From Terribacillus aidingensis (GTDB lineage: Bacteria > Bacillota > Bacilli > Bacillales > Amphibacillaceae): a DNA stretch of 64,000 bases. The DNA is taken from positions 2,576,001-2,640,000 of the forward strand of contig NZ_CP159996.1 in NCBI RefSeq assembly GCF_040703035.1, written 5' to 3'. The position numbers were made by a program, and so were the translations under genes. The number at the start of each line of letters is the position of its first letter. Positions within the stretch are counted from its first letter, which is position 1. Below the pieces are notes generated by a model, which saw nothing but the letters and a program-made list of their open reading frames with translations, was not told where the DNA came from and did not search any database. Shown in pieces: positions 1-64,000 of this stretch.

Positions 1-708
1 GACCTCAATAATGTCATCCCATGCCTTGTCCAGCTGATGCATACAGAAAACATAGTCAACACTTTCAATTCCCAGCTTTTCGAGCTGCGGCTGGAATTGT
101 TCATGATGATTGATTACCCGTTCGGTTCCGTGCTGCTTCGCCCATGTAACTGACTCTTCCCGTGAGGCAGTTCCGACAACATTCAGCCCATACAATTTCG
201 CGAACTGAGATGCAATCGACCCAACACCACCGGCTGCATTGACCAGCAATATCGTCTTGCCTTTATTCGCTTCCTCATCCAGCGGGATATGCATCTTCTC
301 AAACATAGCTTCCCATGCAGTCAATGCCGTCAACGGCAATGCTGCAGCTTCTGCAAAACTGAGATTTGCCGGCTTTTTAGCGATAACCTTATGGTCGACA
401 AGCTGAAATTCACTATTGGATCCTTGACGCGCAACGGACCCTGCATAATAGACTTCGTCTCCCGGCTGGAATCCTTCTACATTCTCTCCGACTTCCTCGA
501 TGATTCCCGCTGCATCGAAGCCGAGAATGCGGAATGTACCATCATTCTCTTTCAGCTTGCGCTGTTTTGTATCCACTGGATTGACGCTGACAGCCTTCAC
601 TTGGACTAGTACATCCTCACCTGAGGCAGTTGGCTTATCCACCTGTTCTTCTATAAAACTGTCTGCCTGATCCACGGATTTGTTTTTGTATATTCCGATT
701 GCACGCAT
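1..708 (-). CDS. Zinc-binding alcohol dehydrogenase family protein (MDR), 3' end cut by window
   Basis: Partial gene of 236 codons running off the left edge. The start ATG at 708 follows a strong AGAGGAGGAG ribosome site. The protein begins MRAIGIYKNK and shows the medium-chain dehydrogenase/reductase layout: an N-terminal GroES-like fold containing VNPVDTKQR and GFDAAGIIEEVG, then a Rossmann nucleotide site AAGGVGS near residue 155. The catalytic zinc ligands of true alcohol dehydrogenases are not evident, so it is probably an NADPH-dependent quinone or enone reductase of the YogA type. Substrate cannot be told. It is the first gene after a terminator. Confidence 0.85.
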   Translation of the reverse strand, partial: MRAIGIYKNKSVDQADSFIEEQVDKPTASGEDVLVQVKAVSVNPVDTKQRKLKENDGTFRILGFDAAGIIEEVGENVEGFQPGDEVYYAGSVARQGSNSEFQLVDHKVIAKKPANLSFAEAAALPLTALTAWEAMFEKMHIPLDEEANKGKTILLVNAAGGVGSIASQFAKLYGLNVVGTASREESVTWAKQHGTERVINHHEQFQPQLEKLGIESVDYVFCMHQLDKAWDDIIEV

Positions 709-742
709 CTATTTCTCCTCCTCTATTTTTATCTGTTTATGT

Positions 743-769
743 AAAAGCCGTCGACTTAAGACGGCTTTA
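743..769 (-). terminator. Intrinsic terminator after the ThuA gene
   Basis: A 9-bp stem, AAAGCCGTC with GACGGCTTT, lies just past the stop codon at 773. On the minus strand it is followed by TTTT. Confidence 0.7.
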
Positions 770-772
770 TAC

Positions 773-1501
773 TCACTTCTTCGCTAGGCGCAGTATCGGC
801 TCCAAGGCTTCTGACTTTCCGTAGTGCGGGACAACAGCTGATGGTGCTGCTGCCCACTCGCAAGCATTTCGGATAACAGTCTGCACATTTTTATCATAGT
901 AAGTCGGGTACGTTTCATGACCGGGTCGGAAATAGAATATTTTCCCTTTTCCTCGATTGTACGTGCAGCCGCTGCGGAAAACTTCGCCGCCTTCGAACCA
1001 GCTGATGAACAGCGTATGGTCTGGTTCTGGTATATCGAAGTGCTCACCGTACATTTCTTCTTCCGGAAGCTCGAAATACTCACCAAGACCCCTCGTTATC
1101 GGATGACTCGGCTGAACCACCCAAATTCGTTCCTTCTCACCATCCTGTCTCCATTTCAGGTCACATGTTGTTCCCATCAGGTTACGGAATATTTTGGAGA
1201 AATGGCCGGAATGGAGGACAATCAGCCCCATGCCTGCCAGAACACGCTGCTTCACTCGCTCAATAGAATAGTCATTCACTTCATCATGCGCCTTATGTGC
1301 CCACCAGATCAGGACATCCGTTTGGTCCAGCGTCTCTTGGTCCAATCCTTGCTCCGTATCATCAAGTGTCCTTGTCTGTACAGCAAATCCGGCGTCCTCC
1401 AGGAATTCGGCAATTGCTCCATGAATGCCTCGGGGATAGATGCTTCTCACCTGGTCGTTTTCCTTCTCATGACGGTATTCGTTCCAAATGGTAACGCGCA
1501 T
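773..1501 (-). CDS. ThuA domain-containing protein
   Basis: 242 residues starting [12 protein letters not shown], with ATG preceded by AAGGAG. The whole length matches the ThuA family (class I glutamine-amidotransferase-like fold): a [14 protein letters not shown] segment near residue 60, [11 protein letters not shown] near 93 and [13 protein letters not shown] near 190. The family was named from trehalose utilisation in rhizobia. In Bacillaceae its members are usually annotated as trehalose utilisation proteins without biochemical proof. The gene stands alone between a terminator and the chromate transporter pair, and no trehalose genes are nearby, so the physiological role is open. Confidence 0.88.
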
Positions 1502-1631
1502 AAGATGCTCCTTCTTCCTTTTTTTATCCTATTCCCCATGTTAAGTAGCTACCCGGTTCCCTACTAGATTATGCAGTGAATTTTATTTTACTAATTACAT
1601 TAGCCCTTTTCCTTTCATCTCCTGCCCAGAG

Positions 1632-1662
1632 AAAAAGATCCTGCAAAAAATCTGCAGGATCT
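1632..1662 (-). terminator. Intrinsic terminator after the chromate transporter pair
   Basis: A 10-bp stem, AGATCCTGCA with TGCAGGATCT, overlaps the stop codon at 1662. On the minus strand it is followed by a U-run (AAAAA on the plus strand at 1632-1636). Confidence 0.85.
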
Positions 1663-2192
1663 CATCCAAGAAGTACAGCACCATAGAACAGAGCACCAAG
1701 GATAACAAAGGCAGGGTGCACCTTCCATCTCTCCATAAGCAGATAGCTTAGTACAACCAAGATAATCGTATGTATCCAGCCTGCACTTTCATAGGATGTA
1801 TGGAAAAAACTGATTGCCATCCCAGCCAGAAGCACAGCGATTGTCGGTCGAATATAAGCAGTCATTCTCTTCACACGAGGCGAATCCTTAAACTTCGCTA
1901 AAATACTTAACAATCCAATCATTAAAATAAGGGAAGGTGCTACTGTAGCGAACAAACCAATTGCCGCTCCAAGCACACCGGCTTGCTGAAAACCGATCAC
2001 ACCTGCCAGTTTCGTGGCAATCGGACCGGGAAGTGCGTTGGCCAGTGCCAGCATCTGGCTGTAATCAGCTGTTGTCATCCAGCCATATCTATCCACCACT
2101 TCATTTTCAATGAGCGGAATGGTAGCTGGACCGCCGCCATATCCGACGATTCCAGGAATGAAGAAGGCAAGGAATATTTGCCAATAAATCAT
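1662..2192 (-). CDS. Chromate transporter, short-chain CHR subunit 2
   Basis: 176 residues, beginning MIYWQIFLAFFIPG. It contains the CHR signature GYGGGPATIPLIE near residue 17 and the NALPGPIATKLAG motif near 52, then several membrane segments. Half-size CHR proteins occur as adjacent pairs that together form one chromate/sulfate-type antiporter. This copy overlaps the upstream half by 4 bp (ATGA), which suggests translational coupling. B. subtilis has the same pair as ywrA/ywrB. The actual anion is not determinable from sequence. Confidence 0.92.
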   Translation of the reverse strand: MIYWQIFLAFFIPGIVGYGGGPATIPLIENEVVDRYGWMTTADYSQMLALANALPGPIATKLAGVIGFQQAGVLGAAIGLFATVAPSLILMIGLLSILAKFKDSPRVKRMTAYIRPTIAVLLAGMAISFFHTSYESAGWIHTIILVVLSYLLMERWKVHPAFVILGALFYGAVLLG

Positions 2193-2743
2193 GCTTTATC
2201 CTCCTCCTTCCTTTTCTCCGGTATGACAAGTGCAAACAGGAGAAGCGCCAGGATAAGGAATGCTGGATGGATATGAAGCAGTTCAATCAGCACGACAGAT
2301 GCAGCTAACAAAGCAACGATCTGCCAGCTCTTCAACCCATTACGGGATTTTTTCAGAAAATCCAATGTCATCACTGCCAGCATGACCCCAACTACAGGGA
2401 TAACGGCTGTTGTCATTCCGCTGAGCCAAGGCTGGTCGCTCAATGCATCGACAAAATAAAATAAAGCGATGAGCAGCACGACTGTCGGAATGACGGTAGC
2501 GATTAATGCGCTGATCATACCAATCCAGCCGCCGACTCGATAGCCGATGTAGCCTGCCAGCTTCGTTGCTATCGGACCAGGCAAACTGTTGCCAAGTGCC
2601 AGAGTGTTATCGAATTCCTCATCGTCCATCCACTTATACTGTTTGACGACTTCCTTTTCCACAAGCGGGATCGATGCAGGTCCCCCACCGTAACCGAGGA
2701 TGCCGACACGGAAAAATGCCATAAATAATTGCCAGTAAATCAT
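2189..2743 (-). CDS. Chromate transporter, short-chain CHR subunit 1
   Basis: 184 residues from ATG 2743. A TTG nine bases upstream is in frame, but the AGAGAGG site and the partner's identical MIYWQ start favour the ATG. It carries GYGGGPASIPLVEKE near residue 18 and NSLPGPIATKLAGYIG near 53, the same signatures as the next gene, so the two halves arose by duplication. It sits 15 bp after the gamma-glutamyltransferase-like gene and is likely in one transcript with it. This arrangement is shared with B. subtilis ywrD/ywrB/ywrA. Confidence 0.9.
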   Translation of the reverse strand: MIYWQLFMAFFRVGILGYGGGPASIPLVEKEVVKQYKWMDDEEFDNTLALGNSLPGPIATKLAGYIGYRVGGWIGMISALIATVIPTVVLLIALFYFVDALSDQPWLSGMTTAVIPVVGVMLAVMTLDFLKKSRNGLKSWQIVALLAASVVLIELLHIHPAFLILALLLFALVIPEKRKEEDKA

Positions 2744-2757
2744 GTTGTTCAACCTCT

Positions 2758-4368
2758 CTAATACGAAGCGATACTGCCATCAGCTCTCGCTTCTGTTCCT
2801 CCATATAATGTTCCGTTCTCCGGGTCGCGCCAGATGACTTGTCCGCGTCCGAATGTGGATCTATCCGCTTTGACCTCGATATCATGCCCTTTTCGTATCA
2901 GTGCCTCTGCAATATGCTTCGGGAAATCGGCTTCCACGTGGAATGTTCTGCCTTTGATCCACTGCCAGCGTGGGGCATCCAGAGCTGTTTGTGGGTTGAG
3001 CCCGAAATCAAGCATATTCATGACAACCTGGGCATGCCCCTGCGGCTGCATGAATCCACCCATTACGCCAAAAGGACCGATCGCTTGATCGTCTTTTGTC
3101 AAAAAGCCTGGGATGATTGTGTGGAAAGTCTTTTTCCCGCCTTGCAAACTATTGGCGTGCTCAGGATCGAGACTGAAATTATGTCCGCGGTTTTGCAGCG
3201 CTATACCTGTACCTGGTACAACAAGTCCGGAACCGAAGCCATGGTAGTTGCTTTGAATGAAGGAAACCATATTTCCATCGCTGTCTGCCGTTGCCAAATA
3301 CACTGTTCCGCCTGCTTTCGGTTCGCCCGCCTCTGGTTCTTGTGCTGTCTCTCCGATTTCGGCCCGTCTTTTGGCCGCATAAGCATCTGACAGCAATTCC
3401 TCCACAGTGACAGGCATATGCTGCTCTTCCGTTATGTATGCATGACCATCAGCGAATGCAAGCTTCATCGCTTCCATTTGCTTATGATACGTATCAATCG
3501 ATTCTTTTTCCTGGAAAGAGAAGCCTTTCAAAATATTCAAAGCAGAAAGAGCAACCAACCCTTGGCCGTTCGGTGGAATTTCCCACACATCGTAACCGCG
3601 GTAATTCACCGAAATTGGTTCAACCCATTCCGGCTCGTAAGCTGCCAAATCCTCTTTCGTCAGGAAGCCGCCATTATCAGCAGAAAATTCCGTCATTTTA
3701 GCAGCTAGCTCTCCTTCATAAAAAGCAGCAGCGTCTGTACGTGCTATTTGGCGCAGTGTTTCAGCATGATCAGGAGATCTCCATATGTCACCTATTTTCG
3801 GATACTCTCCATTTGGAGCGAATGTATCAAACCAGCCAGTGTACATAGTATCTGTACATGATGTGCTGAACTTTTGGTATGCGCGTTCCCATAGCTTTGC
3901 AACTGTCGGCGTTACCGCAAATCCGTTTTCAGCATAGTAGATTGCTGGCTGCAGCACTTCGATTAAAGGGAGCTTCCCGAAGCGCTTGCTGAGGGCAGCC
4001 CAACCGCGTGGTGCGCCTGGTACAGTTACCGGGAGGAAGCCATGCAATGGCATTTCTTCGTGTCCAAGTTCTCTCACTTTATCGATACTAATGGATTGGG
4101 GTGCTGGACCGCTGGCATTAAGACCATACAGCTTGTCCTTGATCCAAACGAGTGCAAAAGCATCACCGCCTATTCCATTCGAAGTCGGCTCCACAACTGT
4201 CAGCATGGCTGCAGTTGCAATCGCGGCATCGACTGCATTGCCGCCCTTTTTCAGCATATCCAGTCCTGCTTGTGCAGCAAGCGGCTGCGATGTGGCTACC
4301 ATTCCCTGCCTTGCAATAGTCGTCATTCGCTGAGAATGATATGGGTAATACAAATGATCTGTCTTCAT
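2758..4368 (-). CDS. ywrD: Gamma-glutamyltransferase family protein (YwrD-like)
   Basis: 536 residues, ATG preceded by AAGGGGG. It is an Ntn-hydrolase of the GGT family: the large-subunit motif GGNAVDAAIATAAML lies near residue 40 and NGIGGDAF near 64. The GGTVYLATADSDGN segment near residue 354 places the self-cleaving nucleophile threonine at the expected start of the small subunit. There is no signal peptide, so unlike secreted Ggt enzymes it should be cytoplasmic. YwrD-type proteins are often annotated as glutathione hydrolase proenzymes, but activity differs among members. It precedes the chromate transporter pair. Confidence 0.9.
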   Translation of the reverse strand: MKTDHLYYPYHSQRMTTIARQGMVATSQPLAAQAGLDMLKKGGNAVDAAIATAAMLTVVEPTSNGIGGDAFALVWIKDKLYGLNASGPAPQSISIDKVRELGHEEMPLHGFLPVTVPGAPRGWAALSKRFGKLPLIEVLQPAIYYAENGFAVTPTVAKLWERAYQKFSTSCTDTMYTGWFDTFAPNGEYPKIGDIWRSPDHAETLRQIARTDAAAFYEGELAAKMTEFSADNGGFLTKEDLAAYEPEWVEPISVNYRGYDVWEIPPNGQGLVALSALNILKGFSFQEKESIDTYHKQMEAMKLAFADGHAYITEEQHMPVTVEELLSDAYAAKRRAEIGETAQEPEAGEPKAGGTVYLATADSDGNMVSFIQSNYHGFGSGLVVPGTGIALQNRGHNFSLDPEHANSLQGGKKTFHTIIPGFLTKDDQAIGPFGVMGGFMQPQGHAQVVMNMLDFGLNPQTALDAPRWQWIKGRTFHVEADFPKHIAEALIRKGHDIEVKADRSTFGRGQVIWRDPENGTLYGGTEARADGSIASY

Positions 4369-4389
4369 TCAGAATCCCCCTTATGTAAG

Positions 4390-4409
4390 AAGCCCGGAAT
4401 ACCGGGCTT
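4390..4409 (-). terminator. Hairpin at the end of the Cof-type HAD gene
   Basis: An 8-bp stem, AAGCCCGG with CCGGGCTT and a 4-base loop, overlaps the TAA stop. The U-run is weak, so termination efficiency is uncertain. Confidence 0.55.
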
Positions 4410-5163
4410 ATGACCATCCTAGCAGATGATGGATTGCTTTTGCTACCCCATCAGCTTCATTTGTATCAGTCTGATAGTTTGCGACTTCCTTGACTGCATC
4501 CTGGGCATTGCCCATCGCCACGCCGCAACCAACAGCTTCGATCATCTTAATGTCATTGAGGCTGTCGCCCATGGCAATTACCTGCTCCATTTTGATACCA
4601 AGCCTGTCGCATACCTTTTGCACTGCTTCTGCTTTATTGATACCTACCGCGTTGACCTCGATGTTTGTCGGACTTGAATTGGATAGCTCCAGTTCATTCT
4701 TATCGGATAGTGCTTTGACGATCGCTTCCCGCTTTGCATCATCGAATGTATCAAAGCCGAATTTAAGCCAATCGTATTCCTCCATATTCGCAGGGAAATT
4801 ACCGCGGAACACATGCTCTGTGCTGACTGCCCAATAATGCGTATCATACTCATCTGCAAGACGTTTCATTTTTTTGATCAAATCATCTTCGATCAATACA
4901 CGCTCGAGCAGCTCGCCCTCAGCAGTCCATATTTCACTGCCATTTACTGTGACCAGAAAAGATTTCAGTCCAAGATCATCAGCATAAGGTTTACATGTCC
5001 GGATACCTCGGCCTGTGCTCAGGATGACATGGACACCTTCTTCCTGCGCGCGTTGTATCGCCTGCCTATTCGCATCCGATACCTCTTCGCGCGGATTGAG
5101 CATTGTTCCATCCATATCAAGTGCGATCAGTTTGTATTCCTTCTGTATTACGTTCTCAGCCAT
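4408..5163 (-). CDS. Cof-type HAD-IIB family hydrolase
   Basis: 251 residues, ATG after AAGGGGAG. The haloacid dehalogenase motifs are all present: DMDGT with nucleophile Asp16, ILSTGRG near residue 50, a conserved Lys near 175-195 and GDSLNDIKMIEAVG near 200. The large type-IIB cap between motifs II and III is typical of Cof/YidA sugar-phosphate or flavin phosphatases. It lies 25 bp after another HAD gene (5188-5880) in the same direction, suggesting a two-gene transcript of phosphatases. The substrate is unknown. Confidence 0.9.
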   Translation of the reverse strand: MAENVIQKEYKLIALDMDGTMLNPREEVSDANRQAIQRAQEEGVHVILSTGRGIRTCKPYADDLGLKSFLVTVNGSEIWTAEGELLERVLIEDDLIKKMKRLADEYDTHYWAVSTEHVFRGNFPANMEEYDWLKFGFDTFDDAKREAIVKALSDKNELELSNSSPTNIEVNAVGINKAEAVQKVCDRLGIKMEQVIAMGDSLNDIKMIEAVGCGVAMGNAQDAVKEVANYQTDTNEADGVAKAIHHLLGWS

Positions 5164-5187
5164 CCAATCTCCCCTTTATGTAAATGC

Positions 5188-5880
5188 TTAGTCCATGTCC
5201 ATTATAGTATAGTCGTCTTTATTTTTCCTTTCAGACCGATTCCAGTTGGCCAGTAAAGCTGGCAGTACTCGCCAGTCAGAGAAACTCGGTACCCCTTCGA
5301 GCTTCCCGCCGAAGTAGACAGGCTGCAGTCCTGCATTTCTGCTCCCAGCTACGTCAACCTCGATATGATCTCCAACGAAAACGGCTTCTGATGCTGCTGC
5401 CTCTACTTCTAAGAGTGCCATCTCAAAGATTGCCGGATCCGGCTTTCGCAAGCCGACAGCTTCGGAAATAATCAAGCTTTGGCAATGCCAGTACAAGCCA
5501 AGCTGTTCGATCACCTGCTGCTGAAGCAAGGCAGGACCATTCGTGACCAGACCCAATGTATAGGACATACTGAGTTCCTGCAAAGTCTCAAGCGCCTCCG
5601 GAAACGCCACCGCGAACTGTGATACCCTTTCAAAATAATCTGCAGTCAATATAGACTCCATGCTTGCATCCAAGGAAAATCGGGTTAATAGCTCCTTATA
5701 GACAATCGGCTTCTCCACATAACCGTTTTGATCCAATTCCAGAAATGTTTCTGTAAAATCCGATTCACTGACTCCCGGAAGCTCAGATTGAAATCGCTGA
5801 AATTGATCAGCCAAGAACCGCTGTAATGTAGTATGCCTGTCGTGGATTGTTCCATCCAAATCGAAAAGAATTGCTTTCAT
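5188..5880 (-). CDS. HAD family hydrolase (subfamily IA)
   Basis: 230 residues with ATG after GGAGAG. Motif I is ILFDLDGT with Asp7 and Asp9, motif II is LVTNGPALLQ near residue 114, and motif IV is VFVGDHIEVDVAGSRNAG near 168. The four-helix C1 cap (residues 20-85) is of the phosphoglycolate phosphatase/YjjG type. A nucleotide or sugar phosphatase is the likely activity. It precedes the Cof-type HAD gene and is divergent from the hydrolase at 5971. Confidence 0.88.
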   Translation of the reverse strand: MKAILFDLDGTIHDRHTTLQRFLADQFQRFQSELPGVSESDFTETFLELDQNGYVEKPIVYKELLTRFSLDASMESILTADYFERVSQFAVAFPEALETLQELSMSYTLGLVTNGPALLQQQVIEQLGLYWHCQSLIISEAVGLRKPDPAIFEMALLEVEAAASEAVFVGDHIEVDVAGSRNAGLQPVYFGGKLEGVPSFSDWRVLPALLANWNRSERKNKDDYTIMDMD

Positions 5881-5970
5881 TCTGTCTCTCCGTTTCTCTT
5901 TTTCTCCATCATACGCCTTTTGAGAAAGATTGTCAGTACTCCGCTATACTTACATTAGGAGGTGAGAAAA

Positions 5971-6705
5971 ATGAAAATAACTATCTATCATGAACATCAG
6001 GAGCAGACACTGTTATTCCTACATGGAGGCGGTGTTGGTGGCTGGATGTGGAAAAAGCAAATAATGCATTTTAAAGACTACAGATGCGCCGTGGCGGAGT
6101 TGGACTTTGAGGCAGCCAACGTCACAATAGAACATCTAGCGAATCAGCTGTTGAAGTGGACAGAAAACAATAAGCGTAACGGTAAGCTAGCTTTAATCGG
6201 GTTTTCCATTGGCGCACAGATTGCCTTGCAGATGGTAAGCAAGCGCCCAGATTTGTTCTGTTTTACAATGCTTAACAGCCCGCTTACAATTCCAGTCAAT
6301 CTACCAAGAAACATTATTCGAGTCGCTGTCAGCTTAACCCATCCATTGATCAAAAATAAAAGTTTTGCAGCTTTGCAGGCGCGCGCCCTCTCTATTTCTG
6401 CCGAAGACTTTGATACGTATTACCAGCATAGTTTACAAATATCCTCTATGGCACTCACTAAAATGCTTAAAGAAAATATGCAGTTTGCTATTCCCAAAAA
6501 TTTCTCTAACATCGAAACCGATATTCTTGTAACGGTAGGTGCAAAGGAAAAGCAAATTATGAAACGATCCGCATCTGAAATAACATACCGTAATTCCTAT
6601 TGCAGTAGCCTCTTAATTGCTGATATAGGACATGGTTTTCCTGTCGAACAGCCTCTGTTGTTCAACCATCTGCTGCGTCAAAAAATGACCGCCTGTCAAT
6701 CCTGA
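5971..6705 (+). CDS. Alpha/beta fold hydrolase
   Basis: 244 residues. The ATG at 5971 is chosen because AGGAGG at 5957-5962 sits eight bases before it; an in-frame GTG at 5962 overlaps that site and cannot be the start. The oxyanion motif LLFLHGGG is near residue 16, the nucleophile elbow GFSIGAQ gives Ser79, and DIGHGFP supplies the His near 222. At the usual acid position GAKEKQ appears instead of the common G-x-x-D, so the acid residue is unclear. Its 3' end overlaps the convergent neighbour by 10 bp. Substrate unknown. Confidence 0.82.
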   Translation: MKITIYHEHQEQTLLFLHGGGVGGWMWKKQIMHFKDYRCAVAELDFEAANVTIEHLANQLLKWTENNKRNGKLALIGFSIGAQIALQMVSKRPDLFCFTMLNSPLTIPVNLPRNIIRVAVSLTHPLIKNKSFAALQARALSISAEDFDTYYQHSLQISSMALTKMLKENMQFAIPKNFSNIETDILVTVGAKEKQIMKRSASEITYRNSYCSSLLIADIGHGFPVEQPLLFNHLLRQKMTACQS

Positions 6706-7169
6706 TTCCGATAATCCCATAAAATACGCCATTCTCCCTTATCCTTTGTTACATAGACATACTGGACAAAGGAAAAGCGCCCGTACTTTCCTTGATAGTT
6801 TTGTTGGACTGTATACGAATAGACGTCTCTATAAGTCTTTCCATTTGGTTCTGCCCGCCATTTTTTCTGCTTGTCTCCCTTTTCTATTTCAAATGAAAAA
6901 GTGTCTGCACCAAAATGACTCATAAATACATGCGAACGGTCTGACACATAATCCTTAAGCGGAAATCGAGTCTGCAGATCCTTATGCAGCAAGCCCCAGG
7001 ATGAAGAAAATTCACCCTTCTGTTCTAACGTATAAAAATCTTCCACAGCCTTTTTAGCTTGATTGGGAGAAGTGTTTTTCAGAAAGAGGGCAAACAGACA
7101 AAGCAGCAGCATACTTAACAAGCATATAGCCATCAGTTGCTTACGTTTGATTCTCCGGTAATGACGCAT
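6696..7169 (-). CDS. Hypothetical membrane-anchored protein
   Basis: 157 residues from ATG 7169, eight bases after an AAAGGGGG site; the longer frame to 7202 lacks a site. A basic N-terminus (MRHYRRIKRK) and one hydrophobic helix at about residues 13-31 predict a signal anchor with the rest outside the membrane. The exported part has KAVEDFYTLEQKGEFSSSW followed by beta-rich segments ending GEWRILWDYR. This pattern is reminiscent of NTF2-like or DUF4878-type lipoprotein domains but is not firm. No cysteine lipobox is present. Function unknown. Confidence 0.7.
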   Translation of the reverse strand: MRHYRRIKRKQLMAICLLSMLLLCLFALFLKNTSPNQAKKAVEDFYTLEQKGEFSSSWGLLHKDLQTRFPLKDYVSDRSHVFMSHFGADTFSFEIEKGDKQKKWRAEPNGKTYRDVYSYTVQQNYQGKYGRFSFVQYVYVTKDKGEWRILWDYRNQD

Positions 7170-7258
7170 AAACCAAGCCCCCTTTAGGACTAGCTTATTC
7201 ACTACCCGCAGGAGGTAGTATGAAAAAATGAATGCGACAGAAGTCTTCGGTCAGTGAA

Positions 7259-7310
7259 AAATCCAAACTCAGATAAATCCTCAATTAAGAATTTATCTGA
7301 GTTTGGATTT
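7259..7310 (-). terminator. Strong 20-bp hairpin terminator
   Basis: A perfect 20-bp stem (7259-7278 with 7291-7310) has a 12-base loop and T-runs on both sides. It lies downstream of the gene at 7349-8257. Confidence 0.85.
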
Positions 7311-7348
7311 ATTATTTTCAAAAAAGTATGGATGGTCTTCCCTTAAAC

Positions 7349-8257
7349 TTATTGCTTCTGCATTTTACCGAAGGATTCATTGGTTGCATAAAACCCGCTG
7401 CCTTTACCGGTATACCGTGACAGCTCCTCTTCTTCCTCCTCCGTTGCTTCCCCTCTGATGCTAAGGAAGTAGAGAAAACTCACATCCATCTCTTTATCCT
7501 CTGCACTGCCTTCTGGGCCGGGGTGAAGGTCACGGAGTTCATCAGCATCAGCCTCCATACCCCATTTTATATGGTTGTATAGGTTCTCGAATGTCCTTTC
7601 TGCATCTGGAGTAATATTCTCCGCCATAAACTCCTGTTTCACTTGTTCCAGATTATGCGTTCGAATATATTCGATAAACTCTTTTCCATCACCATACTGA
7701 AAGAACTCTCCCCAAATAGTTGGTGTCTGCTCTCCTAATTGGAACAGCATCAAATACTTGATTTCGAAACGCTCTCTTTCCTCCGCATGGCGCTCCCCGC
7801 GCTCAGAAGCATCTTCGGTAATTTCTCCTTCAAAGAAATCCATACAAAACTTCTTGTATTCGCCTTCAAATTGACGCATCACTTCCCATAGACGATGGAT
7901 TTCCTTATCAAATAATTCCTTGCTGCGAAAAATGGACGCCAGCATGAAGAAGCGGAATAAACCCCGGAAATGCGTATTGATCTTTTTCTGACTCCAATCA
8001 TAATGCTCCTTACGAAAGGCATCATTGATCTTATCCAAATAGTCGAAATCCAATGCTTGTCTCAGCCTGTCAAAATGTTCTTCATCTACCAATTCTGTCG
8101 GGCGCACCTTTAAGGTATCGTACTGCAGCTTCAGCTGTTCCCGGTGCCGTTTGGAATTCTGCATAGGGCGTTTACGCGCTCCCGTATTGTAAAATACAGC
8201 TATCCCTACAAGTATGAGGACAACTGCTATCCCTATAATCGTAACAATTCCATCCAT
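7349..8257 (-). CDS. Hypothetical membrane-anchored protein
   Basis: 302 residues from ATG 8257, which follows CAGGAGGAGAAGAG; the upstream frame lacks a ribosome site. An N-terminal helix (residues 3-20, IVTIIGIAVVLILVGIAVF) anchors the protein. The rest is a charged, mostly helical cytoplasmic domain rich in Glu, Arg and aromatic residues. A glutamate run EEEEEEL near residue 280 is notable. I do not recognise a family. It stands alone between two terminators. Confidence 0.72.
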   Translation of the reverse strand: MDGIVTIIGIAVVLILVGIAVFYNTGARKRPMQNSKRHREQLKLQYDTLKVRPTELVDEEHFDRLRQALDFDYLDKINDAFRKEHYDWSQKKINTHFRGLFRFFMLASIFRSKELFDKEIHRLWEVMRQFEGEYKKFCMDFFEGEITEDASERGERHAEERERFEIKYLMLFQLGEQTPTIWGEFFQYGDGKEFIEYIRTHNLEQVKQEFMAENITPDAERTFENLYNHIKWGMEADADELRDLHPGPEGSAEDKEMDVSFLYFLSIRGEATEEEEEELSRYTGKGSGFYATNESFGKMQKQ

Positions 8258-8280
8258 CTCTTCTCCTCCTGCCCATGACA

Positions 8281-8310
8281 AATAGAGCTGACTCACTCGT
8301 CAGCTCTATT
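8281..8310 (-). terminator. Intrinsic terminator after the second hydrolase
   Basis: A perfect 12-bp stem, AATAGAGCTGAC with GTCAGCTCTATT, lies between the stop at 8320 and the next gene start at 8257. Confidence 0.75.
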
Positions 8311-8319
8311 ATGATTCCT

Positions 8320-9126
8320 TTAGCTTTGCAATACACGCAGCAGCTCTTGATTGAATTTTTCTTTCTCATCGAACATCAGTCCATGGCCGCTATTTTCAAA
8401 AGGTATAATTGTTGAATTAACAATTCCGCCTATTGTTTCATTAGCAAAATCGAATGGACAGATTTCGTCCCTCTGGCCATGGAAGATATATGTCGGAGTA
8501 CTGATATGAACAAGCTCATCGCGCAAATCTTCATCACGAAGCGCCTCCATTGCTTGAATCGTACCATGACTGCTAGCTTCCAGACCAAGGTGGAAGAACC
8601 ATTCCAGGAATGGATCAGAATGTTCCTGTGCGAAGAACATATCACTGAAGTCCTCCAGCGTTTTCGGGCGATCTGCTTGCAGCTGCGCAATCATGTCATC
8701 CGCTTCTTCTTTCTTCATGCCAAACGGATAAGCATCGCGCTGTGTGAACACTGGTAATGCAGCCGACAATAGCAGCAATTTGTCCACTTTGGCAAGACCG
8801 TATTTATTCATATAACGGACAGCAATCGGACCTCCCATCGAAAAGCCGGCCAAAACAAAGCGGTCCAGTCCAAGATGCTCAATTACTGCGTGCACCGCTT
8901 CAGCTTGTGCATCATACGTATAGGTGTTCCATGGTTTGTCTGATTTGCCGAATCCAAGCAAATCAATACCAATAAACCGATAGCCGTGCTTCGGCAGCTC
9001 ATTCATTTGATACTCGAACATCTTGTGATTTACCGGCCAGCCATGAAGAAAGACAACTGGGATGCCTGCGCCAATATCTTCTGCGAAAATGTTATATCCT
9101 GATTCTGTTTTGATGATATGTCCCAT
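8320..9126 (-). CDS. Alpha/beta hydrolase (haloperoxidase-like)
   Basis: 268 residues. The full catalytic set is visible: FLHGWPVNH near residue 27, nucleophile elbow AGFSMGGP (Ser96), HGQRDEICP (Asp220) and NSGHGLMFD (His248). The sequence around the nucleophile and the IDLLGFGKSDKP segment near 54 resemble the cofactor-free haloperoxidase/esterase branch. It is cytoplasmic, with no signal peptide. It is preceded by 2 bp spacing to a small membrane protein gene that starts at 9326, so the pair is probably co-transcribed. Natural substrate unknown. Confidence 0.88.
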   Translation of the reverse strand: MGHIIKTESGYNIFAEDIGAGIPVVFLHGWPVNHKMFEYQMNELPKHGYRFIGIDLLGFGKSDKPWNTYTYDAQAEAVHAVIEHLGLDRFVLAGFSMGGPIAVRYMNKYGLAKVDKLLLLSAALPVFTQRDAYPFGMKKEEADDMIAQLQADRPKTLEDFSDMFFAQEHSDPFLEWFFHLGLEASSHGTIQAMEALRDEDLRDELVHISTPTYIFHGQRDEICPFDFANETIGGIVNSTIIPFENSGHGLMFDEKEKFNQELLRVLQS

Positions 9127-9128
9127 TG

Positions 9129-9326
9129 TTATCTCCCCTTGCGGTTATAGTCTTGTTCTCTTGGTTCTTTCTTTTCTCTTGTTCTCAATTCACGGAATAA
9201 GAAAAATGCCCCAACTACACCTGAAAGAATAGTGAGCAGAAGAAATAGCGTATTGGTTGTAAATGCAAAGATTAGTAGGAAGACAAGCGCCAGGATGAAA
9301 AATCCAAAATAGCCTGCTATCTTCAT
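9129..9326 (-). CDS. Small membrane protein
   Basis: 65 residues from ATG 9326 after AAGGAGTGAG. Two hydrophobic helices (about residues 3-21 and 24-44) are joined by a short polar turn. The tail is highly charged and soluble (RELRTREKKEPREQDYNRKGR). No family is recognised. The stop lies 2 bp before the start of the hydrolase gene, suggesting an operon with it. Confidence 0.68.
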   Translation of the reverse strand: MKIAGYFGFFILALVFLLIFAFTTNTLFLLLTILSGVVGAFFLFRELRTREKKEPREQDYNRKGR

Positions 9327-9401
9327 ACATCTCACTCCTTCCAACTTATGTTTTATGTTCTTGCTTTTATATACCCATTAGCTGCCAGTTTTAAGCAAAA
9401 G

Positions 9402-9428
9402 AAAAAAGCATGCCTCCCGTGCATGCTT
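9402..9428 (-). terminator. Intrinsic terminator
   Basis: An 8-bp stem, AAGCATGC with GCATGCTT and a 7-base loop, overlaps the stop codon at 9427. AAAAAA on the plus strand gives a U-run on the transcript. Confidence 0.8.
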
Positions 9429-9837
9429 AATGTGTGTGCAAAACAGTGCCTTCCGGTCCTATCAAGCTTATCTCCAATTCAATTTCCCTGTTGATATCAT
9501 CCTCTAAGTCATGAGCCTCCACGACCTCCGCAGCTTCTCCCTTCACATCTTCCCAAACAGTATGCATTCCGTGATCAACTTCCTCTCCCTCGTTCTGGAT
9601 GCGCAAGGTGATAATGCCTTCCGGCTGAAAACCAACTCCAAGCACTTCGTACGTATCATAAACAGCCAGTTCCTCAACTGCTGTATCGTTCACTTCCTCC
9701 AGTGCATGACGAATCATCTCTTCGTGGACATCATTATAGGGGACAGGGTGGGTGGATCGGTCAGTGAAGAAAAAGAGCAGGCCAGCTATCACCATTGTCC
9801 CCGCCAGAGCGAGACGCAATCCAAGGCTTCGTTTCAT
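9427..9837 (-). CDS. Hypothetical signal-anchored acidic protein
   Basis: 136 residues from ATG 9837, seven bases after GGAGG. A short basic start (MKRSLGLR) and a hydrophobic helix at 8-24 predict an anchor. The remainder is strongly acidic with HEEMIRHALEEVNDTAVEELAVYDTYEVLG near residues 38-67 and a repeated E/V-rich segment. No lipobox and no recognised family. Confidence 0.65.
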   Translation of the reverse strand: MKRSLGLRLALAGTMVIAGLLFFFTDRSTHPVPYNDVHEEMIRHALEEVNDTAVEELAVYDTYEVLGVGFQPEGIITLRIQNEGEEVDHGMHTVWEDVKGEAAEVVEAHDLEDDINREIELEISLIGPEGTVLHTH

Positions 9838-9897
9838 CAGCATACCTCCATTCCTTGCTACTATATGCAGCAAGCTATGGAAACTTGTCCATAGAAA

Positions 9898-9927
9898 AAA
9901 GGAGTACGCCTCCAAGCGCACTCCTTT
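9898..9927 (-). terminator. Hairpin after the MMPL transporter gene
   Basis: A 12-bp stem with one mismatch (AAAGGAGTACGC with GCGCACTCCTTT) sits directly past the stop at 9935. AAAAAA upstream on the plus strand provides the U-run. Confidence 0.7.
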
Positions 9928-9934
9928 CATTAAT

Positions 9935-12592
9935 TTATTTATCTTCTTCTCTGCGTTTCCGTTTGAACGGCCACCAGTTCAGCTCACCAAGTGTCGTAGC
10001 TACTGCCGGGATAAGCAGCGGCAGTATCACAAGTCCATACAATAACAGACCGATGATAATGACTGTCGCAACTTCCAGAAGCGTCAAGACACCAGATGGC
10101 ATCATGGCAGCGAATGTACCCGCCAAGATTATAGCTGCGGTAATGATAACTCCACCCATTTTCTTCATCGAGTGAATCATGCCTGCCTGCAAATCACCAC
10201 GCGCTTCTTCTGTGAAGCGGTCGAGCAGGAAGATCGAGTAATCCACTCCAAGCGATATCAAGATAACGAAGCTGAAGAATGGGACAGCCCAACTCACACC
10301 CGCATAATCCAAACCGTTGACAAAGATCAATTCGGTAATAGAGATAGCTGTATAGTAGGTTAGCAGCAAGGATCCAATCATGTAAGCCGGAATGACCATA
10401 GAACGGAACAGTAAAGTCAGGATGATGAATAATCCGATCATCATGATGACCATTGTCCGTGAAAGGTCAGATGTAGATAGATCCTCCAGGTCGGCGTTGG
10501 TGCTTGTTACTCCTCCATAAACGATCTCTGCATTTTCATAAGGTGTGTCCTTCACTTCTGCATCGACACGGTCCTTAATTGTCTGCAATGTTTGAATCGC
10601 TTCCTCGGAATATGGATCTGCATCCAATACAACATCAAGTGTTACACCTTCTCCATCACGGAAGGCATACGTATCGATACTTTCCTGGAAGTCACCCTCC
10701 AAGGCATCCTCCGGAATATACATACCAGTCTCGCGGACTGTCTCGCTGTCGCTGATATCACGCAATGTATCAGATGCAGTTGTCAGTCCATCTGATACTT
10801 GTGTTAGCCCTTCGTTTGCAGAGCCGACGCCATCTGCAAGCTGCTGCAGCGTTTCAGTCAATGTACCAACCTGCTCCTGCTGACCTTGCAGCTGCGTATC
10901 AGCTTGTTCCAGACCTGATTGTATCTGTGCGAGCTGCTCGCTAATACCTGCGAGCTGAGCAGATGCTTGCTGGATATTACCTGTTTGCTGTAATTGGCCA
11001 GTTACTTGCTGCAATGCAGTATTGACTTGGCCAAGACCTTCTGTTGCATCAGATAGGCCGCCACCGCTTGATGAACCAGCACCGCCTGCCTGACCAGAAA
11101 TTTGGTTCAGACCATCCTGTACTTGCGTCAGGCCATCCTGCACTTCTCCGATTCCATCAACAGCATCATTGATGCCATCCGCAATTTGACCAGTTTGGGA
11201 ATCTACATACAAATCATCGATCTTCTCACCCGTTGGCTGTGTTGCTGTGCGGACCTTTTCCACACCATCAATCTTGCTGATTGCATCACTCAAATTATCA
11301 AGGTATGGCAGCGTGTTTGCTGTTGTCAGGTTTTCATCATCATTGATGACAACCTGTATCGGCATAGCTTCTCCTTTTCCGATAGCGTCTCCGATAGCAT
11401 TAAGCCCTTTGATGGAACTATAATCACTGCTGATTTCTTCCGTTGAGTTAAAGGAAACTTGTTCATCATACGTGAGCACGAACGGCACTGTGATTGCTGC
11501 TGTGATTGCCAGGAACAGCACCGGTCTTGCAACCGAATGGCGTCCAAGGAAATGCCATAGTTTGTTGTCTCCGTGAGAGGCAGCTTTTTTGGAAGGCCAA
11601 AATAGTTTCTCACCAAGCGTTACCATGAACAGCGGCAGCACTGTCACAAGGACGATCAATAAAACTGCGACCCCTACAGCAACTCCCACTGCAGATTGGA
11701 AGATAGCAAACTTCGCAAAGAAGATAGATGCAAATCCTACAAACACTGCAATGGCACTGATGAATAGTGTACGTCCAGCTGTCCGATATGCCGTAATGGT
11801 AGCTTCGACTTTATCATGCCCATTAGCAAGCTCCTCCCGGAAACGGCTGAGCAGCAGAATGCAATAGTCAGTACCGATACCGAATAAAATCGCAACCAGG
11901 AATGTCTGGGTGAACGTTGAAATCGGGAAGTCCAACGTGTCCACTAAAATAGCCAGAATTCCCTGGCTGATCAAGTATGTAATACCTACTGTGATCAATG
12001 GAACGAATGGTGTCACGATCGAACGGAACACGATCAAGAGCAAAGCTACGATAATGAAAACTGTAATCAGCTCTGTCTTCTTCAAACCTTCTTCAGATGT
12101 ATTGGCAAAATCTTGGTTGATCAGTGATGCACCCGTTACATATGCCGTAGCATCTTCAGGTACCGTATCATAAATCTCATCTGCTATTCTTTCCACTTCT
12201 TCATCCGATCCTTCGACCGTTACCGGCATCATGACCGTCTTTTTATCTTCGGATGTCATTTGATCCTGTATCTCTTGATTATCTGTCAGCGGTGTTGTAA
12301 TCTCACTGACACCGTCAATTTGTTCGACTTTATCGATGACCCCCTGAATCATGTCCTCGCTCTCTTGATCCAAGGCCTCGTCAAGCTCGAACACGACACT
12401 TATGGAATTACTATTTCCCCCGGCATCTTCTAATATATCGCTAGCGCGTATGGAGACCGCATCTTCCGGAAGCTGTGTCTGTCCTTTATCTGATGCCAGC
12501 TGGGTCAGATTCGGTGAAAAAATCGTCAATCCAACCGCGAGCAGGATAACTGCAATCGCGATGACCCATTTGAAACGAATGATTGTCCTCAA
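9935..12592 (-). CDS. ydgH: MMPL/RND family exporter (YdgH-like)
   Basis: 885 residues with the pseudo-repeat of MMPL transporters. The first helix is at 8-26, a helix bundle at about 175-335 contains GIGTDYCILLLSRFREE, and a second bundle at about 710-870 contains LGVDYSIFLLDRFTEE. Between them is a large outside domain with a long Q/G-rich heptad-like stretch at about 470-615 (repeats of the type QVQDGLNQ), probably coiled coil. Length and order match B. subtilis YdgH. The start overlaps the MarR gene by 4 bp, so the regulator likely controls export of an unknown lipid or toxic compound. Confidence 0.9.
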   Translation of the reverse strand: MRTIIRFKWVIAIAVILLAVGLTIFSPNLTQLASDKGQTQLPEDAVSIRASDILEDAGGNSNSISVVFELDEALDQESEDMIQGVIDKVEQIDGVSEITTPLTDNQEIQDQMTSEDKKTVMMPVTVEGSDEEVERIADEIYDTVPEDATAYVTGASLINQDFANTSEEGLKKTELITVFIIVALLLIVFRSIVTPFVPLITVGITYLISQGILAILVDTLDFPISTFTQTFLVAILFGIGTDYCILLLSRFREELANGHDKVEATITAYRTAGRTLFISAIAVFVGFASIFFAKFAIFQSAVGVAVGVAVLLIVLVTVLPLFMVTLGEKLFWPSKKAASHGDNKLWHFLGRHSVARPVLFLAITAAITVPFVLTYDEQVSFNSTEEISSDYSSIKGLNAIGDAIGKGEAMPIQVVINDDENLTTANTLPYLDNLSDAISKIDGVEKVRTATQPTGEKIDDLYVDSQTGQIADGINDAVDGIGEVQDGLTQVQDGLNQISGQAGGAGSSSGGGLSDATEGLGQVNTALQQVTGQLQQTGNIQQASAQLAGISEQLAQIQSGLEQADTQLQGQQEQVGTLTETLQQLADGVGSANEGLTQVSDGLTTASDTLRDISDSETVRETGMYIPEDALEGDFQESIDTYAFRDGEGVTLDVVLDADPYSEEAIQTLQTIKDRVDAEVKDTPYENAEIVYGGVTSTNADLEDLSTSDLSRTMVIMMIGLFIILTLLFRSMVIPAYMIGSLLLTYYTAISITELIFVNGLDYAGVSWAVPFFSFVILISLGVDYSIFLLDRFTEEARGDLQAGMIHSMKKMGGVIITAAIILAGTFAAMMPSGVLTLLEVATVIIIGLLLYGLVILPLLIPAVATTLGELNWWPFKRKRREEDK

Positions 12593-13038
12593 TTTTCCTT
12601 CTCCCCTTTTTTAAGCTGTTCTTTTACATCTGTAAAAATCCGGATGAATGCTTCTACATCTTCATCCTTAATATGCTCGAAAAGCCCGCAGAACCTATCA
12701 TAGATGGCTTCCTCCGCTTGTTTCAGGATCTTTTCCCCATTCTCTGTAATTTGCACAAACTTCGTCCGCTTATCCCCTTCTGAATCGACCCATTCTACCC
12801 AGCCCTTCTCATGCAGTTTTTTCAGACGATTGGAAATCGCACTCTTATGTACTTGCTGCACGATAGCCAAGTGACCAGGCGAAGAAGCTCCATACAAGCT
12901 CAAGATTTTTATCAAACCAACCTGCTGTGGCGATACCTCCTTGAACACGTCATATGCAGAGCCTTTCTTATGGAACAATTCGGTTGCCATGAATGACACC
13001 TCATTGAAGAGATCAATTGCTTCTTTCAATTTATCCAA
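12589..13038 (-). CDS. ydgG: MarR family transcriptional regulator (YdgG-like)
   Basis: 149 residues starting at TTG 13038 after AGGGGG. It has the MarR winged helix: SPGHLAIVQQVHKSAISNRLKKLHEKGWVEW at about residues 53-83, followed by the wing DSEGDKRTKFVQIT. The C-terminal helix supports dimerisation. Co-transcription and 4-bp overlap with the MMPL exporter mirror ydgG-ydgH of B. subtilis, where the pair forms an autoregulated export unit. The inducer is unknown. Confidence 0.9.
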   Translation of the reverse strand: MDKLKEAIDLFNEVSFMATELFHKKGSAYDVFKEVSPQQVGLIKILSLYGASSPGHLAIVQQVHKSAISNRLKKLHEKGWVEWVDSEGDKRTKFVQITENGEKILKQAEEAIYDRFCGLFEHIKDEDVEAFIRIFTDVKEQLKKGEKEN

Positions 13039-13196
13039 AATGGTTTACCCCCTATACCAATTCAGTTTATACCCTAAACTATTAGCAGTCAAACCTTTTA
13101 CTATCTAAAAATATTATGTAATTAAGAAAAAGTCATGACAATAAGAAATGGGCAATTATAGGCAGCAAGCCATGAAGAGAGGATTTCGGAGATAAC

Positions 13197-13424
13197 TTGA
13201 GCTGGCAGATGGATCAGGTTATCATCGGCTCAACCCGGAAGTGGTCCAAAACGGGCGGACCGATAAATGACGTCTGCACGGATTGCCGGGGCGTCGTCAC
13301 AGTCGACAGCCAAACGAGCAGCATCACGGAGAACGTTGAATATTATGCACTCGGTCATATAAGCGAGTTTGTCCAGCACCTTCCATATACAATCGCTTCA
13401 CAATCAGCCAGCACCTTTGTTTGA
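13197..13424 (+). pseudogene. Remnant of a GH30-type glycoside hydrolase
   Basis: This 75-codon frame has no ribosome site and contains pieces found near the C-terminal end of the catalytic domain of GH30 glycosidases: IIGSTRKWSKT, then GGPINDVCTDCRGVVTVDS, then ENVEYYALGHISEFV. In intact members, as I remember them, a WNLALDEN-like stretch lies between the WSKT and GGP parts. It is missing here, and everything upstream is also gone. The fragment fills most of the 450-bp gap between ydgG and the DUF4440 gene. I regard it as a decayed relic rather than a functional gene. Confidence 0.65.
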
Positions 13425-13453
13425 GATGAAGGACGATGAGAATGTTCAATATA

Positions 13454-13487
13454 AAAAAGGCGGCCTGCTTCATGCAGCCGCCCTTTT
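13454..13487. terminator. Bidirectional terminator
   Basis: The stem GGCGGC/GCCGCC is flanked by AAAAAA and TTTTT, so it can end transcription in both directions. It overlaps the stop of the DUF4440 gene. Confidence 0.8.
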
Positions 13488-13843
13488 TATTTTTTTGCTG
13501 GAGTTCCTTGATGGAATAACATCCGCCAGCCGCCCGGCTGATAACGCCAAATGGAGCTTCGCAGCTGCTCTCTTCCCGATCCTGCGTCACGGGTACGAAA
13601 TGTAGCCAGAACTGTGTCTTCAGACAATATCCGTACATCGAAATCCCTTATATCCAAATCAACTGAATCCAATCCATTTGTGACAATATCATTTTTACGG
13701 AATGATTGACCGGATGATCCGTGTTCCAAAAAGTCTTCTGTCAGTAAATTGCCGACAGCGTCTGTCGATAGTCTCGTGTCATCTTCCAGCAGGGATCTTT
13801 CTAATTGCAAAATTGTCTCTTTCACTTGCAGCTGTTCATCCAT
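13487..13843 (-). CDS. DUF4440 / NTF2-like domain protein
   Basis: 118 residues. The pattern LLEDDTRLSTDAVGNLLTEDFLEHGSSG followed by IRDFDVRILSEDTVLATFRTRD and WRMLFHQGTPA is typical of small SnoaL/NTF2-fold proteins annotated as DUF4440. These proteins often bind small ligands or act as ketosteroid-isomerase-like enzymes, but no catalytic claim can be made here. It is a single-gene unit ended by the hairpin at 13454. Confidence 0.75.
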   Translation of the reverse strand: MDEQLQVKETILQLERSLLEDDTRLSTDAVGNLLTEDFLEHGSSGQSFRKNDIVTNGLDSVDLDIRDFDVRILSEDTVLATFRTRDAGSGREQLRSSIWRYQPGGWRMLFHQGTPAKK

Positions 13844-13988
13844 CTCGACTCGCCTCGCTTTTTATCTTAATTATATCTTTACGTCCATTCTATGAAAAGG
13901 GTTTCAAAATACAACAAAAAAGACCTGCTGACCATATTTGTATACATTTATGAAAACTGGTACAGTATTTAAAAGATGGGGTGACAAG

Positions 13989-14255
13989 ATGGAATTGAAA
14001 AGAACACCGCTCGTTGCGGCACTATTGAGCTTTCTATTCGCTGGCTTGGGTCAGTTTTATAACCAACAGAATTTGAAAGGGACTATCTTCATCCTGATCA
14101 ATCTGATCAACTTGTTCCTGATGTGGTTTGTTGTTGGTCTGTTCACGTTTTTCATTTTCTGGATCTATAATATCTATGACGCCTATAAAATGGCAAAACG
14201 CGCGAATATGAAGCTCGCCCGTCAGAGCGGAAAAGTCGAGCCTTCGCCTAACTAA
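13989..14255 (+). CDS. Small TM2-like membrane protein
   Basis: 88 residues from ATG 13989 after GGGGTGAC. The ELKRTPLVAALLSFLFAGLGQFYNQQ start followed by two or three hydrophobic helices (about 9-25, 32-47 and 49-63) resembles TM2-domain proteins, which share the G-x-G-x-FY turn. The tail is basic. Function unknown. It converges with licR and shares a terminator with it. Confidence 0.7.
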   Translation: MELKRTPLVAALLSFLFAGLGQFYNQQNLKGTIFILINLINLFLMWFVVGLFTFFIFWIYNIYDAYKMAKRANMKLARQSGKVEPSPN

Positions 14256-14257
14256 AA

Positions 14258-14280
14258 CAGCTGCCCTACTTAGGCAGCTG
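14258..14280. terminator. Shared terminator between convergent genes
   Basis: An 8-bp stem, CAGCTGCC with GGCAGCTG and a 7-base loop, lies between the stop codons at 14255 and 14284. Confidence 0.75.
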
Positions 14281-14283
14281 CTT

Positions 14284-16191
14284 TCATATTGATACAAGCG
14301 CCTTATAAAACTCCTCATACGACTGGGCTTCTAACAGTTTCTGAACATGCTCCGGCTCCTCGATGATGCGCACCAGCTGCTGATACATACCGGTAAAATC
14401 CTCATCGCTTTCCTTTTCGATACATAACAGACACACAAACCGTACTTGCTTACCGGACCAGTCGATTGGTTTTTTTAAGGTGCAGATCACCCACAAGGTC
14501 TCTTCCACTCTCGCTTCAATCGGATGCGGTACTGCTACAAAATTTCCAAAGCTGGTTGGCGCCATAGACTCTCTCTCATATACAGCAGCAAGAAAATCCT
14601 CGCCAACCTTTCCATCCGTTTGCAGCACCTCAGTCAAATAAGCCAGAACTTCCTCCTTGCTCTCTAGATCCTGCTGCAGGTATACATAAGCAGGATTAAT
14701 ATAGCGGATCTGCTGACCGAAATGCAGGTAAGCTTCCAGCTTTGAAATTGCTTCTTTATCCAGAATGACGGGGACGAGAATAACCGGTAATGGTGTGACA
14801 GCCGATTCAATTGGAATTGTACTGATTATCAAGTCAGCTTCCCATTCTTTTTCGCGAAGCAAGCGATAATATTCGATTGTATCAATGATATCCAACTTGT
14901 CCGGAAAAAGTGATTGCAGCTTATATCGAAGCAGCTGTGCACTGCCTGCGCCAGATGCACAAACTAACAAACATCTGATTTTCCGCCCTGTTTGCTTGCT
15001 TCGTTCTAAGGCAGCACCGATATGCAGCGCCAAGTAACCGATTTCCTCCTCTGCCAGCTGAATGCCGACCTCTTTTTCTACAGCACAAGAACCGATAACA
15101 GCAGCCTCAAATGCAAGCGGATAATGCCGTTTAATATCCTCAAGCAGCGGGTTGTGTACATTCATGCCATACAGGTGTCGATGCACAGCAGGCTTAAGAT
15201 GCAAACTCAAGCCACGCAGCAGCTCTTGGTCAAGCCTGAGATCTAATCCCGTCTTATCATATATCCTCGCTACAATTGCTGCTGCCAAGTCCGGCATCCC
15301 CATGTGACCATCCAATTTACTTTTGGATACATAATCTGTTCCCATCAGATGAATCGTCATATAAGCTACTTCAACCTGCGGGAAAAACAGATGAAGCTCT
15401 GCCTCCAGCATAGCGGTAAGCTGGGCTGCTTCCCGGAAGGCCGGCTGCTGGATGATATCCTGCATGGCATCAGGGGCAAGCTCCACATATTGTTCATCCT
15501 TGATCCGCCGGCAGGCAATCGCTATATGCGTAACCAAGTTCTGCACTGCTACATCCGACAGTATCAATTGATTTTCCGTCACAAACTTATGCACAATATC
15601 ATGCACGTAGCGAATCTCCGCTTCAGAGATAATGCTATCCGGTAAACTGTACGCTTTATGCCAACCGGCCTGCTTCGAGAAAAATGCAGACAGGAAATAC
15701 CGTCTCTCTGTCTCTGTTCCAGCAATACGAATACCGTACTTCGGCTTTTTCTCCAGATCCAGCCCCGATTGCTGTAATAAAGAGCGCACTTGTTTAAGAT
15801 CGTTCTGCACTGTCGGAAAACTGACAAAACAAGCTTGTGCCAGGTCTTCCATCTTGATAAAGCCATCTGCTAAAAGCAACAGCTGCATAAGATGATTCAC
15901 TCTTTCTGCAGGTGTTTCTACCCGCGTATACAGACGCTCCTGCTTTACTCGGATAGTTTCCTGCAAGTACTGCTGAAAGAGCTTTTCCTCTATGACCATC
16001 AGCCGATAGCCCTGCCCTCGTATCGATTCGATTTTGGCATAGTCCGCCGGCAGTTCCTGCTGCAGCAGCTTGATATCAGAACGCACTGTCCTTTCAGAAA
16101 CAGCCAGCTTCCTTGCCAGTTCATCCGCTGTCAGCGTTCGCGATTCAGATGACAGGAAAGTCAATACTTCCAACAGCCTTGGTTGCAGCAT
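14284..16191 (-). CDS. licR: PRD-containing PTS regulator (LicR-like)
   Basis: 635 residues in the LicR/MtlR layout. An N-terminal HTH (ELARKLAVSERTVRSDIKLL at about 22-41) and a second Mga-type HTH near 105-130 are followed by two PTS regulation domains at about 175-385 with conserved histidines (VTHIAIACRR, VHNPLLEDIKRHYPLAFEAA). Then comes an EIIB-like domain with CLLVCASGAGSAQLL near 408, and an EIIA-like domain with VAVPHPIEAR near 555. It is expected to activate the licBCA genes when not phosphorylated through EIIB. It lies downstream of licA behind a terminator, whereas in B. subtilis licR precedes licB. Confidence 0.9.
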   Translation of the reverse strand: MLQPRLLEVLTFLSSESRTLTADELARKLAVSERTVRSDIKLLQQELPADYAKIESIRGQGYRLMVIEEKLFQQYLQETIRVKQERLYTRVETPAERVNHLMQLLLLADGFIKMEDLAQACFVSFPTVQNDLKQVRSLLQQSGLDLEKKPKYGIRIAGTETERRYFLSAFFSKQAGWHKAYSLPDSIISEAEIRYVHDIVHKFVTENQLILSDVAVQNLVTHIAIACRRIKDEQYVELAPDAMQDIIQQPAFREAAQLTAMLEAELHLFFPQVEVAYMTIHLMGTDYVSKSKLDGHMGMPDLAAAIVARIYDKTGLDLRLDQELLRGLSLHLKPAVHRHLYGMNVHNPLLEDIKRHYPLAFEAAVIGSCAVEKEVGIQLAEEEIGYLALHIGAALERSKQTGRKIRCLLVCASGAGSAQLLRYKLQSLFPDKLDIIDTIEYYRLLREKEWEADLIISTIPIESAVTPLPVILVPVILDKEAISKLEAYLHFGQQIRYINPAYVYLQQDLESKEEVLAYLTEVLQTDGKVGEDFLAAVYERESMAPTSFGNFVAVPHPIEARVEETLWVICTLKKPIDWSGKQVRFVCLLCIEKESDEDFTGMYQQLVRIIEEPEHVQKLLEAQSYEEFYKALVSI

Positions 16192-16224
16192 TCAGATTCA
16201 CCCCCATATCCTCCATGCCTATGC

Positions 16225-16248
16225 AAAAAAGGCGATCAAATGACCGCC
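16225..16248 (-). terminator. Terminator between licA and licR
   Basis: An 8-bp stem with one wobble pair (16231-16248) is followed on the minus strand by six Us. It would reduce read-through from licBCA into licR. Confidence 0.7.
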
Positions 16249-16253
16249 CAGCT

Positions 16254-16586
16254 TTAAACTGACCCTCTAGCTGCTGCCTGTCTGGCCAGCTCCTCCTGCA
16301 AATAAATGATCTCTTCCGCTAATTCCCGTACTGTCATGGCATTCATCAAGTGATCCTGCGCATGCACCATCAAGAGAGTCAAGGTCGTCTGTTCACCACC
16401 TGCCTCGGCAGTGATAAGTTCCGTCTGGATATGATGCGCCTGATTGATCGCTTCTTTGCTAGCCTGGATTTTCTGTTTCGCTTCCTCAAATGCATGCTGT
16501 CTGGCCAGTATCATTGCTTCCATCGCATAGCTTCGGCCATCACCGCCATGCAGTATCAACTGAAATGCTTTCTCTTCTATATTCAT
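16254..16586 (-). CDS. licA: PTS lactose/cellobiose-type EIIA (LicA)
   Basis: 110 residues. ATG 16586 is preferred over the GTG three bases earlier, after AAAGGAGG. The all-helical PTS IIA lac fold is recognisable from FQLILHGGDGRSYAMEAM near residue 8 and the active-site motif VHAQDHLMNAM at about 74-84, where the phosphorylated His lies. It passes phosphate from HPr to LicB. It follows licC by 14 bp in the licBCA operon. Confidence 0.92.
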   Translation of the reverse strand: MNIEEKAFQLILHGGDGRSYAMEAMILARQHAFEEAKQKIQASKEAINQAHHIQTELITAEAGGEQTTLTLLMVHAQDHLMNAMTVRELAEEIIYLQEELARQAAARGSV

Positions 16587-16600
16587 CACGTTCCTCCTTT

Positions 16601-17950
16601 TTACCTGCTCACCGGATCTGTGCCGTCTTCTGACGCTGCCACTTCACGCTGTCTTGCTTCCTCTTCCTTAAGCTGGTTTTTCTCAAGAGCGCGGAAGAAC
16701 GGATAATAGATAACCATCGCAATCGCTAAGTTGATCAGCTGAATAACAGCACCTGAGATTTTCCCTCCTGTAGCCAGGTAACCCGAGATAAATGGCGGCA
16801 TGGTCCAAGGAACAACAATTCCTGCTGGTTTAGCCACCAGACCTGTGCTCATCCCGATGTATGTGGTGATGACCATTACGAGCGGGACAGTGATGAACGG
16901 TATGATCATAATCGGATTCAGTACAATCGGAAGACCGAAAACGACTGGTTCGTTAATATTGAAGATCGCTGGACCTGTTGCTAGTTTACCCAGCTGTCTA
17001 TTTTGCTTAAGCTTCGCCCGCCAAATCATGATCAAAACCAAACCGATCGTCGACCCTGATCCACCAACATGAATGAACACTTCAAAGAATTGAGCTGTAA
17101 AAATGTGCGGCAGTTCTGTGCCAGCAGCAAATGCTGTGGCGTTTTCAGCTGTCGCCTTCAGCCAAATCGGGGACATGATTCCGCCGACGATATTGGCACC
17201 ATGCAGACCGCACACCCAAAGCAGCACGATCATCAATTCTGCGACAAAGCTGCCGATGAAGGAGGAACCGACGAGCGTAAGCGGTGATCCAATAACAGTT
17301 GCAATCAAATTATGGATATCACCGAACGATGTTGCTTCTACAAGCAAACGAATAAGCCAAACAAGGATGATGACAGCAAAACCTGGAATAAGTGCAATGA
17401 ATGACCGCGCCACAGCCGGCGGTACGCCATCTGGCATGCGGATGACAATATTCTTTTTAACTATGAATCGATACACCTCGGTAGCTAGCATTGCCACCAG
17501 CATTCCGACGAACAAGCCGCCGCTGCCCAGTAAGGAAACCGGCACGAAATTGGCAGTAGCTTCTCCAACTTGGAAAGGACTGTAAGGTGTTGCAAGCAAG
17601 AATGCAGATAGCGCAATTGCTCCTGAAGACAGCGGATCCACGCCATCTGATTCATATGCTTGCGCCAGTCGGTACGCGATACCGAAACAAGCAAATAACG
17701 CCATAACATCAAAGGTTACATTAACAGGATATTGCAGCTTCGTACTCCATGACTCCCCAAAAATACCAGCCATGAAATCGGCGTATCCCGGAATCGGCAA
17801 GTTACCTAGAATAAGGAAGAGTGATCCGACAATGATCAATGGCATTGTCAGGATGATACCATCCCGCAGCGCTACCAGATGCCGCTGTGCTGCAACTCTA
17901 CCAGCAATCGGCATTACCTTCATCTCAAGAAAATCATTGAACCGGCTCAT
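16601..17950 (-). CDS. licC: PTS cellobiose/lichenan-type EIIC permease (LicC)
   Basis: 449 residues, about ten hydrophobic segments, ATG after GGGGTGAG. Family marks include HLVALRDGIILTMPLIIVGSLFLI near residue 25, IRMPDGVPPAVARSF near 170, and GPAIFNINEPVVFGLPIVLNPIMIIPF near 325, the sugar-binding loop of lactose/cellobiose EIIC proteins. It transports beta-glucan-derived oligosaccharides with phosphorylation at LicB. It lies 5 bp downstream of licB. Confidence 0.93.
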   Translation of the reverse strand: MSRFNDFLEMKVMPIAGRVAAQRHLVALRDGIILTMPLIIVGSLFLILGNLPIPGYADFMAGIFGESWSTKLQYPVNVTFDVMALFACFGIAYRLAQAYESDGVDPLSSGAIALSAFLLATPYSPFQVGEATANFVPVSLLGSGGLFVGMLVAMLATEVYRFIVKKNIVIRMPDGVPPAVARSFIALIPGFAVIILVWLIRLLVEATSFGDIHNLIATVIGSPLTLVGSSFIGSFVAELMIVLLWVCGLHGANIVGGIMSPIWLKATAENATAFAAGTELPHIFTAQFFEVFIHVGGSGSTIGLVLIMIWRAKLKQNRQLGKLATGPAIFNINEPVVFGLPIVLNPIMIIPFITVPLVMVITTYIGMSTGLVAKPAGIVVPWTMPPFISGYLATGGKISGAVIQLINLAIAMVIYYPFFRALEKNQLKEEEARQREVAASEDGTDPVSR

Positions 17951-17955
17951 CTAGC

Positions 17956-18267
17956 TCACCCCTTCTTCGCAAATAGCGATTCAGCATGATGAAGCACATT
18001 CTTTCCATTTCCAGTACCATAATCGACACTATTGATTACATCAACCGGAATACCGCGCTCTTCTCCTAGTTTTTTCATCTGTGGCAGCATGTAGCGTACT
18101 TGCGGACCAAGCAACAATACGTCAGCCTGTGCAATATGTTTTTTCGCCTGATCGGCAGATACAGCTTGAATATTGTACGTTTTCGATTCTGCTACTGCTG
18201 TTTTCTCCATTTTTGAGACAAGCAGACTAGTAGACATTCCTGCGGCACATACGAGTAAGATATTCAT
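17956..18267 (-). CDS. licB: PTS cellobiose/lichenan-type EIIB (LicB)
   Basis: 103 residues from ATG 18267 after AAGGGGGTAG; a longer frame to 18390 lacks any start signal and would run through the cre box. The phosphorylated cysteine is Cys7 in [20 protein letters not shown]. It is the first gene of licBCA and carries the catabolite control site about 38 bp upstream. No licH phospho-glucosidase follows in this operon, so hydrolysis may depend on the GH1 enzyme at 37846-39261 or on a gene elsewhere. Confidence 0.92.
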
Positions 18268-18304
18268 TTTTCTACCCCCTTCGGTTCTTACTCTCAATAT
18301 ACGA

Positions 18305-18318
18305 TGAAAGCGTTTACA
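18305..18318 (-). promoter_or_regulatory. cre box (CcpA site) upstream of licB
   Basis: On the minus strand TGTAAACGCTTTCA fits the consensus TGWAARCGYTWNCW at every position. It lies 38 bp ahead of the licB start. Confidence 0.85.
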
Positions 18319-18370
18319 TTTCCTGCTATTCTTTTGCCGTATCACAACGGAAACTTGTTTAAGTACAGGA

Positions 18371-18397
18371 AGCCGGCATGCATGCTGCATCCCGGCT
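18371..18397 (-). terminator. Hairpin after the TetR gene
   Basis: An imperfect 12-bp stem (AGCCGGCATGCA with TGCATCCCGGCT) follows the yerO stop. It lacks a U-run, so it could be a weak terminator only. Confidence 0.4.
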
Positions 18398-18402
18398 CTG
18401 CC

Positions 18403-19281
18403 CTATAATACTTTTATATTCAATAGTCCTGCCAATTCCTTACGCAAACCATCCAGTTCCTCGATGCCTTTAAAGTTGGCAATCAAGCCTTGGATGAGCA
18501 GCTTTTTCGGCTCTTTTTTCTGCATCTCTTCCTGAATCAGTTCAACAACTCCTTGCAGCTCCTGCACATCCTGGACATCTGCATCAAGGGTTAGAATAAC
18601 AACCTGCATCCGTTCTAACACCTGTTTTACTTCCCGCTCCTTCATCTCTTTCTCGAAAATGGAAGCTGAAACTGGTGTTGCATCTGTCACAAGTGGTTCA
18701 GCTTTCCTTTTCAAAAGACCTTCCACCATATCATCCATTCGTTCGAGAATATAAGAAGCTGTCTTGTCCAGATCCAAGATCAGCCCATGAAGAAGCATAT
18801 CACCGATGATTTGTGCAAGAATCCCTTCCTGCATCATTCTTAAATCCTTTAAATACGGTTTGCTTTCTTCTCCGTATACTTCAAGCAAATCAAGCTCTGT
18901 CTTACGCCTTCCCTTTTCCATTTCCTCCAGGAAAAACAATTCCATCTCTTTCCCTATATCGGAATCGATATCGTGACGCTGCATTACGATGAAATTTCCG
19001 CGTTTGACGAGTTCACGCATCATGGTTGCCAGACGCAGCTTTGCTTTCTCCCGGCTGTCCAAATCCAGCTGATCGACTTTTCCGATCTCTTTCGTTATCA
19101 AACGGATATGATAGCGAAGGATTTCTGCCATCAGCTCTTCCTTGGATTTGAAGTAAAGGTAAAATGCCCCCTTGGAAAGCTTGCTCGCGACTGCAATCTC
19201 TTGAATGCTTGCAGCATGATAGCCCTTTTTGGCAATAATCTCAGTTGCTCGTTCAATTATTGTGATTTTTTTCTCCTGCAT
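18403..19281 (-). CDS. yerO: TetR/AcrR family regulator (YerO-like)
   Basis: 292 residues from ATG 19281 after AAAGGAAAGG; the longer frame to 19314 would run through the operator. The HTH is typical: ATEIIAKKGYHAASIQEIAVASKLSKGAFYLYFKSKEEL at about residues 14-52. The C-terminal half is unusually long for TetR (about 290 instead of 190-220), as in YerO, and ends in a leucine-rich segment. It is divergent from the swrC-like RND gene. A near-identical operator precedes both genes, so it most likely represses itself and the pump. Confidence 0.9.
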   Translation of the reverse strand: MQEKKITIIERATEIIAKKGYHAASIQEIAVASKLSKGAFYLYFKSKEELMAEILRYHIRLITKEIGKVDQLDLDSREKAKLRLATMMRELVKRGNFIVMQRHDIDSDIGKEMELFFLEEMEKGRRKTELDLLEVYGEESKPYLKDLRMMQEGILAQIIGDMLLHGLILDLDKTASYILERMDDMVEGLLKRKAEPLVTDATPVSASIFEKEMKEREVKQVLERMQVVILTLDADVQDVQELQGVVELIQEEMQKKEPKKLLIQGLIANFKGIEELDGLRKELAGLLNIKVL

Positions 19282-19299
19282 ATTGCCTTTCCTTTCGAC

Positions 19300-19313
19300 T
19301 GACCGGTCGGTCA
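19300..19313. promoter_or_regulatory. TetR operator in front of yerO
   Basis: TGACC-GGTC-GGTCA is a perfect inverted repeat with a 4-bp spacer, 19 bp upstream of the yerO start. The same arms occur at 19447-19460. Confidence 0.75.
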
Positions 19314-19405
19314 TAAGTGTGTTAAGAGACTGTGAATAATATATGAATTCTTAGAATTAAGCTGTAATTAAGCTATTGAACTTCCTTATATCCTTGATAT
19401 AATTG

Positions 19406-19434
19406 TTGCATTGTGATGTGGTTGCCTATATAGT
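19406..19434 (+). promoter_or_regulatory. Sigma-A promoter of swrC
   Basis: TTGCAT and TATAGT are separated by 17 bp. The TetR-type operator lies just downstream, around the expected transcription start, where binding would block RNA polymerase. Confidence 0.65.
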
Positions 19435-19446
19435 ATAGAGGACTAA

Positions 19447-19460
19447 TGACCAGTCGGTCA
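19447..19460. promoter_or_regulatory. TetR operator in front of swrC
   Basis: TGACC-AGTC-GGTCA matches the operator at 19300-19313 in 13 of 14 bases. It lies 13-26 bp beyond the -10 box. Confidence 0.75.
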
Positions 19461-19484
19461 AATGGAGAGTAAAGGAGCTGGACC

Positions 19485-22400
19485 GTGAGAAAGTTTATCA
19501 ACTTTTCTTTGAAAAATAAGGTTGCCGTATGGTTACTTACCATCATGGTTGTCGTGACAGGTATTTATGCTGGAACAAATATGAAACTGGAAACACTTCC
19601 GGATATCAGTGTACCAGTCCTCACCGTAACAACTACATATCCTGGCGCACCGCCAGAGGAAGTCATGGAAAATGTAACAGAACCAATTGAGCAAGCTGTC
19701 CAAAGCTTGGATGGCATAGAGAATGTAAGCTCTACATCGATGCAGAATGCATCAACTATCCAGTTGGAATACGCCTATTCCAAAAATCTGGATGATGCAG
19801 AAACGGAAGTAAAGGAAGCACTTGAGAATGTACAGCTTCCAGAGGATGCAGAAGAACCAGAAGCTGCACAAATCAATTTGAATTCCTTCCCTGTCATCAC
19901 ACTTAGTGCTTCTAATAGCAATCAAACAATAGAAGAACTGACACAGACTGTCGAATCCGATCTCCAGCCAGCACTGGAAGGAATTGAAGGTGCCGCTTCT
20001 GTTGGCATCTCTGGACAGCAGCTGCAGGAAGTTCAAATCACTTACGATGAAGATGCTCTGGCAGAAAATGGTTTGACACAGGATACTGTCGGTCAAGTCA
20101 TCCAGAACAGCAGTGATTCTTACCCGCTCGGCTTGTACCAATTCGGTAACAGCGAGAAAAACGTTGCTGTAGATGGCAACATTGTCACACTTGATGATTT
20201 GCGTAACTTGGAAATTCCGGTTACAGGCAGTGCAAGTGCACAACAGGCACAAGGCGGCCAGGAAGCGGCTGCAGGTCAAAGCCCTCAGGCAGCTGCAGGC
20301 GGTCAAGCTGATGCTGCAGCACAAGCAGCTCAGGCTGCACAAGCTCCGACTGAACTTCCAACCGTCCAGCTGCAGGATGTAGCTGAAGTGGAAGTAGTCG
20401 GTGAAGTAGAATCTATTTCCCGTACAAATGGCGAAGATTCCATCGGGATTGACATTACGAAAGATCCAAACGCCAATACAGTAGAAGTTGTTAATGCAGT
20501 AAAAGAAGAAATCAAGCAGTTTGAAGATGATCATGAAGGTATGACCATCACGTCAACAATGGACCAAGGTGCACCAATCGAAGATTCTGTCCACACGATG
20601 GTGAACAAAGCACTCTTCGGTGCCATTTTCGCTGTGATTATCATTCTCCTGTTCCTGCGGAATATCCGTTCTACAATCATTTCTATCATTTCGATTCCAT
20701 TATCGATTTTGATTGGTCTGATTTTCCTATATGAAATGGATATCAGCTTGAACATCATGACATTGGGTGCCATCACCGTTGCCATCGGCCGGGTAATTGA
20801 TGACTCGATTGTTGTTGTAGAAAATATCTACCGACGCATGTCCTTGGCAGATGAGAAACTGCGCGGCAAAGACTTGATCATTGATGCAACACGTGAAATG
20901 TTCGTCCCGATTCTATCCTCTACTGTTGTAACAGTAGCAGTATTCCTTCCTCTTGGATTAGTTGAAGGACAAATCGGAGAATTGTTCCTGCCATTCGCAT
21001 TAGCTGTCGTATTCGCTTTGCTGGCATCCTTGCTCGTTGCGGTTACCGTTGTACCGATGGTGGCACATACATTGTTCCGCAAACGATTGGATCGCGGCAC
21101 TAGCGAAGAAGATGCAAAAAATTATGTACACAAAGAAGAAAAACCAAGCAAACTGGCGAATTTCTACAAGCGAGTCTTGAATTGGAGCTTGTCGCATAAA
21201 ATCATCACTTTCGTTATTGCGCTTGTTTTACTAATCGGAAGTCTGTTCTTAGTTCCTTCGATTGGCGTCAGCTTTATTCCTAGTACCGGCGAGAATATGG
21301 TCGTTGCGTCTTATTCACCTGAACCAGGTCAAACACGCGAAGACATTCAGGAAGTTGCTGACCAAGCCGAGGATATGCTGCTAGATCGCAACGGCGTTGA
21401 GACGTTGCAGTATACAATCAGCAGCGGAGGTAATCCGCTCTCAGGTTCAACCGGAGATTCAGCCCTCTTCTATTTAGGCTATAGCGATGATTATGAAGAT
21501 ATCCAAAGCGAGACAGAAGCAGTCGTCGATGATCTGCAAGCCTTGACAGACCAAGGTGAGTGGGGATCCATCGACATGACGGGCACAAGCAGCAACACAA
21601 CACAATATTACATCTACGGTGATAACGTAGAAGATATTCAAACTGCGTCTCAGCAGGTCATTGATCTAATTGAAAATGACAATAACTTTACTAACGTGGA
21701 TTCTGATGCTTCTGAGCAATATGACAAATATACAATTGTAGCCAACCAGGAAGAACTGGCTCAGTTAGGTTTGACAGCAGCTCAAGTCACGGCTCAGCTG
21801 TCCAACATTGGCAGCCAGCCGTCAATCGCTACTATTCAAAATGATGATGGCGAAGCACTGGATGTTTATGTGCAAGTAGCAAACGAATCTTTCGAGGATA
21901 AAGAAGATCTGGAAAATACAACGATCCAAACTTCACTCGGAACAGAAGTGGCTCTGAACGAAATTGCTGAAATCGAAGACGGTCAGTCTCCGAATACATT
22001 GCAGCGACGTGATGAAAAACTTTACGGTTCTGTATCTGCTGATATTACAAGCGATGATATCGCAACTGCTACTAGCGGTTTGCAAGAAGAGATTGATAAC
22101 CTTGAATTGCCTGATGGCGTAAGCATCGATCAGGGCGGGGTTTCTGAACAGATTAATGAATCGTTCAGCCAGCTTGGTCTTGCAATCCTGGCAGCGATTG
22201 CGATTGTATACTTCGTACTAGTATTAACATTCGGCGGAGCACTGGCACCGTTTGCTATCCTATTCTCCCTGCCGTTCACAGTCATTGGTGCGTTGGTAGG
22301 ATTGCTCATCGGCGGCGAGACAATCAGTGTTTCCTCCCTTATCGGGGTGCTTATGCTGATCGGTATCGTTGTAACGAACGCCATCGTTCTAGTTGATCGT

Positions 22401-22733
22401 ATCATTCATAAGGAAAAAGAAGGCATTCCGACTCGCGAAGCGATTCTCGAAGCCGGTGTAACTCGTCTTCGTCCGATACTGATGACAGCCATTGCTACAA
22501 TCGGTGCACTTGCACCACTTGCTTTCGGCTTCGAAGGCGGCGGTTCCGTTCTTATCTCGAAAGGACTTGGAATCACTGTAATGGGCGGTCTTATCAGTTC
22601 TACCTTGCTGACACTTGTTATCGTACCTATCGTGTATGAAGCAACAACACGCTTCAGCCTGCAAGAGCATCATAAAGCAGAGCGCCAGCGCCGCAAGGAA
22701 AGAAAACGAGCGAAGAAAGCAGCTAAGGAATAA
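19485..22733 (+). CDS. swrC: RND efflux permease (SwrC/YerP-like)
   Basis: 1082 residues starting at GTG after AAAGGAG. The AcrB-type topology is clear: one N-terminal helix (13-30), a large outside domain, a helix bundle at about 365-540 with AIGRVIDDSIVVVENIYRRM, a second outside domain and a second bundle at about 895-1055 with LIGIVVTNAIVLVDRI. The B. subtilis counterpart SwrC exports surfactin and supports swarming. The first outside domain carries an Ala/Gln/Gly-rich stretch at about residues 247-292. The TetR gene yerO is divergent. No MFP or outer-membrane partner is nearby, as expected in a Gram-positive. Confidence 0.92.
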   Translation: MRKFINFSLKNKVAVWLLTIMVVVTGIYAGTNMKLETLPDISVPVLTVTTTYPGAPPEEVMENVTEPIEQAVQSLDGIENVSSTSMQNASTIQLEYAYSKNLDDAETEVKEALENVQLPEDAEEPEAAQINLNSFPVITLSASNSNQTIEELTQTVESDLQPALEGIEGAASVGISGQQLQEVQITYDEDALAENGLTQDTVGQVIQNSSDSYPLGLYQFGNSEKNVAVDGNIVTLDDLRNLEIPVTGSASAQQAQGGQEAAAGQSPQAAAGGQADAAAQAAQAAQAPTELPTVQLQDVAEVEVVGEVESISRTNGEDSIGIDITKDPNANTVEVVNAVKEEIKQFEDDHEGMTITSTMDQGAPIEDSVHTMVNKALFGAIFAVIIILLFLRNIRSTIISIISIPLSILIGLIFLYEMDISLNIMTLGAITVAIGRVIDDSIVVVENIYRRMSLADEKLRGKDLIIDATREMFVPILSSTVVTVAVFLPLGLVEGQIGELFLPFALAVVFALLASLLVAVTVVPMVAHTLFRKRLDRGTSEEDAKNYVHKEEKPSKLANFYKRVLNWSLSHKIITFVIALVLLIGSLFLVPSIGVSFIPSTGENMVVASYSPEPGQTREDIQEVADQAEDMLLDRNGVETLQYTISSGGNPLSGSTGDSALFYLGYSDDYEDIQSETEAVVDDLQALTDQGEWGSIDMTGTSSNTTQYYIYGDNVEDIQTASQQVIDLIENDNNFTNVDSDASEQYDKYTIVANQEELAQLGLTAAQVTAQLSNIGSQPSIATIQNDDGEALDVYVQVANESFEDKEDLENTTIQTSLGTEVALNEIAEIEDGQSPNTLQRRDEKLYGSVSADITSDDIATATSGLQEEIDNLELPDGVSIDQGGVSEQINESFSQLGLAILAAIAIVYFVLVLTFGGALAPFAILFSLPFTVIGALVGLLIGGETISVSSLIGVLMLIGIVVTNAIVLVDRIIHKEKEGIPTREAILEAGVTRLRPILMTAIATIGALAPLAFGFEGGGSVLISKGLGITVMGGLISSTLLTLVIVPIVYEATTRFSLQEHHKAERQRRKERKRAKKAAKE

Positions 22734-22738
22734 AACAA

Positions 22739-22774
22739 GAAAAGCCTGCAGTATTTATACACTGCAGGCTTTTC
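22739..22774 (+). terminator. Intrinsic terminator after swrC
   Basis: A perfect 14-bp stem (22739-22752 with 22761-22774) starts a few bases after the stop. Confidence 0.85.
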
Positions 22775-22793
22775 TATTAACTTGGAGGATTCG

Positions 22794-23330
22794 ATGAAAC
22801 CAGAACGCATACTGACCGTAGAAGCATCCGACTCTCTGAATTTTCTCTTGTATGTAAATAATTACGTTAAACAGGAAAAGCACCGCTTCCCGTACTTAGA
22901 AGGAAATCCATGGAATTTGCAAGAACCATCAATTTTACAGCCGTTATTACAGCATCACTGGAACGAAACCTTAACTGCACCTACTTATCCTCCCCTGCCT
23001 GTTTACCAACAAAAAGAAAAATTCCGTTTACTTTTTCATGATGAAAACAGCTTTGAAAGCTGCTTGAACACCTTCTATTCATGGTGGGGAAGCATGGCCG
23101 GAAAAATGGCTATTGAACGTTTTGTCGATCAAGACAGCATCAATTCGTTGTATACCCTTTTCCTTTTAACCAACAAAGATCAACTAACCATTAATCTTCT
23201 TTACGAAAATGACATTCTGGGAAGCCCCATCGTTGATAATCAGCTAGTTCTTAGCTTAAGAGAAACATTTGTGAGAGAGGAAATGATAACAACAATGCAA
23301 GATCGTCTAACTTTTAATGGGAATAAGTAA
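22794..23330 (+). CDS. Hypothetical protein
   Basis: 178 residues from ATG 22794, following TTGGAGGATTCG. It is aromatic-rich and soluble, with no signal peptide or membrane helix: KPERILTVEASDSLNFLLYVNNYVK at the start, FYSWWGSMAGKMAIERFVDQD near 100-120. I do not recognise a family. It sits alone between swrC and the convergent gas vesicle cluster, so co-regulation with either is not shown. Confidence 0.7.
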   Translation: MKPERILTVEASDSLNFLLYVNNYVKQEKHRFPYLEGNPWNLQEPSILQPLLQHHWNETLTAPTYPPLPVYQQKEKFRLLFHDENSFESCLNTFYSWWGSMAGKMAIERFVDQDSINSLYTLFLLTNKDQLTINLLYENDILGSPIVDNQLVLSLRETFVREEMITTMQDRLTFNGNK

Positions 23331-23410
23331 GAAAGCTTGAGTTATATACACATAATGTTGCAACTCGTATACACTTGTAACGTGCAGAGCGGGGAATCAT
23401 CTACAGTAAA

Positions 23411-23434
23411 AAGCTCCGGCAATGTGCCGGAGCT
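23411..23434 (-). terminator. Terminator of the gas vesicle cluster
   Basis: A perfect 10-bp stem (AAGCTCCGGC with GCCGGAGCTT, 4-base loop) lies 4 bp past the gvpU stop, with a U-run on the minus strand. Confidence 0.88.
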
Positions 23435-23438
23435 TACA

Positions 23439-23810
23439 TTATTCTTCATCTGATATTCTTCCAAGGAAGAATCCATCTACCTCGCTAATCTTTCCGCGCC
23501 ATAGAAGATCAGAATTAGCTGGTGTAGTTTTATTTTCTGATAGATATGTGGACATATTTTTTAAATGAATGTACTCCGCATTGCTTTGCTTGGTGTCCGC
23601 CGATTCCTCCGCCTGCTTCAAAGCTTCCTTCAATTGCTTAGCCACATCATTTTTTTCTGAGATGCTGTCTTTTAAATTGGAGAAATAAGATGCGGCTGAA
23701 ATGATAGTCCCAGTGACCAGCCCACCTTTCACATGCAGTGTTATATCCGTGGAGAAATCATGATGATTAGCTGCTTGTACAAAGAATGATAAGATTTCAT
23801 CTTTAGCCAT
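23439..23810 (-). CDS. gvpU: Gas vesicle protein GvpU
   Basis: 123 residues from ATG 23810, six bases after AGGAGGG; an in-frame TTG lies at 23816. The C-terminal signature WRGKISEVDGFFLGRISDEE and the N-terminal FFVQAANHHDFSTDITLHVKGGLVTGTIIS match GvpU of Bacillus megaterium. It is the last gene of the cluster. GvpU is accessory: in B. megaterium it has been linked to vesicle clustering. Its presence at the end of a J-T-U tail is the usual Bacillus arrangement. Confidence 0.9.
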   Translation of the reverse strand: MAKDEILSFFVQAANHHDFSTDITLHVKGGLVTGTIISAASYFSNLKDSISEKNDVAKQLKEALKQAEESADTKQSNAEYIHLKNMSTYLSENKTTPANSDLLWRGKISEVDGFFLGRISDEE

Positions 23811-23825
23811 TTTCAACCCTCCTAA

Positions 23826-24443
23826 TTACTTTGTTACGTCATCTTGTCGCACGATTGTTATTCCATTGCTGTTCGCAGTATCTTCCTCTTTTGACGAGTT
23901 ATCATTCAAAAGCTGGTTCAATTTATTTTCCAATTCTTCGATTTTCTGCTTTAAATGCTCATTCTCATCACGCAGGTTCTCGTTAGCTTGGTTGTTCTGG
24001 CTGCTTGGATCCTTTTGTTTATCCTGATTGTTGTTATCATCTTGATTTTCTTGATTGTTGCTATCATCTTGCTTATCCTGATTGTTCTTATCATTTTGAT
24101 TGTCCTCGTGGTTCTTATCATTCTCGTTCTTTTCTTCTTGTTCTTCTGTGTTATTATCTTCGTCCGAACTCTTGTCTTTTTTAAATTTATCCTGCACCAT
24201 ATTGATGGTCTGGTCTTTCATCTGCTTAACTGATTCACCTAAGTCTTTTCCCGTCACCTTCGTTTTCGCTGATTTGAAAGTACCTGCGATTTTCTTCCCG
24301 ATATTTGGACTAGTTAGTAGTCCGATTGAGGCTCCGGCTATACCACCTGCAATTGTCCGATTCCAAGTATTATCTACCTTCCTTACTTTATCTGCTGTTT
24401 TAACTACTGCCTTATTTACAACTTTATCTTTCATTTCACTCAT
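23826..24443 (-). CDS. gvpT: Gas vesicle protein GvpT with low-complexity tail
   Basis: 205 residues. The first 75 residues contain a glycine-rich YtxH-like helix (TIAGGIAGASIGLLTSPNIGKKIAG near 30-54), as in B. megaterium GvpT. Residues about 90-150 are an Asn/Asp/Gln/Lys/Glu tract built of short repeats like NNQDKQD, then a coiled coil (LRDENEHLKQKIEELENKLNQLL near 155-177) and a polar tail. GvpT is an accessory protein of unknown function. The tract is translated in the same frame throughout, so it is not a frameshift artefact. Confidence 0.8.
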   Translation of the reverse strand: MSEMKDKVVNKAVVKTADKVRKVDNTWNRTIAGGIAGASIGLLTSPNIGKKIAGTFKSAKTKVTGKDLGESVKQMKDQTINMVQDKFKKDKSSDEDNNTEEQEEKNENDKNHEDNQNDKNNQDKQDDSNNQENQDDNNNQDKQKDPSSQNNQANENLRDENEHLKQKIEELENKLNQLLNDNSSKEEDTANSNGITIVRQDDVTK

Positions 24444-24456
24444 TTTCTGTTCCTCC

Positions 24457-24762
24457 TTAATCCGACATTTTTTGTTCTAGTAATTCCAGGCGTTTCTGAA
24501 GCTGTTCGTTTTCCTCCTGCAGCCTTTTCGTATTGCTGTCTGCTTTTGAGGATAGATATGGATCTGATTCCCACCAGTCTAAGCCAATTTCTTTTGCTTT
24601 ATCGACCGAGGCTACGATTAAACGTATCTTGATGGTAAGCAGTTCTACATCAGCTATCCCTACTGTGATGTCCCCAGCAATAACGACACCTTTATCCAGT
24701 ACTTTTTCCAATACATCGACCAAGTTACTCGTGTTGCTCTGAACGACTTGTTGATCTGCCAT
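24457..24762 (-). CDS. gvpJ: Gas vesicle protein GvpJ (GvpA family)
   Basis: 101 residues. The GvpA-type core runs through LVDVLEKVLDKGVVIAGDITVGIADVELLTIKIRLIVASVDKAKEIGLDWW at about residues 14-64, followed by a predicted coiled coil (QEENEQLQKRLELLEQKM). GvpJ is thought to contribute to the conical tips or nucleation of the vesicle. It follows gvpK by 4 bp. Confidence 0.92.
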   Translation of the reverse strand: MADQQVVQSNTSNLVDVLEKVLDKGVVIAGDITVGIADVELLTIKIRLIVASVDKAKEIGLDWWESDPYLSSKADSNTKRLQEENEQLQKRLELLEQKMSD

Positions 24763-24766
24763 GTTT

Positions 24767-25063
24767 TCACTTCTTTCCTGGTAAGAGATTTCCTAATGGG
24801 CCAAGGTCAATATTCAAATCTTCATCTTTTAAGTTGAAGATTAGCTTCAGTTCTTCCATCTTTAATTCCAAATTCATCAATGCCATGCCAAGATCTTCAA
24901 TTTGCTGATCCGATAGTGTTCCGCCTTCCACCCGACGAATGGCATGACGTTCGACAATCTGGCGAAGCAATTCGATCACTGTCATAACTAATTGTGCCAA
25001 ACCATGTTCCGCATCATCAGGATCTAAATGGATTCGCCCGCTCTTCGGCTGCTGCACTTCCAT
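24767..25063 (-). CDS. gvpK: Gas vesicle protein GvpK
   Basis: 98 residues. ATG 25063 follows GGAGGAG and lies inside the end of gvpS (47-bp overlap). The family motif RIHLDPDDAEHGLAQLVMTVIELLRQIVERHAIRRVEGGTLSDQQIEDLG covers residues 10-59 and is typical of GvpK. It is one of the core proteins required for vesicle assembly in studied clusters. Confidence 0.93.
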   Translation of the reverse strand: MEVQQPKSGRIHLDPDDAEHGLAQLVMTVIELLRQIVERHAIRRVEGGTLSDQQIEDLGMALMNLELKMEELKLIFNLKDEDLNIDLGPLGNLLPGKK

Positions 25064-25310
25064 GTTCCAACTCCTCCTTCTGTTTATCAAATGCTTCTGA
25101 TGTAAAGTCCATCCGTGTATTACCGGATTGATTTTGTACTAGTGTCTCAACAGAGGCAATCAGCACTCGCAAGTCTAAGTACACTAAGTCAACTCCAGCA
25201 ATTGAAATAATTAAATCTCCTTTTATTGCAACACCCTTATCGAGGATGACATCAAGTATATCTATCAAGGAAACATCCTTGTTTCTGTCGATCGTCTCAC
25301 GTGTATTCAT
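25017..25310 (-). CDS. gvpS: Gas vesicle protein GvpS (GvpA family)
   Basis: 97 residues from ATG 25310 after GGAGG; the longer frame to 25412 overlaps gvpL and has no start signal. The GvpA-like core is SLIDILDVILDKGVAIKGDLIISIAGVDLVYLDLRVLIASVETL at about residues 13-56. GvpS is the third GvpA-family paralogue here, beside GvpA and GvpJ. Its end overlaps gvpK, an arrangement suggesting coupled translation. Confidence 0.88.
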   Translation of the reverse strand: MNTRETIDRNKDVSLIDILDVILDKGVAIKGDLIISIAGVDLVYLDLRVLIASVETLVQNQSGNTRMDFTSEAFDKQKEELEHGSAAAEERANPFRS

Positions 25311-25323
25311 CTTGTGCCTCCAT

Positions 25324-26133
25324 CTAATAGACGAAATGATAAGCTGGCCAAGGTCCAGTTGCTTCGAATCTCCATCCAGACGAAGCACTTTCTTCATTTT
25401 TCTGTTGAACAAGCTCTAAAAATGCTTCTACTTGGTTCTCCTGGATAAGATAAACACTATTCCAGCTCATTTCCAGCTCACGACCTGTGACGTCCTTGCT
25501 CCAGGCTGTCTTCACTTTCTCTTCTGAAGCAATTTCAGTTAGTTCAGCATGTACCTGTTCACAGAATTGGTTTTTCTCTTTTTCTAATTCACCATCAACA
25601 AGCTGATCGATTTTCCGCTTTTTAAAGAATTGACGGCCGGGAGGCAAGCTCTCTATTTCCTTCATCTTTTCTTTAATGCTGGGGCTGTGCTGCAGTACGT
25701 GCTCACGGAGGGGTTCATCATCACAGTAGATTTTCAGATTCCATTCCTGGCTGTCTTTAATTCTGACAAATAGACTTTGGATTGTATCTGCTTGTTCACG
25801 CAGCTTCTCTTCCAGACTGTCCTGACTCAGGTAGATTGTACAGAACTTCATTGGAATCAGCGTATACTGCTTTTGCAAATCAAGCAGCACTTCATGATGG
25901 TGCATTGCACTCTCCTGAAGCCATTCAAGGTCGTCCTTCATTCTCGACTCCAATGCTTCCCCTTCATACGCTTCCGCATCCACTTTCGTATAAATAGCTG
26001 CAATATCCCCGTATATTGCAACCGCTGCTTGCTGTTCCTTATCAATGCCAGCAAAAGAAGAAAATGGCGTTTTATCCAGTTCAATAACAGGTACAATACC
26101 GTATAAATAAATATAATTTTCCTTCTGTTCCAT
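25324..26133 (-). CDS. gvpL: Gas vesicle protein GvpL (GvpL/GvpF family)
   Basis: 269 residues. It begins ENYIYLYGIVPVIE and closes with FEATGPWPAYHFVY, the start and end signatures of the GvpL/GvpF family. The middle contains a helical stretch ESAMHHHEVLLDLQKQYTLIPMKFCTIY near 75-103. These proteins interact with GvpA and are needed early in assembly. It lies 5 bp from gvpG. Confidence 0.93.
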   Translation of the reverse strand: MEQKENYIYLYGIVPVIELDKTPFSSFAGIDKEQQAAVAIYGDIAAIYTKVDAEAYEGEALESRMKDDLEWLQESAMHHHEVLLDLQKQYTLIPMKFCTIYLSQDSLEEKLREQADTIQSLFVRIKDSQEWNLKIYCDDEPLREHVLQHSPSIKEKMKEIESLPPGRQFFKKRKIDQLVDGELEKEKNQFCEQVHAELTEIASEEKVKTAWSKDVTGRELEMSWNSVYLIQENQVEAFLELVQQKNEESASSGWRFEATGPWPAYHFVY

Positions 26134-26138
26134 ATCCC

Positions 26139-26402
26139 TTACTCCTTATCCTCTTCTTCAGCAAGCTTTTCCCACTCATCCAATTCACGCTGCTTGGCTA
26201 CTTCATAGCGCAGCAGCAGTTCCTGTTCCTTTTCTTTGTATGCCGCTTCTGAGATTTCCTCCAACTCATACAGCATCTGCAGTTGAATCAACTTTTGCTG
26301 TATAACGGAGATATCGAAATACTCCTTATCAGCTTCGCCCTTAATTTCTCGCCCAATTCTTATCAGTAGTTTGATTGGTGCAGAGACCAGAAAAGGGATC
26401 AT
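26139..26402 (-). CDS. gvpG: Gas vesicle protein GvpG
   Basis: 87 residues. MIPFLVSAPIKLLIRIGREIKGEADKE followed by a long charged helix (LEEISEAAYKEKEQELLLRYEVAKQRELDEWEKL) is the standard GvpG layout. The start overlaps the gvpF stop by 4 bp (ATGA). Confidence 0.93.
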   Translation of the reverse strand: MIPFLVSAPIKLLIRIGREIKGEADKEYFDISVIQQKLIQLQMLYELEEISEAAYKEKEQELLLRYEVAKQRELDEWEKLAEEEDKE

Positions 26403-27154
26403 GATGGCTTTTCAACCTGTAAACGAATATTGATAAAGTTATATGCTGGCCATGGGCCGGAATATTTAAAATCTACTTTTCCTTCCCATTTGTCATGGAG
26501 CTCATTGACTGCTTCATCAAATTGAGATTCTTTTTCCTTATCCAGCAAAAACGCACTGTTAAGCAGCATTTTCTCGCTGATCGGTTCATTTGCTTTTGCT
26601 GCTGTGGCGAGCTTCTGAAGCGGCGTAAGAATCTGTTCTTCCATTTGCCGGCGCTTGTCTGTAAAGAACTTCTGTGTTAGTTCACCAAGCTTCATTCGAT
26701 CATAGTATCCAGCTTCCTTGGATTTTTTGCTTACGGCTTCTTTCAGTCTGACGATAGCAGGATCTTTATGAATTTCCTCCTCCAGCCATTCCTGTTTGCC
26801 GATCACTTTCAATCCCAGCTCGATCTTATTGCGAATCTCCGGAAATAGTTCTGTAAACTGAGGTTCTAGTTTCTTCAGTATCACCTTGGCATCTTCATCC
26901 GTTTTAAAAACATTGCCGAAACTGACCGGAATCATCTCTTCCTGTTTCTTCATGACAGAGGAAAGGATAGCTTGATGAGCCATTAAATTATCCTTGGTAG
27001 GATGATAAATTTTCTGCGGAACTTTAGCCGCCACAAATGCCATATCCCTATGGTGAATCATATATGTGCTTCCAGAAACGCCATCCAGCTCCACATCTCC
27101 GAAGCTCGGCTGAACCGGATTCTGTACTGCGCAAAATACATACGTTCCATTCAT
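26399..27154 (-). CDS. gvpF: Gas vesicle protein GvpF (GvpL/GvpF family)
   Basis: 251 residues with ATG after AAAGGAGG. It starts NGTYVFCAVQNP and ends KFKYSGPWPAYNF-type (FKYSGPWPAYNFINIRL), matching GvpF. It binds GvpA in other systems and is considered essential. In B. megaterium a gvpN gene lies immediately upstream; here gvpO(R) ends only 17 bp before the gvpF start, so gvpN is absent at this place. Confidence 0.93.
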   Translation of the reverse strand: MNGTYVFCAVQNPVQPSFGDVELDGVSGSTYMIHHRDMAFVAAKVPQKIYHPTKDNLMAHQAILSSVMKKQEEMIPVSFGNVFKTDEDAKVILKKLEPQFTELFPEIRNKIELGLKVIGKQEWLEEEIHKDPAIVRLKEAVSKKSKEAGYYDRMKLGELTQKFFTDKRRQMEEQILTPLQKLATAAKANEPISEKMLLNSAFLLDKEKESQFDEAVNELHDKWEGKVDFKYSGPWPAYNFINIRLQVEKPS

Positions 27155-27171
27155 TGCTGCTGCCTCCTTTA

Positions 27172-27444
27172 TTAATGATCTACTGCACTTCTGTAACGTG
27201 TACTTTGTCTTGAATAAGATTCAATTTCTGCATCTTTATTCAGTGTGACGCTATACACACCAAGCATTTCGTCTTTTGCATACTTCTTCATATAATCCCT
27301 TTCTTCAAATACTTCTATAGTGACAGTCCATCCGTCTGCACTATCTTCACCCTGTCTCGGTTCCACTGCTGTGATTTTATGGGGCGGCGCGATATATTCT
27401 TCAAAGAAGCTGCTAACTTTTTTCATGATTTCTGTAATGCTCAT
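27172..27444 (-). CDS. gvpR: Gas vesicle protein GvpO/GvpR
   Basis: 90 residues with ATG after a G-rich AAAGGGGGG site. MSITEIMKKVSSFFEEYIAPPHKITAVEPRQG leads into GWTVTIEVFEERDYMKKYAKDEMLGVYSVTLNKDAEIESYSR, the GvpO family pattern, called GvpR in B. megaterium. It lies between gvpA and gvpF. Its proposed roles are in assembly or expression control. Confidence 0.88.
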   Translation of the reverse strand: MSITEIMKKVSSFFEEYIAPPHKITAVEPRQGEDSADGWTVTIEVFEERDYMKKYAKDEMLGVYSVTLNKDAEIESYSRQSTRYRSAVDH

Positions 27445-27501
27445 ATTCCCCCCCCTTTAACTAAATTATGAAAGAGGAAACAGTCCTAAAGCCTGCTCTC
27501 C

Positions 27502-27765
27502 TCATACACTGAATAAGGAATTGCTTCGTTCATTCTTTTGCTCCGGTAATCCCTCATTTTGTACTTCGTCACGCAATAGCCCGACTGCTTCCGCATATCG
27601 CAGCCATGTATCCACACTTGCGATTACGACTCTGGCCTCGATTGTTAGAATTTCAATTCCTACTACAGAGACCCGGACAAACGCGTCAATTACAATCCCT
27701 TTATCTAAAATGCGGTCAATTACATCTGCCAAGCCGGAACTATCTGTACTTTTTTGAACTGCCAT
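27502..27765 (-). CDS. gvpA: Major gas vesicle structural protein GvpA/GvpB
   Basis: 87 residues from ATG 27765 after AAGGAG. The highly conserved shell-protein core [56 protein letters not shown] covers residues 8-63. This is the only full shell gene in the window; B. megaterium has two (gvpA and gvpB). The C-terminal tail is polar and variable. It is the expected main component of the ribbed vesicle wall. Confidence 0.96.
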
Positions 27766-27780
27766 GTTAAACACTCCTTC

Positions 27781-28245
27781 TTATTTTTTCTTCACGTCGC
27801 TCAACTTTTTCGCTGCTGCCGGCCCTTTTACATCCCGGTAGCTTTTTATATCTTCAATATGTTTGATTTTAGAAACAGACTTGACTTGCGGGCCATGGTT
27901 ATCAGATCCGCGGTCACCCTCCACCTTGTCCTTCATCTGCTTTGCAGTATCCTGGAGTTCATCTTTCCAATCCAGTAATTTCGTCCTCAGCTTATCGGCC
28001 GATTGCTGAGCCTTTTCGTGTACATCAGTACCTTTGTTTTCCTTGATATGTTCAAGTTTTGAAGCGGCAGTTTCTGCTTTTTCTCCTACCTTATTCGATA
28101 GAGAGGCTTCCATTTGATCCTTTGCTATCTGCCCCATTTTTTTCTTAAGGTTTTTCTTCTTTTCCTCGGGAATAGCTTTTTTTAGAACACCGGTTACCAG
28201 CCGCGTTGCTGCCTTAGCTGTTATTGTTTTGTAAGCTTTAACGAT
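27781..28245 (-). CDS. gvpQ: Gas vesicle protein GvpQ, probable non-AUG (ATC) start
   Basis: The frame to ATG 28137 gives only 118 residues and has no ribosome site before it. Reading upstream in frame, the protein continues through AYKTITAKAATRLVTGVLKKAIPEEKKK to an ATC codon at 28243-28245, five bases after a perfect AGGAGGTG, with an in-frame TGA immediately before. No ATG, GTG or TTG exists in this extension; a CTG at 28198-28200 is the only alternative. The body is a Lys/Glu/Asp-rich helical protein (DKLRTKLLDWKDELQDTAKQMKDKV). It is placed first in the cluster as GvpQ is upstream of gvpB in B. megaterium; the name rests mainly on position. Confidence 0.68.
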   Translation of the reverse strand: MVKAYKTITAKAATRLVTGVLKKAIPEEKKKNLKKKMGQIAKDQMEASLSNKVGEKAETAASKLEHIKENKGTDVHEKAQQSADKLRTKLLDWKDELQDTAKQMKDKVEGDRGSDNHGPQVKSVSKIKHIEDIKSYRDVKGPAAAKKLSDVKKK

Positions 28246-28352
28246 TGCTCACCTCCTGTGCACATAGAAGCTACATTCCCAGAAGTAATCACTTTTATAG
28301 CAAAAAAATTGTGAATGAAGATATTGGCATCATTGGTAACAAAAAATAAGAA

Positions 28353-28382
28353 AACCGCGCTATCTGATGCGATAGCGCGGTT
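28353..28382 (-). terminator. Terminator between the AraC gene and the gas vesicle cluster
   Basis: A perfect 12-bp stem (AACCGCGCTATC with GATAGCGCGGTT, 6-base loop) is followed on the minus strand by TTTT. It insulates gvpQ from upstream transcription. The 110 bp from here to gvpQ hold no promoter I can name with confidence. Confidence 0.85.
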
Positions 28383-28478
28383 GCAACGTTTCTTGCTCTT
28401 AATAATATTGTTAATCACTGTTTCCTTGTAAAGATGTTCATTTTTTAGTTGACTTTCTAATTTCTAATAAGTGGAATC

Positions 28479-29255
28479 TTACCTTATATTCACCACATAA
28501 TCATGTGCAGTTAATCCATAGACACTTTTGAAATGCTTATTCAAATGAGTCAGATCAACAAACCCACAAGCCGCAACTGCTTCATATATATCTTTGTTTT
28601 TCTCTATGATTTGCTTCGCATGCTGGACTTTGCTACTTAGGAAATACTGATACGGCGAAATGCCCGTATGCATGTTAAACAATCTAATAAATTTGTATTT
28701 CGAAATTTGTAATTCATGACTTATTTCATCCAGTTTTAGTACACCTTGAAGGTTGCTGTGAATCATTTCCTTCGCCTTCAGAATTAATGCATTATCCTTT
28801 TTACTGGTAGTATTTAATTCCGTTTTTGTGAGTCTATCTGCTAGAGAAACTGCTAGTTCATTACTTAGGACTTCTTCGGTTTCATTTAATATTGCCTGAC
28901 CAAGTCTCAGGATCTTTTTTTCGAGTCCAGCATCATATACGATTGGCTCTGCAAAACGAATCAATTCCTTTTGCCCTGTAATTTCCTGCAGCAACTCCGG
29001 CTCCAAGTACAGCATCACATACTCAAGACCAGTCTCATCGTGTGCCATACCATCATGTGTCTGTTCCGGATTAAATAACATCACGCCATTTGGATAAGAC
29101 AATTGCTTGTGGCCTTCCAAATTATATTGTTGTATACCTCGTAAGGTAACACCCATTGCATACTCCCTATGCGCATGTTTCTTATATGTGAATTCCTTCA
29201 TGCTCGCCGACAAGACAGTGATCCCAGCCGACTTCTTATAGATGAACTTTTCCAT
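28479..29255 (-). CDS. AraC family transcriptional regulator
   Basis: 258 residues from ATG 29255, after AGAGGTGAAGGAA. An N-terminal cupin-like sensor (HREYAMGVTLRGIQQYNLEG near 30-50) precedes a C-terminal double HTH with LDEISHELQISKYKFIRLFNMHTGISPYQYFLSSKVQHAKQII and VAACGFVDLTHLNKHFKSVYGLTAHDYV at about 175-255. It lies 20 bp after the LysE-type exporter gene in the same direction, an arrangement common for regulators of amino acid exporters. The ligand is unknown. Confidence 0.9.
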   Translation of the reverse strand: MEKFIYKKSAGITVLSASMKEFTYKKHAHREYAMGVTLRGIQQYNLEGHKQLSYPNGVMLFNPEQTHDGMAHDETGLEYVMLYLEPELLQEITGQKELIRFAEPIVYDAGLEKKILRLGQAILNETEEVLSNELAVSLADRLTKTELNTTSKKDNALILKAKEMIHSNLQGVLKLDEISHELQISKYKFIRLFNMHTGISPYQYFLSSKVQHAKQIIEKNKDIYEAVAACGFVDLTHLNKHFKSVYGLTAHDYVVNIR

Positions 29256-29274
29256 TTCCTTCACCTCTGGTTAT

Positions 29275-29850
29275 CTAAATCCATATCATGCAGGCTGCAT
29301 AGAGTAAAAACACTGCCATGAGTATATTTACTACTTTGGTATGTTTCTGCAGGAATCTCTTAAAGATAGTTCCGAAAAGGATCCATCCAATGAAAGCCAA
29401 GAAACCAATTATCGTTATAACAGCAACAAAGATCAGTATCACTACATTTTCTGTATAGTTTTTCATAACGAAACTGGGAATGACAGTCAGTGTAAAGATA
29501 ATCACCTTCGGATTTAAAAACTGCATGAAGAAACCGGATAGAAAAGTGCCGTTCAGTTGGCCGCTCTTTTTCGAGCTATCTGACTTATATATTTGATATG
29601 CAAGGTATACCATGTAAAGACTTCCGATTACTTGCAGGAAAACTAGTATTTTCGGTAAAACAGTTACAAGTACTGCATTCAGTATAGCAGATAGAAATAA
29701 CAGCAGACTAAATGCGAGGGTCGCTCCGTACGTATAGCGCATTGCTCTTTTAGTACCAAATTGATTCACAGTTGATAAGATAACAATATTCGTAGGTCCA
29801 GGTGTAAATGTAACGATAAAGCAGTAAATAAGAAAAGAAGTGATATTCAT
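29275..29850 (-). CDS. LysE family translocator
   Basis: 191 residues with six hydrophobic helices. The family signature FTPGPTNIVILSTVNQFG lies at about residues 15-32, followed by GATLAFSLLLFLSAILNAVL and GFFMQFLNPKVIIFTLTVIPSF near 105-126. LysE/RhtB proteins export amino acids or their derivatives. The AraC gene downstream probably controls it. Substrate not determinable. Confidence 0.9.
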   Translation of the reverse strand: MNITSFLIYCFIVTFTPGPTNIVILSTVNQFGTKRAMRYTYGATLAFSLLLFLSAILNAVLVTVLPKILVFLQVIGSLYMVYLAYQIYKSDSSKKSGQLNGTFLSGFFMQFLNPKVIIFTLTVIPSFVMKNYTENVVILIFVAVITIIGFLAFIGWILFGTIFKRFLQKHTKVVNILMAVFLLYAACMIWI

Positions 29851-29943
29851 GCTGACTCTCCTTTTTCAGTGGTCTAACATGAATATAAACCGAAACAACT
29901 GGTGTTATATAGTACATTATTGCAATTGCTTTCCAATAAAAAA

Positions 29944-29964
29944 AGACTGCCCTATAGGCAGTCT
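29944..29964 (-). terminator. Terminator after the yhjB-like gene
   Basis: An 8-bp stem (AGACTGCC with GGCAGTCT, 5-base loop) has AAAAAA on the plus-strand side, giving a U-run for the minus-strand transcript. Confidence 0.8.
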
Positions 29965-29980
29965 CCACAAATCTTCAACC

Positions 29981-31438
29981 TTATTCAGCAACGCAATTAT
30001 TTTTCCGCGTTGCTAAACTCACTATAATCATGACAACGCAGTTGATGACCAAAGCAATGATTCCCGTGTTCACATCATTCCATGATGCTGGCAAGGCTGG
30101 GATAAGATCCACTAAGGTTGTTTGACTGATTGTAATATACGCAACAGTTATTAGTCCGGCAATGATTCCCGCTGCTGCCCCATACTTATTGATGAAGCTG
30201 CGCTTCCACAAGCTGCAGAATAGTGACGGAGCGAGTTGCGTCATCAGACTGTAGCCCATCAATATGATATTCGATAACGTTGCTCCTCCGTGCAGTGTGA
30301 AATAGACTGCCAGCAAGGAAACAATCGGAACAAACAATCTAGCCAACTTTCCTATTGTCTTGTCACTTGTCTTAGGTGCAAACACCTGATAGATATTTTT
30401 TGCAAGTAGAGTGGCTGTATTCATGACCAGCAAGGAACCTGGTACCAACGCTGTCAGCAATCCCGCGCCGCCGATGATACCGATCACCCACGGGTCGAAG
30501 GTCTCAATCGATAGTCGCAATAGGGAAAGATCCACATCTTCCCCTTCCAATCCAGGCACAGCCAGAATCGATGCTGTTCCGACGAAAAAGACGAATAAAA
30601 GCATAAGTGTATAAAGCGGGCTTATTATCGCGTTTTTACGGAAGACCTTCTCGCTTTTCGCTGTATACGTGGAACTGAACACTTGCGGCCACATATAGAA
30701 CCCAAGCACGAGCAGCAAAACAGTTGAGATGACCCATGTCATACTATAGCCTTCATCCGGGAACTTGAGAAATTCAGGGTTAGCCGCGTGAACTGCCTCG
30801 AACATAGGCTGGAAGCCGCCATAATAATGAAGCGGCAGATAGATACCGAGGAAGCAAATGACGATTACCATGACAATATCCTTGATTGCAGCTGTCCATG
30901 CTGAACCATGTACGCCCGAAAGCATCACATAAATCGTTAAGCTGATAGCGCCGATCCATACAGCAGTTTGCATAGAAATAGCCCCATATGATGCTTGTGA
31001 AACGATGATTCCCAACCCCTTAAGCTGCACAACAATGACAGGAATCATACCAATCACCCCGACTAGTGCAACAAGTACACCTAGATACGGACTGTTAAAC
31101 TTACTGACGAAGAAATCAGATTGTGACACAAGTCTATGTTCCTTCGCGTATCGCCATATGACCGGCAAAAGCCAATAAGACATAACATATGACAAACCAA
31201 TATACATAAGTACATATAAAGCAGGTGCGCCTTTCCCATATGCCCAGCCGCTTCCACCCAGGAAGGAGAATGTTGTATAAATTTCCCCTGCCATTAACAG
31301 GAAGACAAAAATGCCGCTGAATCCTCGGCCTCCGACTGTCCATTGCTCCAGGTCCATATCCTTTCCTTTTGTGGATCTGATCCCCAGGAAGACTGCCAAA
31401 AGCAAAAATCCCGATATAATTATAAGTGCAATATTCAT
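29981..31438 (-). CDS. yhjB: Sodium:solute symporter (YhjB-like)
   Basis: 485 residues, about 13 hydrophobic segments. SSS family marks are DLEQWTVGGRGFSGIFVFLLMAGEIYTTFSFLGGSGWAYGKG near 29-70 and the sodium-site region around GAAGIIAGL near 425. The start overlaps the upstream DUF3311 gene by 4 bp, as in B. subtilis yhjC-yhjB. Monocarboxylates or related solutes are plausible substrates but this is not shown. Confidence 0.88.
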   Translation of the reverse strand: MNIALIIISGFLLLAVFLGIRSTKGKDMDLEQWTVGGRGFSGIFVFLLMAGEIYTTFSFLGGSGWAYGKGAPALYVLMYIGLSYVMSYWLLPVIWRYAKEHRLVSQSDFFVSKFNSPYLGVLVALVGVIGMIPVIVVQLKGLGIIVSQASYGAISMQTAVWIGAISLTIYVMLSGVHGSAWTAAIKDIVMVIVICFLGIYLPLHYYGGFQPMFEAVHAANPEFLKFPDEGYSMTWVISTVLLLVLGFYMWPQVFSSTYTAKSEKVFRKNAIISPLYTLMLLFVFFVGTASILAVPGLEGEDVDLSLLRLSIETFDPWVIGIIGGAGLLTALVPGSLLVMNTATLLAKNIYQVFAPKTSDKTIGKLARLFVPIVSLLAVYFTLHGGATLSNIILMGYSLMTQLAPSLFCSLWKRSFINKYGAAAGIIAGLITVAYITISQTTLVDLIPALPASWNDVNTGIIALVINCVVMIIVSLATRKNNCVAE

Positions 31439-31635
31439 TTTTTCTCATCCTCTTTATTCCGTGGATCTAGTTTGTACATGATTGCCAAGATAACCGATGT
31501 AAGAACAGTCCATAGAACCACCCAAAACATCACGAACGGCATGCCAAGTACAAAAGGTTCCACTCTATTTGCGAATGGGAGGAATCCCAGCATCCCGATG
31601 AAGGGAATGACAGTGAGAAAATATAAACGTTTCAT
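31435..31635 (-). CDS. yhjC: DUF3311 small membrane protein (YhjC-like)
   Basis: 66 residues from ATG 31635, nine bases after GGATGGTG; an ATG at 31650 is in frame but has no site. Two helices (about 3-20 and 32-52) flank NRVEPFVLGMPFVMFW, the DUF3311 signature. DUF3311 proteins are encoded beside SSS symporters and may be small accessory subunits. The length equals that of B. subtilis YhjC. Confidence 0.85.
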   Translation of the reverse strand: MKRLYFLTVIPFIGMLGFLPFANRVEPFVLGMPFVMFWVVLWTVLTSVILAIMYKLDPRNKEDEKK

Positions 31636-31777
31636 TTTTGATTTCACCATCCAAGTTTGTTTTACATTGCTTTTCTCTCAAAAAGCACATGATGATATCA
31701 TAATCCTTCTGCTCTTGATAAGCAAAATTAATTTAACAAGAAGAAATCAAGTGGTTAAGACAAAAGTGCTATAGCCA

Positions 31778-31831
31778 AAAAAATCCGAACGAAGCAAATC
31801 TTTCATTGAATTTGCATCGTTCGGATTTTTT
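31778..31831. terminator. Strong bidirectional hairpin
   Basis: A 22-bp stem with one mismatch (31778-31799 with 31810-31831) is bordered by A6 and T6. It separates yhjCB from the repeat region beyond it. Confidence 0.8.
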
Positions 31832-31855
31832 ATTCGAATTACTAGTATGGATACC

Positions 31856-31975
31856 GCTCCGGCAGAATACTTCGCTTACCGCGGGCACAGCCTCAGCCTC
31901 CTCGCGGAAAATCACCGCTGTGGGGTCTTCGACTTGTGCTTTTCCCGCAGGAGTCTTCGTATTCTGCCTGCGCTG
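31856..31975. repeat. Imperfect palindromic intergenic element, about 115 bp
   Basis: The ends GGCAGAATAC (31861-31870) and GTATTCTGCC (31959-31968) are exact inverted repeats. Inside are CCTCCTCGCGGAAAA and the partly complementary TTTTCCCGCAGGAG. The wording around GAGGAGGCTGAGGC and CCCGCGG on the reverse strand is familiar from repeated intergenic elements of Bacillaceae genomes. No open reading frame or transposase is present. Confidence 0.6.
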
Positions 31976-32115
31976 CTGTATCGATATATAAAAGAGATAT
32001 TAGTTACTACTAATAACTAGCGGAGGAAATACACGGAGACTCCTCAAAATAAAGACCAATTTTTTCGTGCGATGTTATACAAAGTAGCATTCCTTGTCCT
32101 GCGGAAGGAAGGCCT

Positions 32116-32155
32116 AGGTGAGACCCCGGAGTGCGCCAGCACGAGGAGGCTCACC
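32116..32155. repeat. Second palindromic intergenic element
   Basis: GGTGAG and CTCACC bound a GC-rich core with CCCGGAGTGCGCCAGCACGA. It lies between the first element and the gntP stop. Together, 31650-32189 holds no gene, only hairpins and these elements. Confidence 0.5.
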
Positions 32156-32188
32156 AGCCACCTGCTATACAAACAAGGATTTTCTGCA

Positions 32189-33511
32189 TCAAACGAATAT
32201 ATCCATAATCAATACGCCGCCGAATGCTACAAATGACAGTATCGTTTCGAGAACGGTCCATGTTCGGAATGTCTCTTTGACGGTAAGTCCGAGGTACTCC
32301 TTGACCATCCAGAAACCGGCATCATTCACGTGGGAGAACATGAGGGAACCGGCTCCGGTAGCGATGACGAGTAGCTCTAGATTGACACCTGACATGTGCG
32401 CGATGATCGGAGATACAATACCTGCTGCTGTTGTCAGCGCAACTGTTGCGGATCCTGTTGCAATTCGGATCAGGCCGGCAACGATGAATGCGAGTACGAT
32501 TGGAGAAAGAGATAGATGCTCTGACATTTGCGCAATTGTATCGCCAACTCCACTGTCGATGAGCACCTGCTTGAACCCTCCGCCAGCACCAATAATCAAG
32601 ATAATGGAACCAACCGGCAGGATGCACTCCTCCGTCATTCTCTTCAAACGATCCTTATTCATACCTTGACGGAAACCAAGGAAATAGTAAGCTGCAAATA
32701 CTGCAATCAATAGCGCTACTAACGGACTTCCGATAAAGACAAGCAGTTTCTCCGCTAGACTAGGAAGCGGCAGATATGGCCCAATTGCTGACAATATCAT
32801 CAATATGACTGGCAGCAGGATAACAAAGAAGCTGATACCTGTGCCTGGCTTGCTTTCAGGCTGTGTCACTTTAATGAGATTAGGCTCTCCTACTGGAATA
32901 ACCCGTTTATGCACCCACTTGGCAAATACCGGTCCGCCTAGAATACCTGCAGGGATAGCGATAATAAGGGAGTACAATAATACCATTCCAAGATCTGCCT
33001 CGAAAATGCTGATAGCTGCCAGTGCACCTGGATGCGGCGGCACAAGTCCGTGCACAATGGATAGACCGGCTATGACAGGCAAAGCGATCAGCAAAATATT
33101 CTGCTTTGTTGTCTTATAGATACTGATAACAAGCGGGAGTACGATCAGAATACCCACCTCAAAAAATACTGGAATTCCGATGATGAAACCGGCAATAAAC
33201 ATAGCCCACGGTAATCTTTTCGGCCCAAACATCTTTACGAAGAAGTCTGCCACCTGATTACCGGCACCCGAATCCGCCATCATCTTACCAAGGATCGTAC
33301 CGAGCGCAAGGATACCGACTAGATGCCCAAGGACACCGCCGACACCTGTCTCATAAGCTCCGACAATCTGATCAAATGACAAACCTGCGGTAATGGCAAG
33401 GAAGAGACTGGCCACGGTCAAGCTGATAAACGCATGCCATTTGAAAACCGTGACACCGATGATAACGATCACGATTGATAATAAGGTCATGAGTAAAAGA
33501 TAGATTTCCAT
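32189..33511 (-). CDS. gntP: Gluconate:H+ symporter (GntP family)
   Basis: 440 residues, about 12 hydrophobic segments. Family marks include VGGVLGHLVGILALGTILGKMMADSGA near residue 56, PHPGALAAISIFEAD near 157, and HVNDAGFWMVKEYLGLTVKETFRTW near 390, the conserved C-terminal signature. It imports gluconate for the kinase encoded upstream. A cre-like box lies in the gap before it, so it may have its own CcpA control in addition to the operon promoter. Confidence 0.94.
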   Translation of the reverse strand: MEIYLLLMTLLSIVIVIIGVTVFKWHAFISLTVASLFLAITAGLSFDQIVGAYETGVGGVLGHLVGILALGTILGKMMADSGAGNQVADFFVKMFGPKRLPWAMFIAGFIIGIPVFFEVGILIVLPLVISIYKTTKQNILLIALPVIAGLSIVHGLVPPHPGALAAISIFEADLGMVLLYSLIIAIPAGILGGPVFAKWVHKRVIPVGEPNLIKVTQPESKPGTGISFFVILLPVILMILSAIGPYLPLPSLAEKLLVFIGSPLVALLIAVFAAYYFLGFRQGMNKDRLKRMTEECILPVGSIILIIGAGGGFKQVLIDSGVGDTIAQMSEHLSLSPIVLAFIVAGLIRIATGSATVALTTAAGIVSPIIAHMSGVNLELLVIATGAGSLMFSHVNDAGFWMVKEYLGLTVKETFRTWTVLETILSFVAFGGVLIMDIFV

Positions 33512-33533
33512 CTCTCGATTTCCCCTCTCTCTA

Positions 33534-33547
33534 TTTAAGCGCTTTCA
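33534..33547 (-). promoter_or_regulatory. cre-like box between gntK and gntP
   Basis: TGAAAGCGCTTAAA on the minus strand matches the CcpA consensus at 13 of 14 positions (A instead of C at position 13). It lies 22 bp ahead of gntP and could act as a roadblock. Confidence 0.65.
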
Positions 33548-33571
33548 AACCTATAGGCGAAAGTTGCTGCT

Positions 33572-35113
33572 TTAGCGCAGCATCCTCCGCTGGAAATCAG
33601 CGATTCGTTCATATTCTGTTTGGAAGCTTCTGGACAACTGAATATAAATACTCATTAGTTCCTGATACACTTCTACACAATCCGGATCTGGAGTATGATG
33701 ATACGTTCTGCCAATCATATCGTTTACCACATCAAAGGAATCGATATCCCCTAAGCTGTACAAACCGAGAATAGCTGCTCCTAAGCAGGAGCTTTCATAG
33801 CTTTCCGGTATATGCACTTCCTGATCGAATATATCCGCCATCATCTGTCTCCACATTTCAGATCGTGCAAATCCACCTGTTGCTTGGATTCGTTTCGGCT
33901 TACCGGTAAGTTCCGTTAAAGCAAGCAGCACAGAGTACAGATTGAAAAGCACACCTTCCAGCACCGCCCGGATCATATGCTCCTTTTTATGATGCAGACC
34001 AAGTCCGAAGAAAGAACCGCGGGCATTGGCATCCCAAAGTGGTGCCCGCTCCCCGGCAAGGTATGGATGAAATAGCAAACCGTCTGATCCTGGATTTACC
34101 GTTGAAGCGATTTTTGTCAGCACTTGATATGGATCGATACCAAGTCTAGCTGCTGTTTCTGTCTCAGCAGCTCCGAGTTCATCCCGTACCCAGCGTAGCA
34201 CGACGCCTCCGTTATTCACGGGACCACCGATAACCCAATGATTCTCCGTCAAGGCATAACAGAATATACGGCCCTTCGGATCAGTTGTCGGTTTGTCCGT
34301 TACAGCTCGGATCGCGCCGCTGGTTCCGATTGTTACGGCTACTACACCTTCTTCGACGGCGCCGACACCAAGATTCGAAAGGACACCATCACTTGCACCA
34401 ATGATGAATGGTGTTTGCCGCAGCACACCAAGTTTTTCTGCCATTTGCTCGGTGAGACCAACAAATTGGTACGTCGTCGAAACAGGCTCAGATAGTTTAT
34501 CTTCCGTAACCCCAGCTACCTGCAATGCTTCCTTATCCCAAGCAAGCTCTTCCAGGTTGAACATTCCGGTTGCAGATGCGATGGAATAATCGACCTTATA
34601 ACTGCCGAACAGTTTGAAAAAGACATACTCCTTAATAGAGATGAACTTAGCTGCTTGTTCAAAAGTGGCTGGATGTTCTTCTTTAAGCCAGCGCAATTTT
34701 GATAGAGGAGCCATCGGATGGATCGGTGTGCCTGTGCGTAAGTAGATGCTATGGCTATCCGTCTCTTCTTTGATTTTTTCCGTCCATTTCGTCGCGCGGT
34801 TATCAGCCCATGTGATACATGCTGTGAGCGGTTTATCATTTGCATCAACTGCTATCACACTGTGCATGGCGGAACTGAAGGAAATACAGCGGATTGCCGC
34901 TTTGTCTACGCCGCTTACCTGAATCGTATCCCGGATTGCCGTTACAACAGCTTGGTAGATGACTTCCGGATCTTGTTCTGCGGTTTCAGCTGTAGGCGAA
35001 TGCAAAGGATATTCAATGCCTTCCTTTGCAATTACCTCACCCTCGGTTGTGAACAGGACTGTCTTCGTACTTGTTGTGCCCATGTCCACACCGATCATAT
35101 AGGAAGCTGCCAA
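33572..35113 (-). CDS. gntK: Gluconokinase (FGGY family)
   Basis: 513 residues. The FGGY actin-like fold shows IGVDMGTTSTKTVLF near residue 7, CITWADNRATKW near 90, VTIGTSGAIRAVTDKP near 267 and IQATGGFARSEMWRQMMADIFDQEV near 410. It phosphorylates gluconate to 6-phosphogluconate. It lies 20 bp downstream of the 6-phosphogluconate dehydrogenase gene and upstream of gntP. Confidence 0.93.
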   Translation of the reverse strand: MAASYMIGVDMGTTSTKTVLFTTEGEVIAKEGIEYPLHSPTAETAEQDPEVIYQAVVTAIRDTIQVSGVDKAAIRCISFSSAMHSVIAVDANDKPLTACITWADNRATKWTEKIKEETDSHSIYLRTGTPIHPMAPLSKLRWLKEEHPATFEQAAKFISIKEYVFFKLFGSYKVDYSIASATGMFNLEELAWDKEALQVAGVTEDKLSEPVSTTYQFVGLTEQMAEKLGVLRQTPFIIGASDGVLSNLGVGAVEEGVVAVTIGTSGAIRAVTDKPTTDPKGRIFCYALTENHWVIGGPVNNGGVVLRWVRDELGAAETETAARLGIDPYQVLTKIASTVNPGSDGLLFHPYLAGERAPLWDANARGSFFGLGLHHKKEHMIRAVLEGVLFNLYSVLLALTELTGKPKRIQATGGFARSEMWRQMMADIFDQEVHIPESYESSCLGAAILGLYSLGDIDSFDVVNDMIGRTYHHTPDPDCVEVYQELMSIYIQLSRSFQTEYERIADFQRRMLR

Positions 35114-35133
35114 CGTCTTCCCCTCCCTTTTCT

Positions 35134-36030
35134 TTAGCGTTTCACCACTGCATGTCCACCGAATTCATTTCGCAGTGCTGCTACTACTTTTCCAGAGAAA
35201 GTATCTTCGTCCAAGGAACGGTAACGCATCATAAGTGACATTGCGATGACTGGAGTTGCAGCTTGCAATTCAAGCGCCGTCTCAACCGTCCATTTTCCTT
35301 CACCGGAAGAATGCATCACGCCGCGAATCGCATCAAGTTTTGGATCCTTGCTGAAAGCAGATTCCACAAGTTCCATCAACCAAGAACGGACAACGGAGCC
35401 GTTGTTCCACATCTTCGCAACTTGCTCATAATCAAAGTCGTAATCACTTTTTTCTAACACTTCGAAGCCTTCGGCAATTGCCTGCATCATGCCATACTCG
35501 ATTCCGTTATGGACCATCTTCAGGAAGTGACCGCTGCCGCTTTTACCAGCGTAGTGATAGCCATTTTCCACGCTGATCGCTTGGAAGATAGGTTCAATCG
35601 TCTTGAACACCTCTGCATCGCCGCCAATCATTGTACATACGCCGTTACGAGCACCGTCTGTTCCGCCGCTTGTACCAACGTCGAAGAAGTGTACGCCTAG
35701 TTCAGCGAAAATTTTGGATCGTTCCACGGATTGCTTATAGTTAGAGTTACCGCCATCCATCAGGATGTCTCCCTCGGATAGATAGCCTTTTAATTCCTCT
35801 AGCACTTTATCAGTGATTTCACCAGCCGGTACCATCGACCAGACAATTTTAGGGCTTGGCAGCTGTTCTACCAATTCTTTTAAAGAACTTGCAGCTGATC
35901 CCTTGGATTCAGCGAATTTAGCACGTGCTTCTTCACTTACATCAAAAGCTGTAACATCGAAGTTATTATCCAATAAGTTCAAACCAAGATTGAATCCCAT
36001 TTTTCCAAGACCGATTAATCCAATATGCAT
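35134..36030 (-). CDS. gnd: 6-phosphogluconate dehydrogenase, decarboxylating, short NAD-type
   Basis: 298 residues, the short form rather than the roughly 470-residue GntZ/GndA type. The Rossmann motif IGLIGLGKMGFNL is at residue 3, the substrate segment DGGNSNY near 91, DVGTSGGTDGARNG near 117 and the catalytic KMVHNGIEYGMMQAIAEG near 170. It converts 6-phosphogluconate to ribulose 5-phosphate. As first gene of the operon it faces the divergent RpiR regulator and a shared control region with a perfect cre box. Confidence 0.93.
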   Translation of the reverse strand: MHIGLIGLGKMGFNLGLNLLDNNFDVTAFDVSEEARAKFAESKGSAASSLKELVEQLPSPKIVWSMVPAGEITDKVLEELKGYLSEGDILMDGGNSNYKQSVERSKIFAELGVHFFDVGTSGGTDGARNGVCTMIGGDAEVFKTIEPIFQAISVENGYHYAGKSGSGHFLKMVHNGIEYGMMQAIAEGFEVLEKSDYDFDYEQVAKMWNNGSVVRSWLMELVESAFSKDPKLDAIRGVMHSSGEGKWTVETALELQAATPVIAMSLMMRYRSLDEDTFSGKVVAALRNEFGGHAVVKR

Positions 36031-36046
36031 GATAAGTTAGCTCCTT

Positions 36047-36092
36047 CAAAATAATTTTCGATTTATGATACCATAATACGAAAATAATTTTC
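36047..36092. promoter_or_regulatory. Pair of putative RpiR operators
   Basis: CAAAATAATTTTC (36047-36059) and GAAAATAATTTTC (36080-36092) are near-identical palindromes 33 bp apart, about three helical turns. GAAA-AT-rich-TTTC is the form of site bound by MurR/RpiR regulators. They lie between gnd and the divergent rpiR-type gene. Confidence 0.6.
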
Positions 36093-36096
36093 ATAT

Positions 36097-36110
36097 AGCA
36101 AGCGCTTTCA
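36097..36110 (-). promoter_or_regulatory. cre box (CcpA site) of the gluconate operon
   Basis: TGAAAGCGCTTGCT on the minus strand fits the consensus TGWAARCGYTWNCW completely. It lies 67 bp upstream of gnd and immediately next to the second putative RpiR operator. Confidence 0.85.
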
Positions 36111-36164
36111 GTTAATTTGTGCTATACTGCTTGTAACAAATAGGACGAAAGGCAGCTGATTTTC

Positions 36165-37010
36165 TTGGCACAACAAGGTTTAACGGGGATTCGTTCACAC
36201 TATCCAAGACTGAGTGAAAAAGAGAAAAAAATTGCAGATTTCATTTTGGAACACCCGGAAAGTATTGTTCACCAGACTATCAGCCAAGTAGCAGATCAGC
36301 TCGAAGTAGCAGATGCTACTGTTTCCCGTTTCTGTAAACGAATCGGCTACAAAGGCTTCCAAGCACTGAAAATTGCTTTAGCACCAGAAATCATTTCTCC
36401 CAATAAGATGCTGCACGAAGACGTAAACGATACGGATGAGGCAAAAATGGTTGCGGAAAAGATTTTTCATTCCAATATCCGAACCCTGGAAAATACATTG
36501 CAGGTGCTGGACAAGGCGGAGCTGGAGCAGGCTGTCTCATTGCTCCTAGAGGCAAGAAGAGTGGAGTTCTATGGTTTTGGCGGATCGAATATGGTCGCAA
36601 TGGATGCGTATCATAAGTTTGTCCGCTCTGGTGTGCTGGCCTTCGCGTTTCCTGATGCTCACTTGCAGCTCATGTCTGCTTCCCAACTGACCGACCAGGA
36701 TGTTGCTTTTATCTTTTCTCATTCGGGAGCCAGCAAGGATGCCTATCAGCTGCTGCAGACCGTCAAGAAAACAGGCGCCAGAACGATCGCCATCACTGGC
36801 TTCCCCAAATCCCCTATCGGCCAGCAGGTGGACGTTGCCTTGCATACTAGCTCAGAGGAAACCGATTATCGTTCCGAAGCGCTCGCGTCGCGGATTGCAC
36901 AACTGAGTATCATCGATGCTCTTTATGTAACAGTCATCATGCGTCAGAAAGAAAAGGCACAAACTTCCGTTGAAAAAGTTCGTAACGCTATCGCCGCAAC
37001 AAAAATGTGA
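36165..37010 (+). CDS. MurR/RpiR family regulator of the gluconate operon
   Basis: 281 residues, apparently from TTG 36165 with AAAGG 12 bases upstream, so the start is less certain than others. The N-terminal HTH_6 contains LSEKEKKIADFILEHPESIVHQTISQVADQLEVADATVSRFCKRIGYKGF, and the SIS domain spans about 120-260 with VEFYGFGGSNMVAMD and FIFSHSGASKDAYQLL. SIS domains bind phosphosugars, so 6-phosphogluconate is a reasonable effector. B. subtilis uses GntR here instead. Confidence 0.88.
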   Translation: MAQQGLTGIRSHYPRLSEKEKKIADFILEHPESIVHQTISQVADQLEVADATVSRFCKRIGYKGFQALKIALAPEIISPNKMLHEDVNDTDEAKMVAEKIFHSNIRTLENTLQVLDKAELEQAVSLLLEARRVEFYGFGGSNMVAMDAYHKFVRSGVLAFAFPDAHLQLMSASQLTDQDVAFIFSHSGASKDAYQLLQTVKKTGARTIAITGFPKSPIGQQVDVALHTSSEETDYRSEALASRIAQLSIIDALYVTVIMRQKEKAQTSVEKVRNAIAATKM

Positions 37011-37033
37011 CCCGCCAGAAGCTGACGGGTCAC
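37007..37033. terminator. Shared hairpin between convergent genes
   Basis: GTGACCCG and CGGGTCAC form an 8-bp stem extended inward by CAG/CTG across a mismatch. It overlaps both stop codons. Confidence 0.65.
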
Positions 37034-37743
37034 TTTCCATTGAGATTTACTGTTGTAATTTCGAACTTGTCAAACCGATGTCTTGCAAAGGAATACTCGA
37101 AGGCAATACCGGTATTGAGATAAGCGACCTGCTCTATCACAAGTACCGGTTCATTTTCGGATAATCCCAGTTCCTTCATGTCTTGTGCTGTTGCTTGCTC
37201 CGCTCTGATCCGGCGGCGTGATCCTGCAATTTTCAAGCCTAATTCTTTTTCCATGTATGCATATACCGAGTTATGCAGGACTGTCGGGGTGATACCTGGA
37301 ATAAGCGGCGTCGGCATATACGTTTCTTCGATAACATGAGGATTATCATCGACACAGCGTACACGGATATGATGATACACAGGCGTATCTTCTGAAATGG
37401 CCAAGTACGATGCCACTTCAGCTGTAGGAGCAATCATGTCAAACAATAAAAGCTTTGAGGTAACTTGCTTCTCCTTCATTAAACTGGTAAAGCCGAGCGT
37501 TTCATTCGTTCCCACATGAATGTAATCCGACTGGAAGGAAGACTGCACAATGAATGTTCCATGTCCGCGCTTTCGGAAAACGATTCCCTCTGATGCAAGT
37601 ACATCAAGCGCGCGCTTAACTGTCATCCTGCTGCAGGAAAATTCTTCGACAAGGCTATGTTCATCTGGTAACGGCTGGTCCAGAGGGTAGAATCCTGATT
37701 CGATACGATGTCTGATTTCTTCTGATATCACTTGATATTTCAT
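37030..37743 (-). CDS. GntR family regulator with UTRA domain
   Basis: 237 residues with ATG after GGAGGAAC. The winged HTH is PLPDEHSLVEEFSCSRMTVKRALDVLASEGIVFRKRGHGTFIV at about residues 24-66, followed by a UTRA ligand domain (VIEETYMPTPLIPGITP near 140; FEYSFARHRFDKFEI near 215). It is the last gene downstream of the GH1 gene in the beta-glucoside PTS region and is a likely local repressor, sensing a phosphosugar. A candidate operator is at 41318-41327. Confidence 0.9.
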   Translation of the reverse strand: MKYQVISEEIRHRIESGFYPLDQPLPDEHSLVEEFSCSRMTVKRALDVLASEGIVFRKRGHGTFIVQSSFQSDYIHVGTNETLGFTSLMKEKQVTSKLLLFDMIAPTAEVASYLAISEDTPVYHHIRVRCVDDNPHVIEETYMPTPLIPGITPTVLHNSVYAYMEKELGLKIAGSRRRIRAEQATAQDMKELGLSENEPVLVIEQVAYLNTGIAFEYSFARHRFDKFEITTVNLNGK

Positions 37744-37845
37744 AGTGTTCCTCCTCTGCTGCCGATCTGTTTGTTGTTAGCTTATCAAAATACTGGAATT
37801 GCAGCAATCTGCCAATGAAAATGACGGCCATATTGGCCGCCACTA

Positions 37846-39261
37846 TCAGAAACCGTTTCGCTGTACGACTTGTTTCATCCATTCGCCGCTTTTCTTGATT
37901 GTGCGTTCCCCGTCTTTCTCCAGGTTAACCGACACAAAGCCATAGCGATTTTTATATGCATTCGTCCACGACCAATTATCCATGAACGTCCACAGATGAT
38001 ATCCCTTTACATTTGCTCCTTCATTCAAAGCCTTGTGCACCCACCGTAAATGATCCTTGATGAAATCGATTCGGTAGTCATCTTGAATGATTCCATCACT
38101 GTCGCGGAACTTCTCTTCCCCTTCAACTCCCATACCATTTTCAGAGATGAAACAAGGGATGTTCCCATAATTATCTCGCAGGTTGACAAGTATATCGTAG
38201 ATTCCTTTTTCGTAGATTTCCCAGCCTCGATGCACATTCATCTTCCGGCCAGGCATCTCATAGGAATCGAAGAATCTGTCAGGCATGAACGGTGCATCTG
38301 GGTGGACACTATGTTCCTTTGCCTTCACACGTCGCGGCTGGTAATAGTTCACTCCGAGCAAATCAACCGTATTCTCACGAATGATTTTCAAATCGTCTTC
38401 CGTATAAACTGGCATATATCCCTCATTACGAAGTATGTCTACCAGTTTATGCGGAAATTCCCCTTTCACAGATGGATCCAGAAAGGAACGATTGAAGAAA
38501 GCATCAGCAATCCGGGAAGCCTCCACATCAGCTGGATTGCTGCTTCGCGGATATGATGGGGTCAGATTCAGAATGATGCCAATCTCCCCATCCTGTGCTT
38601 GTTCCCGGTACGCCTGAATGGCAAGGGAACTTGAGAGCTGCGTATGATAACCTACTTGCACAGCTCTCCTGAAATCTACGACATTAGGATAGTGGAAATC
38701 ATACAGATAACCACCTTCTACCGGCACGATCGGCTCGTTATGCGTGAACCACTTTTTCACTTTATCGCCGAACAAACGGAAGCATACAGACGCATAATCT
38801 CTGTAAGCCTCGACGACTTCTCTGCTTTCCCAGCCGCCTTTTTCCTGTAGTACCATCGGCATATCGAAATGGAACAAATTCACGAATGGCTCAATATCGT
38901 TATCCAGCAGTTCATCGATTACATTCTGATAAAACGCTGCTGCTTTTTCATTGACTGCTCCTGTACCCTCCGGTATCAGCCTTGACCAGGATATGGAGAA
39001 TCGAAAAGAATTATGGCCAACCTGTTTCATTAAAGCGATGTCTTCTTTGTAACGGTAGTAGAATCCGGATGTATCGGCAGGGCCGATACCATTATGAAAA
39101 CGATTCGGCTCCTGCTCATACCAATAATCCCAAATATTCGGCGTCTTCCCGTCAACATCCGCAGCACCTTCCATCTGAGGTGCCGATGAGGAGGAACCCC
39201 ACCAAAAGTCCTCGGGGAATAGATAGTTTACTTGGTCTTTCTTCTGTTCTGTCACTTCCAT
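37846..39261 (-). CDS. bglA: 6-phospho-beta-glucosidase (GH1)
   Basis: 471 residues from ATG 39261 after AAAGGAGAAG; a frame to 39303 overlaps the EIIC gene and lacks a site. The GH1 marks are FPEDFWWGSSSSAPQMEGA near residue 17, the acid/base motif WFTHNEPIVPVEGGY near 172 and the nucleophile motif FISENGMGVEG near 369. It hydrolyses phosphorylated beta-glucosides delivered by the adjacent PTS. It is co-directional with, and starts 2 bp after, the EIIC gene. Confidence 0.92.
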   Translation of the reverse strand: MEVTEQKKDQVNYLFPEDFWWGSSSSAPQMEGAADVDGKTPNIWDYWYEQEPNRFHNGIGPADTSGFYYRYKEDIALMKQVGHNSFRFSISWSRLIPEGTGAVNEKAAAFYQNVIDELLDNDIEPFVNLFHFDMPMVLQEKGGWESREVVEAYRDYASVCFRLFGDKVKKWFTHNEPIVPVEGGYLYDFHYPNVVDFRRAVQVGYHTQLSSSLAIQAYREQAQDGEIGIILNLTPSYPRSSNPADVEASRIADAFFNRSFLDPSVKGEFPHKLVDILRNEGYMPVYTEDDLKIIRENTVDLLGVNYYQPRRVKAKEHSVHPDAPFMPDRFFDSYEMPGRKMNVHRGWEIYEKGIYDILVNLRDNYGNIPCFISENGMGVEGEEKFRDSDGIIQDDYRIDFIKDHLRWVHKALNEGANVKGYHLWTFMDNWSWTNAYKNRYGFVSVNLEKDGERTIKKSGEWMKQVVQRNGF

Positions 39262-39262
39262 A

Positions 39263-40591
39263 TCAAATCTTCTCCTTTGGTACTTGCATATCCGATTTTG
39301 CATTTTTCTGTTCCGCTTCTCTTTCCTGCTTTATATTCATCCGGTCGATAAATTTGAGGAATGGGAACCAAATGGCGAATACGATCAAAACGTTAACGAG
39401 CTGCAGCAGAGATCCGGCAATTGAGTTGGTTGCCAGGAATCCGCTAATGAAAATCGGAACGGTCCACGGTATCGTTACCCCAGTCGGCGGCGGCACGAGA
39501 CCAATCGCCATCGCTATATAACTGACCACCGTTACAACCATCGGCGCAATGATCCATGGCAGCAAAATCAGCGGGTTCATAACAATCGGCAGTCCGAAAA
39601 TGACTGGTTCGTTGACATTGAAAATACCCGGCCCGATCCCAAGCTTTCCGACCTGCTTCATCTGCTTGCTCCGCATGAACAGGAGTATTGCCGCCAGTAC
39701 GGCAAGCGTCATCCCTGTCCCGCCTGCACCGACCAGATAGACTTCGATGAACTGTTTATTGATGATATGCGGTACTTCACCACCAGCTGTATAAACTTGC
39801 AGATTTTCCAAAGACAATGTATTCCAGATTGGATCCATGACCGAGTTGATGATGATCTGTCCATGTAATCCGAAGAACCAAAGGATTTGGATGAAGAACA
39901 CGGCAATCAAGGTAGCCGTAAGCCCTCCGCCAAGTCCGACGAGCGGTGCCTGCACCGTGTTGAAGATGACATCATGCAAATTCGTGTTGAAGCCTTGCGT
40001 CACAATGATATTAAGTACTAAAAATACCGACAGCGTGACAACCGCCGGAATGAGGGCAGCGAATGATTGCGATACTGCTGGCGGCACACCTGCTGGCATC
40101 CTGATGACAATTTTCTTCTGTGTAATAAATCGATAAATTTCCCCGGAAACAAACGCGACGATCATACCGAGGAACATACCCTTTGCTCCAAGACGGTCGA
40201 CAGCAAGTACATTACTCACCACTTCCCCGCTCTCTGTCGACACAACGAATGGTGTCAGCAGCAGGAATGCGGTCAATGCTACAGCCCCGCCGAAAATGGC
40301 TTCCACTCCATAGCTTTTCGCCAAATAATACCCGATACCAAAGACGACGAAGACAGACGCGATATTCATTGTGGCATTCGGCGCTGGTCCAAGCGATTCT
40401 TGAATACCAGCGAGCAGCGATTCACTCATTACATTGTCCAAAAATGGCAAGTTTGCCAAAACGACCATGATAGAACCGAAAATCGTCAATGGGAACGCCA
40501 GCATGAAGGCATCCCGCAGCACACCAAGATAGCGATTGTTATTCAGCTTACCGGCAATCGGAATCAAAAACTTACTAAACTTATCGAACAT
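39263..40591 (-). CDS. celB: PTS cellobiose-type EIIC permease
   Basis: 442 residues with about ten hydrophobic segments. It shares family marks with LicC: LRDAFMLAFPLTIFGSIMVVLANLPFL near residue 25, IRMPAGVPPAVSQSFAALIPAV near 170 and GPGIFNVNEPVIFGLPIVMNPLILLPW near 325. It is the second EIIC of this family in the window, with the two sequences clearly related but far from identical. It transports an unknown beta-glucoside together with the two small PTS proteins upstream. Confidence 0.92.
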   Translation of the reverse strand: MFDKFSKFLIPIAGKLNNNRYLGVLRDAFMLAFPLTIFGSIMVVLANLPFLDNVMSESLLAGIQESLGPAPNATMNIASVFVVFGIGYYLAKSYGVEAIFGGAVALTAFLLLTPFVVSTESGEVVSNVLAVDRLGAKGMFLGMIVAFVSGEIYRFITQKKIVIRMPAGVPPAVSQSFAALIPAVVTLSVFLVLNIIVTQGFNTNLHDVIFNTVQAPLVGLGGGLTATLIAVFFIQILWFFGLHGQIIINSVMDPIWNTLSLENLQVYTAGGEVPHIINKQFIEVYLVGAGGTGMTLAVLAAILLFMRSKQMKQVGKLGIGPGIFNVNEPVIFGLPIVMNPLILLPWIIAPMVVTVVSYIAMAIGLVPPPTGVTIPWTVPIFISGFLATNSIAGSLLQLVNVLIVFAIWFPFLKFIDRMNIKQEREAEQKNAKSDMQVPKEKI

Positions 40592-40606
40592 TGCCTGCTT
40601 CCTCCT

Positions 40607-40942
40607 TTAGCTCTTCAGCTCTTGGAAAATTGGTATCATTTCTTTGACCATTTCTTTCATCGTCAATGTAGACATAAAATGGTCCTCTGCATGAAGGAAC
40701 AAAAGAGAAAGTTCCTGCCGCTGGTGGCCTGCTGCTTCCTGCTGTACCAGCTGGAAATGGACCTTGTGTACAAGTGACAGATCATCTTCTGCATCTGCCA
40801 GCATGTCATTGACTTTCTCTATATCACCCTCACGATAAAGCCGAAGTGCTTGCAATACTTTACTTCTGGCATTACCGCTATGCAGGATCATCTGAAAACA
40901 AACCTGCTCCTCGGTCAGCTCTTCTAATTTCAGCTCACTCAT
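40607..40942 (-). CDS. celC: PTS lactose/cellobiose-type EIIA
   Basis: 111 residues. It has the helical IIA-lac fold with FQMILHSGNARSKVLQALRLYREGD near residue 16 and the active-site motif LHAEDHFMSTLTMKEM near 82. It overlaps the upstream EIIB gene by 4 bp and precedes EIIC by 15 bp. Compared with LicA the N-terminus is longer and more acidic. Confidence 0.9.
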   Translation of the reverse strand: MSELKLEELTEEQVCFQMILHSGNARSKVLQALRLYREGDIEKVNDMLADAEDDLSLVHKVHFQLVQQEAAGHQRQELSLLFLHAEDHFMSTLTMKEMVKEMIPIFQELKS

Positions 40943-41253
40943 GATGTTGCTCCAATCAGACCAAGCGCCTGTTTATACGCTTTCTCTCCATCAGCCATCC
41001 CATATGCCATCATGTCGATCACGTCAACTTGGATACCATATTTCTGCGCTTCAGCCGCGAGTTCCCCTTTGAGAAAGCTCATTTGCGGACCGATTAGTAC
41101 AACATCTGCCTCTGCCATATCTTTTTTTGCCTGATCCTGACCGACTGCCCAAATCTTTGCTTCTTCTCCTATGGAATCTGCAAACGCTTGCATTTTGGTG
41201 ACCAAAAGACTCGTGCTCATACCGGAACTGCATGCTAAAAGGATTCTGTTCAT
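40939..41253 (-). CDS. celA: PTS cellobiose-type EIIB
   Basis: 104 residues. The active cysteine is Cys8 in [50 protein letters not shown] follows as in the family. It is the first gene of the operon EIIB-EIIA-EIIC-GH1 and is preceded by a cre box 24 bp upstream. Confidence 0.92.
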   Translation of the reverse strand: MNRILLACSSGMSTSLLVTKMQAFADSIGEEAKIWAVGQDQAKKDMAEADVVLIGPQMSFLKGELAAEAQKYGIQVDVIDMMAYGMADGEKAYKQALGLIGATS

Positions 41254-41276
41254 TTGATAACACTCCTCGGATTTAT

Positions 41277-41290
41277 TAAAAGCGCTTTCA
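41277..41290 (-). promoter_or_regulatory. cre box upstream of the second PTS operon
   Basis: TGAAAGCGCTTTTA on the minus strand matches the CcpA consensus at 13 of 14 positions. It is 24 bp ahead of the EIIB start. Confidence 0.75.
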
Positions 41291-41317
41291 TTTGTATTAT
41301 ATAACTAATTTTATATT

Positions 41318-41327
41318 TGTCTAGACA
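41318..41327. promoter_or_regulatory. Candidate GntR operator
   Basis: TGTCTAGACA is a perfect 10-bp palindrome of the TTGT-N4-ACAA type used by UTRA-domain GntR regulators such as TreR. A second palindrome (CATTTA-GTAA-TAAATG) follows within 15 bp. The promoter of the EIIB operon should lie here. Confidence 0.45.
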
Positions 41328-41541
41328 TTTAGTAATAAATGTTTAGTCTTTTGTCGCACTGACTACATGTTAGGCAATAGTAATAGGCTTTCATTGCCTT
41401 AATATGTTAAACTAGCTTTATCTTTTTAGGGACGGTATAGCTGCTTTTGAATCAGTTGAAAGTAGTTTTCTTATCATCGCAGTCTATTAACACCACCCCC
41501 TTAACCGTCCAGCATATTATGACTAATAGGAGTATTGGTAT

Positions 41542-42603
41542 ATGGCTGTTATTGAAAGCACGGAACAATTTATCACCCATCTGCACACATGGCATAAAAC
41601 AATCAAAACACGCGACCGGACTTTGTCGGCTAAACTGCGCGAAGAAGCATATTCAGCTTTGCATGAAGGTGAATTCACGGACGAACTATGGGATCGTTTT
41701 TTGCTGCTCGATGCACGGTTTGATTTTCTGAAAGGCGATACGGATCTTTGCGAGGAAAAACTGCAGCGGTTGAACCCGGATGAGTTGAACGATTACCAGT
41801 CTTTTTTCTACTATAGTTTTCTGGCAATCGTGAAGTATAGCAGAAAAGAATACTTTACAGCTATCGATTTATTGGAAAAAGCAGAGTTACATATGCACGC
41901 AGTTGAGGATGAAGAAGAGCATGCCGGCTTGCATTATAATAAGGCGATGCAATTCTATTACTTAGACATCAATGCCTTGTCCAGTTTTCATTTGGAAAAG
42001 GCAATAGCTATCTATTCTGCATATCCGCAATATGAACTGAAGGTTGCAAATTGCAAATCCCTCCAAGGATTGAATCAAATCGATCTGCGGGAATTCGATA
42101 AGGCAGAAAGCAATCTCCTCGAAGCCCTCTCCATTGCCGAAAAACTCGGACAGGAGGATATGGTTGTTGCATGCGGATTTAACATCGGTCTCATGTACCA
42201 CAAACAAAATGCAGATGAAAAAGGCATCCCGTATCTGCTGCAGGCTGTTACGCACTCGGAACATCCCTTGTACATACAGGCACTATTCACGCTGACTCGT
42301 TCCCTTTACATTTTAGGAAAAGCCGATCAAGCGGAGACCTATTACAAAATCGGCATGCGTGTATGCGAAGAAAAGGGAAACCTGGAATATCGCTGGCAGT
42401 TCGCCATTCTTTGGGCGAAATATGTAGAGCGTGACACAATGGATTATGTGTACGATTCAGCCATTACTTATTTTAAGGAAAACGGTCTGTTCTACTTGAT
42501 GCGCTGCTATGCCCGCGATTATTCACAATTCTTATGGGAAGCACAGCAAATCGAACAATTCCATTATTATCACAAACTTGCATTGTCGAATGACTTCCAA
42601 TGA
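41542..42603 (+). CDS. Rap-type TPR protein (RRNPP family), no Phr partner seen
   Basis: 353 residues with ATG after TAGGAG. An N-terminal helical domain (FITHLHTWHKTIKTRDRTLS near 10-29) is followed by tetratricopeptide-type helices, with AGLHYNKAMQFYYLDINALSSFHLEKAIAIYSAYPQYELKVANCKSLQGLNQIDLREFDKAESNLLEALSIAEKL at about 127-202. This is the layout of Bacillus Rap phosphatases and related peptide sensors. The usual small phr gene for the exported peptide is not present in the 120 bp after the stop. Whether it dephosphorylates Spo0F, binds ComA or does neither cannot be said. Confidence 0.75.
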   Translation: MAVIESTEQFITHLHTWHKTIKTRDRTLSAKLREEAYSALHEGEFTDELWDRFLLLDARFDFLKGDTDLCEEKLQRLNPDELNDYQSFFYYSFLAIVKYSRKEYFTAIDLLEKAELHMHAVEDEEEHAGLHYNKAMQFYYLDINALSSFHLEKAIAIYSAYPQYELKVANCKSLQGLNQIDLREFDKAESNLLEALSIAEKLGQEDMVVACGFNIGLMYHKQNADEKGIPYLLQAVTHSEHPLYIQALFTLTRSLYILGKADQAETYYKIGMRVCEEKGNLEYRWQFAILWAKYVERDTMDYVYDSAITYFKENGLFYLMRCYARDYSQFLWEAQQIEQFHYYHKLALSNDFQ

Positions 42604-42633
42604 AAAACGGCTCATCAGTAGATGAGCCGTTTT
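42604..42633 (+). terminator. Terminator after the Rap-type gene
   Basis: A perfect 13-bp stem (AAAACGGCTCATC with GATGAGCCGTTTT) with a 4-base loop begins at the stop codon. Confidence 0.88.
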
Positions 42634-42752
42634 AAATGGACTAGAATAATAGCTTTAATAGATATCTAATGTAGATCACACTTCAGCATTGATTTTTTAT
42701 CGTGTTAAAACCTGGATCAATATATAAGCAAGGAATAAAATCTCCTAATCGG

Positions 42753-43124
42753 TTAAAAGTGATTGATCCAAATGAGCGCTTGTTCATAGTCATCAAAAAA
42801 TTTCACGGAGTCTCTAGTATTAGATTGTTGTAAATAATCCATGATTTCACCTTCTTCAAGGAGAAATGCAATTGCCTTACTGTGATTCAGAATACTTTCA
42901 TCAAAAAATTTATCTTTCCATGCTTTTTGAACAGAAAAATGATCTGGTGTGTAACCTTTTCTATCCACCAACAATTTGTATTTACGACCCTCAGAAATGA
43001 ATTGCTGACAAGCTTGCTCAAAACCGTTGAACCATTCATTAACATCTTCAATTTTAATCTTACCAATTAGATGGGTAGTAATTAACTCTCCTGAAGTTGT
43101 TGTGCTGATATTCTGTTCAATCAA
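42753..43124 (-). CDS. Hypothetical protein, SpoIIAA/STAS-like fold possible
   Basis: 123 residues apparently from TTG 43124, ten bases after AAGGAG. The pattern TTTSGELITTHLIGKIKIEDVNEWFNGFEQACQQF then YKLLVDRKGYTPDHFSVQKAWKDKFF, SKAIAFLLEEGEIMDYLQQ and SVKFFDDYEQALIWI resembles the alpha/beta repeats of SpoIIAA-like proteins that end in a DYEQALIWL-type helix. This is a fold-level impression only. It is probably co-transcribed with the pentapeptide gene upstream. Confidence 0.65.
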   Translation of the reverse strand: MIEQNISTTTSGELITTHLIGKIKIEDVNEWFNGFEQACQQFISEGRKYKLLVDRKGYTPDHFSVQKAWKDKFFDESILNHSKAIAFLLEEGEIMDYLQQSNTRDSVKFFDDYEQALIWINHF

Positions 43125-43232
43125 CTTGTATCATCTCCTTGATTAACATCAGGTCTTGAAGTAAATCTAATGATGCTTTCTTTAAAGCTGGTTTCATTAT
43201 TGCAAAATCTTCATCACTACATTCTTCTCTAC

Positions 43233-44087
43233 TTAAGATGCCCAATGGAATGGCTGTACCAGATAGGAAGGCAACTGTGTTTGTTTATTACCTTTTGCCG
43301 AATTTATCTGCATCTGTGTCAAGAACATACTAGTAGACAGATTGGCCCCTTCCAGATTTGCATCCCGCAAATCTGCTCCGATAAAATCGACAGCCCTTAA
43401 ATCGGCATCCTTCAGGTCCGCTGCAATCAGATAGGCTCCTTGAAAATCGGCTGCTCTAAGGTCTTTTCCTTTTGCACTTTTCCCTATCCAATCTGCACCT
43501 CTATAGTCCAGTTTCCGTTTGTTAGGAATGGAATTCGTTATCGTATGTCGGATGTGACTGCTTGTCTTGGAAAGTAACTCATTCACAGGCTTGCGCAGCT
43601 CTATTATATCCAAGGTCTGTAAGTTGTCGGCATCAAGAATTGTTAAGCTTTCTAAATCCTTTAGCAGAAGTGTAAGTTCTTTATGTAGATCCTGCGGCAG
43701 TCGATAAGACAATGCCTCTGTAACATAAGCCAGCATCTCGTACAGCTGTACCATCACCGGAAATACAGAGAACATCTTATCGGCTGTTTCCTTGCTTTCT
43801 GTCCAATCCTGTCCATTGAACGTTACTTGGGAGACTTGTTGACCAGCACCGAAACAATCAAATACGGTACATCCCTTAAACCCCTTCCCCCTTAGTTCAC
43901 TATGAATCTGACACCGAAAATCAGATTGCAGGTTAGGACATGGTACACCTGCAGGTTTATCAATGGCAAAGTCGCTGGATGCTGCAATATGAAGCGCTGT
44001 ACAGCACAAGCCAAAACAGTTAGCACAATCTGCCCGCATACTCTTCCTATACTCCTCAGCAGCAAAGTTATCAATCTGATAAGACAT
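43233..44087 (-). CDS. Pentapeptide repeat protein with N-terminal Cys cluster
   Basis: 284 residues from ATG 44087, seven bases after AAGGAAG. The N-terminus has CANCFGLCC (with further cysteines CPNLQSDFRC and GCTVFDCFGAG), a pattern able to bind zinc or an iron-sulfur centre. The C-terminal third holds pentapeptide repeats A(D/N)LxX: DLRAADFQGAYLIAADLKDADLRAVDFIGADLRDANLEGANL at about 213-254, expected to form a right-handed beta helix. Such proteins in Bacillaceae are uncharacterised. Downstream of the PucR-type gene. Confidence 0.82.
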   Translation of the reverse strand: MSYQIDNFAAEEYRKSMRADCANCFGLCCTALHIAASSDFAIDKPAGVPCPNLQSDFRCQIHSELRGKGFKGCTVFDCFGAGQQVSQVTFNGQDWTESKETADKMFSVFPVMVQLYEMLAYVTEALSYRLPQDLHKELTLLLKDLESLTILDADNLQTLDIIELRKPVNELLSKTSSHIRHTITNSIPNKRKLDYRGADWIGKSAKGKDLRAADFQGAYLIAADLKDADLRAVDFIGADLRDANLEGANLSTSMFLTQMQINSAKGNKQTQLPSYLVQPFHWAS

Positions 44088-44122
44088 TAGCATTCTTCCT
44101 TATAGTGTAGTTTTTTACTTTT

Positions 44123-45340
44123 CTACTTTCCCCTAGTCATCAAATCCAACAGCAGCTGAAATCTCTGCAGTACATCCGTCAAATCAAGCTCCAGCGCTTC
44201 GTTGATCTGATTAATCCGGTAATTCACCGTATTCGGATGGACAAAGAGTGCTGCTGCAGTCGGTTTGATTTTGCAGTTGTGAAGCAAATACATTTCAAGG
44301 GTTTTCAGGAGTTCTTTCTTATCGTTCGGATCGAGCTTTTGAATCTTTTTCAGATGTTCGCTTTCATAGCCAAGTTCCTCATTCTTGTCAGCAATAGCCT
44401 GAAGATAGCGCCACACGTGTAAATCCTTGTAATAAAGAGATAAAGGGCGATGGGTCAGAATGCCGGCATGGATGACCTCTTTTGCTTGATTCGCACTTTT
44501 CAGCAAGTCGAAAGGATGTTGATAAATACCTCCAACACCACTCATCACAGTTGCGTCTTTATCCTTCACATAATCACGGATTCGCTGGATGACTTCCTTG
44601 GCTAATGCTTCAATTGGCGCATCTGCTCGCTTTCCTCCTAATACGATAAGCAGAATGTCTTCTTGTATGAGAACATGATGCAATTTATCTTCAAGCTGCA
44701 AGGAAGTTTGGGCAACCTGCTGTAAATCATAAAGAAGCGCTTCGTCCTTTGCTGTCAGCTGTACAGCCGCAACAGCAAAATGTTCCGGCAGCTTCACACC
44801 GAATTCCTTTGCTCCCCATTCCAAATCTGAAGCTGATTTATATACCCTATTAAAAATATTCTGATAAAATTGATCCTCTTTTTCCTCTTGCTTCAGCTTC
44901 GACTTCTGTATGTCATAGATGAGCCTGCCGATATGGAAGGAAATATCATATAAAAAGTCGATCCCTTCAACAGGGAGCGGTTCCTCCATCTGCTGAATCC
45001 AGATAAAGCCCATAATACGGCCTTCATGCTTTGCACTTACAACAATTCTCGTATTCAAGCCTATTTCCGGCATTGCTTCTACTACAAAAGGACGCTCATA
45101 TGTTTTTAGCTTATTTACGACACCTGCTTCAATAAACGTTTCATAAATTGGCAGCGTCCACTTCTTTGTGAAAATCGTCTGCTGGTTCGCTTCATCAAAA
45201 TGTTGGATGTAATGCGAATTATACGCAAGTAATGTATAATCGGCACTCTCGACAATCACTGGCCGTTCCAGCTCGAAGCTAAGCAAATCGATGACAGCAT
45301 CCAAGTCATTGATGGATAATACACGATCGAATAACTCCAT
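44123..45340 (-). CDS. PucR/CdaR-type transcriptional regulator, possible PutR
   Basis: 405 residues with ATG after AGGGG. A GAF-like sensor region occupies roughly 1-140 (ERPVIVESADYTLLAYNSHYIQHFDE near 28). The C-terminal HTH_30 contains LLKTLEMYLLHNCKIKPTAAALFVHPNTVNYRINQINEALELDL at about 344-387, which is diagnostic of the PucR family. In B. subtilis the proline activator PutR belongs to this family. Here the put operon lies 7 kb away and carries a TTGTG-type palindrome in its control region, which makes PutR a reasonable guess for this gene. Confidence 0.82.
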   Translation of the reverse strand: MELFDRVLSINDLDAVIDLLSFELERPVIVESADYTLLAYNSHYIQHFDEANQQTIFTKKWTLPIYETFIEAGVVNKLKTYERPFVVEAMPEIGLNTRIVVSAKHEGRIMGFIWIQQMEEPLPVEGIDFLYDISFHIGRLIYDIQKSKLKQEEKEDQFYQNIFNRVYKSASDLEWGAKEFGVKLPEHFAVAAVQLTAKDEALLYDLQQVAQTSLQLEDKLHHVLIQEDILLIVLGGKRADAPIEALAKEVIQRIRDYVKDKDATVMSGVGGIYQHPFDLLKSANQAKEVIHAGILTHRPLSLYYKDLHVWRYLQAIADKNEELGYESEHLKKIQKLDPNDKKELLKTLEMYLLHNCKIKPTAAALFVHPNTVNYRINQINEALELDLTDVLQRFQLLLDLMTRGK

Positions 45341-45483
45341 AGCTCATACCCCTAAGCATTTTCTTTTATCATACTCCAGCAGGAGGGCTTTGCCTAGATA
45401 CTTCCTTTTTTTCTATAAAAACCAAAAATATTGATAAACTTTAACTGAGTATTAGTTCTCTTTAATTATTTATATTTAAAAAA

Positions 45484-45510
45484 CTACATAATTCTATTTA
45501 CCTACCGATA
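45484..45510 (+). promoter_or_regulatory. Possible sigma-D promoter of the chemoreceptor gene
   Basis: TACA, 15 bp, ACCGATAA resembles the sigma-D consensus TAAA-N15-GCCGATAT (3 of 4 and 6 of 8 matches). It fits with the motility function of the gene starting at 45557. Confidence 0.5.
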
Positions 45511-45556
45511 AATAATTGTAGCCGTAATATAAGCAGAGAGAGGGACAATATCAATA

Positions 45557-47563
45557 ATGGAAGAAAATAAAAAAAGAGGTAATTTCTTTAGTAGGAAGAT
45601 TTTACGCAAAATACTTTATCCTATTCTTGCAATGTTTGTCATTTCAGGAGTAGTAACAGCCTATTTCGGCTATGAATTCAGCCGTAACATGGTGCTTGAA
45701 AGCCAATCCAATCAAATGGAGGATCAAACAGTTGTTCAGCTGAACAGCATCTACGATCTATTCCTCGACAATATCGAGTCTACATTGGGAAGTATCAGCA
45801 GAACCCAATCATTACAGGAAGATGATATGGACCGACTAGCTGTAACGATGGAAAGCTATACAAAAGACAACCCAAATATTAGTACTATTTTCTACCAGCC
45901 AATTGACGGTGACATGGTAGCCTATCCGAAAGCCAATTTACCAGATGACTATGATCCGACTACACGGCCATGGTATCAGCTTGGTTTAGAGCTGGAAGAG
46001 CGCGCTGGTTATACAGATCCATACATGTCAGCCGATTCAAGCGAATCAGTAGTCGATGCGGTTAAGCCTATCTTTGACAATAATAATCAACTTAAAGGCA
46101 TGGTTGTCGTCGAATTCAAGCTTTCCCGTCTGAAGGAGCTGACAGAGCAGGTTAAAGTCGGTGAGACAGGATTCGCTGCGGTATTTGATGGTACAGGACA
46201 TTTCCTATCCCATCCGGATGCTGAAAAACTAGGTACAGATGCAACGAAAGAGAAGTTCTGGGAGAAGATACAGTCGACTGGGCGAAGCGGAATCATAAAT
46301 TATGAATTTGAGGGCGAAGAACGTGTTCTTGCCTTTACAACGAATGATAGAACAGGCTGGACAATTGCAGCAATTGTTCCAAAACACGAGTTCAGTGATT
46401 TAGCACAAGGTATTATACTTCCTTTGATCATCACTGTATTGATTGTTTTAGCTGTTGCACTAATCGTTACCTTCTTCGTTGTGAACTCTGTAGTACGGCC
46501 GATAAAGCAACTGCGAGACAAGATGAAGCAAGTAGAAGATGGCGATTTGACTGTTAAGATGAATAGTAAAGCCTCTGATGAAATTGGCGATCTATCCAAC
46601 AGCTTCAATAATATGATTGGGAACATCCATTCTATGATGCAGAATAATACTGCGATTTCTGCTAATGTGCAGTCCGCATCACAGGCGCTTGCGGCGAATG
46701 CAGAAGAAAATGCTGCCACTTCCGCTGAGGTAGCTGCGACCATGGAAGAAATTTCTGCAGGTACTACGAGCCTGGCTGAAATCATGGAGCGCAATACTGT
46801 TGCGACAGAAGCATTGTCCGAAAATATTAAACTAGTAAATGCGCACAACCAGCAAGTATATGAAGAAGCACTACAAATGACCGATTCAGCCAAAGTCGGC
46901 GGTTCACAGATGCAGCAATTGATTGAGCAATCCAAAGATGCCATCGAAGCAACCAGCAAGATTGAACAAGCTGTACAGAACCTGCAGCAAAAATCCGCTA
47001 ACATAAGCGGTATCGTTAACACGATCACAGATATTGCCGGGCAGACGAACCTGTTGGCACTGAATGCTGCCATTGAAGCAGCACGTGCAGGCGAAAGCGG
47101 AAAGGGCTTTGCTGTCGTAGCAGATGAAGTGCGCAAACTGGCAGAACAGACAGAACACGCACTTCGCGATATCGGTTCCATCGTGCAGGAGATTCAAACT
47201 GAAACGGCTGAAACAGCAGCCTTCGCTTCGAAGACTGGCGACGTTGTCCGCGGTCAAGAAACAGCGGTAAATAATACAAAAGAAATCTTCATTCAAATCC
47301 AGCAAGCAATTGCGCATAATATGGAATTGACTGCACGGACGAAGGAAGAAATGAAACTCATGATGGAAAGAGAAGCTACCCTGGCAACCAATACTGGTGA
47401 AATTGCAGCAATCAGTCAGCAGACAGCAGCCGGTACAGAAGAAATTACGGCATCTGTAGCCGACCAAACTCATTCCATGGATCAATTAAAAGAGCTAGCA
47501 GAAAAGCTCGAGCAAGATGCCAATACCTTACAAGAGCAGCTTCAGCAATTCAAATTAGATTAA
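45557..47563 (+). CDS. Methyl-accepting chemotaxis protein with dCache-type sensor
   Basis: 668 residues. Membrane helices at about 17-38 and 290-312 bound an extracellular double Cache domain (WYQLGLELEERAGYTDPYMSADSSESVVDAVKPIFD near 142-177). A HAMP linker follows (VVRPIKQLRDKMKQVEDGDLTVKM near 315) and then the signalling hairpin with NTITDIAGQTNLLALNAAIEAARAGESGKGFAVVADEVRKLAEQTE near 495-540. Cache domains commonly sense amino acids or organic acids; the ligand is not known. Transcribed alone, possibly from a sigma-D promoter. Confidence 0.93.
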   Translation: MEENKKRGNFFSRKILRKILYPILAMFVISGVVTAYFGYEFSRNMVLESQSNQMEDQTVVQLNSIYDLFLDNIESTLGSISRTQSLQEDDMDRLAVTMESYTKDNPNISTIFYQPIDGDMVAYPKANLPDDYDPTTRPWYQLGLELEERAGYTDPYMSADSSESVVDAVKPIFDNNNQLKGMVVVEFKLSRLKELTEQVKVGETGFAAVFDGTGHFLSHPDAEKLGTDATKEKFWEKIQSTGRSGIINYEFEGEERVLAFTTNDRTGWTIAAIVPKHEFSDLAQGIILPLIITVLIVLAVALIVTFFVVNSVVRPIKQLRDKMKQVEDGDLTVKMNSKASDEIGDLSNSFNNMIGNIHSMMQNNTAISANVQSASQALAANAEENAATSAEVAATMEEISAGTTSLAEIMERNTVATEALSENIKLVNAHNQQVYEEALQMTDSAKVGGSQMQQLIEQSKDAIEATSKIEQAVQNLQQKSANISGIVNTITDIAGQTNLLALNAAIEAARAGESGKGFAVVADEVRKLAEQTEHALRDIGSIVQEIQTETAETAAFASKTGDVVRGQETAVNNTKEIFIQIQQAIAHNMELTARTKEEMKLMMEREATLATNTGEIAAISQQTAAGTEEITASVADQTHSMDQLKELAEKLEQDANTLQEQLQQFKLD

Positions 47564-47565
47564 CA

Positions 47566-47597
47566 AAAACCCGCTTTCCAACAGGAAAGCGGGTTTT
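47566..47597. terminator. Strong shared terminator
   Basis: A perfect 14-bp stem (AAAACCCGCTTTCC with GGAAAGCGGGTTTT) lies between the convergent stop codons at 47563 and 47600. Confidence 0.9.
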
Positions 47598-47599
47598 TT

Positions 47600-48775
47600 C
47601 TATACAAAAGCTGGCAGCGGATCAGAAAATACTGCACTATCCTGTTGCATTTCCTCATCTGTCAGTAGGCACGAATCCAGATCCCTTCTAATTTCTTCTT
47701 TATCTAAACCAATCCCAATAAAAACCAGCTCCGTCATTCTGTCTCCATAAATGGGGTGCCATCTAGCATCCAGTTCTTTGTCCTCGGCTCGGAGAGCTTC
47801 CCGTTCATCTGGCGGATATGTGCTTATCCACGGTCCCGCAGCTTCGATTGCCAGCGAACGTCCCGCCTGTGACAATAAACCGCTTGTATCCGGGCGGGAT
47901 GCAAGCCAGAAAAAGCCCTTCGCCCGCACAACATCGCTCGGCCATTTCTCCAGCCACTTCATCCAACGATCCGGATGGAACGGCCGTTGTCTTCGATAGA
48001 CAAAAGAAGAGATTCCATACTCCTCTGTTTCTGGTATATGCTCACTGTTCAACTCCTTGATCCAGCCAGCAGATTGACTGGCTTTCTCAAATGAAAATTC
48101 CTTTGTATCTAACACAAGACTCGGATCTACTTTTCCAAACTCCGTTTGATGGATATTCGCTTCTGGGTTCAGTGTATGCATCAAGCTGTATAGCCGTTGC
48201 AGTTCATCCTTATCCAGCTGATCTGCTTTATTAAGCAAAATCACATCCGCGAATTCGATTTGGTCGATCAGTAAATCAGAAATCTCTCGTTCGTCCTCCT
48301 CTATTGCCTGCTGCTGCCGGTCCAATAAGGACTCTCCAGATTGATAATCATGCCAAAAGCTCCCTGCATCCACAACCGTCACCATCGTATCCAGCCGGCA
48401 TTTGGCAGATAAGTCAATTCCGAGTACATCTTCTTGATACGTAAAGCTTTGCGCTACCGGAATTGGCTCGGATATCCCTGTTGATTCTACAATGATATAG
48501 TCGATGTCCAAGTCAGCCAGCTTGTCAATTTCGATTATCAAATCTTCTCGGAGCGTACAGCAGATACAGCCATTTTCAAGCTGGATTAGCTTCTCATCGG
48601 TGCGCTTCAATCCGCCCTTCTCGACCAAATGGGCATCAATATTAATTTCACTCATATCATTCACGAGCACACCTATTTTCAGCTGCTGCTTATTGGCAAG
48701 CAGATGATTAAGAAGCGTTGTCTTACCTGCTCCTAGGTAACCGCTCAAGACGGTCACTGGTATTCTTCGATCCAC
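47600..48775 (-). CDS. COG0523 (CobW/YciC-type) GTP-binding metal chaperone
   Basis: 391 residues starting at GTG 48775 right after rpsN. The Walker A site [16 protein letters not shown] is at residue 9, the metal-binding [12 protein letters not shown] (CxCC) near 68, the guanine-specificity LLNKAD near 178, and the CobW C-terminal domain with [25 protein letters not shown] near 270. It resembles YciC (ZagA) of B. subtilis, a zinc chaperone made under zinc limitation. Upstream are rpsN2 and another COG0523 gene, and the Zur box at 50280 probably controls all three. Confidence 0.9.
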
Positions 48776-48778
48776 CGC

Positions 48779-49048
48779 TTACCAGCTCGCTTTCCGAACA
48801 CCAGGCACTTGCCCTTTATGAGCATACTCGCGGAATTTAATCCGGCTCATGCCGAATTGCCGCATATAACCGCGCGGGCGTCCGGTTATTTCACAGCGGT
48901 TTTTCAATCGTGTCGGCGAAGAATCACGGGGCAGCTTCTGTAATGCTTCGTAATCTCCTTTTTCCTTCAGTTCCCTTCGCAGTTCTGCATACTTCATCAC
49001 GAGTTCCTGTCTTTTTTTCTCTTTTGCTATTTTCGATTTTTTTGCCAT
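48779..49048 (-). CDS. rpsN: Alternative 30S ribosomal protein S14, zinc-free type
   Basis: 89 residues. It has the long C-minus form: [46 protein letters not shown], with only one cysteine where the zinc-binding S14 carries two CxxC pairs. Under zinc starvation such paralogues (RpsN2/YhzA) replace the zinc form. The position between two COG0523 GTPase genes and behind a Zur box fits this exactly. Confidence 0.95.
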
Positions 49049-49064
49049 TATTACTTCCTCCTAT

Positions 49065-50267
49065 TTATTGAGCTGTCTGGATCTTCCAGCGAAATGGATC
49101 TGGCAGCTGTGACCAATCGCCTGCAAGCTCTGATTCTGTCAGCAGGCAACTGTCCAATTCCTCTGTTATTGCTTGCTGATCCAAGTCTGTTCCGATGAAC
49201 ACAAGCTGTGTTTTTCTGTCGCCATAGTGGGGATGCCAATCTTGATTGATGGACGGATTTTCCCGTCGAATGAACTGCTGTCGTTCCTCATCCAAGGAAG
49301 CAACCCAATAAGATACCGGCTCGATATTCGCTGCCGGACCAGCTTGCGATAGCAGCAAAGCATATTGATTACGCGTCGCACACCAGGTTATTCCTTTGGA
49401 GCGGATAATATTTTCCGGCATTGTTTCTACGAACTGCATAAAGCGCTCTGAATGAAAAGGATGCTGCCGGACATATGTGAACGAGCCGATGCCATATTCT
49501 TCTGTTTCAGGTGTATGCTGCTCTGGTCCATTCTCCAATTCCTTCAGCCAGCCAGCAGAAGAGCTCACTTTCTCAAAGTCAAACGATTGGGTAAACAGTA
49601 TGTCATGCGGATTGACTTTACCGTGTGTTGCCTCAATGATTTTCGCTTCTGGCTGTAATAGACGCATGACGTGTTTCAGATCACGCAGTGCTGTTTCTTC
49701 TACAAGATCACATTTGTTCAAAATGAGTACATTACAGAACTCAATCTGATCGAGTAAGAGATCCGCAATTTCCCGTTCATCATTCTCAGCAACCTCCTGC
49801 TGCCGATCCAGCAAACTCTCACCTGAGCCGAAGTCATGCCAAAAGCGATTTGCATCCACTACCGTCACCATCGTGTCCAACGTCGTAAAATCGGATAAGT
49901 TGATGTTCAACTGATCATCGATATACGTAAACGTCTGTGCCACAGGAACTGGTTCACTAATCCCGCTCGACTCGATGAGTATATAATCAAAGCTGCCATT
50001 TTTGGCCAGCTTCTCCACTTCAACCAACAGGTCATCTCGCAGCGTGCAACAGATGCAGCCATTGGACATTTCGACCAGCTGTTCATCTACTCGCGATAAT
50101 GTCCCCTCGTTTTCCACCAAGCCTGCATCAATATTGATTTCGCTCATGTCGTTGACAATGACTGCAACTTTCAAGCCTTCACGATTGTGTAGAATATGAT
50201 TGAGCAGCGTCGTCTTCCCTGCACCCAGATAGCCACTAAGAACCGTTACAGGTATCTTCTTGTTCAT
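49065..50267 (-). CDS. yciC: COG0523 (CobW/YciC-type) GTP-binding metal chaperone
   Basis: 400 residues with ATG after TTTAGGAGG. Walker [17 protein letters not shown] is at residue 9, [13 protein letters not shown] near 68, LILNKCDLV near 180 and the CobW C-terminal domain ([31 protein letters not shown] near 272). It is closely related to the gene at 47600 and likely a duplication. It begins 13 bp after the Zur box at 50280-50299, as expected for direct zinc repression. Confidence 0.9.
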
Positions 50268-50279
50268 TCTATTCCTCCT

Positions 50280-50299
50280 AAACGTAATTATTACGATTT
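50280..50299. promoter_or_regulatory. Zur box upstream of yciC
   Basis: AAACGTAAT-T-ATTACGATTT matches the B. subtilis Zur consensus TCGTAATNATTACGA with one deviation. It lies between two COG0523 genes and 13 bp ahead of the second. Confidence 0.88.
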
Positions 50300-50324
50300 A
50301 AAAATAACGAAATTTTTTTTTGCC

Positions 50325-51332
50325 TTATGCACCCTTTGTGTGAAAATCGTCTATATCACCAAGACAATAAGCGAAACCAGTCCGCAGTTCTTCTTCCTCC
50401 AGCTCTCTTCCTATGAAAATAAGTTCATTTTGCTTGTCTTCTCCTTGCTTCCACTCTCTGTCAGCAGAACTTGCAAATAGCATATGAACACCCTGAAACA
50501 GCACACGCCTGTTCTGCCCTTTCACATGGAGAATACCCTTATAGCGGAATAAGCTCTCTCCCTTTACCTGAACCAAATAAGAAAACCATTTATCCAAACG
50601 TTTCGGGTCGATCTGCCGCTGATCCTTCAGTACGATTGCTTGAATATCATCATGATGGTGGTGATTGTGATCCAACATGTTTGGACGAACACTCAACTTT
50701 TGATCAAGCGAAAAGCTGAATACATCCAGCAATTTAAATATTGGAACTTGACTGTTTTGTGCGAAGAAAAGTTCCGCCTCCGGATTCATTCTTTGAATGC
50801 GTGTCGTTAAAAGTTCCAACTCTTCCTTTGTAACTAAGTCCTTTTTATTGATGATAACTTTATCCGCAAAAGCAATTTGCTCCCGAGCAACAGCATGAGC
50901 ATGTAACTGTCTATCGGTATGTAAAGCGTCCACGACTGTACAAACACTATCCATCTCAAACCAATACCGCATAACATCATCCATCAGGAAAGTCTGGATG
51001 ACAGGCGCGGGATTTGCCAATCCTGTTGTTTCAATGATCACGCGCTTAATTTCGGTGCCTTCCTTGTGCGCACGAACGAGCATGTCTTTGAGTATTCTAA
51101 TCAAATCACCGCGAACATTACAGCAAATACAGCCATTGTTGATTTCAATTATCTCTTCCTTCGTCTCCTCGACAAACCTTCCGTCGATTCCTGTTTCACC
51201 GAATTCATTGATGATAACGGCTGTATTACTGCTTCGTACATCACGAAGTATTCGATTTAATAACGTCGTCTTCCCTGCTCCAAGAAACCCTGTCAAAATC
51301 GTGACGGGAATTTTGTTTGTTCTGTTAGACAT
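50325..51332 (-). CDS. COG0523 GTP-binding protein with His-rich loop
   Basis: 335 residues, shorter than the two other copies. Walker [17 protein letters not shown] is at residue 14, NNGCICCNVRGDL near 73 and KVIINKKDLV near 160. A DHNHHHHDD cluster near 222-230 provides metal ligands between the G domain and the C-terminal domain. It belongs to another COG0523 subgroup than the YciC pair. Its own Zur-type box at 51351-51371 suggests separate zinc control. Confidence 0.9.
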   Translation of the reverse strand: MSNRTNKIPVTILTGFLGAGKTTLLNRILRDVRSSNTAVIINEFGETGIDGRFVEETKEEIIEINNGCICCNVRGDLIRILKDMLVRAHKEGTEIKRVIIETTGLANPAPVIQTFLMDDVMRYWFEMDSVCTVVDALHTDRQLHAHAVAREQIAFADKVIINKKDLVTKEELELLTTRIQRMNPEAELFFAQNSQVPIFKLLDVFSFSLDQKLSVRPNMLDHNHHHHDDIQAIVLKDQRQIDPKRLDKWFSYLVQVKGESLFRYKGILHVKGQNRRVLFQGVHMLFASSADREWKQGEDKQNELIFIGRELEEEELRTGFAYCLGDIDDFHTKGA

Positions 51333-51350
51333 GATACACCTCTCAAATCT

Positions 51351-51371
51351 AATTCGTAATTGTTACGATTT
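51351..51371. promoter_or_regulatory. Zur box upstream of the His-rich COG0523 gene
   Basis: AATTCGTAAT-T-GTTACGATTT matches the Zur consensus with one change in the right arm. It lies 19 bp ahead of the start at 51332. Confidence 0.85.
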
Positions 51372-51477
51372 AAATCATACATGATGAAACAAAGCTTGTA
51401 AAGTCTGTCCACTAAAAATTGTCCGGAGATAACCTTACAAAGTGTTTGTTAGATTGATGAAGAGTCTGTAAAATTGG

Positions 51478-51505
51478 TTTCAATATATCCTGCAGCGGGT
51501 ATAAT
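51478..51505 (+). promoter_or_regulatory. Promoter of the 38-residue gene
   Basis: TTTCAA and a perfect TATAAT (51500-51505) are 16 bp apart, 33 bp upstream of the small start codon. Confidence 0.5.
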
Positions 51506-51537
51506 TTGGTTGAAACACCGAAAAGGAGAGATGTAAC

Positions 51538-51654
51538 ATGATTAACAAATTAGAAGAGACACCAAAAGTAATCCATTGCAAAGATGACGCTGAGTTCAGA
51601 GACTGGCTCACCAGATTGAGCGAACCAGAGAACGAAGAAGAGTTAGACGGCTAA
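51538..51654 (+). CDS. Small acidic protein, 38 residues
   Basis: ATG 51538 follows AAAGGAGAGATGTAAC and a TATAAT promoter, and the gene ends before a clear terminator, so the whole unit looks deliberate. The product begins MINKLEETPKVIHCKDDAEF and ends EPENEEELDG: it is soluble, acidic, with a single cysteine. I do not recognise it. It lies in the otherwise empty 600 bp between the Zur island and the proline operon. Confidence 0.6.
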   Translation: MINKLEETPKVIHCKDDAEFRDWLTRLSEPENEEELDG

Positions 51655-51700
51655 TCAGCTTCTCCTCTATCTTCCTTCTTTTTTTATCTCCTCATATATA

Positions 51701-51727
51701 AAAAGCGTGCCTATGATGGCACGCTTT
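51701..51727 (+). terminator. Terminator after the 38-residue gene
   Basis: An AAAGCGTGCC/GGCACGCTTT stem with a 6-base loop follows the stop by 47 bp. T-rich DNA follows. Confidence 0.7.
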
Positions 51728-51765
51728 CCTTCGTTTTTGGACGAGTTTTGCTTGCTCGGAGGAGC

Positions 51766-51851
51766 TGTCTAGCTACGAAAGCCGGGAACTGCGGCCTAAG
51801 CGGTCTTTTCCGCTTTTCTTTGTTGTCTAGCTGCGAAAGCCAGGAACTACG
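51766..51851. repeat. Two direct copies of a 28-bp unit
   Basis: TGTCTAGCT-R-CGAAAGCC-R-GGAACT-R-CG occurs at 51766-51793 and 51824-51851. The copies differ mainly at three purine positions. The TGTCTAGCTNCG wording is shared with repeats known from intergenic DNA of many Bacillaceae. Confidence 0.6.
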
Positions 51852-51886
51852 CCGGAAGTGATAAATCCCTGCGTAGTTCCTGGCTT
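51837..51886 (-). terminator. Terminator of the proline operon
   Basis: A perfect 15-bp stem (AAGCCAGGAACTACG with CGTAGTTCCTGGCTT) uses the second copy of the direct repeat as one arm. It lies 45 bp past the stop of the dehydrogenase gene. Confidence 0.65.
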
Positions 51887-51930
51887 TCTCTCTTCCTTCT
51901 CCGTTCCTAAACGGCTTTCTCCGCTTTTCG

Positions 51931-53478
51931 TTAATACATCTCGCTAACTGTCTTCGCCAGCATATGAAGCTGCAGATAATCCGGTCCGCCGGCTTTGGAG
52001 TCGGTTCCTGACATTTTGAAGCCGCCGAATGGGTGGTAGCCTACGATGGCGCCGGTGCAGTTGCGGTTGAAGTACAGGTTGCCGACGTGGAATCGTTCTT
52101 TCGCATATTCGATGTGGGCTCTGTTTTTCGTAATGACTGCGCCTGTGAGACCATACTCTGTGTTGTTGGCGACGTCGATTGCTTCCTCGAAGCTGGATAC
52201 TTTCGAGAAGCCAAGGACTGGTCCGAAGATTTCTTCCTGCATGATGCGGGATGTCGGAGACAGTTCAGAGAAAATGGTCGGCTGAATGAAGAAGCCTTTG
52301 CTGTCATCGCTGGAACCGCCGCTTACGAGCTTGCCTTCCTGTTTGCCAACTTCGATATACTCGGTAATCTTATCGAAGGAATCTTGATCAATGACAGGTC
52401 CCATATATACATCTGCACTTTCTGGTGCTGCAGTAATGCGGGATTCTGTGATTTCAATTACTCGCTGAAGCACAGCGTCATATACCTTCTCATGCACAAC
52501 AGCACGAGATCCAGCCGAGCATTTTTGTCCGGCAAAGCCGAATGCGGAAACTGAGATTGCTTCAGCTGCAAGCTCGATATCAGCATCTTCATCAACAACG
52601 ATCGTATCCTTCCCGCCCATTTCTGCAATGACGCGTTTCAGATGCTGCTGCCCTGGTTGTACCTTGGCTGCTTTTTCGAAAATACGTGTACCAACATCAC
52701 GGGAACCAGTGAACGTAATGATGCTTGTTTTCGGATGTTCTACAAGATAATCGCCTACTTCAGCACCACTTCCTGGTACGAAGTTAATAACGCCTTTTGG
52801 AACACCTGCTTCCTCGAGCACTTCAACGAACTTAGCCGCAATGACAGGTGTTGCACTTGCCGGCTTGAGAACTACCGTGTTACCTGTCACTAGTGGTGCA
52901 ACAGTTGTTCCAGCCATAATTGCGAACAAGAAGTTCCACGGTGAAATAACGACAGTTACGCCCGTTGCTGTGTAAATGTAGCGGTTCGCTTCACCTTCAC
53001 GAGACATGACAGCTTTACCTGGAGCAAGCTCTATCATCTGACGTGCATAATATTCCATGAAATCAATTGCTTCTGCTGTATCCGCATCCGCTTCCTTCCA
53101 TGGCTTGCCTGCTTCCTTCACGAGTAGTGCAGAGAAATAATGCTTTTTGCGGCGGACAATTGCTGCTGCACGCATCAAAATATGGGCACGTTCCTCCGGC
53201 TTTGTATAGCGCCATGTTTCAAAAGCTGTTGCTGCAGCCTCGATGGCACGTTCCGCATGCTCCTGAGAAGCTTTGGAAACCTTCCCGACTACTTCTTCTT
53301 TATTCGCTGGATTGATAGAGACGATTTTCTCATCGGTCGTCACTTTTTCACCGTCAATCACAAGCGGGTACGATTCTCCCATCACCTTTTGTACCTGCTC
53401 CAGCGCTTTATGGAAAGCCTGCTGCTCTTTTTCCTCTGTAAAATCGGTGAACGGTTCATGTTTATAAGGTGTCGTCAT
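51931..53478 (-). CDS. putC: 1-pyrroline-5-carboxylate dehydrogenase
   Basis: 515 residues from ATG 53478 after AAAAGGAG; the longer frame to 53580 runs into the proline dehydrogenase gene. The aldehyde dehydrogenase fold shows [31 protein letters not shown] near 165-195, the general base in [16 protein letters not shown] near 285 and the nucleophile Cys in [14 protein letters not shown] near 315. It oxidises glutamate semialdehyde to glutamate, the second step of proline use. It follows putB by 20 bp. A RocA role in arginine use would look the same, but the neighbour points to PutC. Confidence 0.94.
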
Positions 53479-53498
53479 GATCAATCGCTCCTTTTCTT

Positions 53499-54416
53499 CT
53501 ATTTTTGTGTCATACCTTTGAATGCGAATGCAATATTCGCTGGCCGCTCGGCCAGTCTGCGCATGAAGTAGCCATACCAATCATCCCCATAAGGCAAGTA
53601 GATCCTGACTTTATAGCCTTGCTTGACCAGCTCCTGCTGCAGCTGCTGCCGCATGCCATACAGCATTTGAAATTCAAATTTGTCTTTCCCTATCCCTTTT
53701 TCCAGGGCATAATGTTTAGCAAAGGAAACCATCCGATCATCATGTGTTGCAATCGCAGTATAACTGCCGCTGTCCAGCTGTTTAGCAATCAGCTTGCGAT
53801 AATTCGCATCTACATCCCGTTTTTCCGGGAAAGCGACCGATTTTGGCTCTTTATATGCCCCTTTGACTAAGCGGATGAACGGCTGCAGATGCTGCATCCT
53901 GTCCAAATCATCACTGCTGCGATAAAGATACGCCTGGATGACGGTACTCACATTTTGAAACTCAGCTTTGAGTTCTTGGAACAACTCCAGAGTCTTTTGA
54001 CAGCGTTCCGAATCCTCCATATCAATCGTCACCATCACATCCAGACGATCGGCAGCCGTCAGGATGCGGCGAAGATTCAAACGGACAAGCTCTTCACTGA
54101 TATCAAGTCCCAGTGACGTCAATTTCAAGGATACTTGCGCATCCAGATTCGCCGCTTTAATCATCTCCAGAGCTGCGACTGCCTCGCCAGCTCGTTCTAC
54201 AGCTGTTTGCGGATCAGCCACGTATTCACCAAGATGATCTACTGTCACACTCATCCCTGTTTGATTCAACTTCTGGATGAATGGTACTGCTTGATCGAAG
54301 GACACACCTCCGACGATTTTTCCTTTGACCATTCGAATGCCATATAAATTAGCCAATTTGTTCAACGGCTGATTCTTTGATAAATACAAGAAAAAATTGC
54401 GAGATAAAGCTTCCAA
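53499..54416 (-). CDS. putB: Proline dehydrogenase
   Basis: 305 residues, taken from TTG 54416 because GGGAGGTG lies six bases before it and the result has the usual length of the family (about 303). The frame to 54503 would include the -10 and -35 boxes. FAD-dependent TIM-barrel signatures are [17 protein letters not shown] near 137, [19 protein letters not shown] near 163, [18 protein letters not shown] near 203, and [20 protein letters not shown] near 280. It makes pyrroline-5-carboxylate from proline. Confidence 0.93.
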
Positions 54417-54458
54417 CTGTGACACCTCCCAATCCACTTGCACATGTGCTATATCTTT

Positions 54459-54487
54459 ATTGTAGAAATCTATTGAAGGGCTTTCAA
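54459..54487 (-). promoter_or_regulatory. Sigma-A promoter of the put operon
   Basis: On the minus strand TTGAAA, 17 bp, TACAAT fits sigma-A well. It lies about 43 bp ahead of putB. Confidence 0.65.
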
Positions 54488-54515
54488 TATGCAGAAAAGA
54501 CAAACAATTTTAGCT

Positions 54516-54538
54516 TTTTTGTGTAAAATACACAAAAA
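54516..54538. promoter_or_regulatory. Palindrome resembling a PutR box
   Basis: TTTTTGTGTA-AAA-TACACAAAAA is a perfect 10-bp inverted repeat. Its core TTGTGT-N5-ACACAA resembles the TTGTGG-N5-CCACAA site I recall for PutR of B. subtilis. Its centre lies about 75 bp upstream of the expected put transcription start, a typical activator position. Confidence 0.55.
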
Positions 54539-54564
54539 TATCTTGTGAGGAAAGTTACATTTTA

Positions 54565-54620
54565 GGGTTGGCTGGTTTACTGCAGGGTACTTTTGGAAAA
54601 AGGTACATAGCTGCCGACCC
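54565..54620 (+). other. Structured element upstream of the GH10 gene
   Basis: GGGTTGGC (54565-54572) pairs with GCCGACCC (54613-54620) with one wobble. Inside, GCAG/CTGC and GTAC/GTAC form nested stems around a TTTTGGAAAA loop. It has no U-run, so it is not a terminator. Role unknown. Confidence 0.4.
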
Positions 54621-54658
54621 CATCCGATAACTACTATATTAATAATGGAGGGCTTCTT

Positions 54659-55696
54659 GTGAAAAAGCGTAAATGGATTTGGATCGGGGGAGCAATCCTC
54701 ATTATTGGAATTGCCATTGGAGGGTATTTGATGGAGAGACAACCACTGCGCAAGCTTGCTCAAGACGATGATCTGCTTATAGGCTCTTCGATTCGCTATG
54801 ATGCCCTGCTGGAGGATGATACATACCAGAAACTGGCTACCACAGAATTCTCCAGCTGGACGATCGAGAATGAAATGAAAATGGATGCCATGCAGCCAGA
54901 GCAAGGAGCCTTCAATTTTGTTAAAGTAGATAAGATGGTGCTAATGGCAGAAGAGCATGATATCAAACTCAGAGGACATGTACTTGTTTGGGGAGAAGCG
55001 CTGCCCGCATGGGTATCTCAACAGGCTGTAGATCGCGCTTCCGCAGAGCAAGTGCTCAAAACCCATATCCAAGAAATTGTCACTCATTATCAAGGCCGCA
55101 TCGACACCTTTGATGTTGTCAACGAAGCGTGGAATGATGATGGTACCTTACGGGATACGATTTGGCTCCGCACGATTGGACCTGATTATATTCCCCTCGC
55201 CTTCCAGTGGGCTCGTGAGGCCAATCCAGATGCTAAGCTGTATTACAATGACTATGGTAATGAAATGTCCAACGCTAAATCAGAAGCGATGCTGGAAGCT
55301 TTGAGCAATTGGAAACAAGAAGGTATCCCAATTGACGGTATCGGTATGCAAACGCATGTAGATGCTGCTGACCCCCGCTTTTCCAAGGATCGCATCCAGG
55401 AATGGTTCACCCGTATAGAAGATGCAGGCTTTGAAATCGCTGTGACGGAAATGGACGTAAAGCTGCAAAATCTCAACAATGGGGATGCCAAGAATGTCCA
55501 AGCTGAACGGTACGGAGATGTGATGGAAGTGTGTCTGGATACACCAGCCTGCGGGGAGTTCACTGTCTGGGGCATATCAGATAATCATAGCTGGGTTACC
55601 GAGCAGGAATCTCCAAATGGCAAACCGCTCCTCTTCGATGAAAACGGGCAGCCGAAGAAGGCTTATAACACATTGAAACGAAAACTATTATTCTAA
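54659..55696 (+). CDS. Membrane-anchored GH10 endo-beta-1,4-xylanase-like hydrolase
   Basis: 345 residues from GTG after GGAGGG. One N-terminal helix (about 7-25) acts as a signal anchor, with no lipobox. The GH10 barrel follows: WTIENEMKMDAMQPEQGAFNF near 64, RGHVLVWGEALPAWV near 102, acid/base Glu in DVVNEAWND (about 156), QTHVDAADPRF near 232, and nucleophile Glu in AVTEMDVKLQ (about 263). The gene sits 18 bp before a cellulose-synthase-like gene, in the place where BcsZ-type hydrolases are often found, so it may trim the nascent polymer rather than digest xylan. Confidence 0.9.
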   Translation: MKKRKWIWIGGAILIIGIAIGGYLMERQPLRKLAQDDDLLIGSSIRYDALLEDDTYQKLATTEFSSWTIENEMKMDAMQPEQGAFNFVKVDKMVLMAEEHDIKLRGHVLVWGEALPAWVSQQAVDRASAEQVLKTHIQEIVTHYQGRIDTFDVVNEAWNDDGTLRDTIWLRTIGPDYIPLAFQWAREANPDAKLYYNDYGNEMSNAKSEAMLEALSNWKQEGIPIDGIGMQTHVDAADPRFSKDRIQEWFTRIEDAGFEIAVTEMDVKLQNLNNGDAKNVQAERYGDVMEVCLDTPACGEFTVWGISDNHSWVTEQESPNGKPLLFDENGQPKKAYNTLKRKLLF

Positions 55697-55714
55697 GCAA
55701 GGAAGTGATACATC

Positions 55715-57973
55715 ATGCAAACTTCAGAAATCATTTGGCTAATCGCTTCCACAGTCATTCTGCTCGTTCTATATGGGTTGGCCCGGAAACATCTAGCTGC
55801 TAAGTATTTGCTGCTGGCTGCCTTTCTTGGTATCAACCTTGTCTACTTGATTTGGCGGACGGCATTCACATTGCCGACAGTCGGGATACTCAGTCTGATA
55901 GTCGGAATCCTGCTGCTGGTGACGGAATGGGCTGGATTTTTACAATCCGTCGTTTTCACCATCCTCTCCTGGAAGCCGTTCAGGCGGAAAACCATTCCGC
56001 TTTCGGAATTCAAGGAACTGCCGACAGTCGATGTATATATTGCCACTTACAATGAACCAGCAGATCTTCTAAAGCGGACGATTGCAGCGAGCCAAATGAT
56101 GACTTATCCGCAGGACAAGCTCAAGGTCTATGTCTGCGATGATGGAAGACGAGCAGATATCCGGCAATTGACTGAATCCATGGGTGCTTACTATTTAGAT
56201 CGACCGGATAATAAGCATCAAAAAGCCGGGAATCTGAACCATGCGATGACTAAAACAGACGGCGAGATCATCGTCACGATGGATGCTGATATGGTACCGC
56301 GCGCCAATTTCCTTGAACGCACGCTCGGCTACTTTACCGATAATAAAGTCTCATTCGTCCAGGCACCGCAAGTATTCTATAATGCAGACGCATTCCAGTA
56401 CAATCTGTTCTTCGAGGATAATATTACGAATGAACAAGACTTCTTCATGCGCCGTTTGGAGGAAGGAAAGGATCGCTTCAATGCAACGATGTATGTCGGA
56501 AGCAATGCTTTGTTCCGCCGAACTGCATTGGAGGAAATCGGGGGTTTCGCAACGGGCGTCATAACCGAGGATATGGCAACAGGCATGCTTCTCCAGACAA
56601 ATGGGCAAAAAACAGTCTTTGTGAATGAAGCATTAGCTGTTGGCTTATCCCCTGAAACGTACGCCGACCTTCTAAAGCAGCGCGACCGCTGGTGCCGAGG
56701 CAATATCCAAGTCATCCGTAAATGGAATCCGCTCACAATCAAAGGTCTGAGCTTCATGCAGCGCTTGCTGTACATGGATGGAATACATTATTGGTTCTTC
56801 GGTATCTATAAGATGGTGTATTTACTGGCACCATTGCTGTTCCTGCTGTTCTCCATCTATAGTCTGCAAACCGATTTCTCGACTCTATTGCTGTTCTGGC
56901 TGCCGGCGTTCCTATCGTCACAGCTCGCGTTCCGCCGCATGGCAGATAACAAAAGGACGACGATTTGGAGTCACATTTATGAGGTGGCACTCGCCCCTTA
57001 CATGGCTGTATCTGTTCTAACGGAACTATTCTTCCGAAAATCGATCAAATTCAATGTTACCCGCAAAGGAATAGTGAATAATCGCCGGCATTTTCTCTGG
57101 CGGACAAGCACACCATATGTGATTCTGCTTGCAATGAGCATTGCTAGTATGATTATGATCGGAATAGATTTGTTTACCCCTATACAGATTTACGAAAATG
57201 TCGAAATGCTCTATATCAATATTTTCTGGGTGCTATACAATGCTGTCGCACTTGTCATGGCTTTGATCATTTCGGTGGAACGGCCGCGCTTCCGAGAAGC
57301 AGAGCGCTTTGATGTGACGCTGGAAGCAGAGCTTCTGAATAGTCTTGATGAGAAGAAGCATCCCATACGAATCATTGACTTAAGCGAATATGGCGCAAGG
57401 CTGGAACTGCTTGATGCAAAAGCAGCCCATCTGCTGTCAGCCGGAAGTCCGCTGACGCTTTCCTCAGGTCCGCTGCAAGGCTTGAAGCTTCACAAGCATT
57501 GGGTTTCCCAGCAAGGAAAAAGCTATTATGCAGGCGTATCCTTCCAGGATGTCACGCAGGAACAGTACCGTGCCCTTATCAAACTCCTGTTCGTCGATGC
57601 ACCAGACATATATACGAGCAGGGAATATGTAAATTCAACACTATTGCATGCAGTTTCCCGCTTCTTCCGTCAAACACAAGTCGAACCAAAACAATCCGAG
57701 CGGCAGAGCATCAGGGAAACAATCTCGGTTCCTGGCGTCCTCTATTTTGCTGATACTGGTAAAATAGAAACCACTCTTATTGATTACAGTCTGAGCGGCT
57801 GCCAAATCGAACTGAAGAAACCGATTAAACCAGGTCAAGTACTGCGTCTGCACGCCAATCACAACAGCTTCCGCGAAAGTGATGTACGTGTCCAATGGGT
57901 GCAAAAACGCGGACGAAAATATTTAGCAGGTTTGCGATTCCTGACCGAGACAGCTGAATCGGATACTGCGTAA
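55715..57973 (+). CDS. Cellulose-synthase-like GT2 with two PilZ-like domains
   Basis: 752 residues. Four N-terminal helices lead to a family 2 glycosyltransferase with CDDGRR (about 141), MDADMVPR (about 189), VITEDMATG (about 283) and QRDRWCRGN (about 322), the BcsA D, DxD, TED and QxxRW set. More helices span about 350-515. A PilZ-like domain follows (RPRFREAERFDV near 521, IDLSEYGARLEL near 553), then a second one (ERQSIRETISV near 661, IDYSLSGCQIEL near 689), each with the basic and D-x-S-x-x-G parts that bind c-di-GMP. No bcsB homologue is beside it. The polymer is not defined by sequence. Confidence 0.88.
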   Translation: MQTSEIIWLIASTVILLVLYGLARKHLAAKYLLLAAFLGINLVYLIWRTAFTLPTVGILSLIVGILLLVTEWAGFLQSVVFTILSWKPFRRKTIPLSEFKELPTVDVYIATYNEPADLLKRTIAASQMMTYPQDKLKVYVCDDGRRADIRQLTESMGAYYLDRPDNKHQKAGNLNHAMTKTDGEIIVTMDADMVPRANFLERTLGYFTDNKVSFVQAPQVFYNADAFQYNLFFEDNITNEQDFFMRRLEEGKDRFNATMYVGSNALFRRTALEEIGGFATGVITEDMATGMLLQTNGQKTVFVNEALAVGLSPETYADLLKQRDRWCRGNIQVIRKWNPLTIKGLSFMQRLLYMDGIHYWFFGIYKMVYLLAPLLFLLFSIYSLQTDFSTLLLFWLPAFLSSQLAFRRMADNKRTTIWSHIYEVALAPYMAVSVLTELFFRKSIKFNVTRKGIVNNRRHFLWRTSTPYVILLAMSIASMIMIGIDLFTPIQIYENVEMLYINIFWVLYNAVALVMALIISVERPRFREAERFDVTLEAELLNSLDEKKHPIRIIDLSEYGARLELLDAKAAHLLSAGSPLTLSSGPLQGLKLHKHWVSQQGKSYYAGVSFQDVTQEQYRALIKLLFVDAPDIYTSREYVNSTLLHAVSRFFRQTQVEPKQSERQSIRETISVPGVLYFADTGKIETTLIDYSLSGCQIELKKPIKPGQVLRLHANHNSFRESDVRVQWVQKRGRKYLAGLRFLTETAESDTA

Positions 57974-57980
57974 ATAAATA

Positions 57981-58008
57981 TGGACATCTAAACAATAAAT
58001 GATATATT
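57981..58008 (+). promoter_or_regulatory. Sigma-A promoter of the ydaK-type operon
   Basis: TGGACA, 16 bp, TATATT gives an expected start of transcription near 58014. The leader from there to the first ATG is about 120 nt and contains the riboswitch candidate. Confidence 0.6.
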
Positions 58009-58013
58009 ATGAC

Positions 58014-58095
58014 AATAGAAAATGAAGCTTCGACTCTTTATCTGTATGTGGGCACTTGGGTAAAGAAGAGCTACTAGTGCAACCGCCATTTTATT
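58014..58095 (+). ncRNA. Candidate c-di-GMP-II-type riboswitch
   Basis: GGGCACTTG (58050-58058) and, 17 nt later, AGTGCAACCG (58076-58085) repeat the strongly conserved 3' half of the class II c-di-GMP aptamer as I remember it from the Clostridium acetobutylicum structure. GCACT/AGTGC form its stem. A basal helix AATA-(GA)-AAATG (58014-58024) with CATTTTATT (58087-58095) closes the element at the right place. The 5' half (AAGCTTCGACTC...) does not resemble the class II sequence, and the usual pseudoknot partner for AACC is not obvious, so it may be a variant or a coincidence. Folding the basal helix would destroy the terminator at 58081-58102, predicting gene activation by ligand. Confidence 0.5.
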
Positions 58096-58108
58096 GGCGG
58101 TTGTTTTT
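58081..58108 (+). terminator. Intrinsic terminator in the ydaK leader
   Basis: AACCGCCA and TGGCGGTT form an 8-bp stem with a 6-base loop, followed by GTTTTTT. It lies after a promoter and 28 bp before the first gene, so it can act as an attenuator. Confidence 0.85.
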
Positions 58109-58135
58109 TATTTTGAATAAGAAAGTAGGTTTTAC

Positions 58136-58909
58136 ATGCAACTCCGGATCTTGTTGACATTTCTTTTATGTAGTTTTATGGCATTATCCTTTACAGCATC
58201 GTCCTCTATTCCTTTGACCGATGGTTCAATTCTGCTTTTAGCCATTTTTTCCATCCACGCCGGAAGCTTTGCCAGACAATTTATCACGTTGCTTATGCTT
58301 AGTCTTTCTTTTGGTTTCTTTCTACTTTTCTATGCATTATTCACGCATGCATCTTTGACAGAACAGGTTTATTATTTGCTTCGCCATATTCTCGTAACTG
58401 TTAGTATGGTTTTAATTTGGCTTACCTATGGAATAACATCACGCTATCGTAACGAAAATATAGCATTAAAAGAGAAGATCCAAGCACTTGAAAAATATGC
58501 TGGTTCTTCCCAATTACTAACTTTGACTGAATTTAAGAGTCGTGTGAAGTTGATTTCGACCGGGACGAAACGACGTAATGAACAAAATTATTATGTTTTT
58601 GCTTCCATCGTTACTCCTGATAAAGTGCTAGAAACAACAAACTCTATTTCCCACATTGTAAGTGAGGGGATTTTAAGCTCGATACGCGCCGAATTCGACT
58701 TAGTCACACAAGTAAAAGAAGAGCAATTCCTTATCTTCCTTCAGAACACCAATGAAGCAGGGTGTCAAATCGTAATTGACAGATTGATGGGTAAACTTCG
58801 GAATCAATTTAATCTAATTGATCCTCCTCTCATATGTGAAACTGTACTGGAGGAAGAGATAGAATCTATCTTAGAGATAACCCAGCCATTCAAAGGAGCA
58901 GCAGGATGA
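58136..58909 (+). CDS. ydaK: Membrane protein with degenerate GGDEF domain (YdaK-like)
   Basis: 257 residues. Four hydrophobic helices fill residues 1-102, followed by a short helix and a domain of diguanylate-cyclase shape: LLTLTEFKSRVKLI near 130, FDLVTQVKEEQFLIFLQNTNEAGCQIVIDRLMGKLRNQF near 190-228. The active-site GGDEF is replaced by VKEEQF, so no cyclase activity is expected. In B. subtilis YdaK is such a degenerate protein and binds c-di-GMP to switch on the YdaLMN polymer system. Overlap of 4 bp with the next gene supports a functional unit. Confidence 0.8.
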   Translation: MQLRILLTFLLCSFMALSFTASSSIPLTDGSILLLAIFSIHAGSFARQFITLLMLSLSFGFFLLFYALFTHASLTEQVYYLLRHILVTVSMVLIWLTYGITSRYRNENIALKEKIQALEKYAGSSQLLTLTEFKSRVKLISTGTKRRNEQNYYVFASIVTPDKVLETTNSISHIVSEGILSSIRAEFDLVTQVKEEQFLIFLQNTNEAGCQIVIDRLMGKLRNQFNLIDPPLICETVLEEEIESILEITQPFKGAAG

Positions 58910-60135
58910 AGATTATTCTAGTAGCAGTTATGGCCTTTTTCTGGATTCTACTCATCTATTATTCCATTCTTACAATCGCCGGCGTTTTACAGCGATTGAA
59001 AAGGAAAGAAGAAATTACTTTACCGTCCTATCCTTCTATTGCTGTTTTAATTCCTGCGCATAATGAAGGAGTCGTGATAAAGCAGACTTTAGAAGCCATG
59101 ATTCGACTAAAATACCCAGGAGCATTGGATGTCTATGTTTTGGATGATTCCTCTACAGATGACACAGCCGAGATCATTCAAAAATTCAGCAGTACTTTCT
59201 CCCGTATACATTATTTAAAAGTCCCTCCTGGGTCTCCGAAAGGAAAATCAAGAGTACTTAATTATGGGTTATCTGTAACGACATCCGATTATTTCATTGT
59301 CTTTGATGCAGATAATCAGCCCGCTGAAGACAGTGTGTTGGAATTGATTCACGCTGCAGAACGTACTCCTGACGCTGGGGGAGCAGTAGGATATGTTAAG
59401 ACTATCAATGCAGACCGAAATGTATTGACCAGAATGATCTCGATCGAATTTCAGGTCTTTCAGCTATTAATGCAAAGTGGTCGATGGAAGATGTTTAAAA
59501 CAGGTTCCCTGGCAGGAACGAACATGCTGCTTCGAAGAAGTGTTCTGCAAGAAGCTGGGGGGTATGACCTGTATGCTCTTGCCGAGGATGCAGAACTTAC
59601 TGTTAGGCTGACGGCTTTAGGGTGGAAATTACCTGTTGTTCACCACTCGAGAACATGGGAACAGGAACCAGAAAAGATTAGTATCTTTGTCAGACAGCGT
59701 ACAAGATGGCTGACAGGTAATATCTATCTATTGGAGAAATCGTTTCATGAATGGAGTTATTGGAAAGGAAAGACGTTTGTCCATAGCTTCCAGCATGTTT
59801 TGACTTATTTATTATTTGTATTAATGCTGCTATTTTCAAATACATGGTTCATTCTAAGCTTACTAGGAGTCAACCTGCCCGATTTTGAATCTCCTTTGCT
59901 GTTGTTCTGGTTTATGAGCTATGTAGTCTATACTGCTCAGGTTGTCAGTGCAATGGTGCTTGAAAGGACAATTACACCATTTAATGTACTTATCGGCTTA
60001 ATCATGTATTTCACTTATGCTCAGATCTTCCTGTTATTGCTTTTACGAAGTGGACTTTCTTATATATGGAGCAGGCTGACGAAGCAAACTATTAAGTGGG
60101 ATAAAACAGAAAGGTTTAAGGATGATGCAGCATAA
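58906..60135 (+). CDS. ydaM: Glycosyltransferase family 2 (YdaM-like)
   Basis: 409 residues. A single N-terminal helix (about 3-25) is followed by a GT2 domain: VLIPAHNEGVVIKQ near 47, VLDDSSTDDTAEII near 78, VFDADNQPAEDS near 130, LAEDAELTVR near 225, and RQRTRWLTGNIY near 263. Two or three helices follow from about 300. This is the synthase of a processive polysaccharide, similar to B. subtilis YdaM. It is coupled to the YdaK-like protein by an ATGA overlap and to the next gene by 14 bp. Confidence 0.88.
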   Translation: MKIILVAVMAFFWILLIYYSILTIAGVLQRLKRKEEITLPSYPSIAVLIPAHNEGVVIKQTLEAMIRLKYPGALDVYVLDDSSTDDTAEIIQKFSSTFSRIHYLKVPPGSPKGKSRVLNYGLSVTTSDYFIVFDADNQPAEDSVLELIHAAERTPDAGGAVGYVKTINADRNVLTRMISIEFQVFQLLMQSGRWKMFKTGSLAGTNMLLRRSVLQEAGGYDLYALAEDAELTVRLTALGWKLPVVHHSRTWEQEPEKISIFVRQRTRWLTGNIYLLEKSFHEWSYWKGKTFVHSFQHVLTYLLFVLMLLFSNTWFILSLLGVNLPDFESPLLLFWFMSYVVYTAQVVSAMVLERTITPFNVLIGLIMYFTYAQIFLLLLLRSGLSYIWSRLTKQTIKWDKTERFKDDAA

Positions 60136-61165
60136 AAGTTATGTTGCTAAAATACTTTTGCTGCTGATTTGTAGCCTTCTTCTGTTTTTAAATTTCTCTT
60201 CTTCTGTTGACCAGGAAACAGTTACTAGTACCGTCAAACAACAATACAAGAACAAAGAAGGTTTCATTGCTAGCTATGGAGATGGAGAACGCGACACTAG
60301 TCCTATCCTTCTTGAAAGCCTCGGGCAATACATGGAATATTTACTCCTAGTCGGAGATAGCCAAGAATTTGAGGAGCAGTTTCTCCTGCTTCAATCTAAC
60401 TTCACAGTCAATACCAATGAGGGCATCTTTCTAAAGTGGCAGCTTGAAGAAGATGTAACTGCAAATGCTTCAGTAGACGATTACCGGATAATAAGAACAC
60501 TGCTAAGAGGGGGAGAACAGTTTCATAATTCCTCTTACACTAATTTTGCAGGACAGATATGGGATACAATGAATAAAACACAAACTGTTAATGGTTTAAT
60601 CGTTGATTTCTATGATTGGTCATCACAACAAAGAACATCCGAGATTCATCTCAGTTATATAGATTATGATGTTCTGGAGAAGCTGCAAGCTTCCAAATTA
60701 CCTAGATACAAGCAAATCTTGTCAGATGGCCTGACAGACAAGATTTTTTTCAATGAAATCTACAACCCGGAAAACAATAGCTACCAAACAGCAAATGCAG
60801 AGACGGTAAATATGATTGATCAATTCTTGATTGCTATTCAGTATGCAGAAAGTACACATGAAAAACCGAAAAGTTTTCATGATTGGGTTCAAACTCAAAT
60901 GCAAAATAATGGTATATTATATGGAAGCTATAACCGTAACACCGGCAAGCCCGTAGTTAATTATGAATCTAGTGCTGTATATGCGCTTGCTTTGATTTAT
61001 AGTTTAACAGTAGATGATCAGCAAATGTCCAAGACTCTATATAGCCAGCTGCAGAAACAATCACCCTTGCAGGCTGACCCAAATTACAATGATATCCATT
61101 TTTTTGATTATATGTATGCTTCTTATGCAGCAACACTATATAAAGAACAAAAAAGCAGTCGTTGA
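60122..61165 (+). CDS. ydaJ: GH8-like hydrolase (YdaJ-like)
   Basis: 347 residues. The N-terminal helix (about 10-26) is a signal peptide or anchor. The body shows the (alpha/alpha)6 pattern of GH8-type proteins: GFIASYGDGERDTSPILLESLGQYMEYLLL near 46-75, SVDDYRIIRTLLRGGEQF near 117 with a D-x-R of the family, and NYESSAVYALALIYSL near 279. In B. subtilis YdaJ lies at the start of ydaJKLMN; here it comes last. A role in trimming or releasing the polymer is inferred from this context. Confidence 0.78.
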   Translation: MMQHKSYVAKILLLLICSLLLFLNFSSSVDQETVTSTVKQQYKNKEGFIASYGDGERDTSPILLESLGQYMEYLLLVGDSQEFEEQFLLLQSNFTVNTNEGIFLKWQLEEDVTANASVDDYRIIRTLLRGGEQFHNSSYTNFAGQIWDTMNKTQTVNGLIVDFYDWSSQQRTSEIHLSYIDYDVLEKLQASKLPRYKQILSDGLTDKIFFNEIYNPENNSYQTANAETVNMIDQFLIAIQYAESTHEKPKSFHDWVQTQMQNNGILYGSYNRNTGKPVVNYESSAVYALALIYSLTVDDQQMSKTLYSQLQKQSPLQADPNYNDIHFFDYMYASYAATLYKEQKSSR

Positions 61166-61175
61166 CTGCTTTTTT
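61149..61175. terminator. Shared terminator between convergent genes
   Basis: AAAAAAGCAGTC and GACTGCTTTTTT form a 12-bp stem with a 3-base loop, directly between the stops at 61165 and 61176. Confidence 0.85.
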
Positions 61176-61838
61176 TTATCCTTTAATATATGCATACAGC
61201 TCCTGCGTCTCTGTTTCAGCACCAAACGCACGCGTTGCCCCCCAAATTTTATCCACTTCTGCTCCATTGATTTCTGCGTCCATATCATGAAAAATCCGAT
61301 GCACATAACGCAGACTGTTCAGGTCCGCGCTGTCTGTTGCGATTCGCATGAACGCTTCAGTGTTCCACATATCGTTTACAGCTTCTGATGGAGCAAAGCC
61401 TTCTGTTCGCAGCCTTTCGACATCCTTCTGCAGCTGCTGCCATTCCTCTGATTGAGCCAGATAGTCGATATCTACATTATCGATGTGTCCCCAGCCAGTG
61501 AGATCATTCAAATATGCATGCTGGTCACTGATGATTTGTTTGACCAGCTCTTCATTCTGATAGGCAACTTGTTCATCATAGACGTCGTATGTGAACGTAG
61601 ACAGGAAATCCTTTGTATCGCCAGAAAGTTCTTCCAGCTTGGATGCCCCATCTCCTTTCTCTACTGGCTTCAATTGTTTATCTTCCGGCATTTCAGCTGG
61701 CAATTGTTCCTGCTGCGGTGCCTCATTTTCTTTCCCGCTGGCTGTATCGTTTTCTTCCTGAGATAGGAAGAAGTAGATGCCAGTACCTGTTATTGCAAGT
61801 ACACAAATACATAATAATGTTATAAAAAATGCCTTCAC
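61176..61838 (-). CDS. Hypothetical signal-anchored protein
   Basis: 220 residues from GTG 61838, eight bases after AGAGGAG. One helix (about 4-25) anchors a polar linker (about 30-65, rich in Glu, Gln, Pro) and an all-helical domain with ELVKQIISDQHAYLNDLTGWGHIDNVDIDYLAQSEEWQQL near 95-135 and a WGATRAFGAETETQ end. This resembles proteins annotated DUF6241 in Bacillaceae, from memory only. No catalytic motif is seen. Confidence 0.68.
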   Translation of the reverse strand: MKAFFITLLCICVLAITGTGIYFFLSQEENDTASGKENEAPQQEQLPAEMPEDKQLKPVEKGDGASKLEELSGDTKDFLSTFTYDVYDEQVAYQNEELVKQIISDQHAYLNDLTGWGHIDNVDIDYLAQSEEWQQLQKDVERLRTEGFAPSEAVNDMWNTEAFMRIATDSADLNSLRYVHRIFHDMDAEINGAEVDKIWGATRAFGAETETQELYAYIKG

Positions 61839-61936
61839 TGCTTCCACTCCTCTGCTAGACTGCTAGAATGAATTTCCAGTTTAAGATTGCTAGAGTCCAT
61901 TATAGCAATAATTCCCAGCAGATTCTGTCGAAAAGC

Positions 61937-61965
61937 AAAAAAATAGGACGCTGATTGCGTCCTAT
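61937..61965 (-). terminator. Terminator of the polyphosphate kinase gene
   Basis: ATAGGACGC and GCGTCCTAT form a 9-bp stem with a 5-base loop; on the minus strand it is followed by a run of seven Us. It lies 3 bp past the ppk stop. Confidence 0.88.
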
Positions 61966-61967
61966 CC

Positions 61968-64000
61968 TCATTCCTCATCTTCCATCACACGATAAGCTTC
62001 ATTAAACAATATCAGCTGGCAATCTATCAGCTCTTCCTGATCGCCTCTTGTTACATAATGATAGACTCCGTTTTCATCCTGCTCTCTTGCCTTGCTATTA
62101 TCCTTTAGCATGACATCCAGGATGTCCCGGATTCGTCGCTTGATAGGTCCGTCGAATATCGGGAAAAGGATTTCCACCCGCTTCTCCATATTCCTTGTCA
62201 TCATATCAGCTGAGGAAAGCTGTATCTTTTCCTCCCCATTATGATGGAAATAATAGATTCGCGTATGCTCCAAATATCTGCCGACAATACTCCGTACACG
62301 TATATTATCGCTCACACCCTTGATTCCAGGACGCAGGCAGCAAATGCCTCGGATGATTAAATCGATCTTGACACCGGCGATGGAAGCTTCATATAGCTTC
62401 TGAATGATTGGCTTATCGGTGATCGAGTTCATTTTCATGATAATTCGCCCGTTACCATACCGTTTATGTAAGCGAATCTCTTCATCAATCATACTGATCA
62501 TATCTGACCGGATATCAAATGGAGCTACCGACAGATGATGGAAGGTCGGTTTCTCAGTATAGCCGCTTAAGTAATTGAAAAAGTTAGTCGCATCAATGCC
62601 GAATTTCCGCTTGGAGGTAAACAGCCCCATGTCTGTATACAGCTTGGCCGTCTGATCATTATAGTTCCCTGTGCCAAGATGAACAAAGCGCTCAATTCGA
62701 TTATGCTTCTTCCGCACGACAAGTGTTATCTTGCTGTGCGTCTTCAGATGCGTCATACCATAGATAACGTGACAGCCGGACTTTTCCAGTTCCTTTGCCC
62801 ACTGTACATTATTTTCCTCATCAAAGCGTGCTTTCAGCTCGAACAGCACGGTAACCTGTTTCCCTTTTTCTGCTGCACGCTTTAACGCATCAATAATAGG
62901 CGAATCGCCGCTCACTCGGTAAAGCGTCTGCTTAATCGCCAGCACATCGGGATCATCTGCTGCTTTTGAAACGAAATCAACAATAGGCTCGAATGATTCA
63001 TACGGATGATGCAGGAATATATCCCGATCATTGATAGCATCAAATAAATTCTCATCTGTTCCGATTTCAGCAGGCGGCTGCGGGATGAGCGTCTCATAAA
63101 CTAGATGCTCCCGTTTTGCTGCAACAAGCTTGTAGAACTGCATCATTCGCGTCATGTCGATCGGTCCATCAATCTCATAGACATCCTTCCGATGGATATC
63201 CAGTGTCTCTGTCAGGAAGGTGATCATTTTGTAGTCATACTCTTGTTTTGGGATCTCCAGCCGGATAGCTGCTCCCCATTTACGTTTCTTGAGCTCTTTT
63301 TCTATTTCCTTCAATAAATCCCGGGCGCCTTCTTCATGAATCGTCATGTCAGCATTCCGTGTGATACGGAAAACTGTCACAGATTTAATTTGGTATCCGC
63401 GGAATAGCTTATAAATGTAGTGACTGATGATATCTTCCAGGAGAACAAAATGGAGTTCATCTTCCCTTGTATCCTCCAGCTGAATAAAGCGGTCCAGAAC
63501 AGCCGGCACCTGCACGATGGCTGTCTTCTGCTGAGCAGCTTCATCCATCTCATGCTCGTCCAATAAGGAGACAGCCAGATTCAGACTTTTGTTTAGAAGC
63601 ATTGGAAACGGACGATAAGCATCCACTGCCATCGGCGTAAGTACAGGGAATATTTCTTCTTCAAAATACGTTTCCAGACGAAGCAGCTGGGCACTGGACA
63701 GCTGCTCCATGTTCAATAATTCTACTTTCTCTTCTTTCAACTCCGGGATAATCACATCCTGGAATACACTGTTCTGCATCTCCACGAGACGATGCGCCTT
63801 TGCTCCAATTTTTTGAAGCTGCTGTTTTGGTGTCATACCAGCTTTATTTTCCGGCCGGTTGAATCCAGCTTTCACCTGATCCTTCAAACCAGCCACGCGC
63901 ACCATGAAAAACTCATCCAGATTAAAACTGAAAATCGACAGGAACTTTAGCCTTTCCAACAAAGGGTTGCGCTCATCAAGCGCTTCCTCCAGCACTCGTT
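61968..64000 (-). CDS. ppk1: Polyphosphate kinase 1 (5' end cut by window)
   Basis: About 677 codons, missing a short N-terminus beyond the right edge: the first visible codons read RVLEEALDERNPLLERLKFLSIFSFNLDEFFMVRVAG, normally preceded by about 20 residues. The catalytic phospho-histidine region is VIYGMTHLKTHSKITLVVRKK and RFVHLGTGNYN near residues 410-450. It makes inorganic polyphosphate from ATP. In many Bacillaceae an exopolyphosphatase gene is adjacent; none lies downstream here, so it may be upstream, outside the window. Confidence 0.95.
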   Translation of the reverse strand, partial: RVLEEALDERNPLLERLKFLSIFSFNLDEFFMVRVAGLKDQVKAGFNRPENKAGMTPKQQLQKIGAKAHRLVEMQNSVFQDVIIPELKEEKVELLNMEQLSSAQLLRLETYFEEEIFPVLTPMAVDAYRPFPMLLNKSLNLAVSLLDEHEMDEAAQQKTAIVQVPAVLDRFIQLEDTREDELHFVLLEDIISHYIYKLFRGYQIKSVTVFRITRNADMTIHEEGARDLLKEIEKELKKRKWGAAIRLEIPKQEYDYKMITFLTETLDIHRKDVYEIDGPIDMTRMMQFYKLVAAKREHLVYETLIPQPPAEIGTDENLFDAINDRDIFLHHPYESFEPIVDFVSKAADDPDVLAIKQTLYRVSGDSPIIDALKRAAEKGKQVTVLFELKARFDEENNVQWAKELEKSGCHVIYGMTHLKTHSKITLVVRKKHNRIERFVHLGTGNYNDQTAKLYTDMGLFTSKRKFGIDATNFFNYLSGYTEKPTFHHLSVAPFDIRSDMISMIDEEIRLHKRYGNGRIIMKMNSITDKPIIQKLYEASIAGVKIDLIIRGICCLRPGIKGVSDNIRVRSIVGRYLEHTRIYYFHHNGEEKIQLSSADMMTRNMEKRVEILFPIFDGPIKRRIRDILDVMLKDNSKAREQDENGVYHYVTRGDQEELIDCQLILFNEAYRVMEDEE

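Follow-up and report, generated by a model that had tools for sequence, protein, structure and literature searches.

In C. difficile, all four class II c-di-GMP riboswitches are described as ON switches, and the one upstream of pilA1 acts via a terminator (PMC6200980, PMC6366702). Separately, the ydaJKLMN operon of B. subtilis has been associated with a c-di-GMP-linked polysaccharide (PMC5422440, PMC7064775, PMC13274460). Its transcription is reported to be SigB-dependent, and the word riboswitch is absent from the main text of that report (PMC13274460). In Listeria, PssE is presented as a degenerate-GGDEF c-di-GMP receptor, and the same account describes this genus as being without identifiable c-di-GMP riboswitches (PMC4125290). 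For both YdaK and PssE, an RxxD motif is reported that precedes the degenerate motif by five residues (PMC5422440, PMC4125290). In this study, we analysed a 64-kb stretch of the Terribacillus aidingensis genome (hereafter, the window; G000:C1:2576001-2640000). We found that a promoter, a riboswitch, a degenerate-GGDEF gene, a GT2 synthase gene and a PssZ-like hydrolase gene form one cassette of about 3.2 kb (Table 1). Our main conclusion, to which we assign a probability of roughly nine in ten, is that a canonical class II c-di-GMP riboswitch serves as a transcriptional ON switch for this three-gene exopolysaccharide cassette. The aptamer, the terminator, their mutual exclusivity, the recurrence of the arrangement and the unity of the cassette are read directly from the sequence.

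Table 1. Features of the riboswitch cassette and of the adjoining bcsA-like gene, in window coordinates.
Feature	Coordinates	Strand	Basis or detail
BcsA-like synthase with PilZ, directly upstream, outside the riboswitch cassette	55715..57973	+	PF07238, E 1.1e-15
Promoter: -35 TGGACA, 16-nt spacer, -10 TATATT with preceding TG	57981..58008	+	Promoter scan
Class II c-di-GMP riboswitch aptamer (RF01786), complete	58014..58097	+	Rfam covariance match
P1 5' strand	58014..58024	+	Six standard pairs, 58019-58024 with 58087-58092
GGGCAC	58050..58055	+	Conserved in the RF01786 alignment
Intrinsic terminator, stem 58079-58104 followed by a U-tract; AACCG and the initial P1 3'-strand bases fall in its 5' arm	58079..58113	+	
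C-AACCG-C, putative ligand-binding strand (3Q3Z C68 to position 74)	58080..58086	+	Contact list as given in PMC7288161
YdaK-like membrane protein, degenerate GGDEF domain (KEEQF replacing GGDEF; R184-x-x-x-D188)	58136..58909	+	
GT2 polysaccharide synthase	58906..60135	+	PF13641, E 1.1e-30
PssZ-like glycoside hydrolase, GH8 fold	60122..61165	+	Model pLDDT 91.9

A preliminary description of this locus had proposed a class II c-di-GMP aptamer, to be checked by a covariance search in which the lack of any score would speak against it. The search returned a full-length match to RF01786 (c-di-GMP-II) at 58014-58097, with 68.8 bits against a gathering cut-off of 53.5 bits (E 2.5e-13, model positions 1-84 of 84), which bears out the class assignment. 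The match outscores the overlapping clan member and is the only one over a gathering score in a cmscan of the 64-kb window against Rfam; no further c-di-GMP-II copy was found in the whole genome (3.58 Mb, single contig). The GCAC of the conserved GGGCAC presumably forms the pseudoknot with GUGC at 58077-58080, by analogy with the known class. Folded alone, 58014-58097 shows no gain in stability over shuffled sequence (z 0.27), and the top-ranked structure differs from the aptamer fold. Secondary-structure models often miss the aptamer fold of pseudoknotted RNAs, and this modelling result does not help the riboswitch case. By its sequence, the element is a canonical class II riboswitch, ordinary as an RNA class, with c-di-GMP as its expected ligand.

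The aptamer runs into an intrinsic terminator with a stem of 10 pairs, which ends 31 nt before the ydaK ATG (58136). A simple terminator scan found one such site against 0.6 expected, which is weak by itself. The segment 58078-58116 folds at -18.0 kcal/mol (z -6.1), and none of 200 shuffles was equally stable. P1 and the terminator are mutually exclusive, as the terminator stem incorporates AACCG as well as some bases of the P1 3' strand. In a secondary-structure model that holds neither ligand nor pseudoknot, the mean terminator pair probability reaches 0.99 once 90 nt have been made, P1 then stands at 0.00, and P1 can be imposed only at a cost of 17.5 kcal/mol. The terminator is therefore expected to prevail at equilibrium, so that the switch must be kinetic. 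Moreover, because the terminator 5' arm takes in AACCG and part of P1, bound c-di-GMP should block termination. The preliminary description had anticipated an overlapping terminator that excludes P1, and the six standard P1 pairs indeed lie within the strands it named; its ON switch stands, as a prediction, on this same sharing of strands.

We propose that, in cells without the ligand, the nascent RNA would form the strong terminator and transcription would stop before ydaK. If c-di-GMP binds before the terminator 3' arm emerges, AACCG would be held in the binding pocket and P1 would close. The ligand-bound aptamer would then block the terminator, and RNA polymerase would continue into ydaK. 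Ligand binding, the ON direction, the kinetic timing and the effect on polysaccharide are the parts of this scheme that we infer.

Judging from promoter spacing, transcription is predicted to start at about 58014-58016, where the aptamer begins. A single copy of the exact promoter pattern is present in the 64-kb window, where 0.01 would be expected, the pattern being taken from the site itself, and a general promoter scan found three promoter-like sites against 1.2 expected. As evidence, the scan alone is weak. The promoter, which had also been proposed before, is better backed by the identical hexamers and spacing in two relatives, G007 and G008, the latter of which has no upstream bcsA. In the window, the promoter begins 8 nt past the end of bcsA, and the terminator scan showed no terminator between them; therefore, the riboswitch should gate read-through transcripts from bcsA as well.

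The genes behind the leader agree with the ydaK-type polysaccharide operon suggested earlier as the target, since a GT2 synthase and a GH8-type hydrolase stand beside the degenerate-GGDEF gene. The best NCBIfam model of the synthase is PgaC/IcaA, with a score far under the cut-off. For the hydrolase, the best PDB match is 6r2m (Listeria PssZ), with TM-scores of 0.80/0.89 and a profile match of E 6.8e-82. In the BcsA-like protein, RPRFR and DLSEYG match by eye the RxxxR and DxSxxG motifs given in PMC7288161. Together with the PilZ match, these motifs suggest that a c-di-GMP-responsive synthase probably adjoins the cassette on its outside.

The YdaK-like protein has membrane helices within residues 2-122, followed by a GGDEF-like fold (model pLDDT 79.5, pTM 0.47), and gave no Pfam match. 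Foldseek returned 15 PDB matches (E up to 0.001) with probability 1.00 to GGDEF proteins and low TM-scores (0.2-0.5); their titles name GGDEF or diguanylate-cyclase proteins, SadC, or PA3702, which we take to be WspR. The protein thus combines membrane helices with a degenerate GGDEF domain. The I-site RxxD is absent from its usual place five residues before the degenerate motif: D188 occupies the expected position, and R184 lies one residue farther off. An alignment of 15 homologues shows both residues of this RxxxD in every row. The motif is also found in 29 of the 30 rows of the order-level set, the window included, the remaining row being a partial match that ends before it. This register lowers the claim that the protein belongs with the YdaK/PssE receptors, and leaves the claim of a similar function where it was. 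Because R and D stand in a shifted register, it is uncertain whether the YdaK-like protein binds c-di-GMP, and hence whether one messenger acts at two levels. As a point in favour of our main conclusion, the genome yields 10 GGDEF matches, spread over 9 places, of which 8 are uninterrupted. At G000:C1:2413419-2413879, one GGDEF gene is split into two neighbouring matches, one of which contains a stop.

We found a c-di-GMP-II match in 86 of the 159 genomes of the window's family and a YdaK homologue in 17. Judged by position, riboswitch and YdaK gene are neighbours in 4 of these 17, all of them Terribacillus; a rescan of 12 family-level YdaK loci, which left L052 aside, revealed no class II riboswitch. 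For the order-level set, 397 genomes were drawn evenly from the larger group, and 47 matched the YdaK profile, the weaker matches probably being ordinary GGDEF proteins. The best 30 of the 47 were made into loci, two of which were already known (the window and G136). A class II riboswitch lies directly upstream of the ydaK homologue in 3 of the other 28 (G201, G198 and G506). These represent three further families, and the G201 locus has the same surroundings as L066 from Priestia megaterium CH447_14T. Named genomes provided 11 YdaK loci, among which L067 ends at a contig end. Class II riboswitches occur at L064, L065 and L066, all already counted, class I at the cluster head in P. koreensis (L071), and neither class in 7 of the 11. 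A linkage limited to Terribacillus was considered and rejected after the named-genome and order-level searches had widened the range. In total, 7 of 45 YdaK genomes have an adjacent class II riboswitch. The 38 that show none were counted against our explanation, in a scan of flanks of about 1.5 kb that would miss riboswitches at more distant operon heads.

Conservation of the leader in related genomes, to which the preliminary description had attached weight, is seen in the three other cassette-bearing Terribacillus genomes, and the leader recurs in the three further families. The six distinct ydaK leaders (window, G007, G008, G201, G198 and G506) have a common architecture. In five of them, 8 to 11 consecutive pairs form a stem that starts at the core AACC; the stem of G008 is shorter (6 bp), yet it takes the contact bases C71 and G72 (Rfam numbering) as well as P1 bases. 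Terminator pairs 5, 6, 8 and 9 differ on both sides between leaders, in a set of just six sequences. According to the ORF lists, the three-gene order is kept in 9 of 11 homologous loci, L061 and L073 having no ORF of the third type after the synthase, and in 3 of 3 further loci, one of which is the same place as L066.

Within Terribacillus, the cassette behaves as a unit. We compared its site in five cassette-free genomes, G002 to G006, with G001 outside this comparison. In four of them (G002, G004, G005 and G006), homology to the window breaks off at 57969-57980 and sets in again at 61166-61178, the cassette being missing between bcsA and a gene of 223 aa, and G003 has just a 56-nt trace of the bcsA end. 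The site in G005 holds about 8 kb of unrelated DNA with an unidentified ORF of 2079 aa (L132:2229-8465), which marks the interval from bcsA to the 223-aa gene as a variable site of insertion. In G008, on the other hand, the riboswitch is present without bcsA. A transposase gene (HTH_38, rve; L055:7659-8591) lies there between the riboswitch terminator and ydaK, which is frame-broken near codon 40. The operon of G008 looks inactive, and its sequence indicates that the riboswitch-ydaK arrangement is not always kept. Altogether, the absence of the cassette as a unit from relatives and the G008 riboswitch without bcsA indicate that the riboswitch belongs to the cassette and not to bcsA.

Several other readings of the element have to be considered. 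The preliminary description had held that the 5' half is unlike known class II sequences and that the aptamer may be a variant. The 5' half proved to be ordinary: among the capitalised positions of the RF01786 consensus, only U18 and G61 deviate (both C here), and both vary among other family members, C61 being found, for instance, in L011 and L021. A co-variation between these two positions was dropped, as C18 with G61 and A18 with G61 both exist (L005, L024). The contact list for 3Q3Z names 13 nucleotides (PMC7288161), of which 12 are identical in the window aptamer, including A69, A70 and G73, under a register (Rfam position equals PDB position minus 1) inferred from the contact fit, the eight other registers tried giving at most 5 of 13. 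The single mismatch, A74 to C, falls at a position that is unconserved in the consensus. An aptamer with an altered ligand, such as cGAMP, could draw on these three departures. It could also draw on the G73 contact, which is G in 34 of 36 loci and A in the ydaK leaders of G201 (L066:3778-3859) and G198 (L078:2300-2383), where the change may be terminator-driven or may alter the affinity or specificity of ligand binding. Given the retained contacts and a full-length class II match over the cut-off and ahead of its clan member, this variant is unsupported in the window and appears very improbable.

The direction and level of control could be questioned on the grounds that, in C. difficile, riboswitches of the c-di-GMP-I class are described as OFF switches (PMC6200980). 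In addition, the Terribacillus pilin leaders L002, L003, L004, L005 and L007 showed no U-tract terminator, in a scan that also misses the 16-nt hairpin of G008, seen by other means. These leaders may use another expression platform, so the platform is not fixed for the class. Nevertheless, an OFF or a translational switch is highly unlikely at ydaK, where the terminator 5' arm takes up the ligand-binding strand, wholly in five of the six distinct leaders and partly in one. The stem is followed by a U-tract and leaves the ydaK start uncovered, and no separate anti-terminator was present in the computed folds. The location directly 3' of bcsA and the disrupted operon of G008 might further suggest a non-functional element, either a relic or a plain bcsA terminator that scores as an aptamer by chance. 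We consider this extremely improbable, since promoter and aptamer are present without bcsA in G008, bcsA ends without a riboswitch in four relatives, and across families the aptamer is conserved while the terminator changes on both sides of its stem.

A c-di-GMP-II match is present in each of the 10 Terribacillus genomes and exceeds the cut-off in 9. The riboswitch precedes the ydaK cassette in four and sits in a type IV pilus locus in six, and none of the 10 genomes combines both. In the pilus loci, it stands before a recognisable pilin in five cases and beside a broken pilC in G001. Full-length pilC occurs in five genomes, and the four ydaK genomes show weak partial similarity or none. The G001 riboswitch (L010, G001:C2:891656-891737) scores 44.8 bits, below the gathering score, and has changed pseudoknot bases; here, sensor and pilus target seem to decay together. 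A second c-di-GMP-II riboswitch of G002, on the small 115-kb contig C2 (L057:9491-9573), has a terminator of its own and lies ahead of an unknown ORF of 102 aa and behind an ORF of 896 aa. In the trees of ppk and of a transporter gene, the four ydaK genomes fall in three places, which points to several gains or losses. Both genes lie less than 40 kb from the cassette (ppk adjoins it and the transporter is about 35 kb away), and some forks are weakly supported. G009 is conspecific with G007. An exclusion between pilus and ydaK outside Terribacillus was rejected, as G136 and G157 have a pilin-linked riboswitch and a YdaK homologue. In 25 of the 35 fetched c-di-GMP-II loci of the window's family, mostly the best-scoring ones and not a random sample, the next ORF carries a prepilin motif. 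By this count, pilin is a commoner class II target in the family than the polysaccharide operon.

In the literature searched, original class II target lists aside, we found no description of an association between class II riboswitches and ydaK, and in the YdaK papers examined the word riboswitch is absent or appears once in a general introduction. As far as these searches show, the recurrent ydaK target and the alternation between pilus and polysaccharide are new, within a known RNA class. On a more tentative note, the cassette might be a portable unit that brings its own riboswitch, in which the RNA gates synthesis and the YdaK-like RxxxD protein gates activity, as a coincidence gate for one messenger. 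It would be swapped for type IV pili between Terribacillus species as a riboswitch-controlled adhesion output. We regard this extended reading as possible but rather doubtful. Its interest is that the locus provides a clean natural setting in which to ask whether a single second messenger controls one polysaccharide machine through both its transcription and its activity. Since sister species put one riboswitch class to use on either pili or polysaccharide, the exchange of regulated outputs also becomes directly testable. In this sense, the riboswitch is biologically well placed though ordinary as an RNA class.

The closest match for the switch itself is Cdi-2-4 before pilA1 of C. difficile, which is alike in aptamer class and shows what is predicted for the window element, a ligand that prevents termination and the ON direction (PMC6366702, PMC6200980). 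Unlike Cdi-2-4, the element described here has a polysaccharide operon and not a pilin as its target, and its host is Terribacillus. The ydaJKLMN operon of B. subtilis likewise joins a degenerate GGDEF membrane protein, a synthase and a glycoside hydrolase. It comprises five genes, whereas the window locus has three, and YdaK carries RxxD where the window protein has RxxxD, the kinship of the two systems resting on layout and fold. In the pssA-E/PssZ system of Listeria monocytogenes, PssZ provides the nearest solved structure for the product of the third cassette gene, and PssE differs from the window protein by the same RxxD register. Finally, Priestia koreensis has a similar gene cluster under a c-di-GMP riboswitch. 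There, a class I riboswitch (L071:429-525), of an unrelated aptamer class, heads a GH8 - DUF2334 - ydaK - GT2 - PssZ-like cluster, lying before the GH8 gene and about 3.4 kb upstream of the ydaK homologue.
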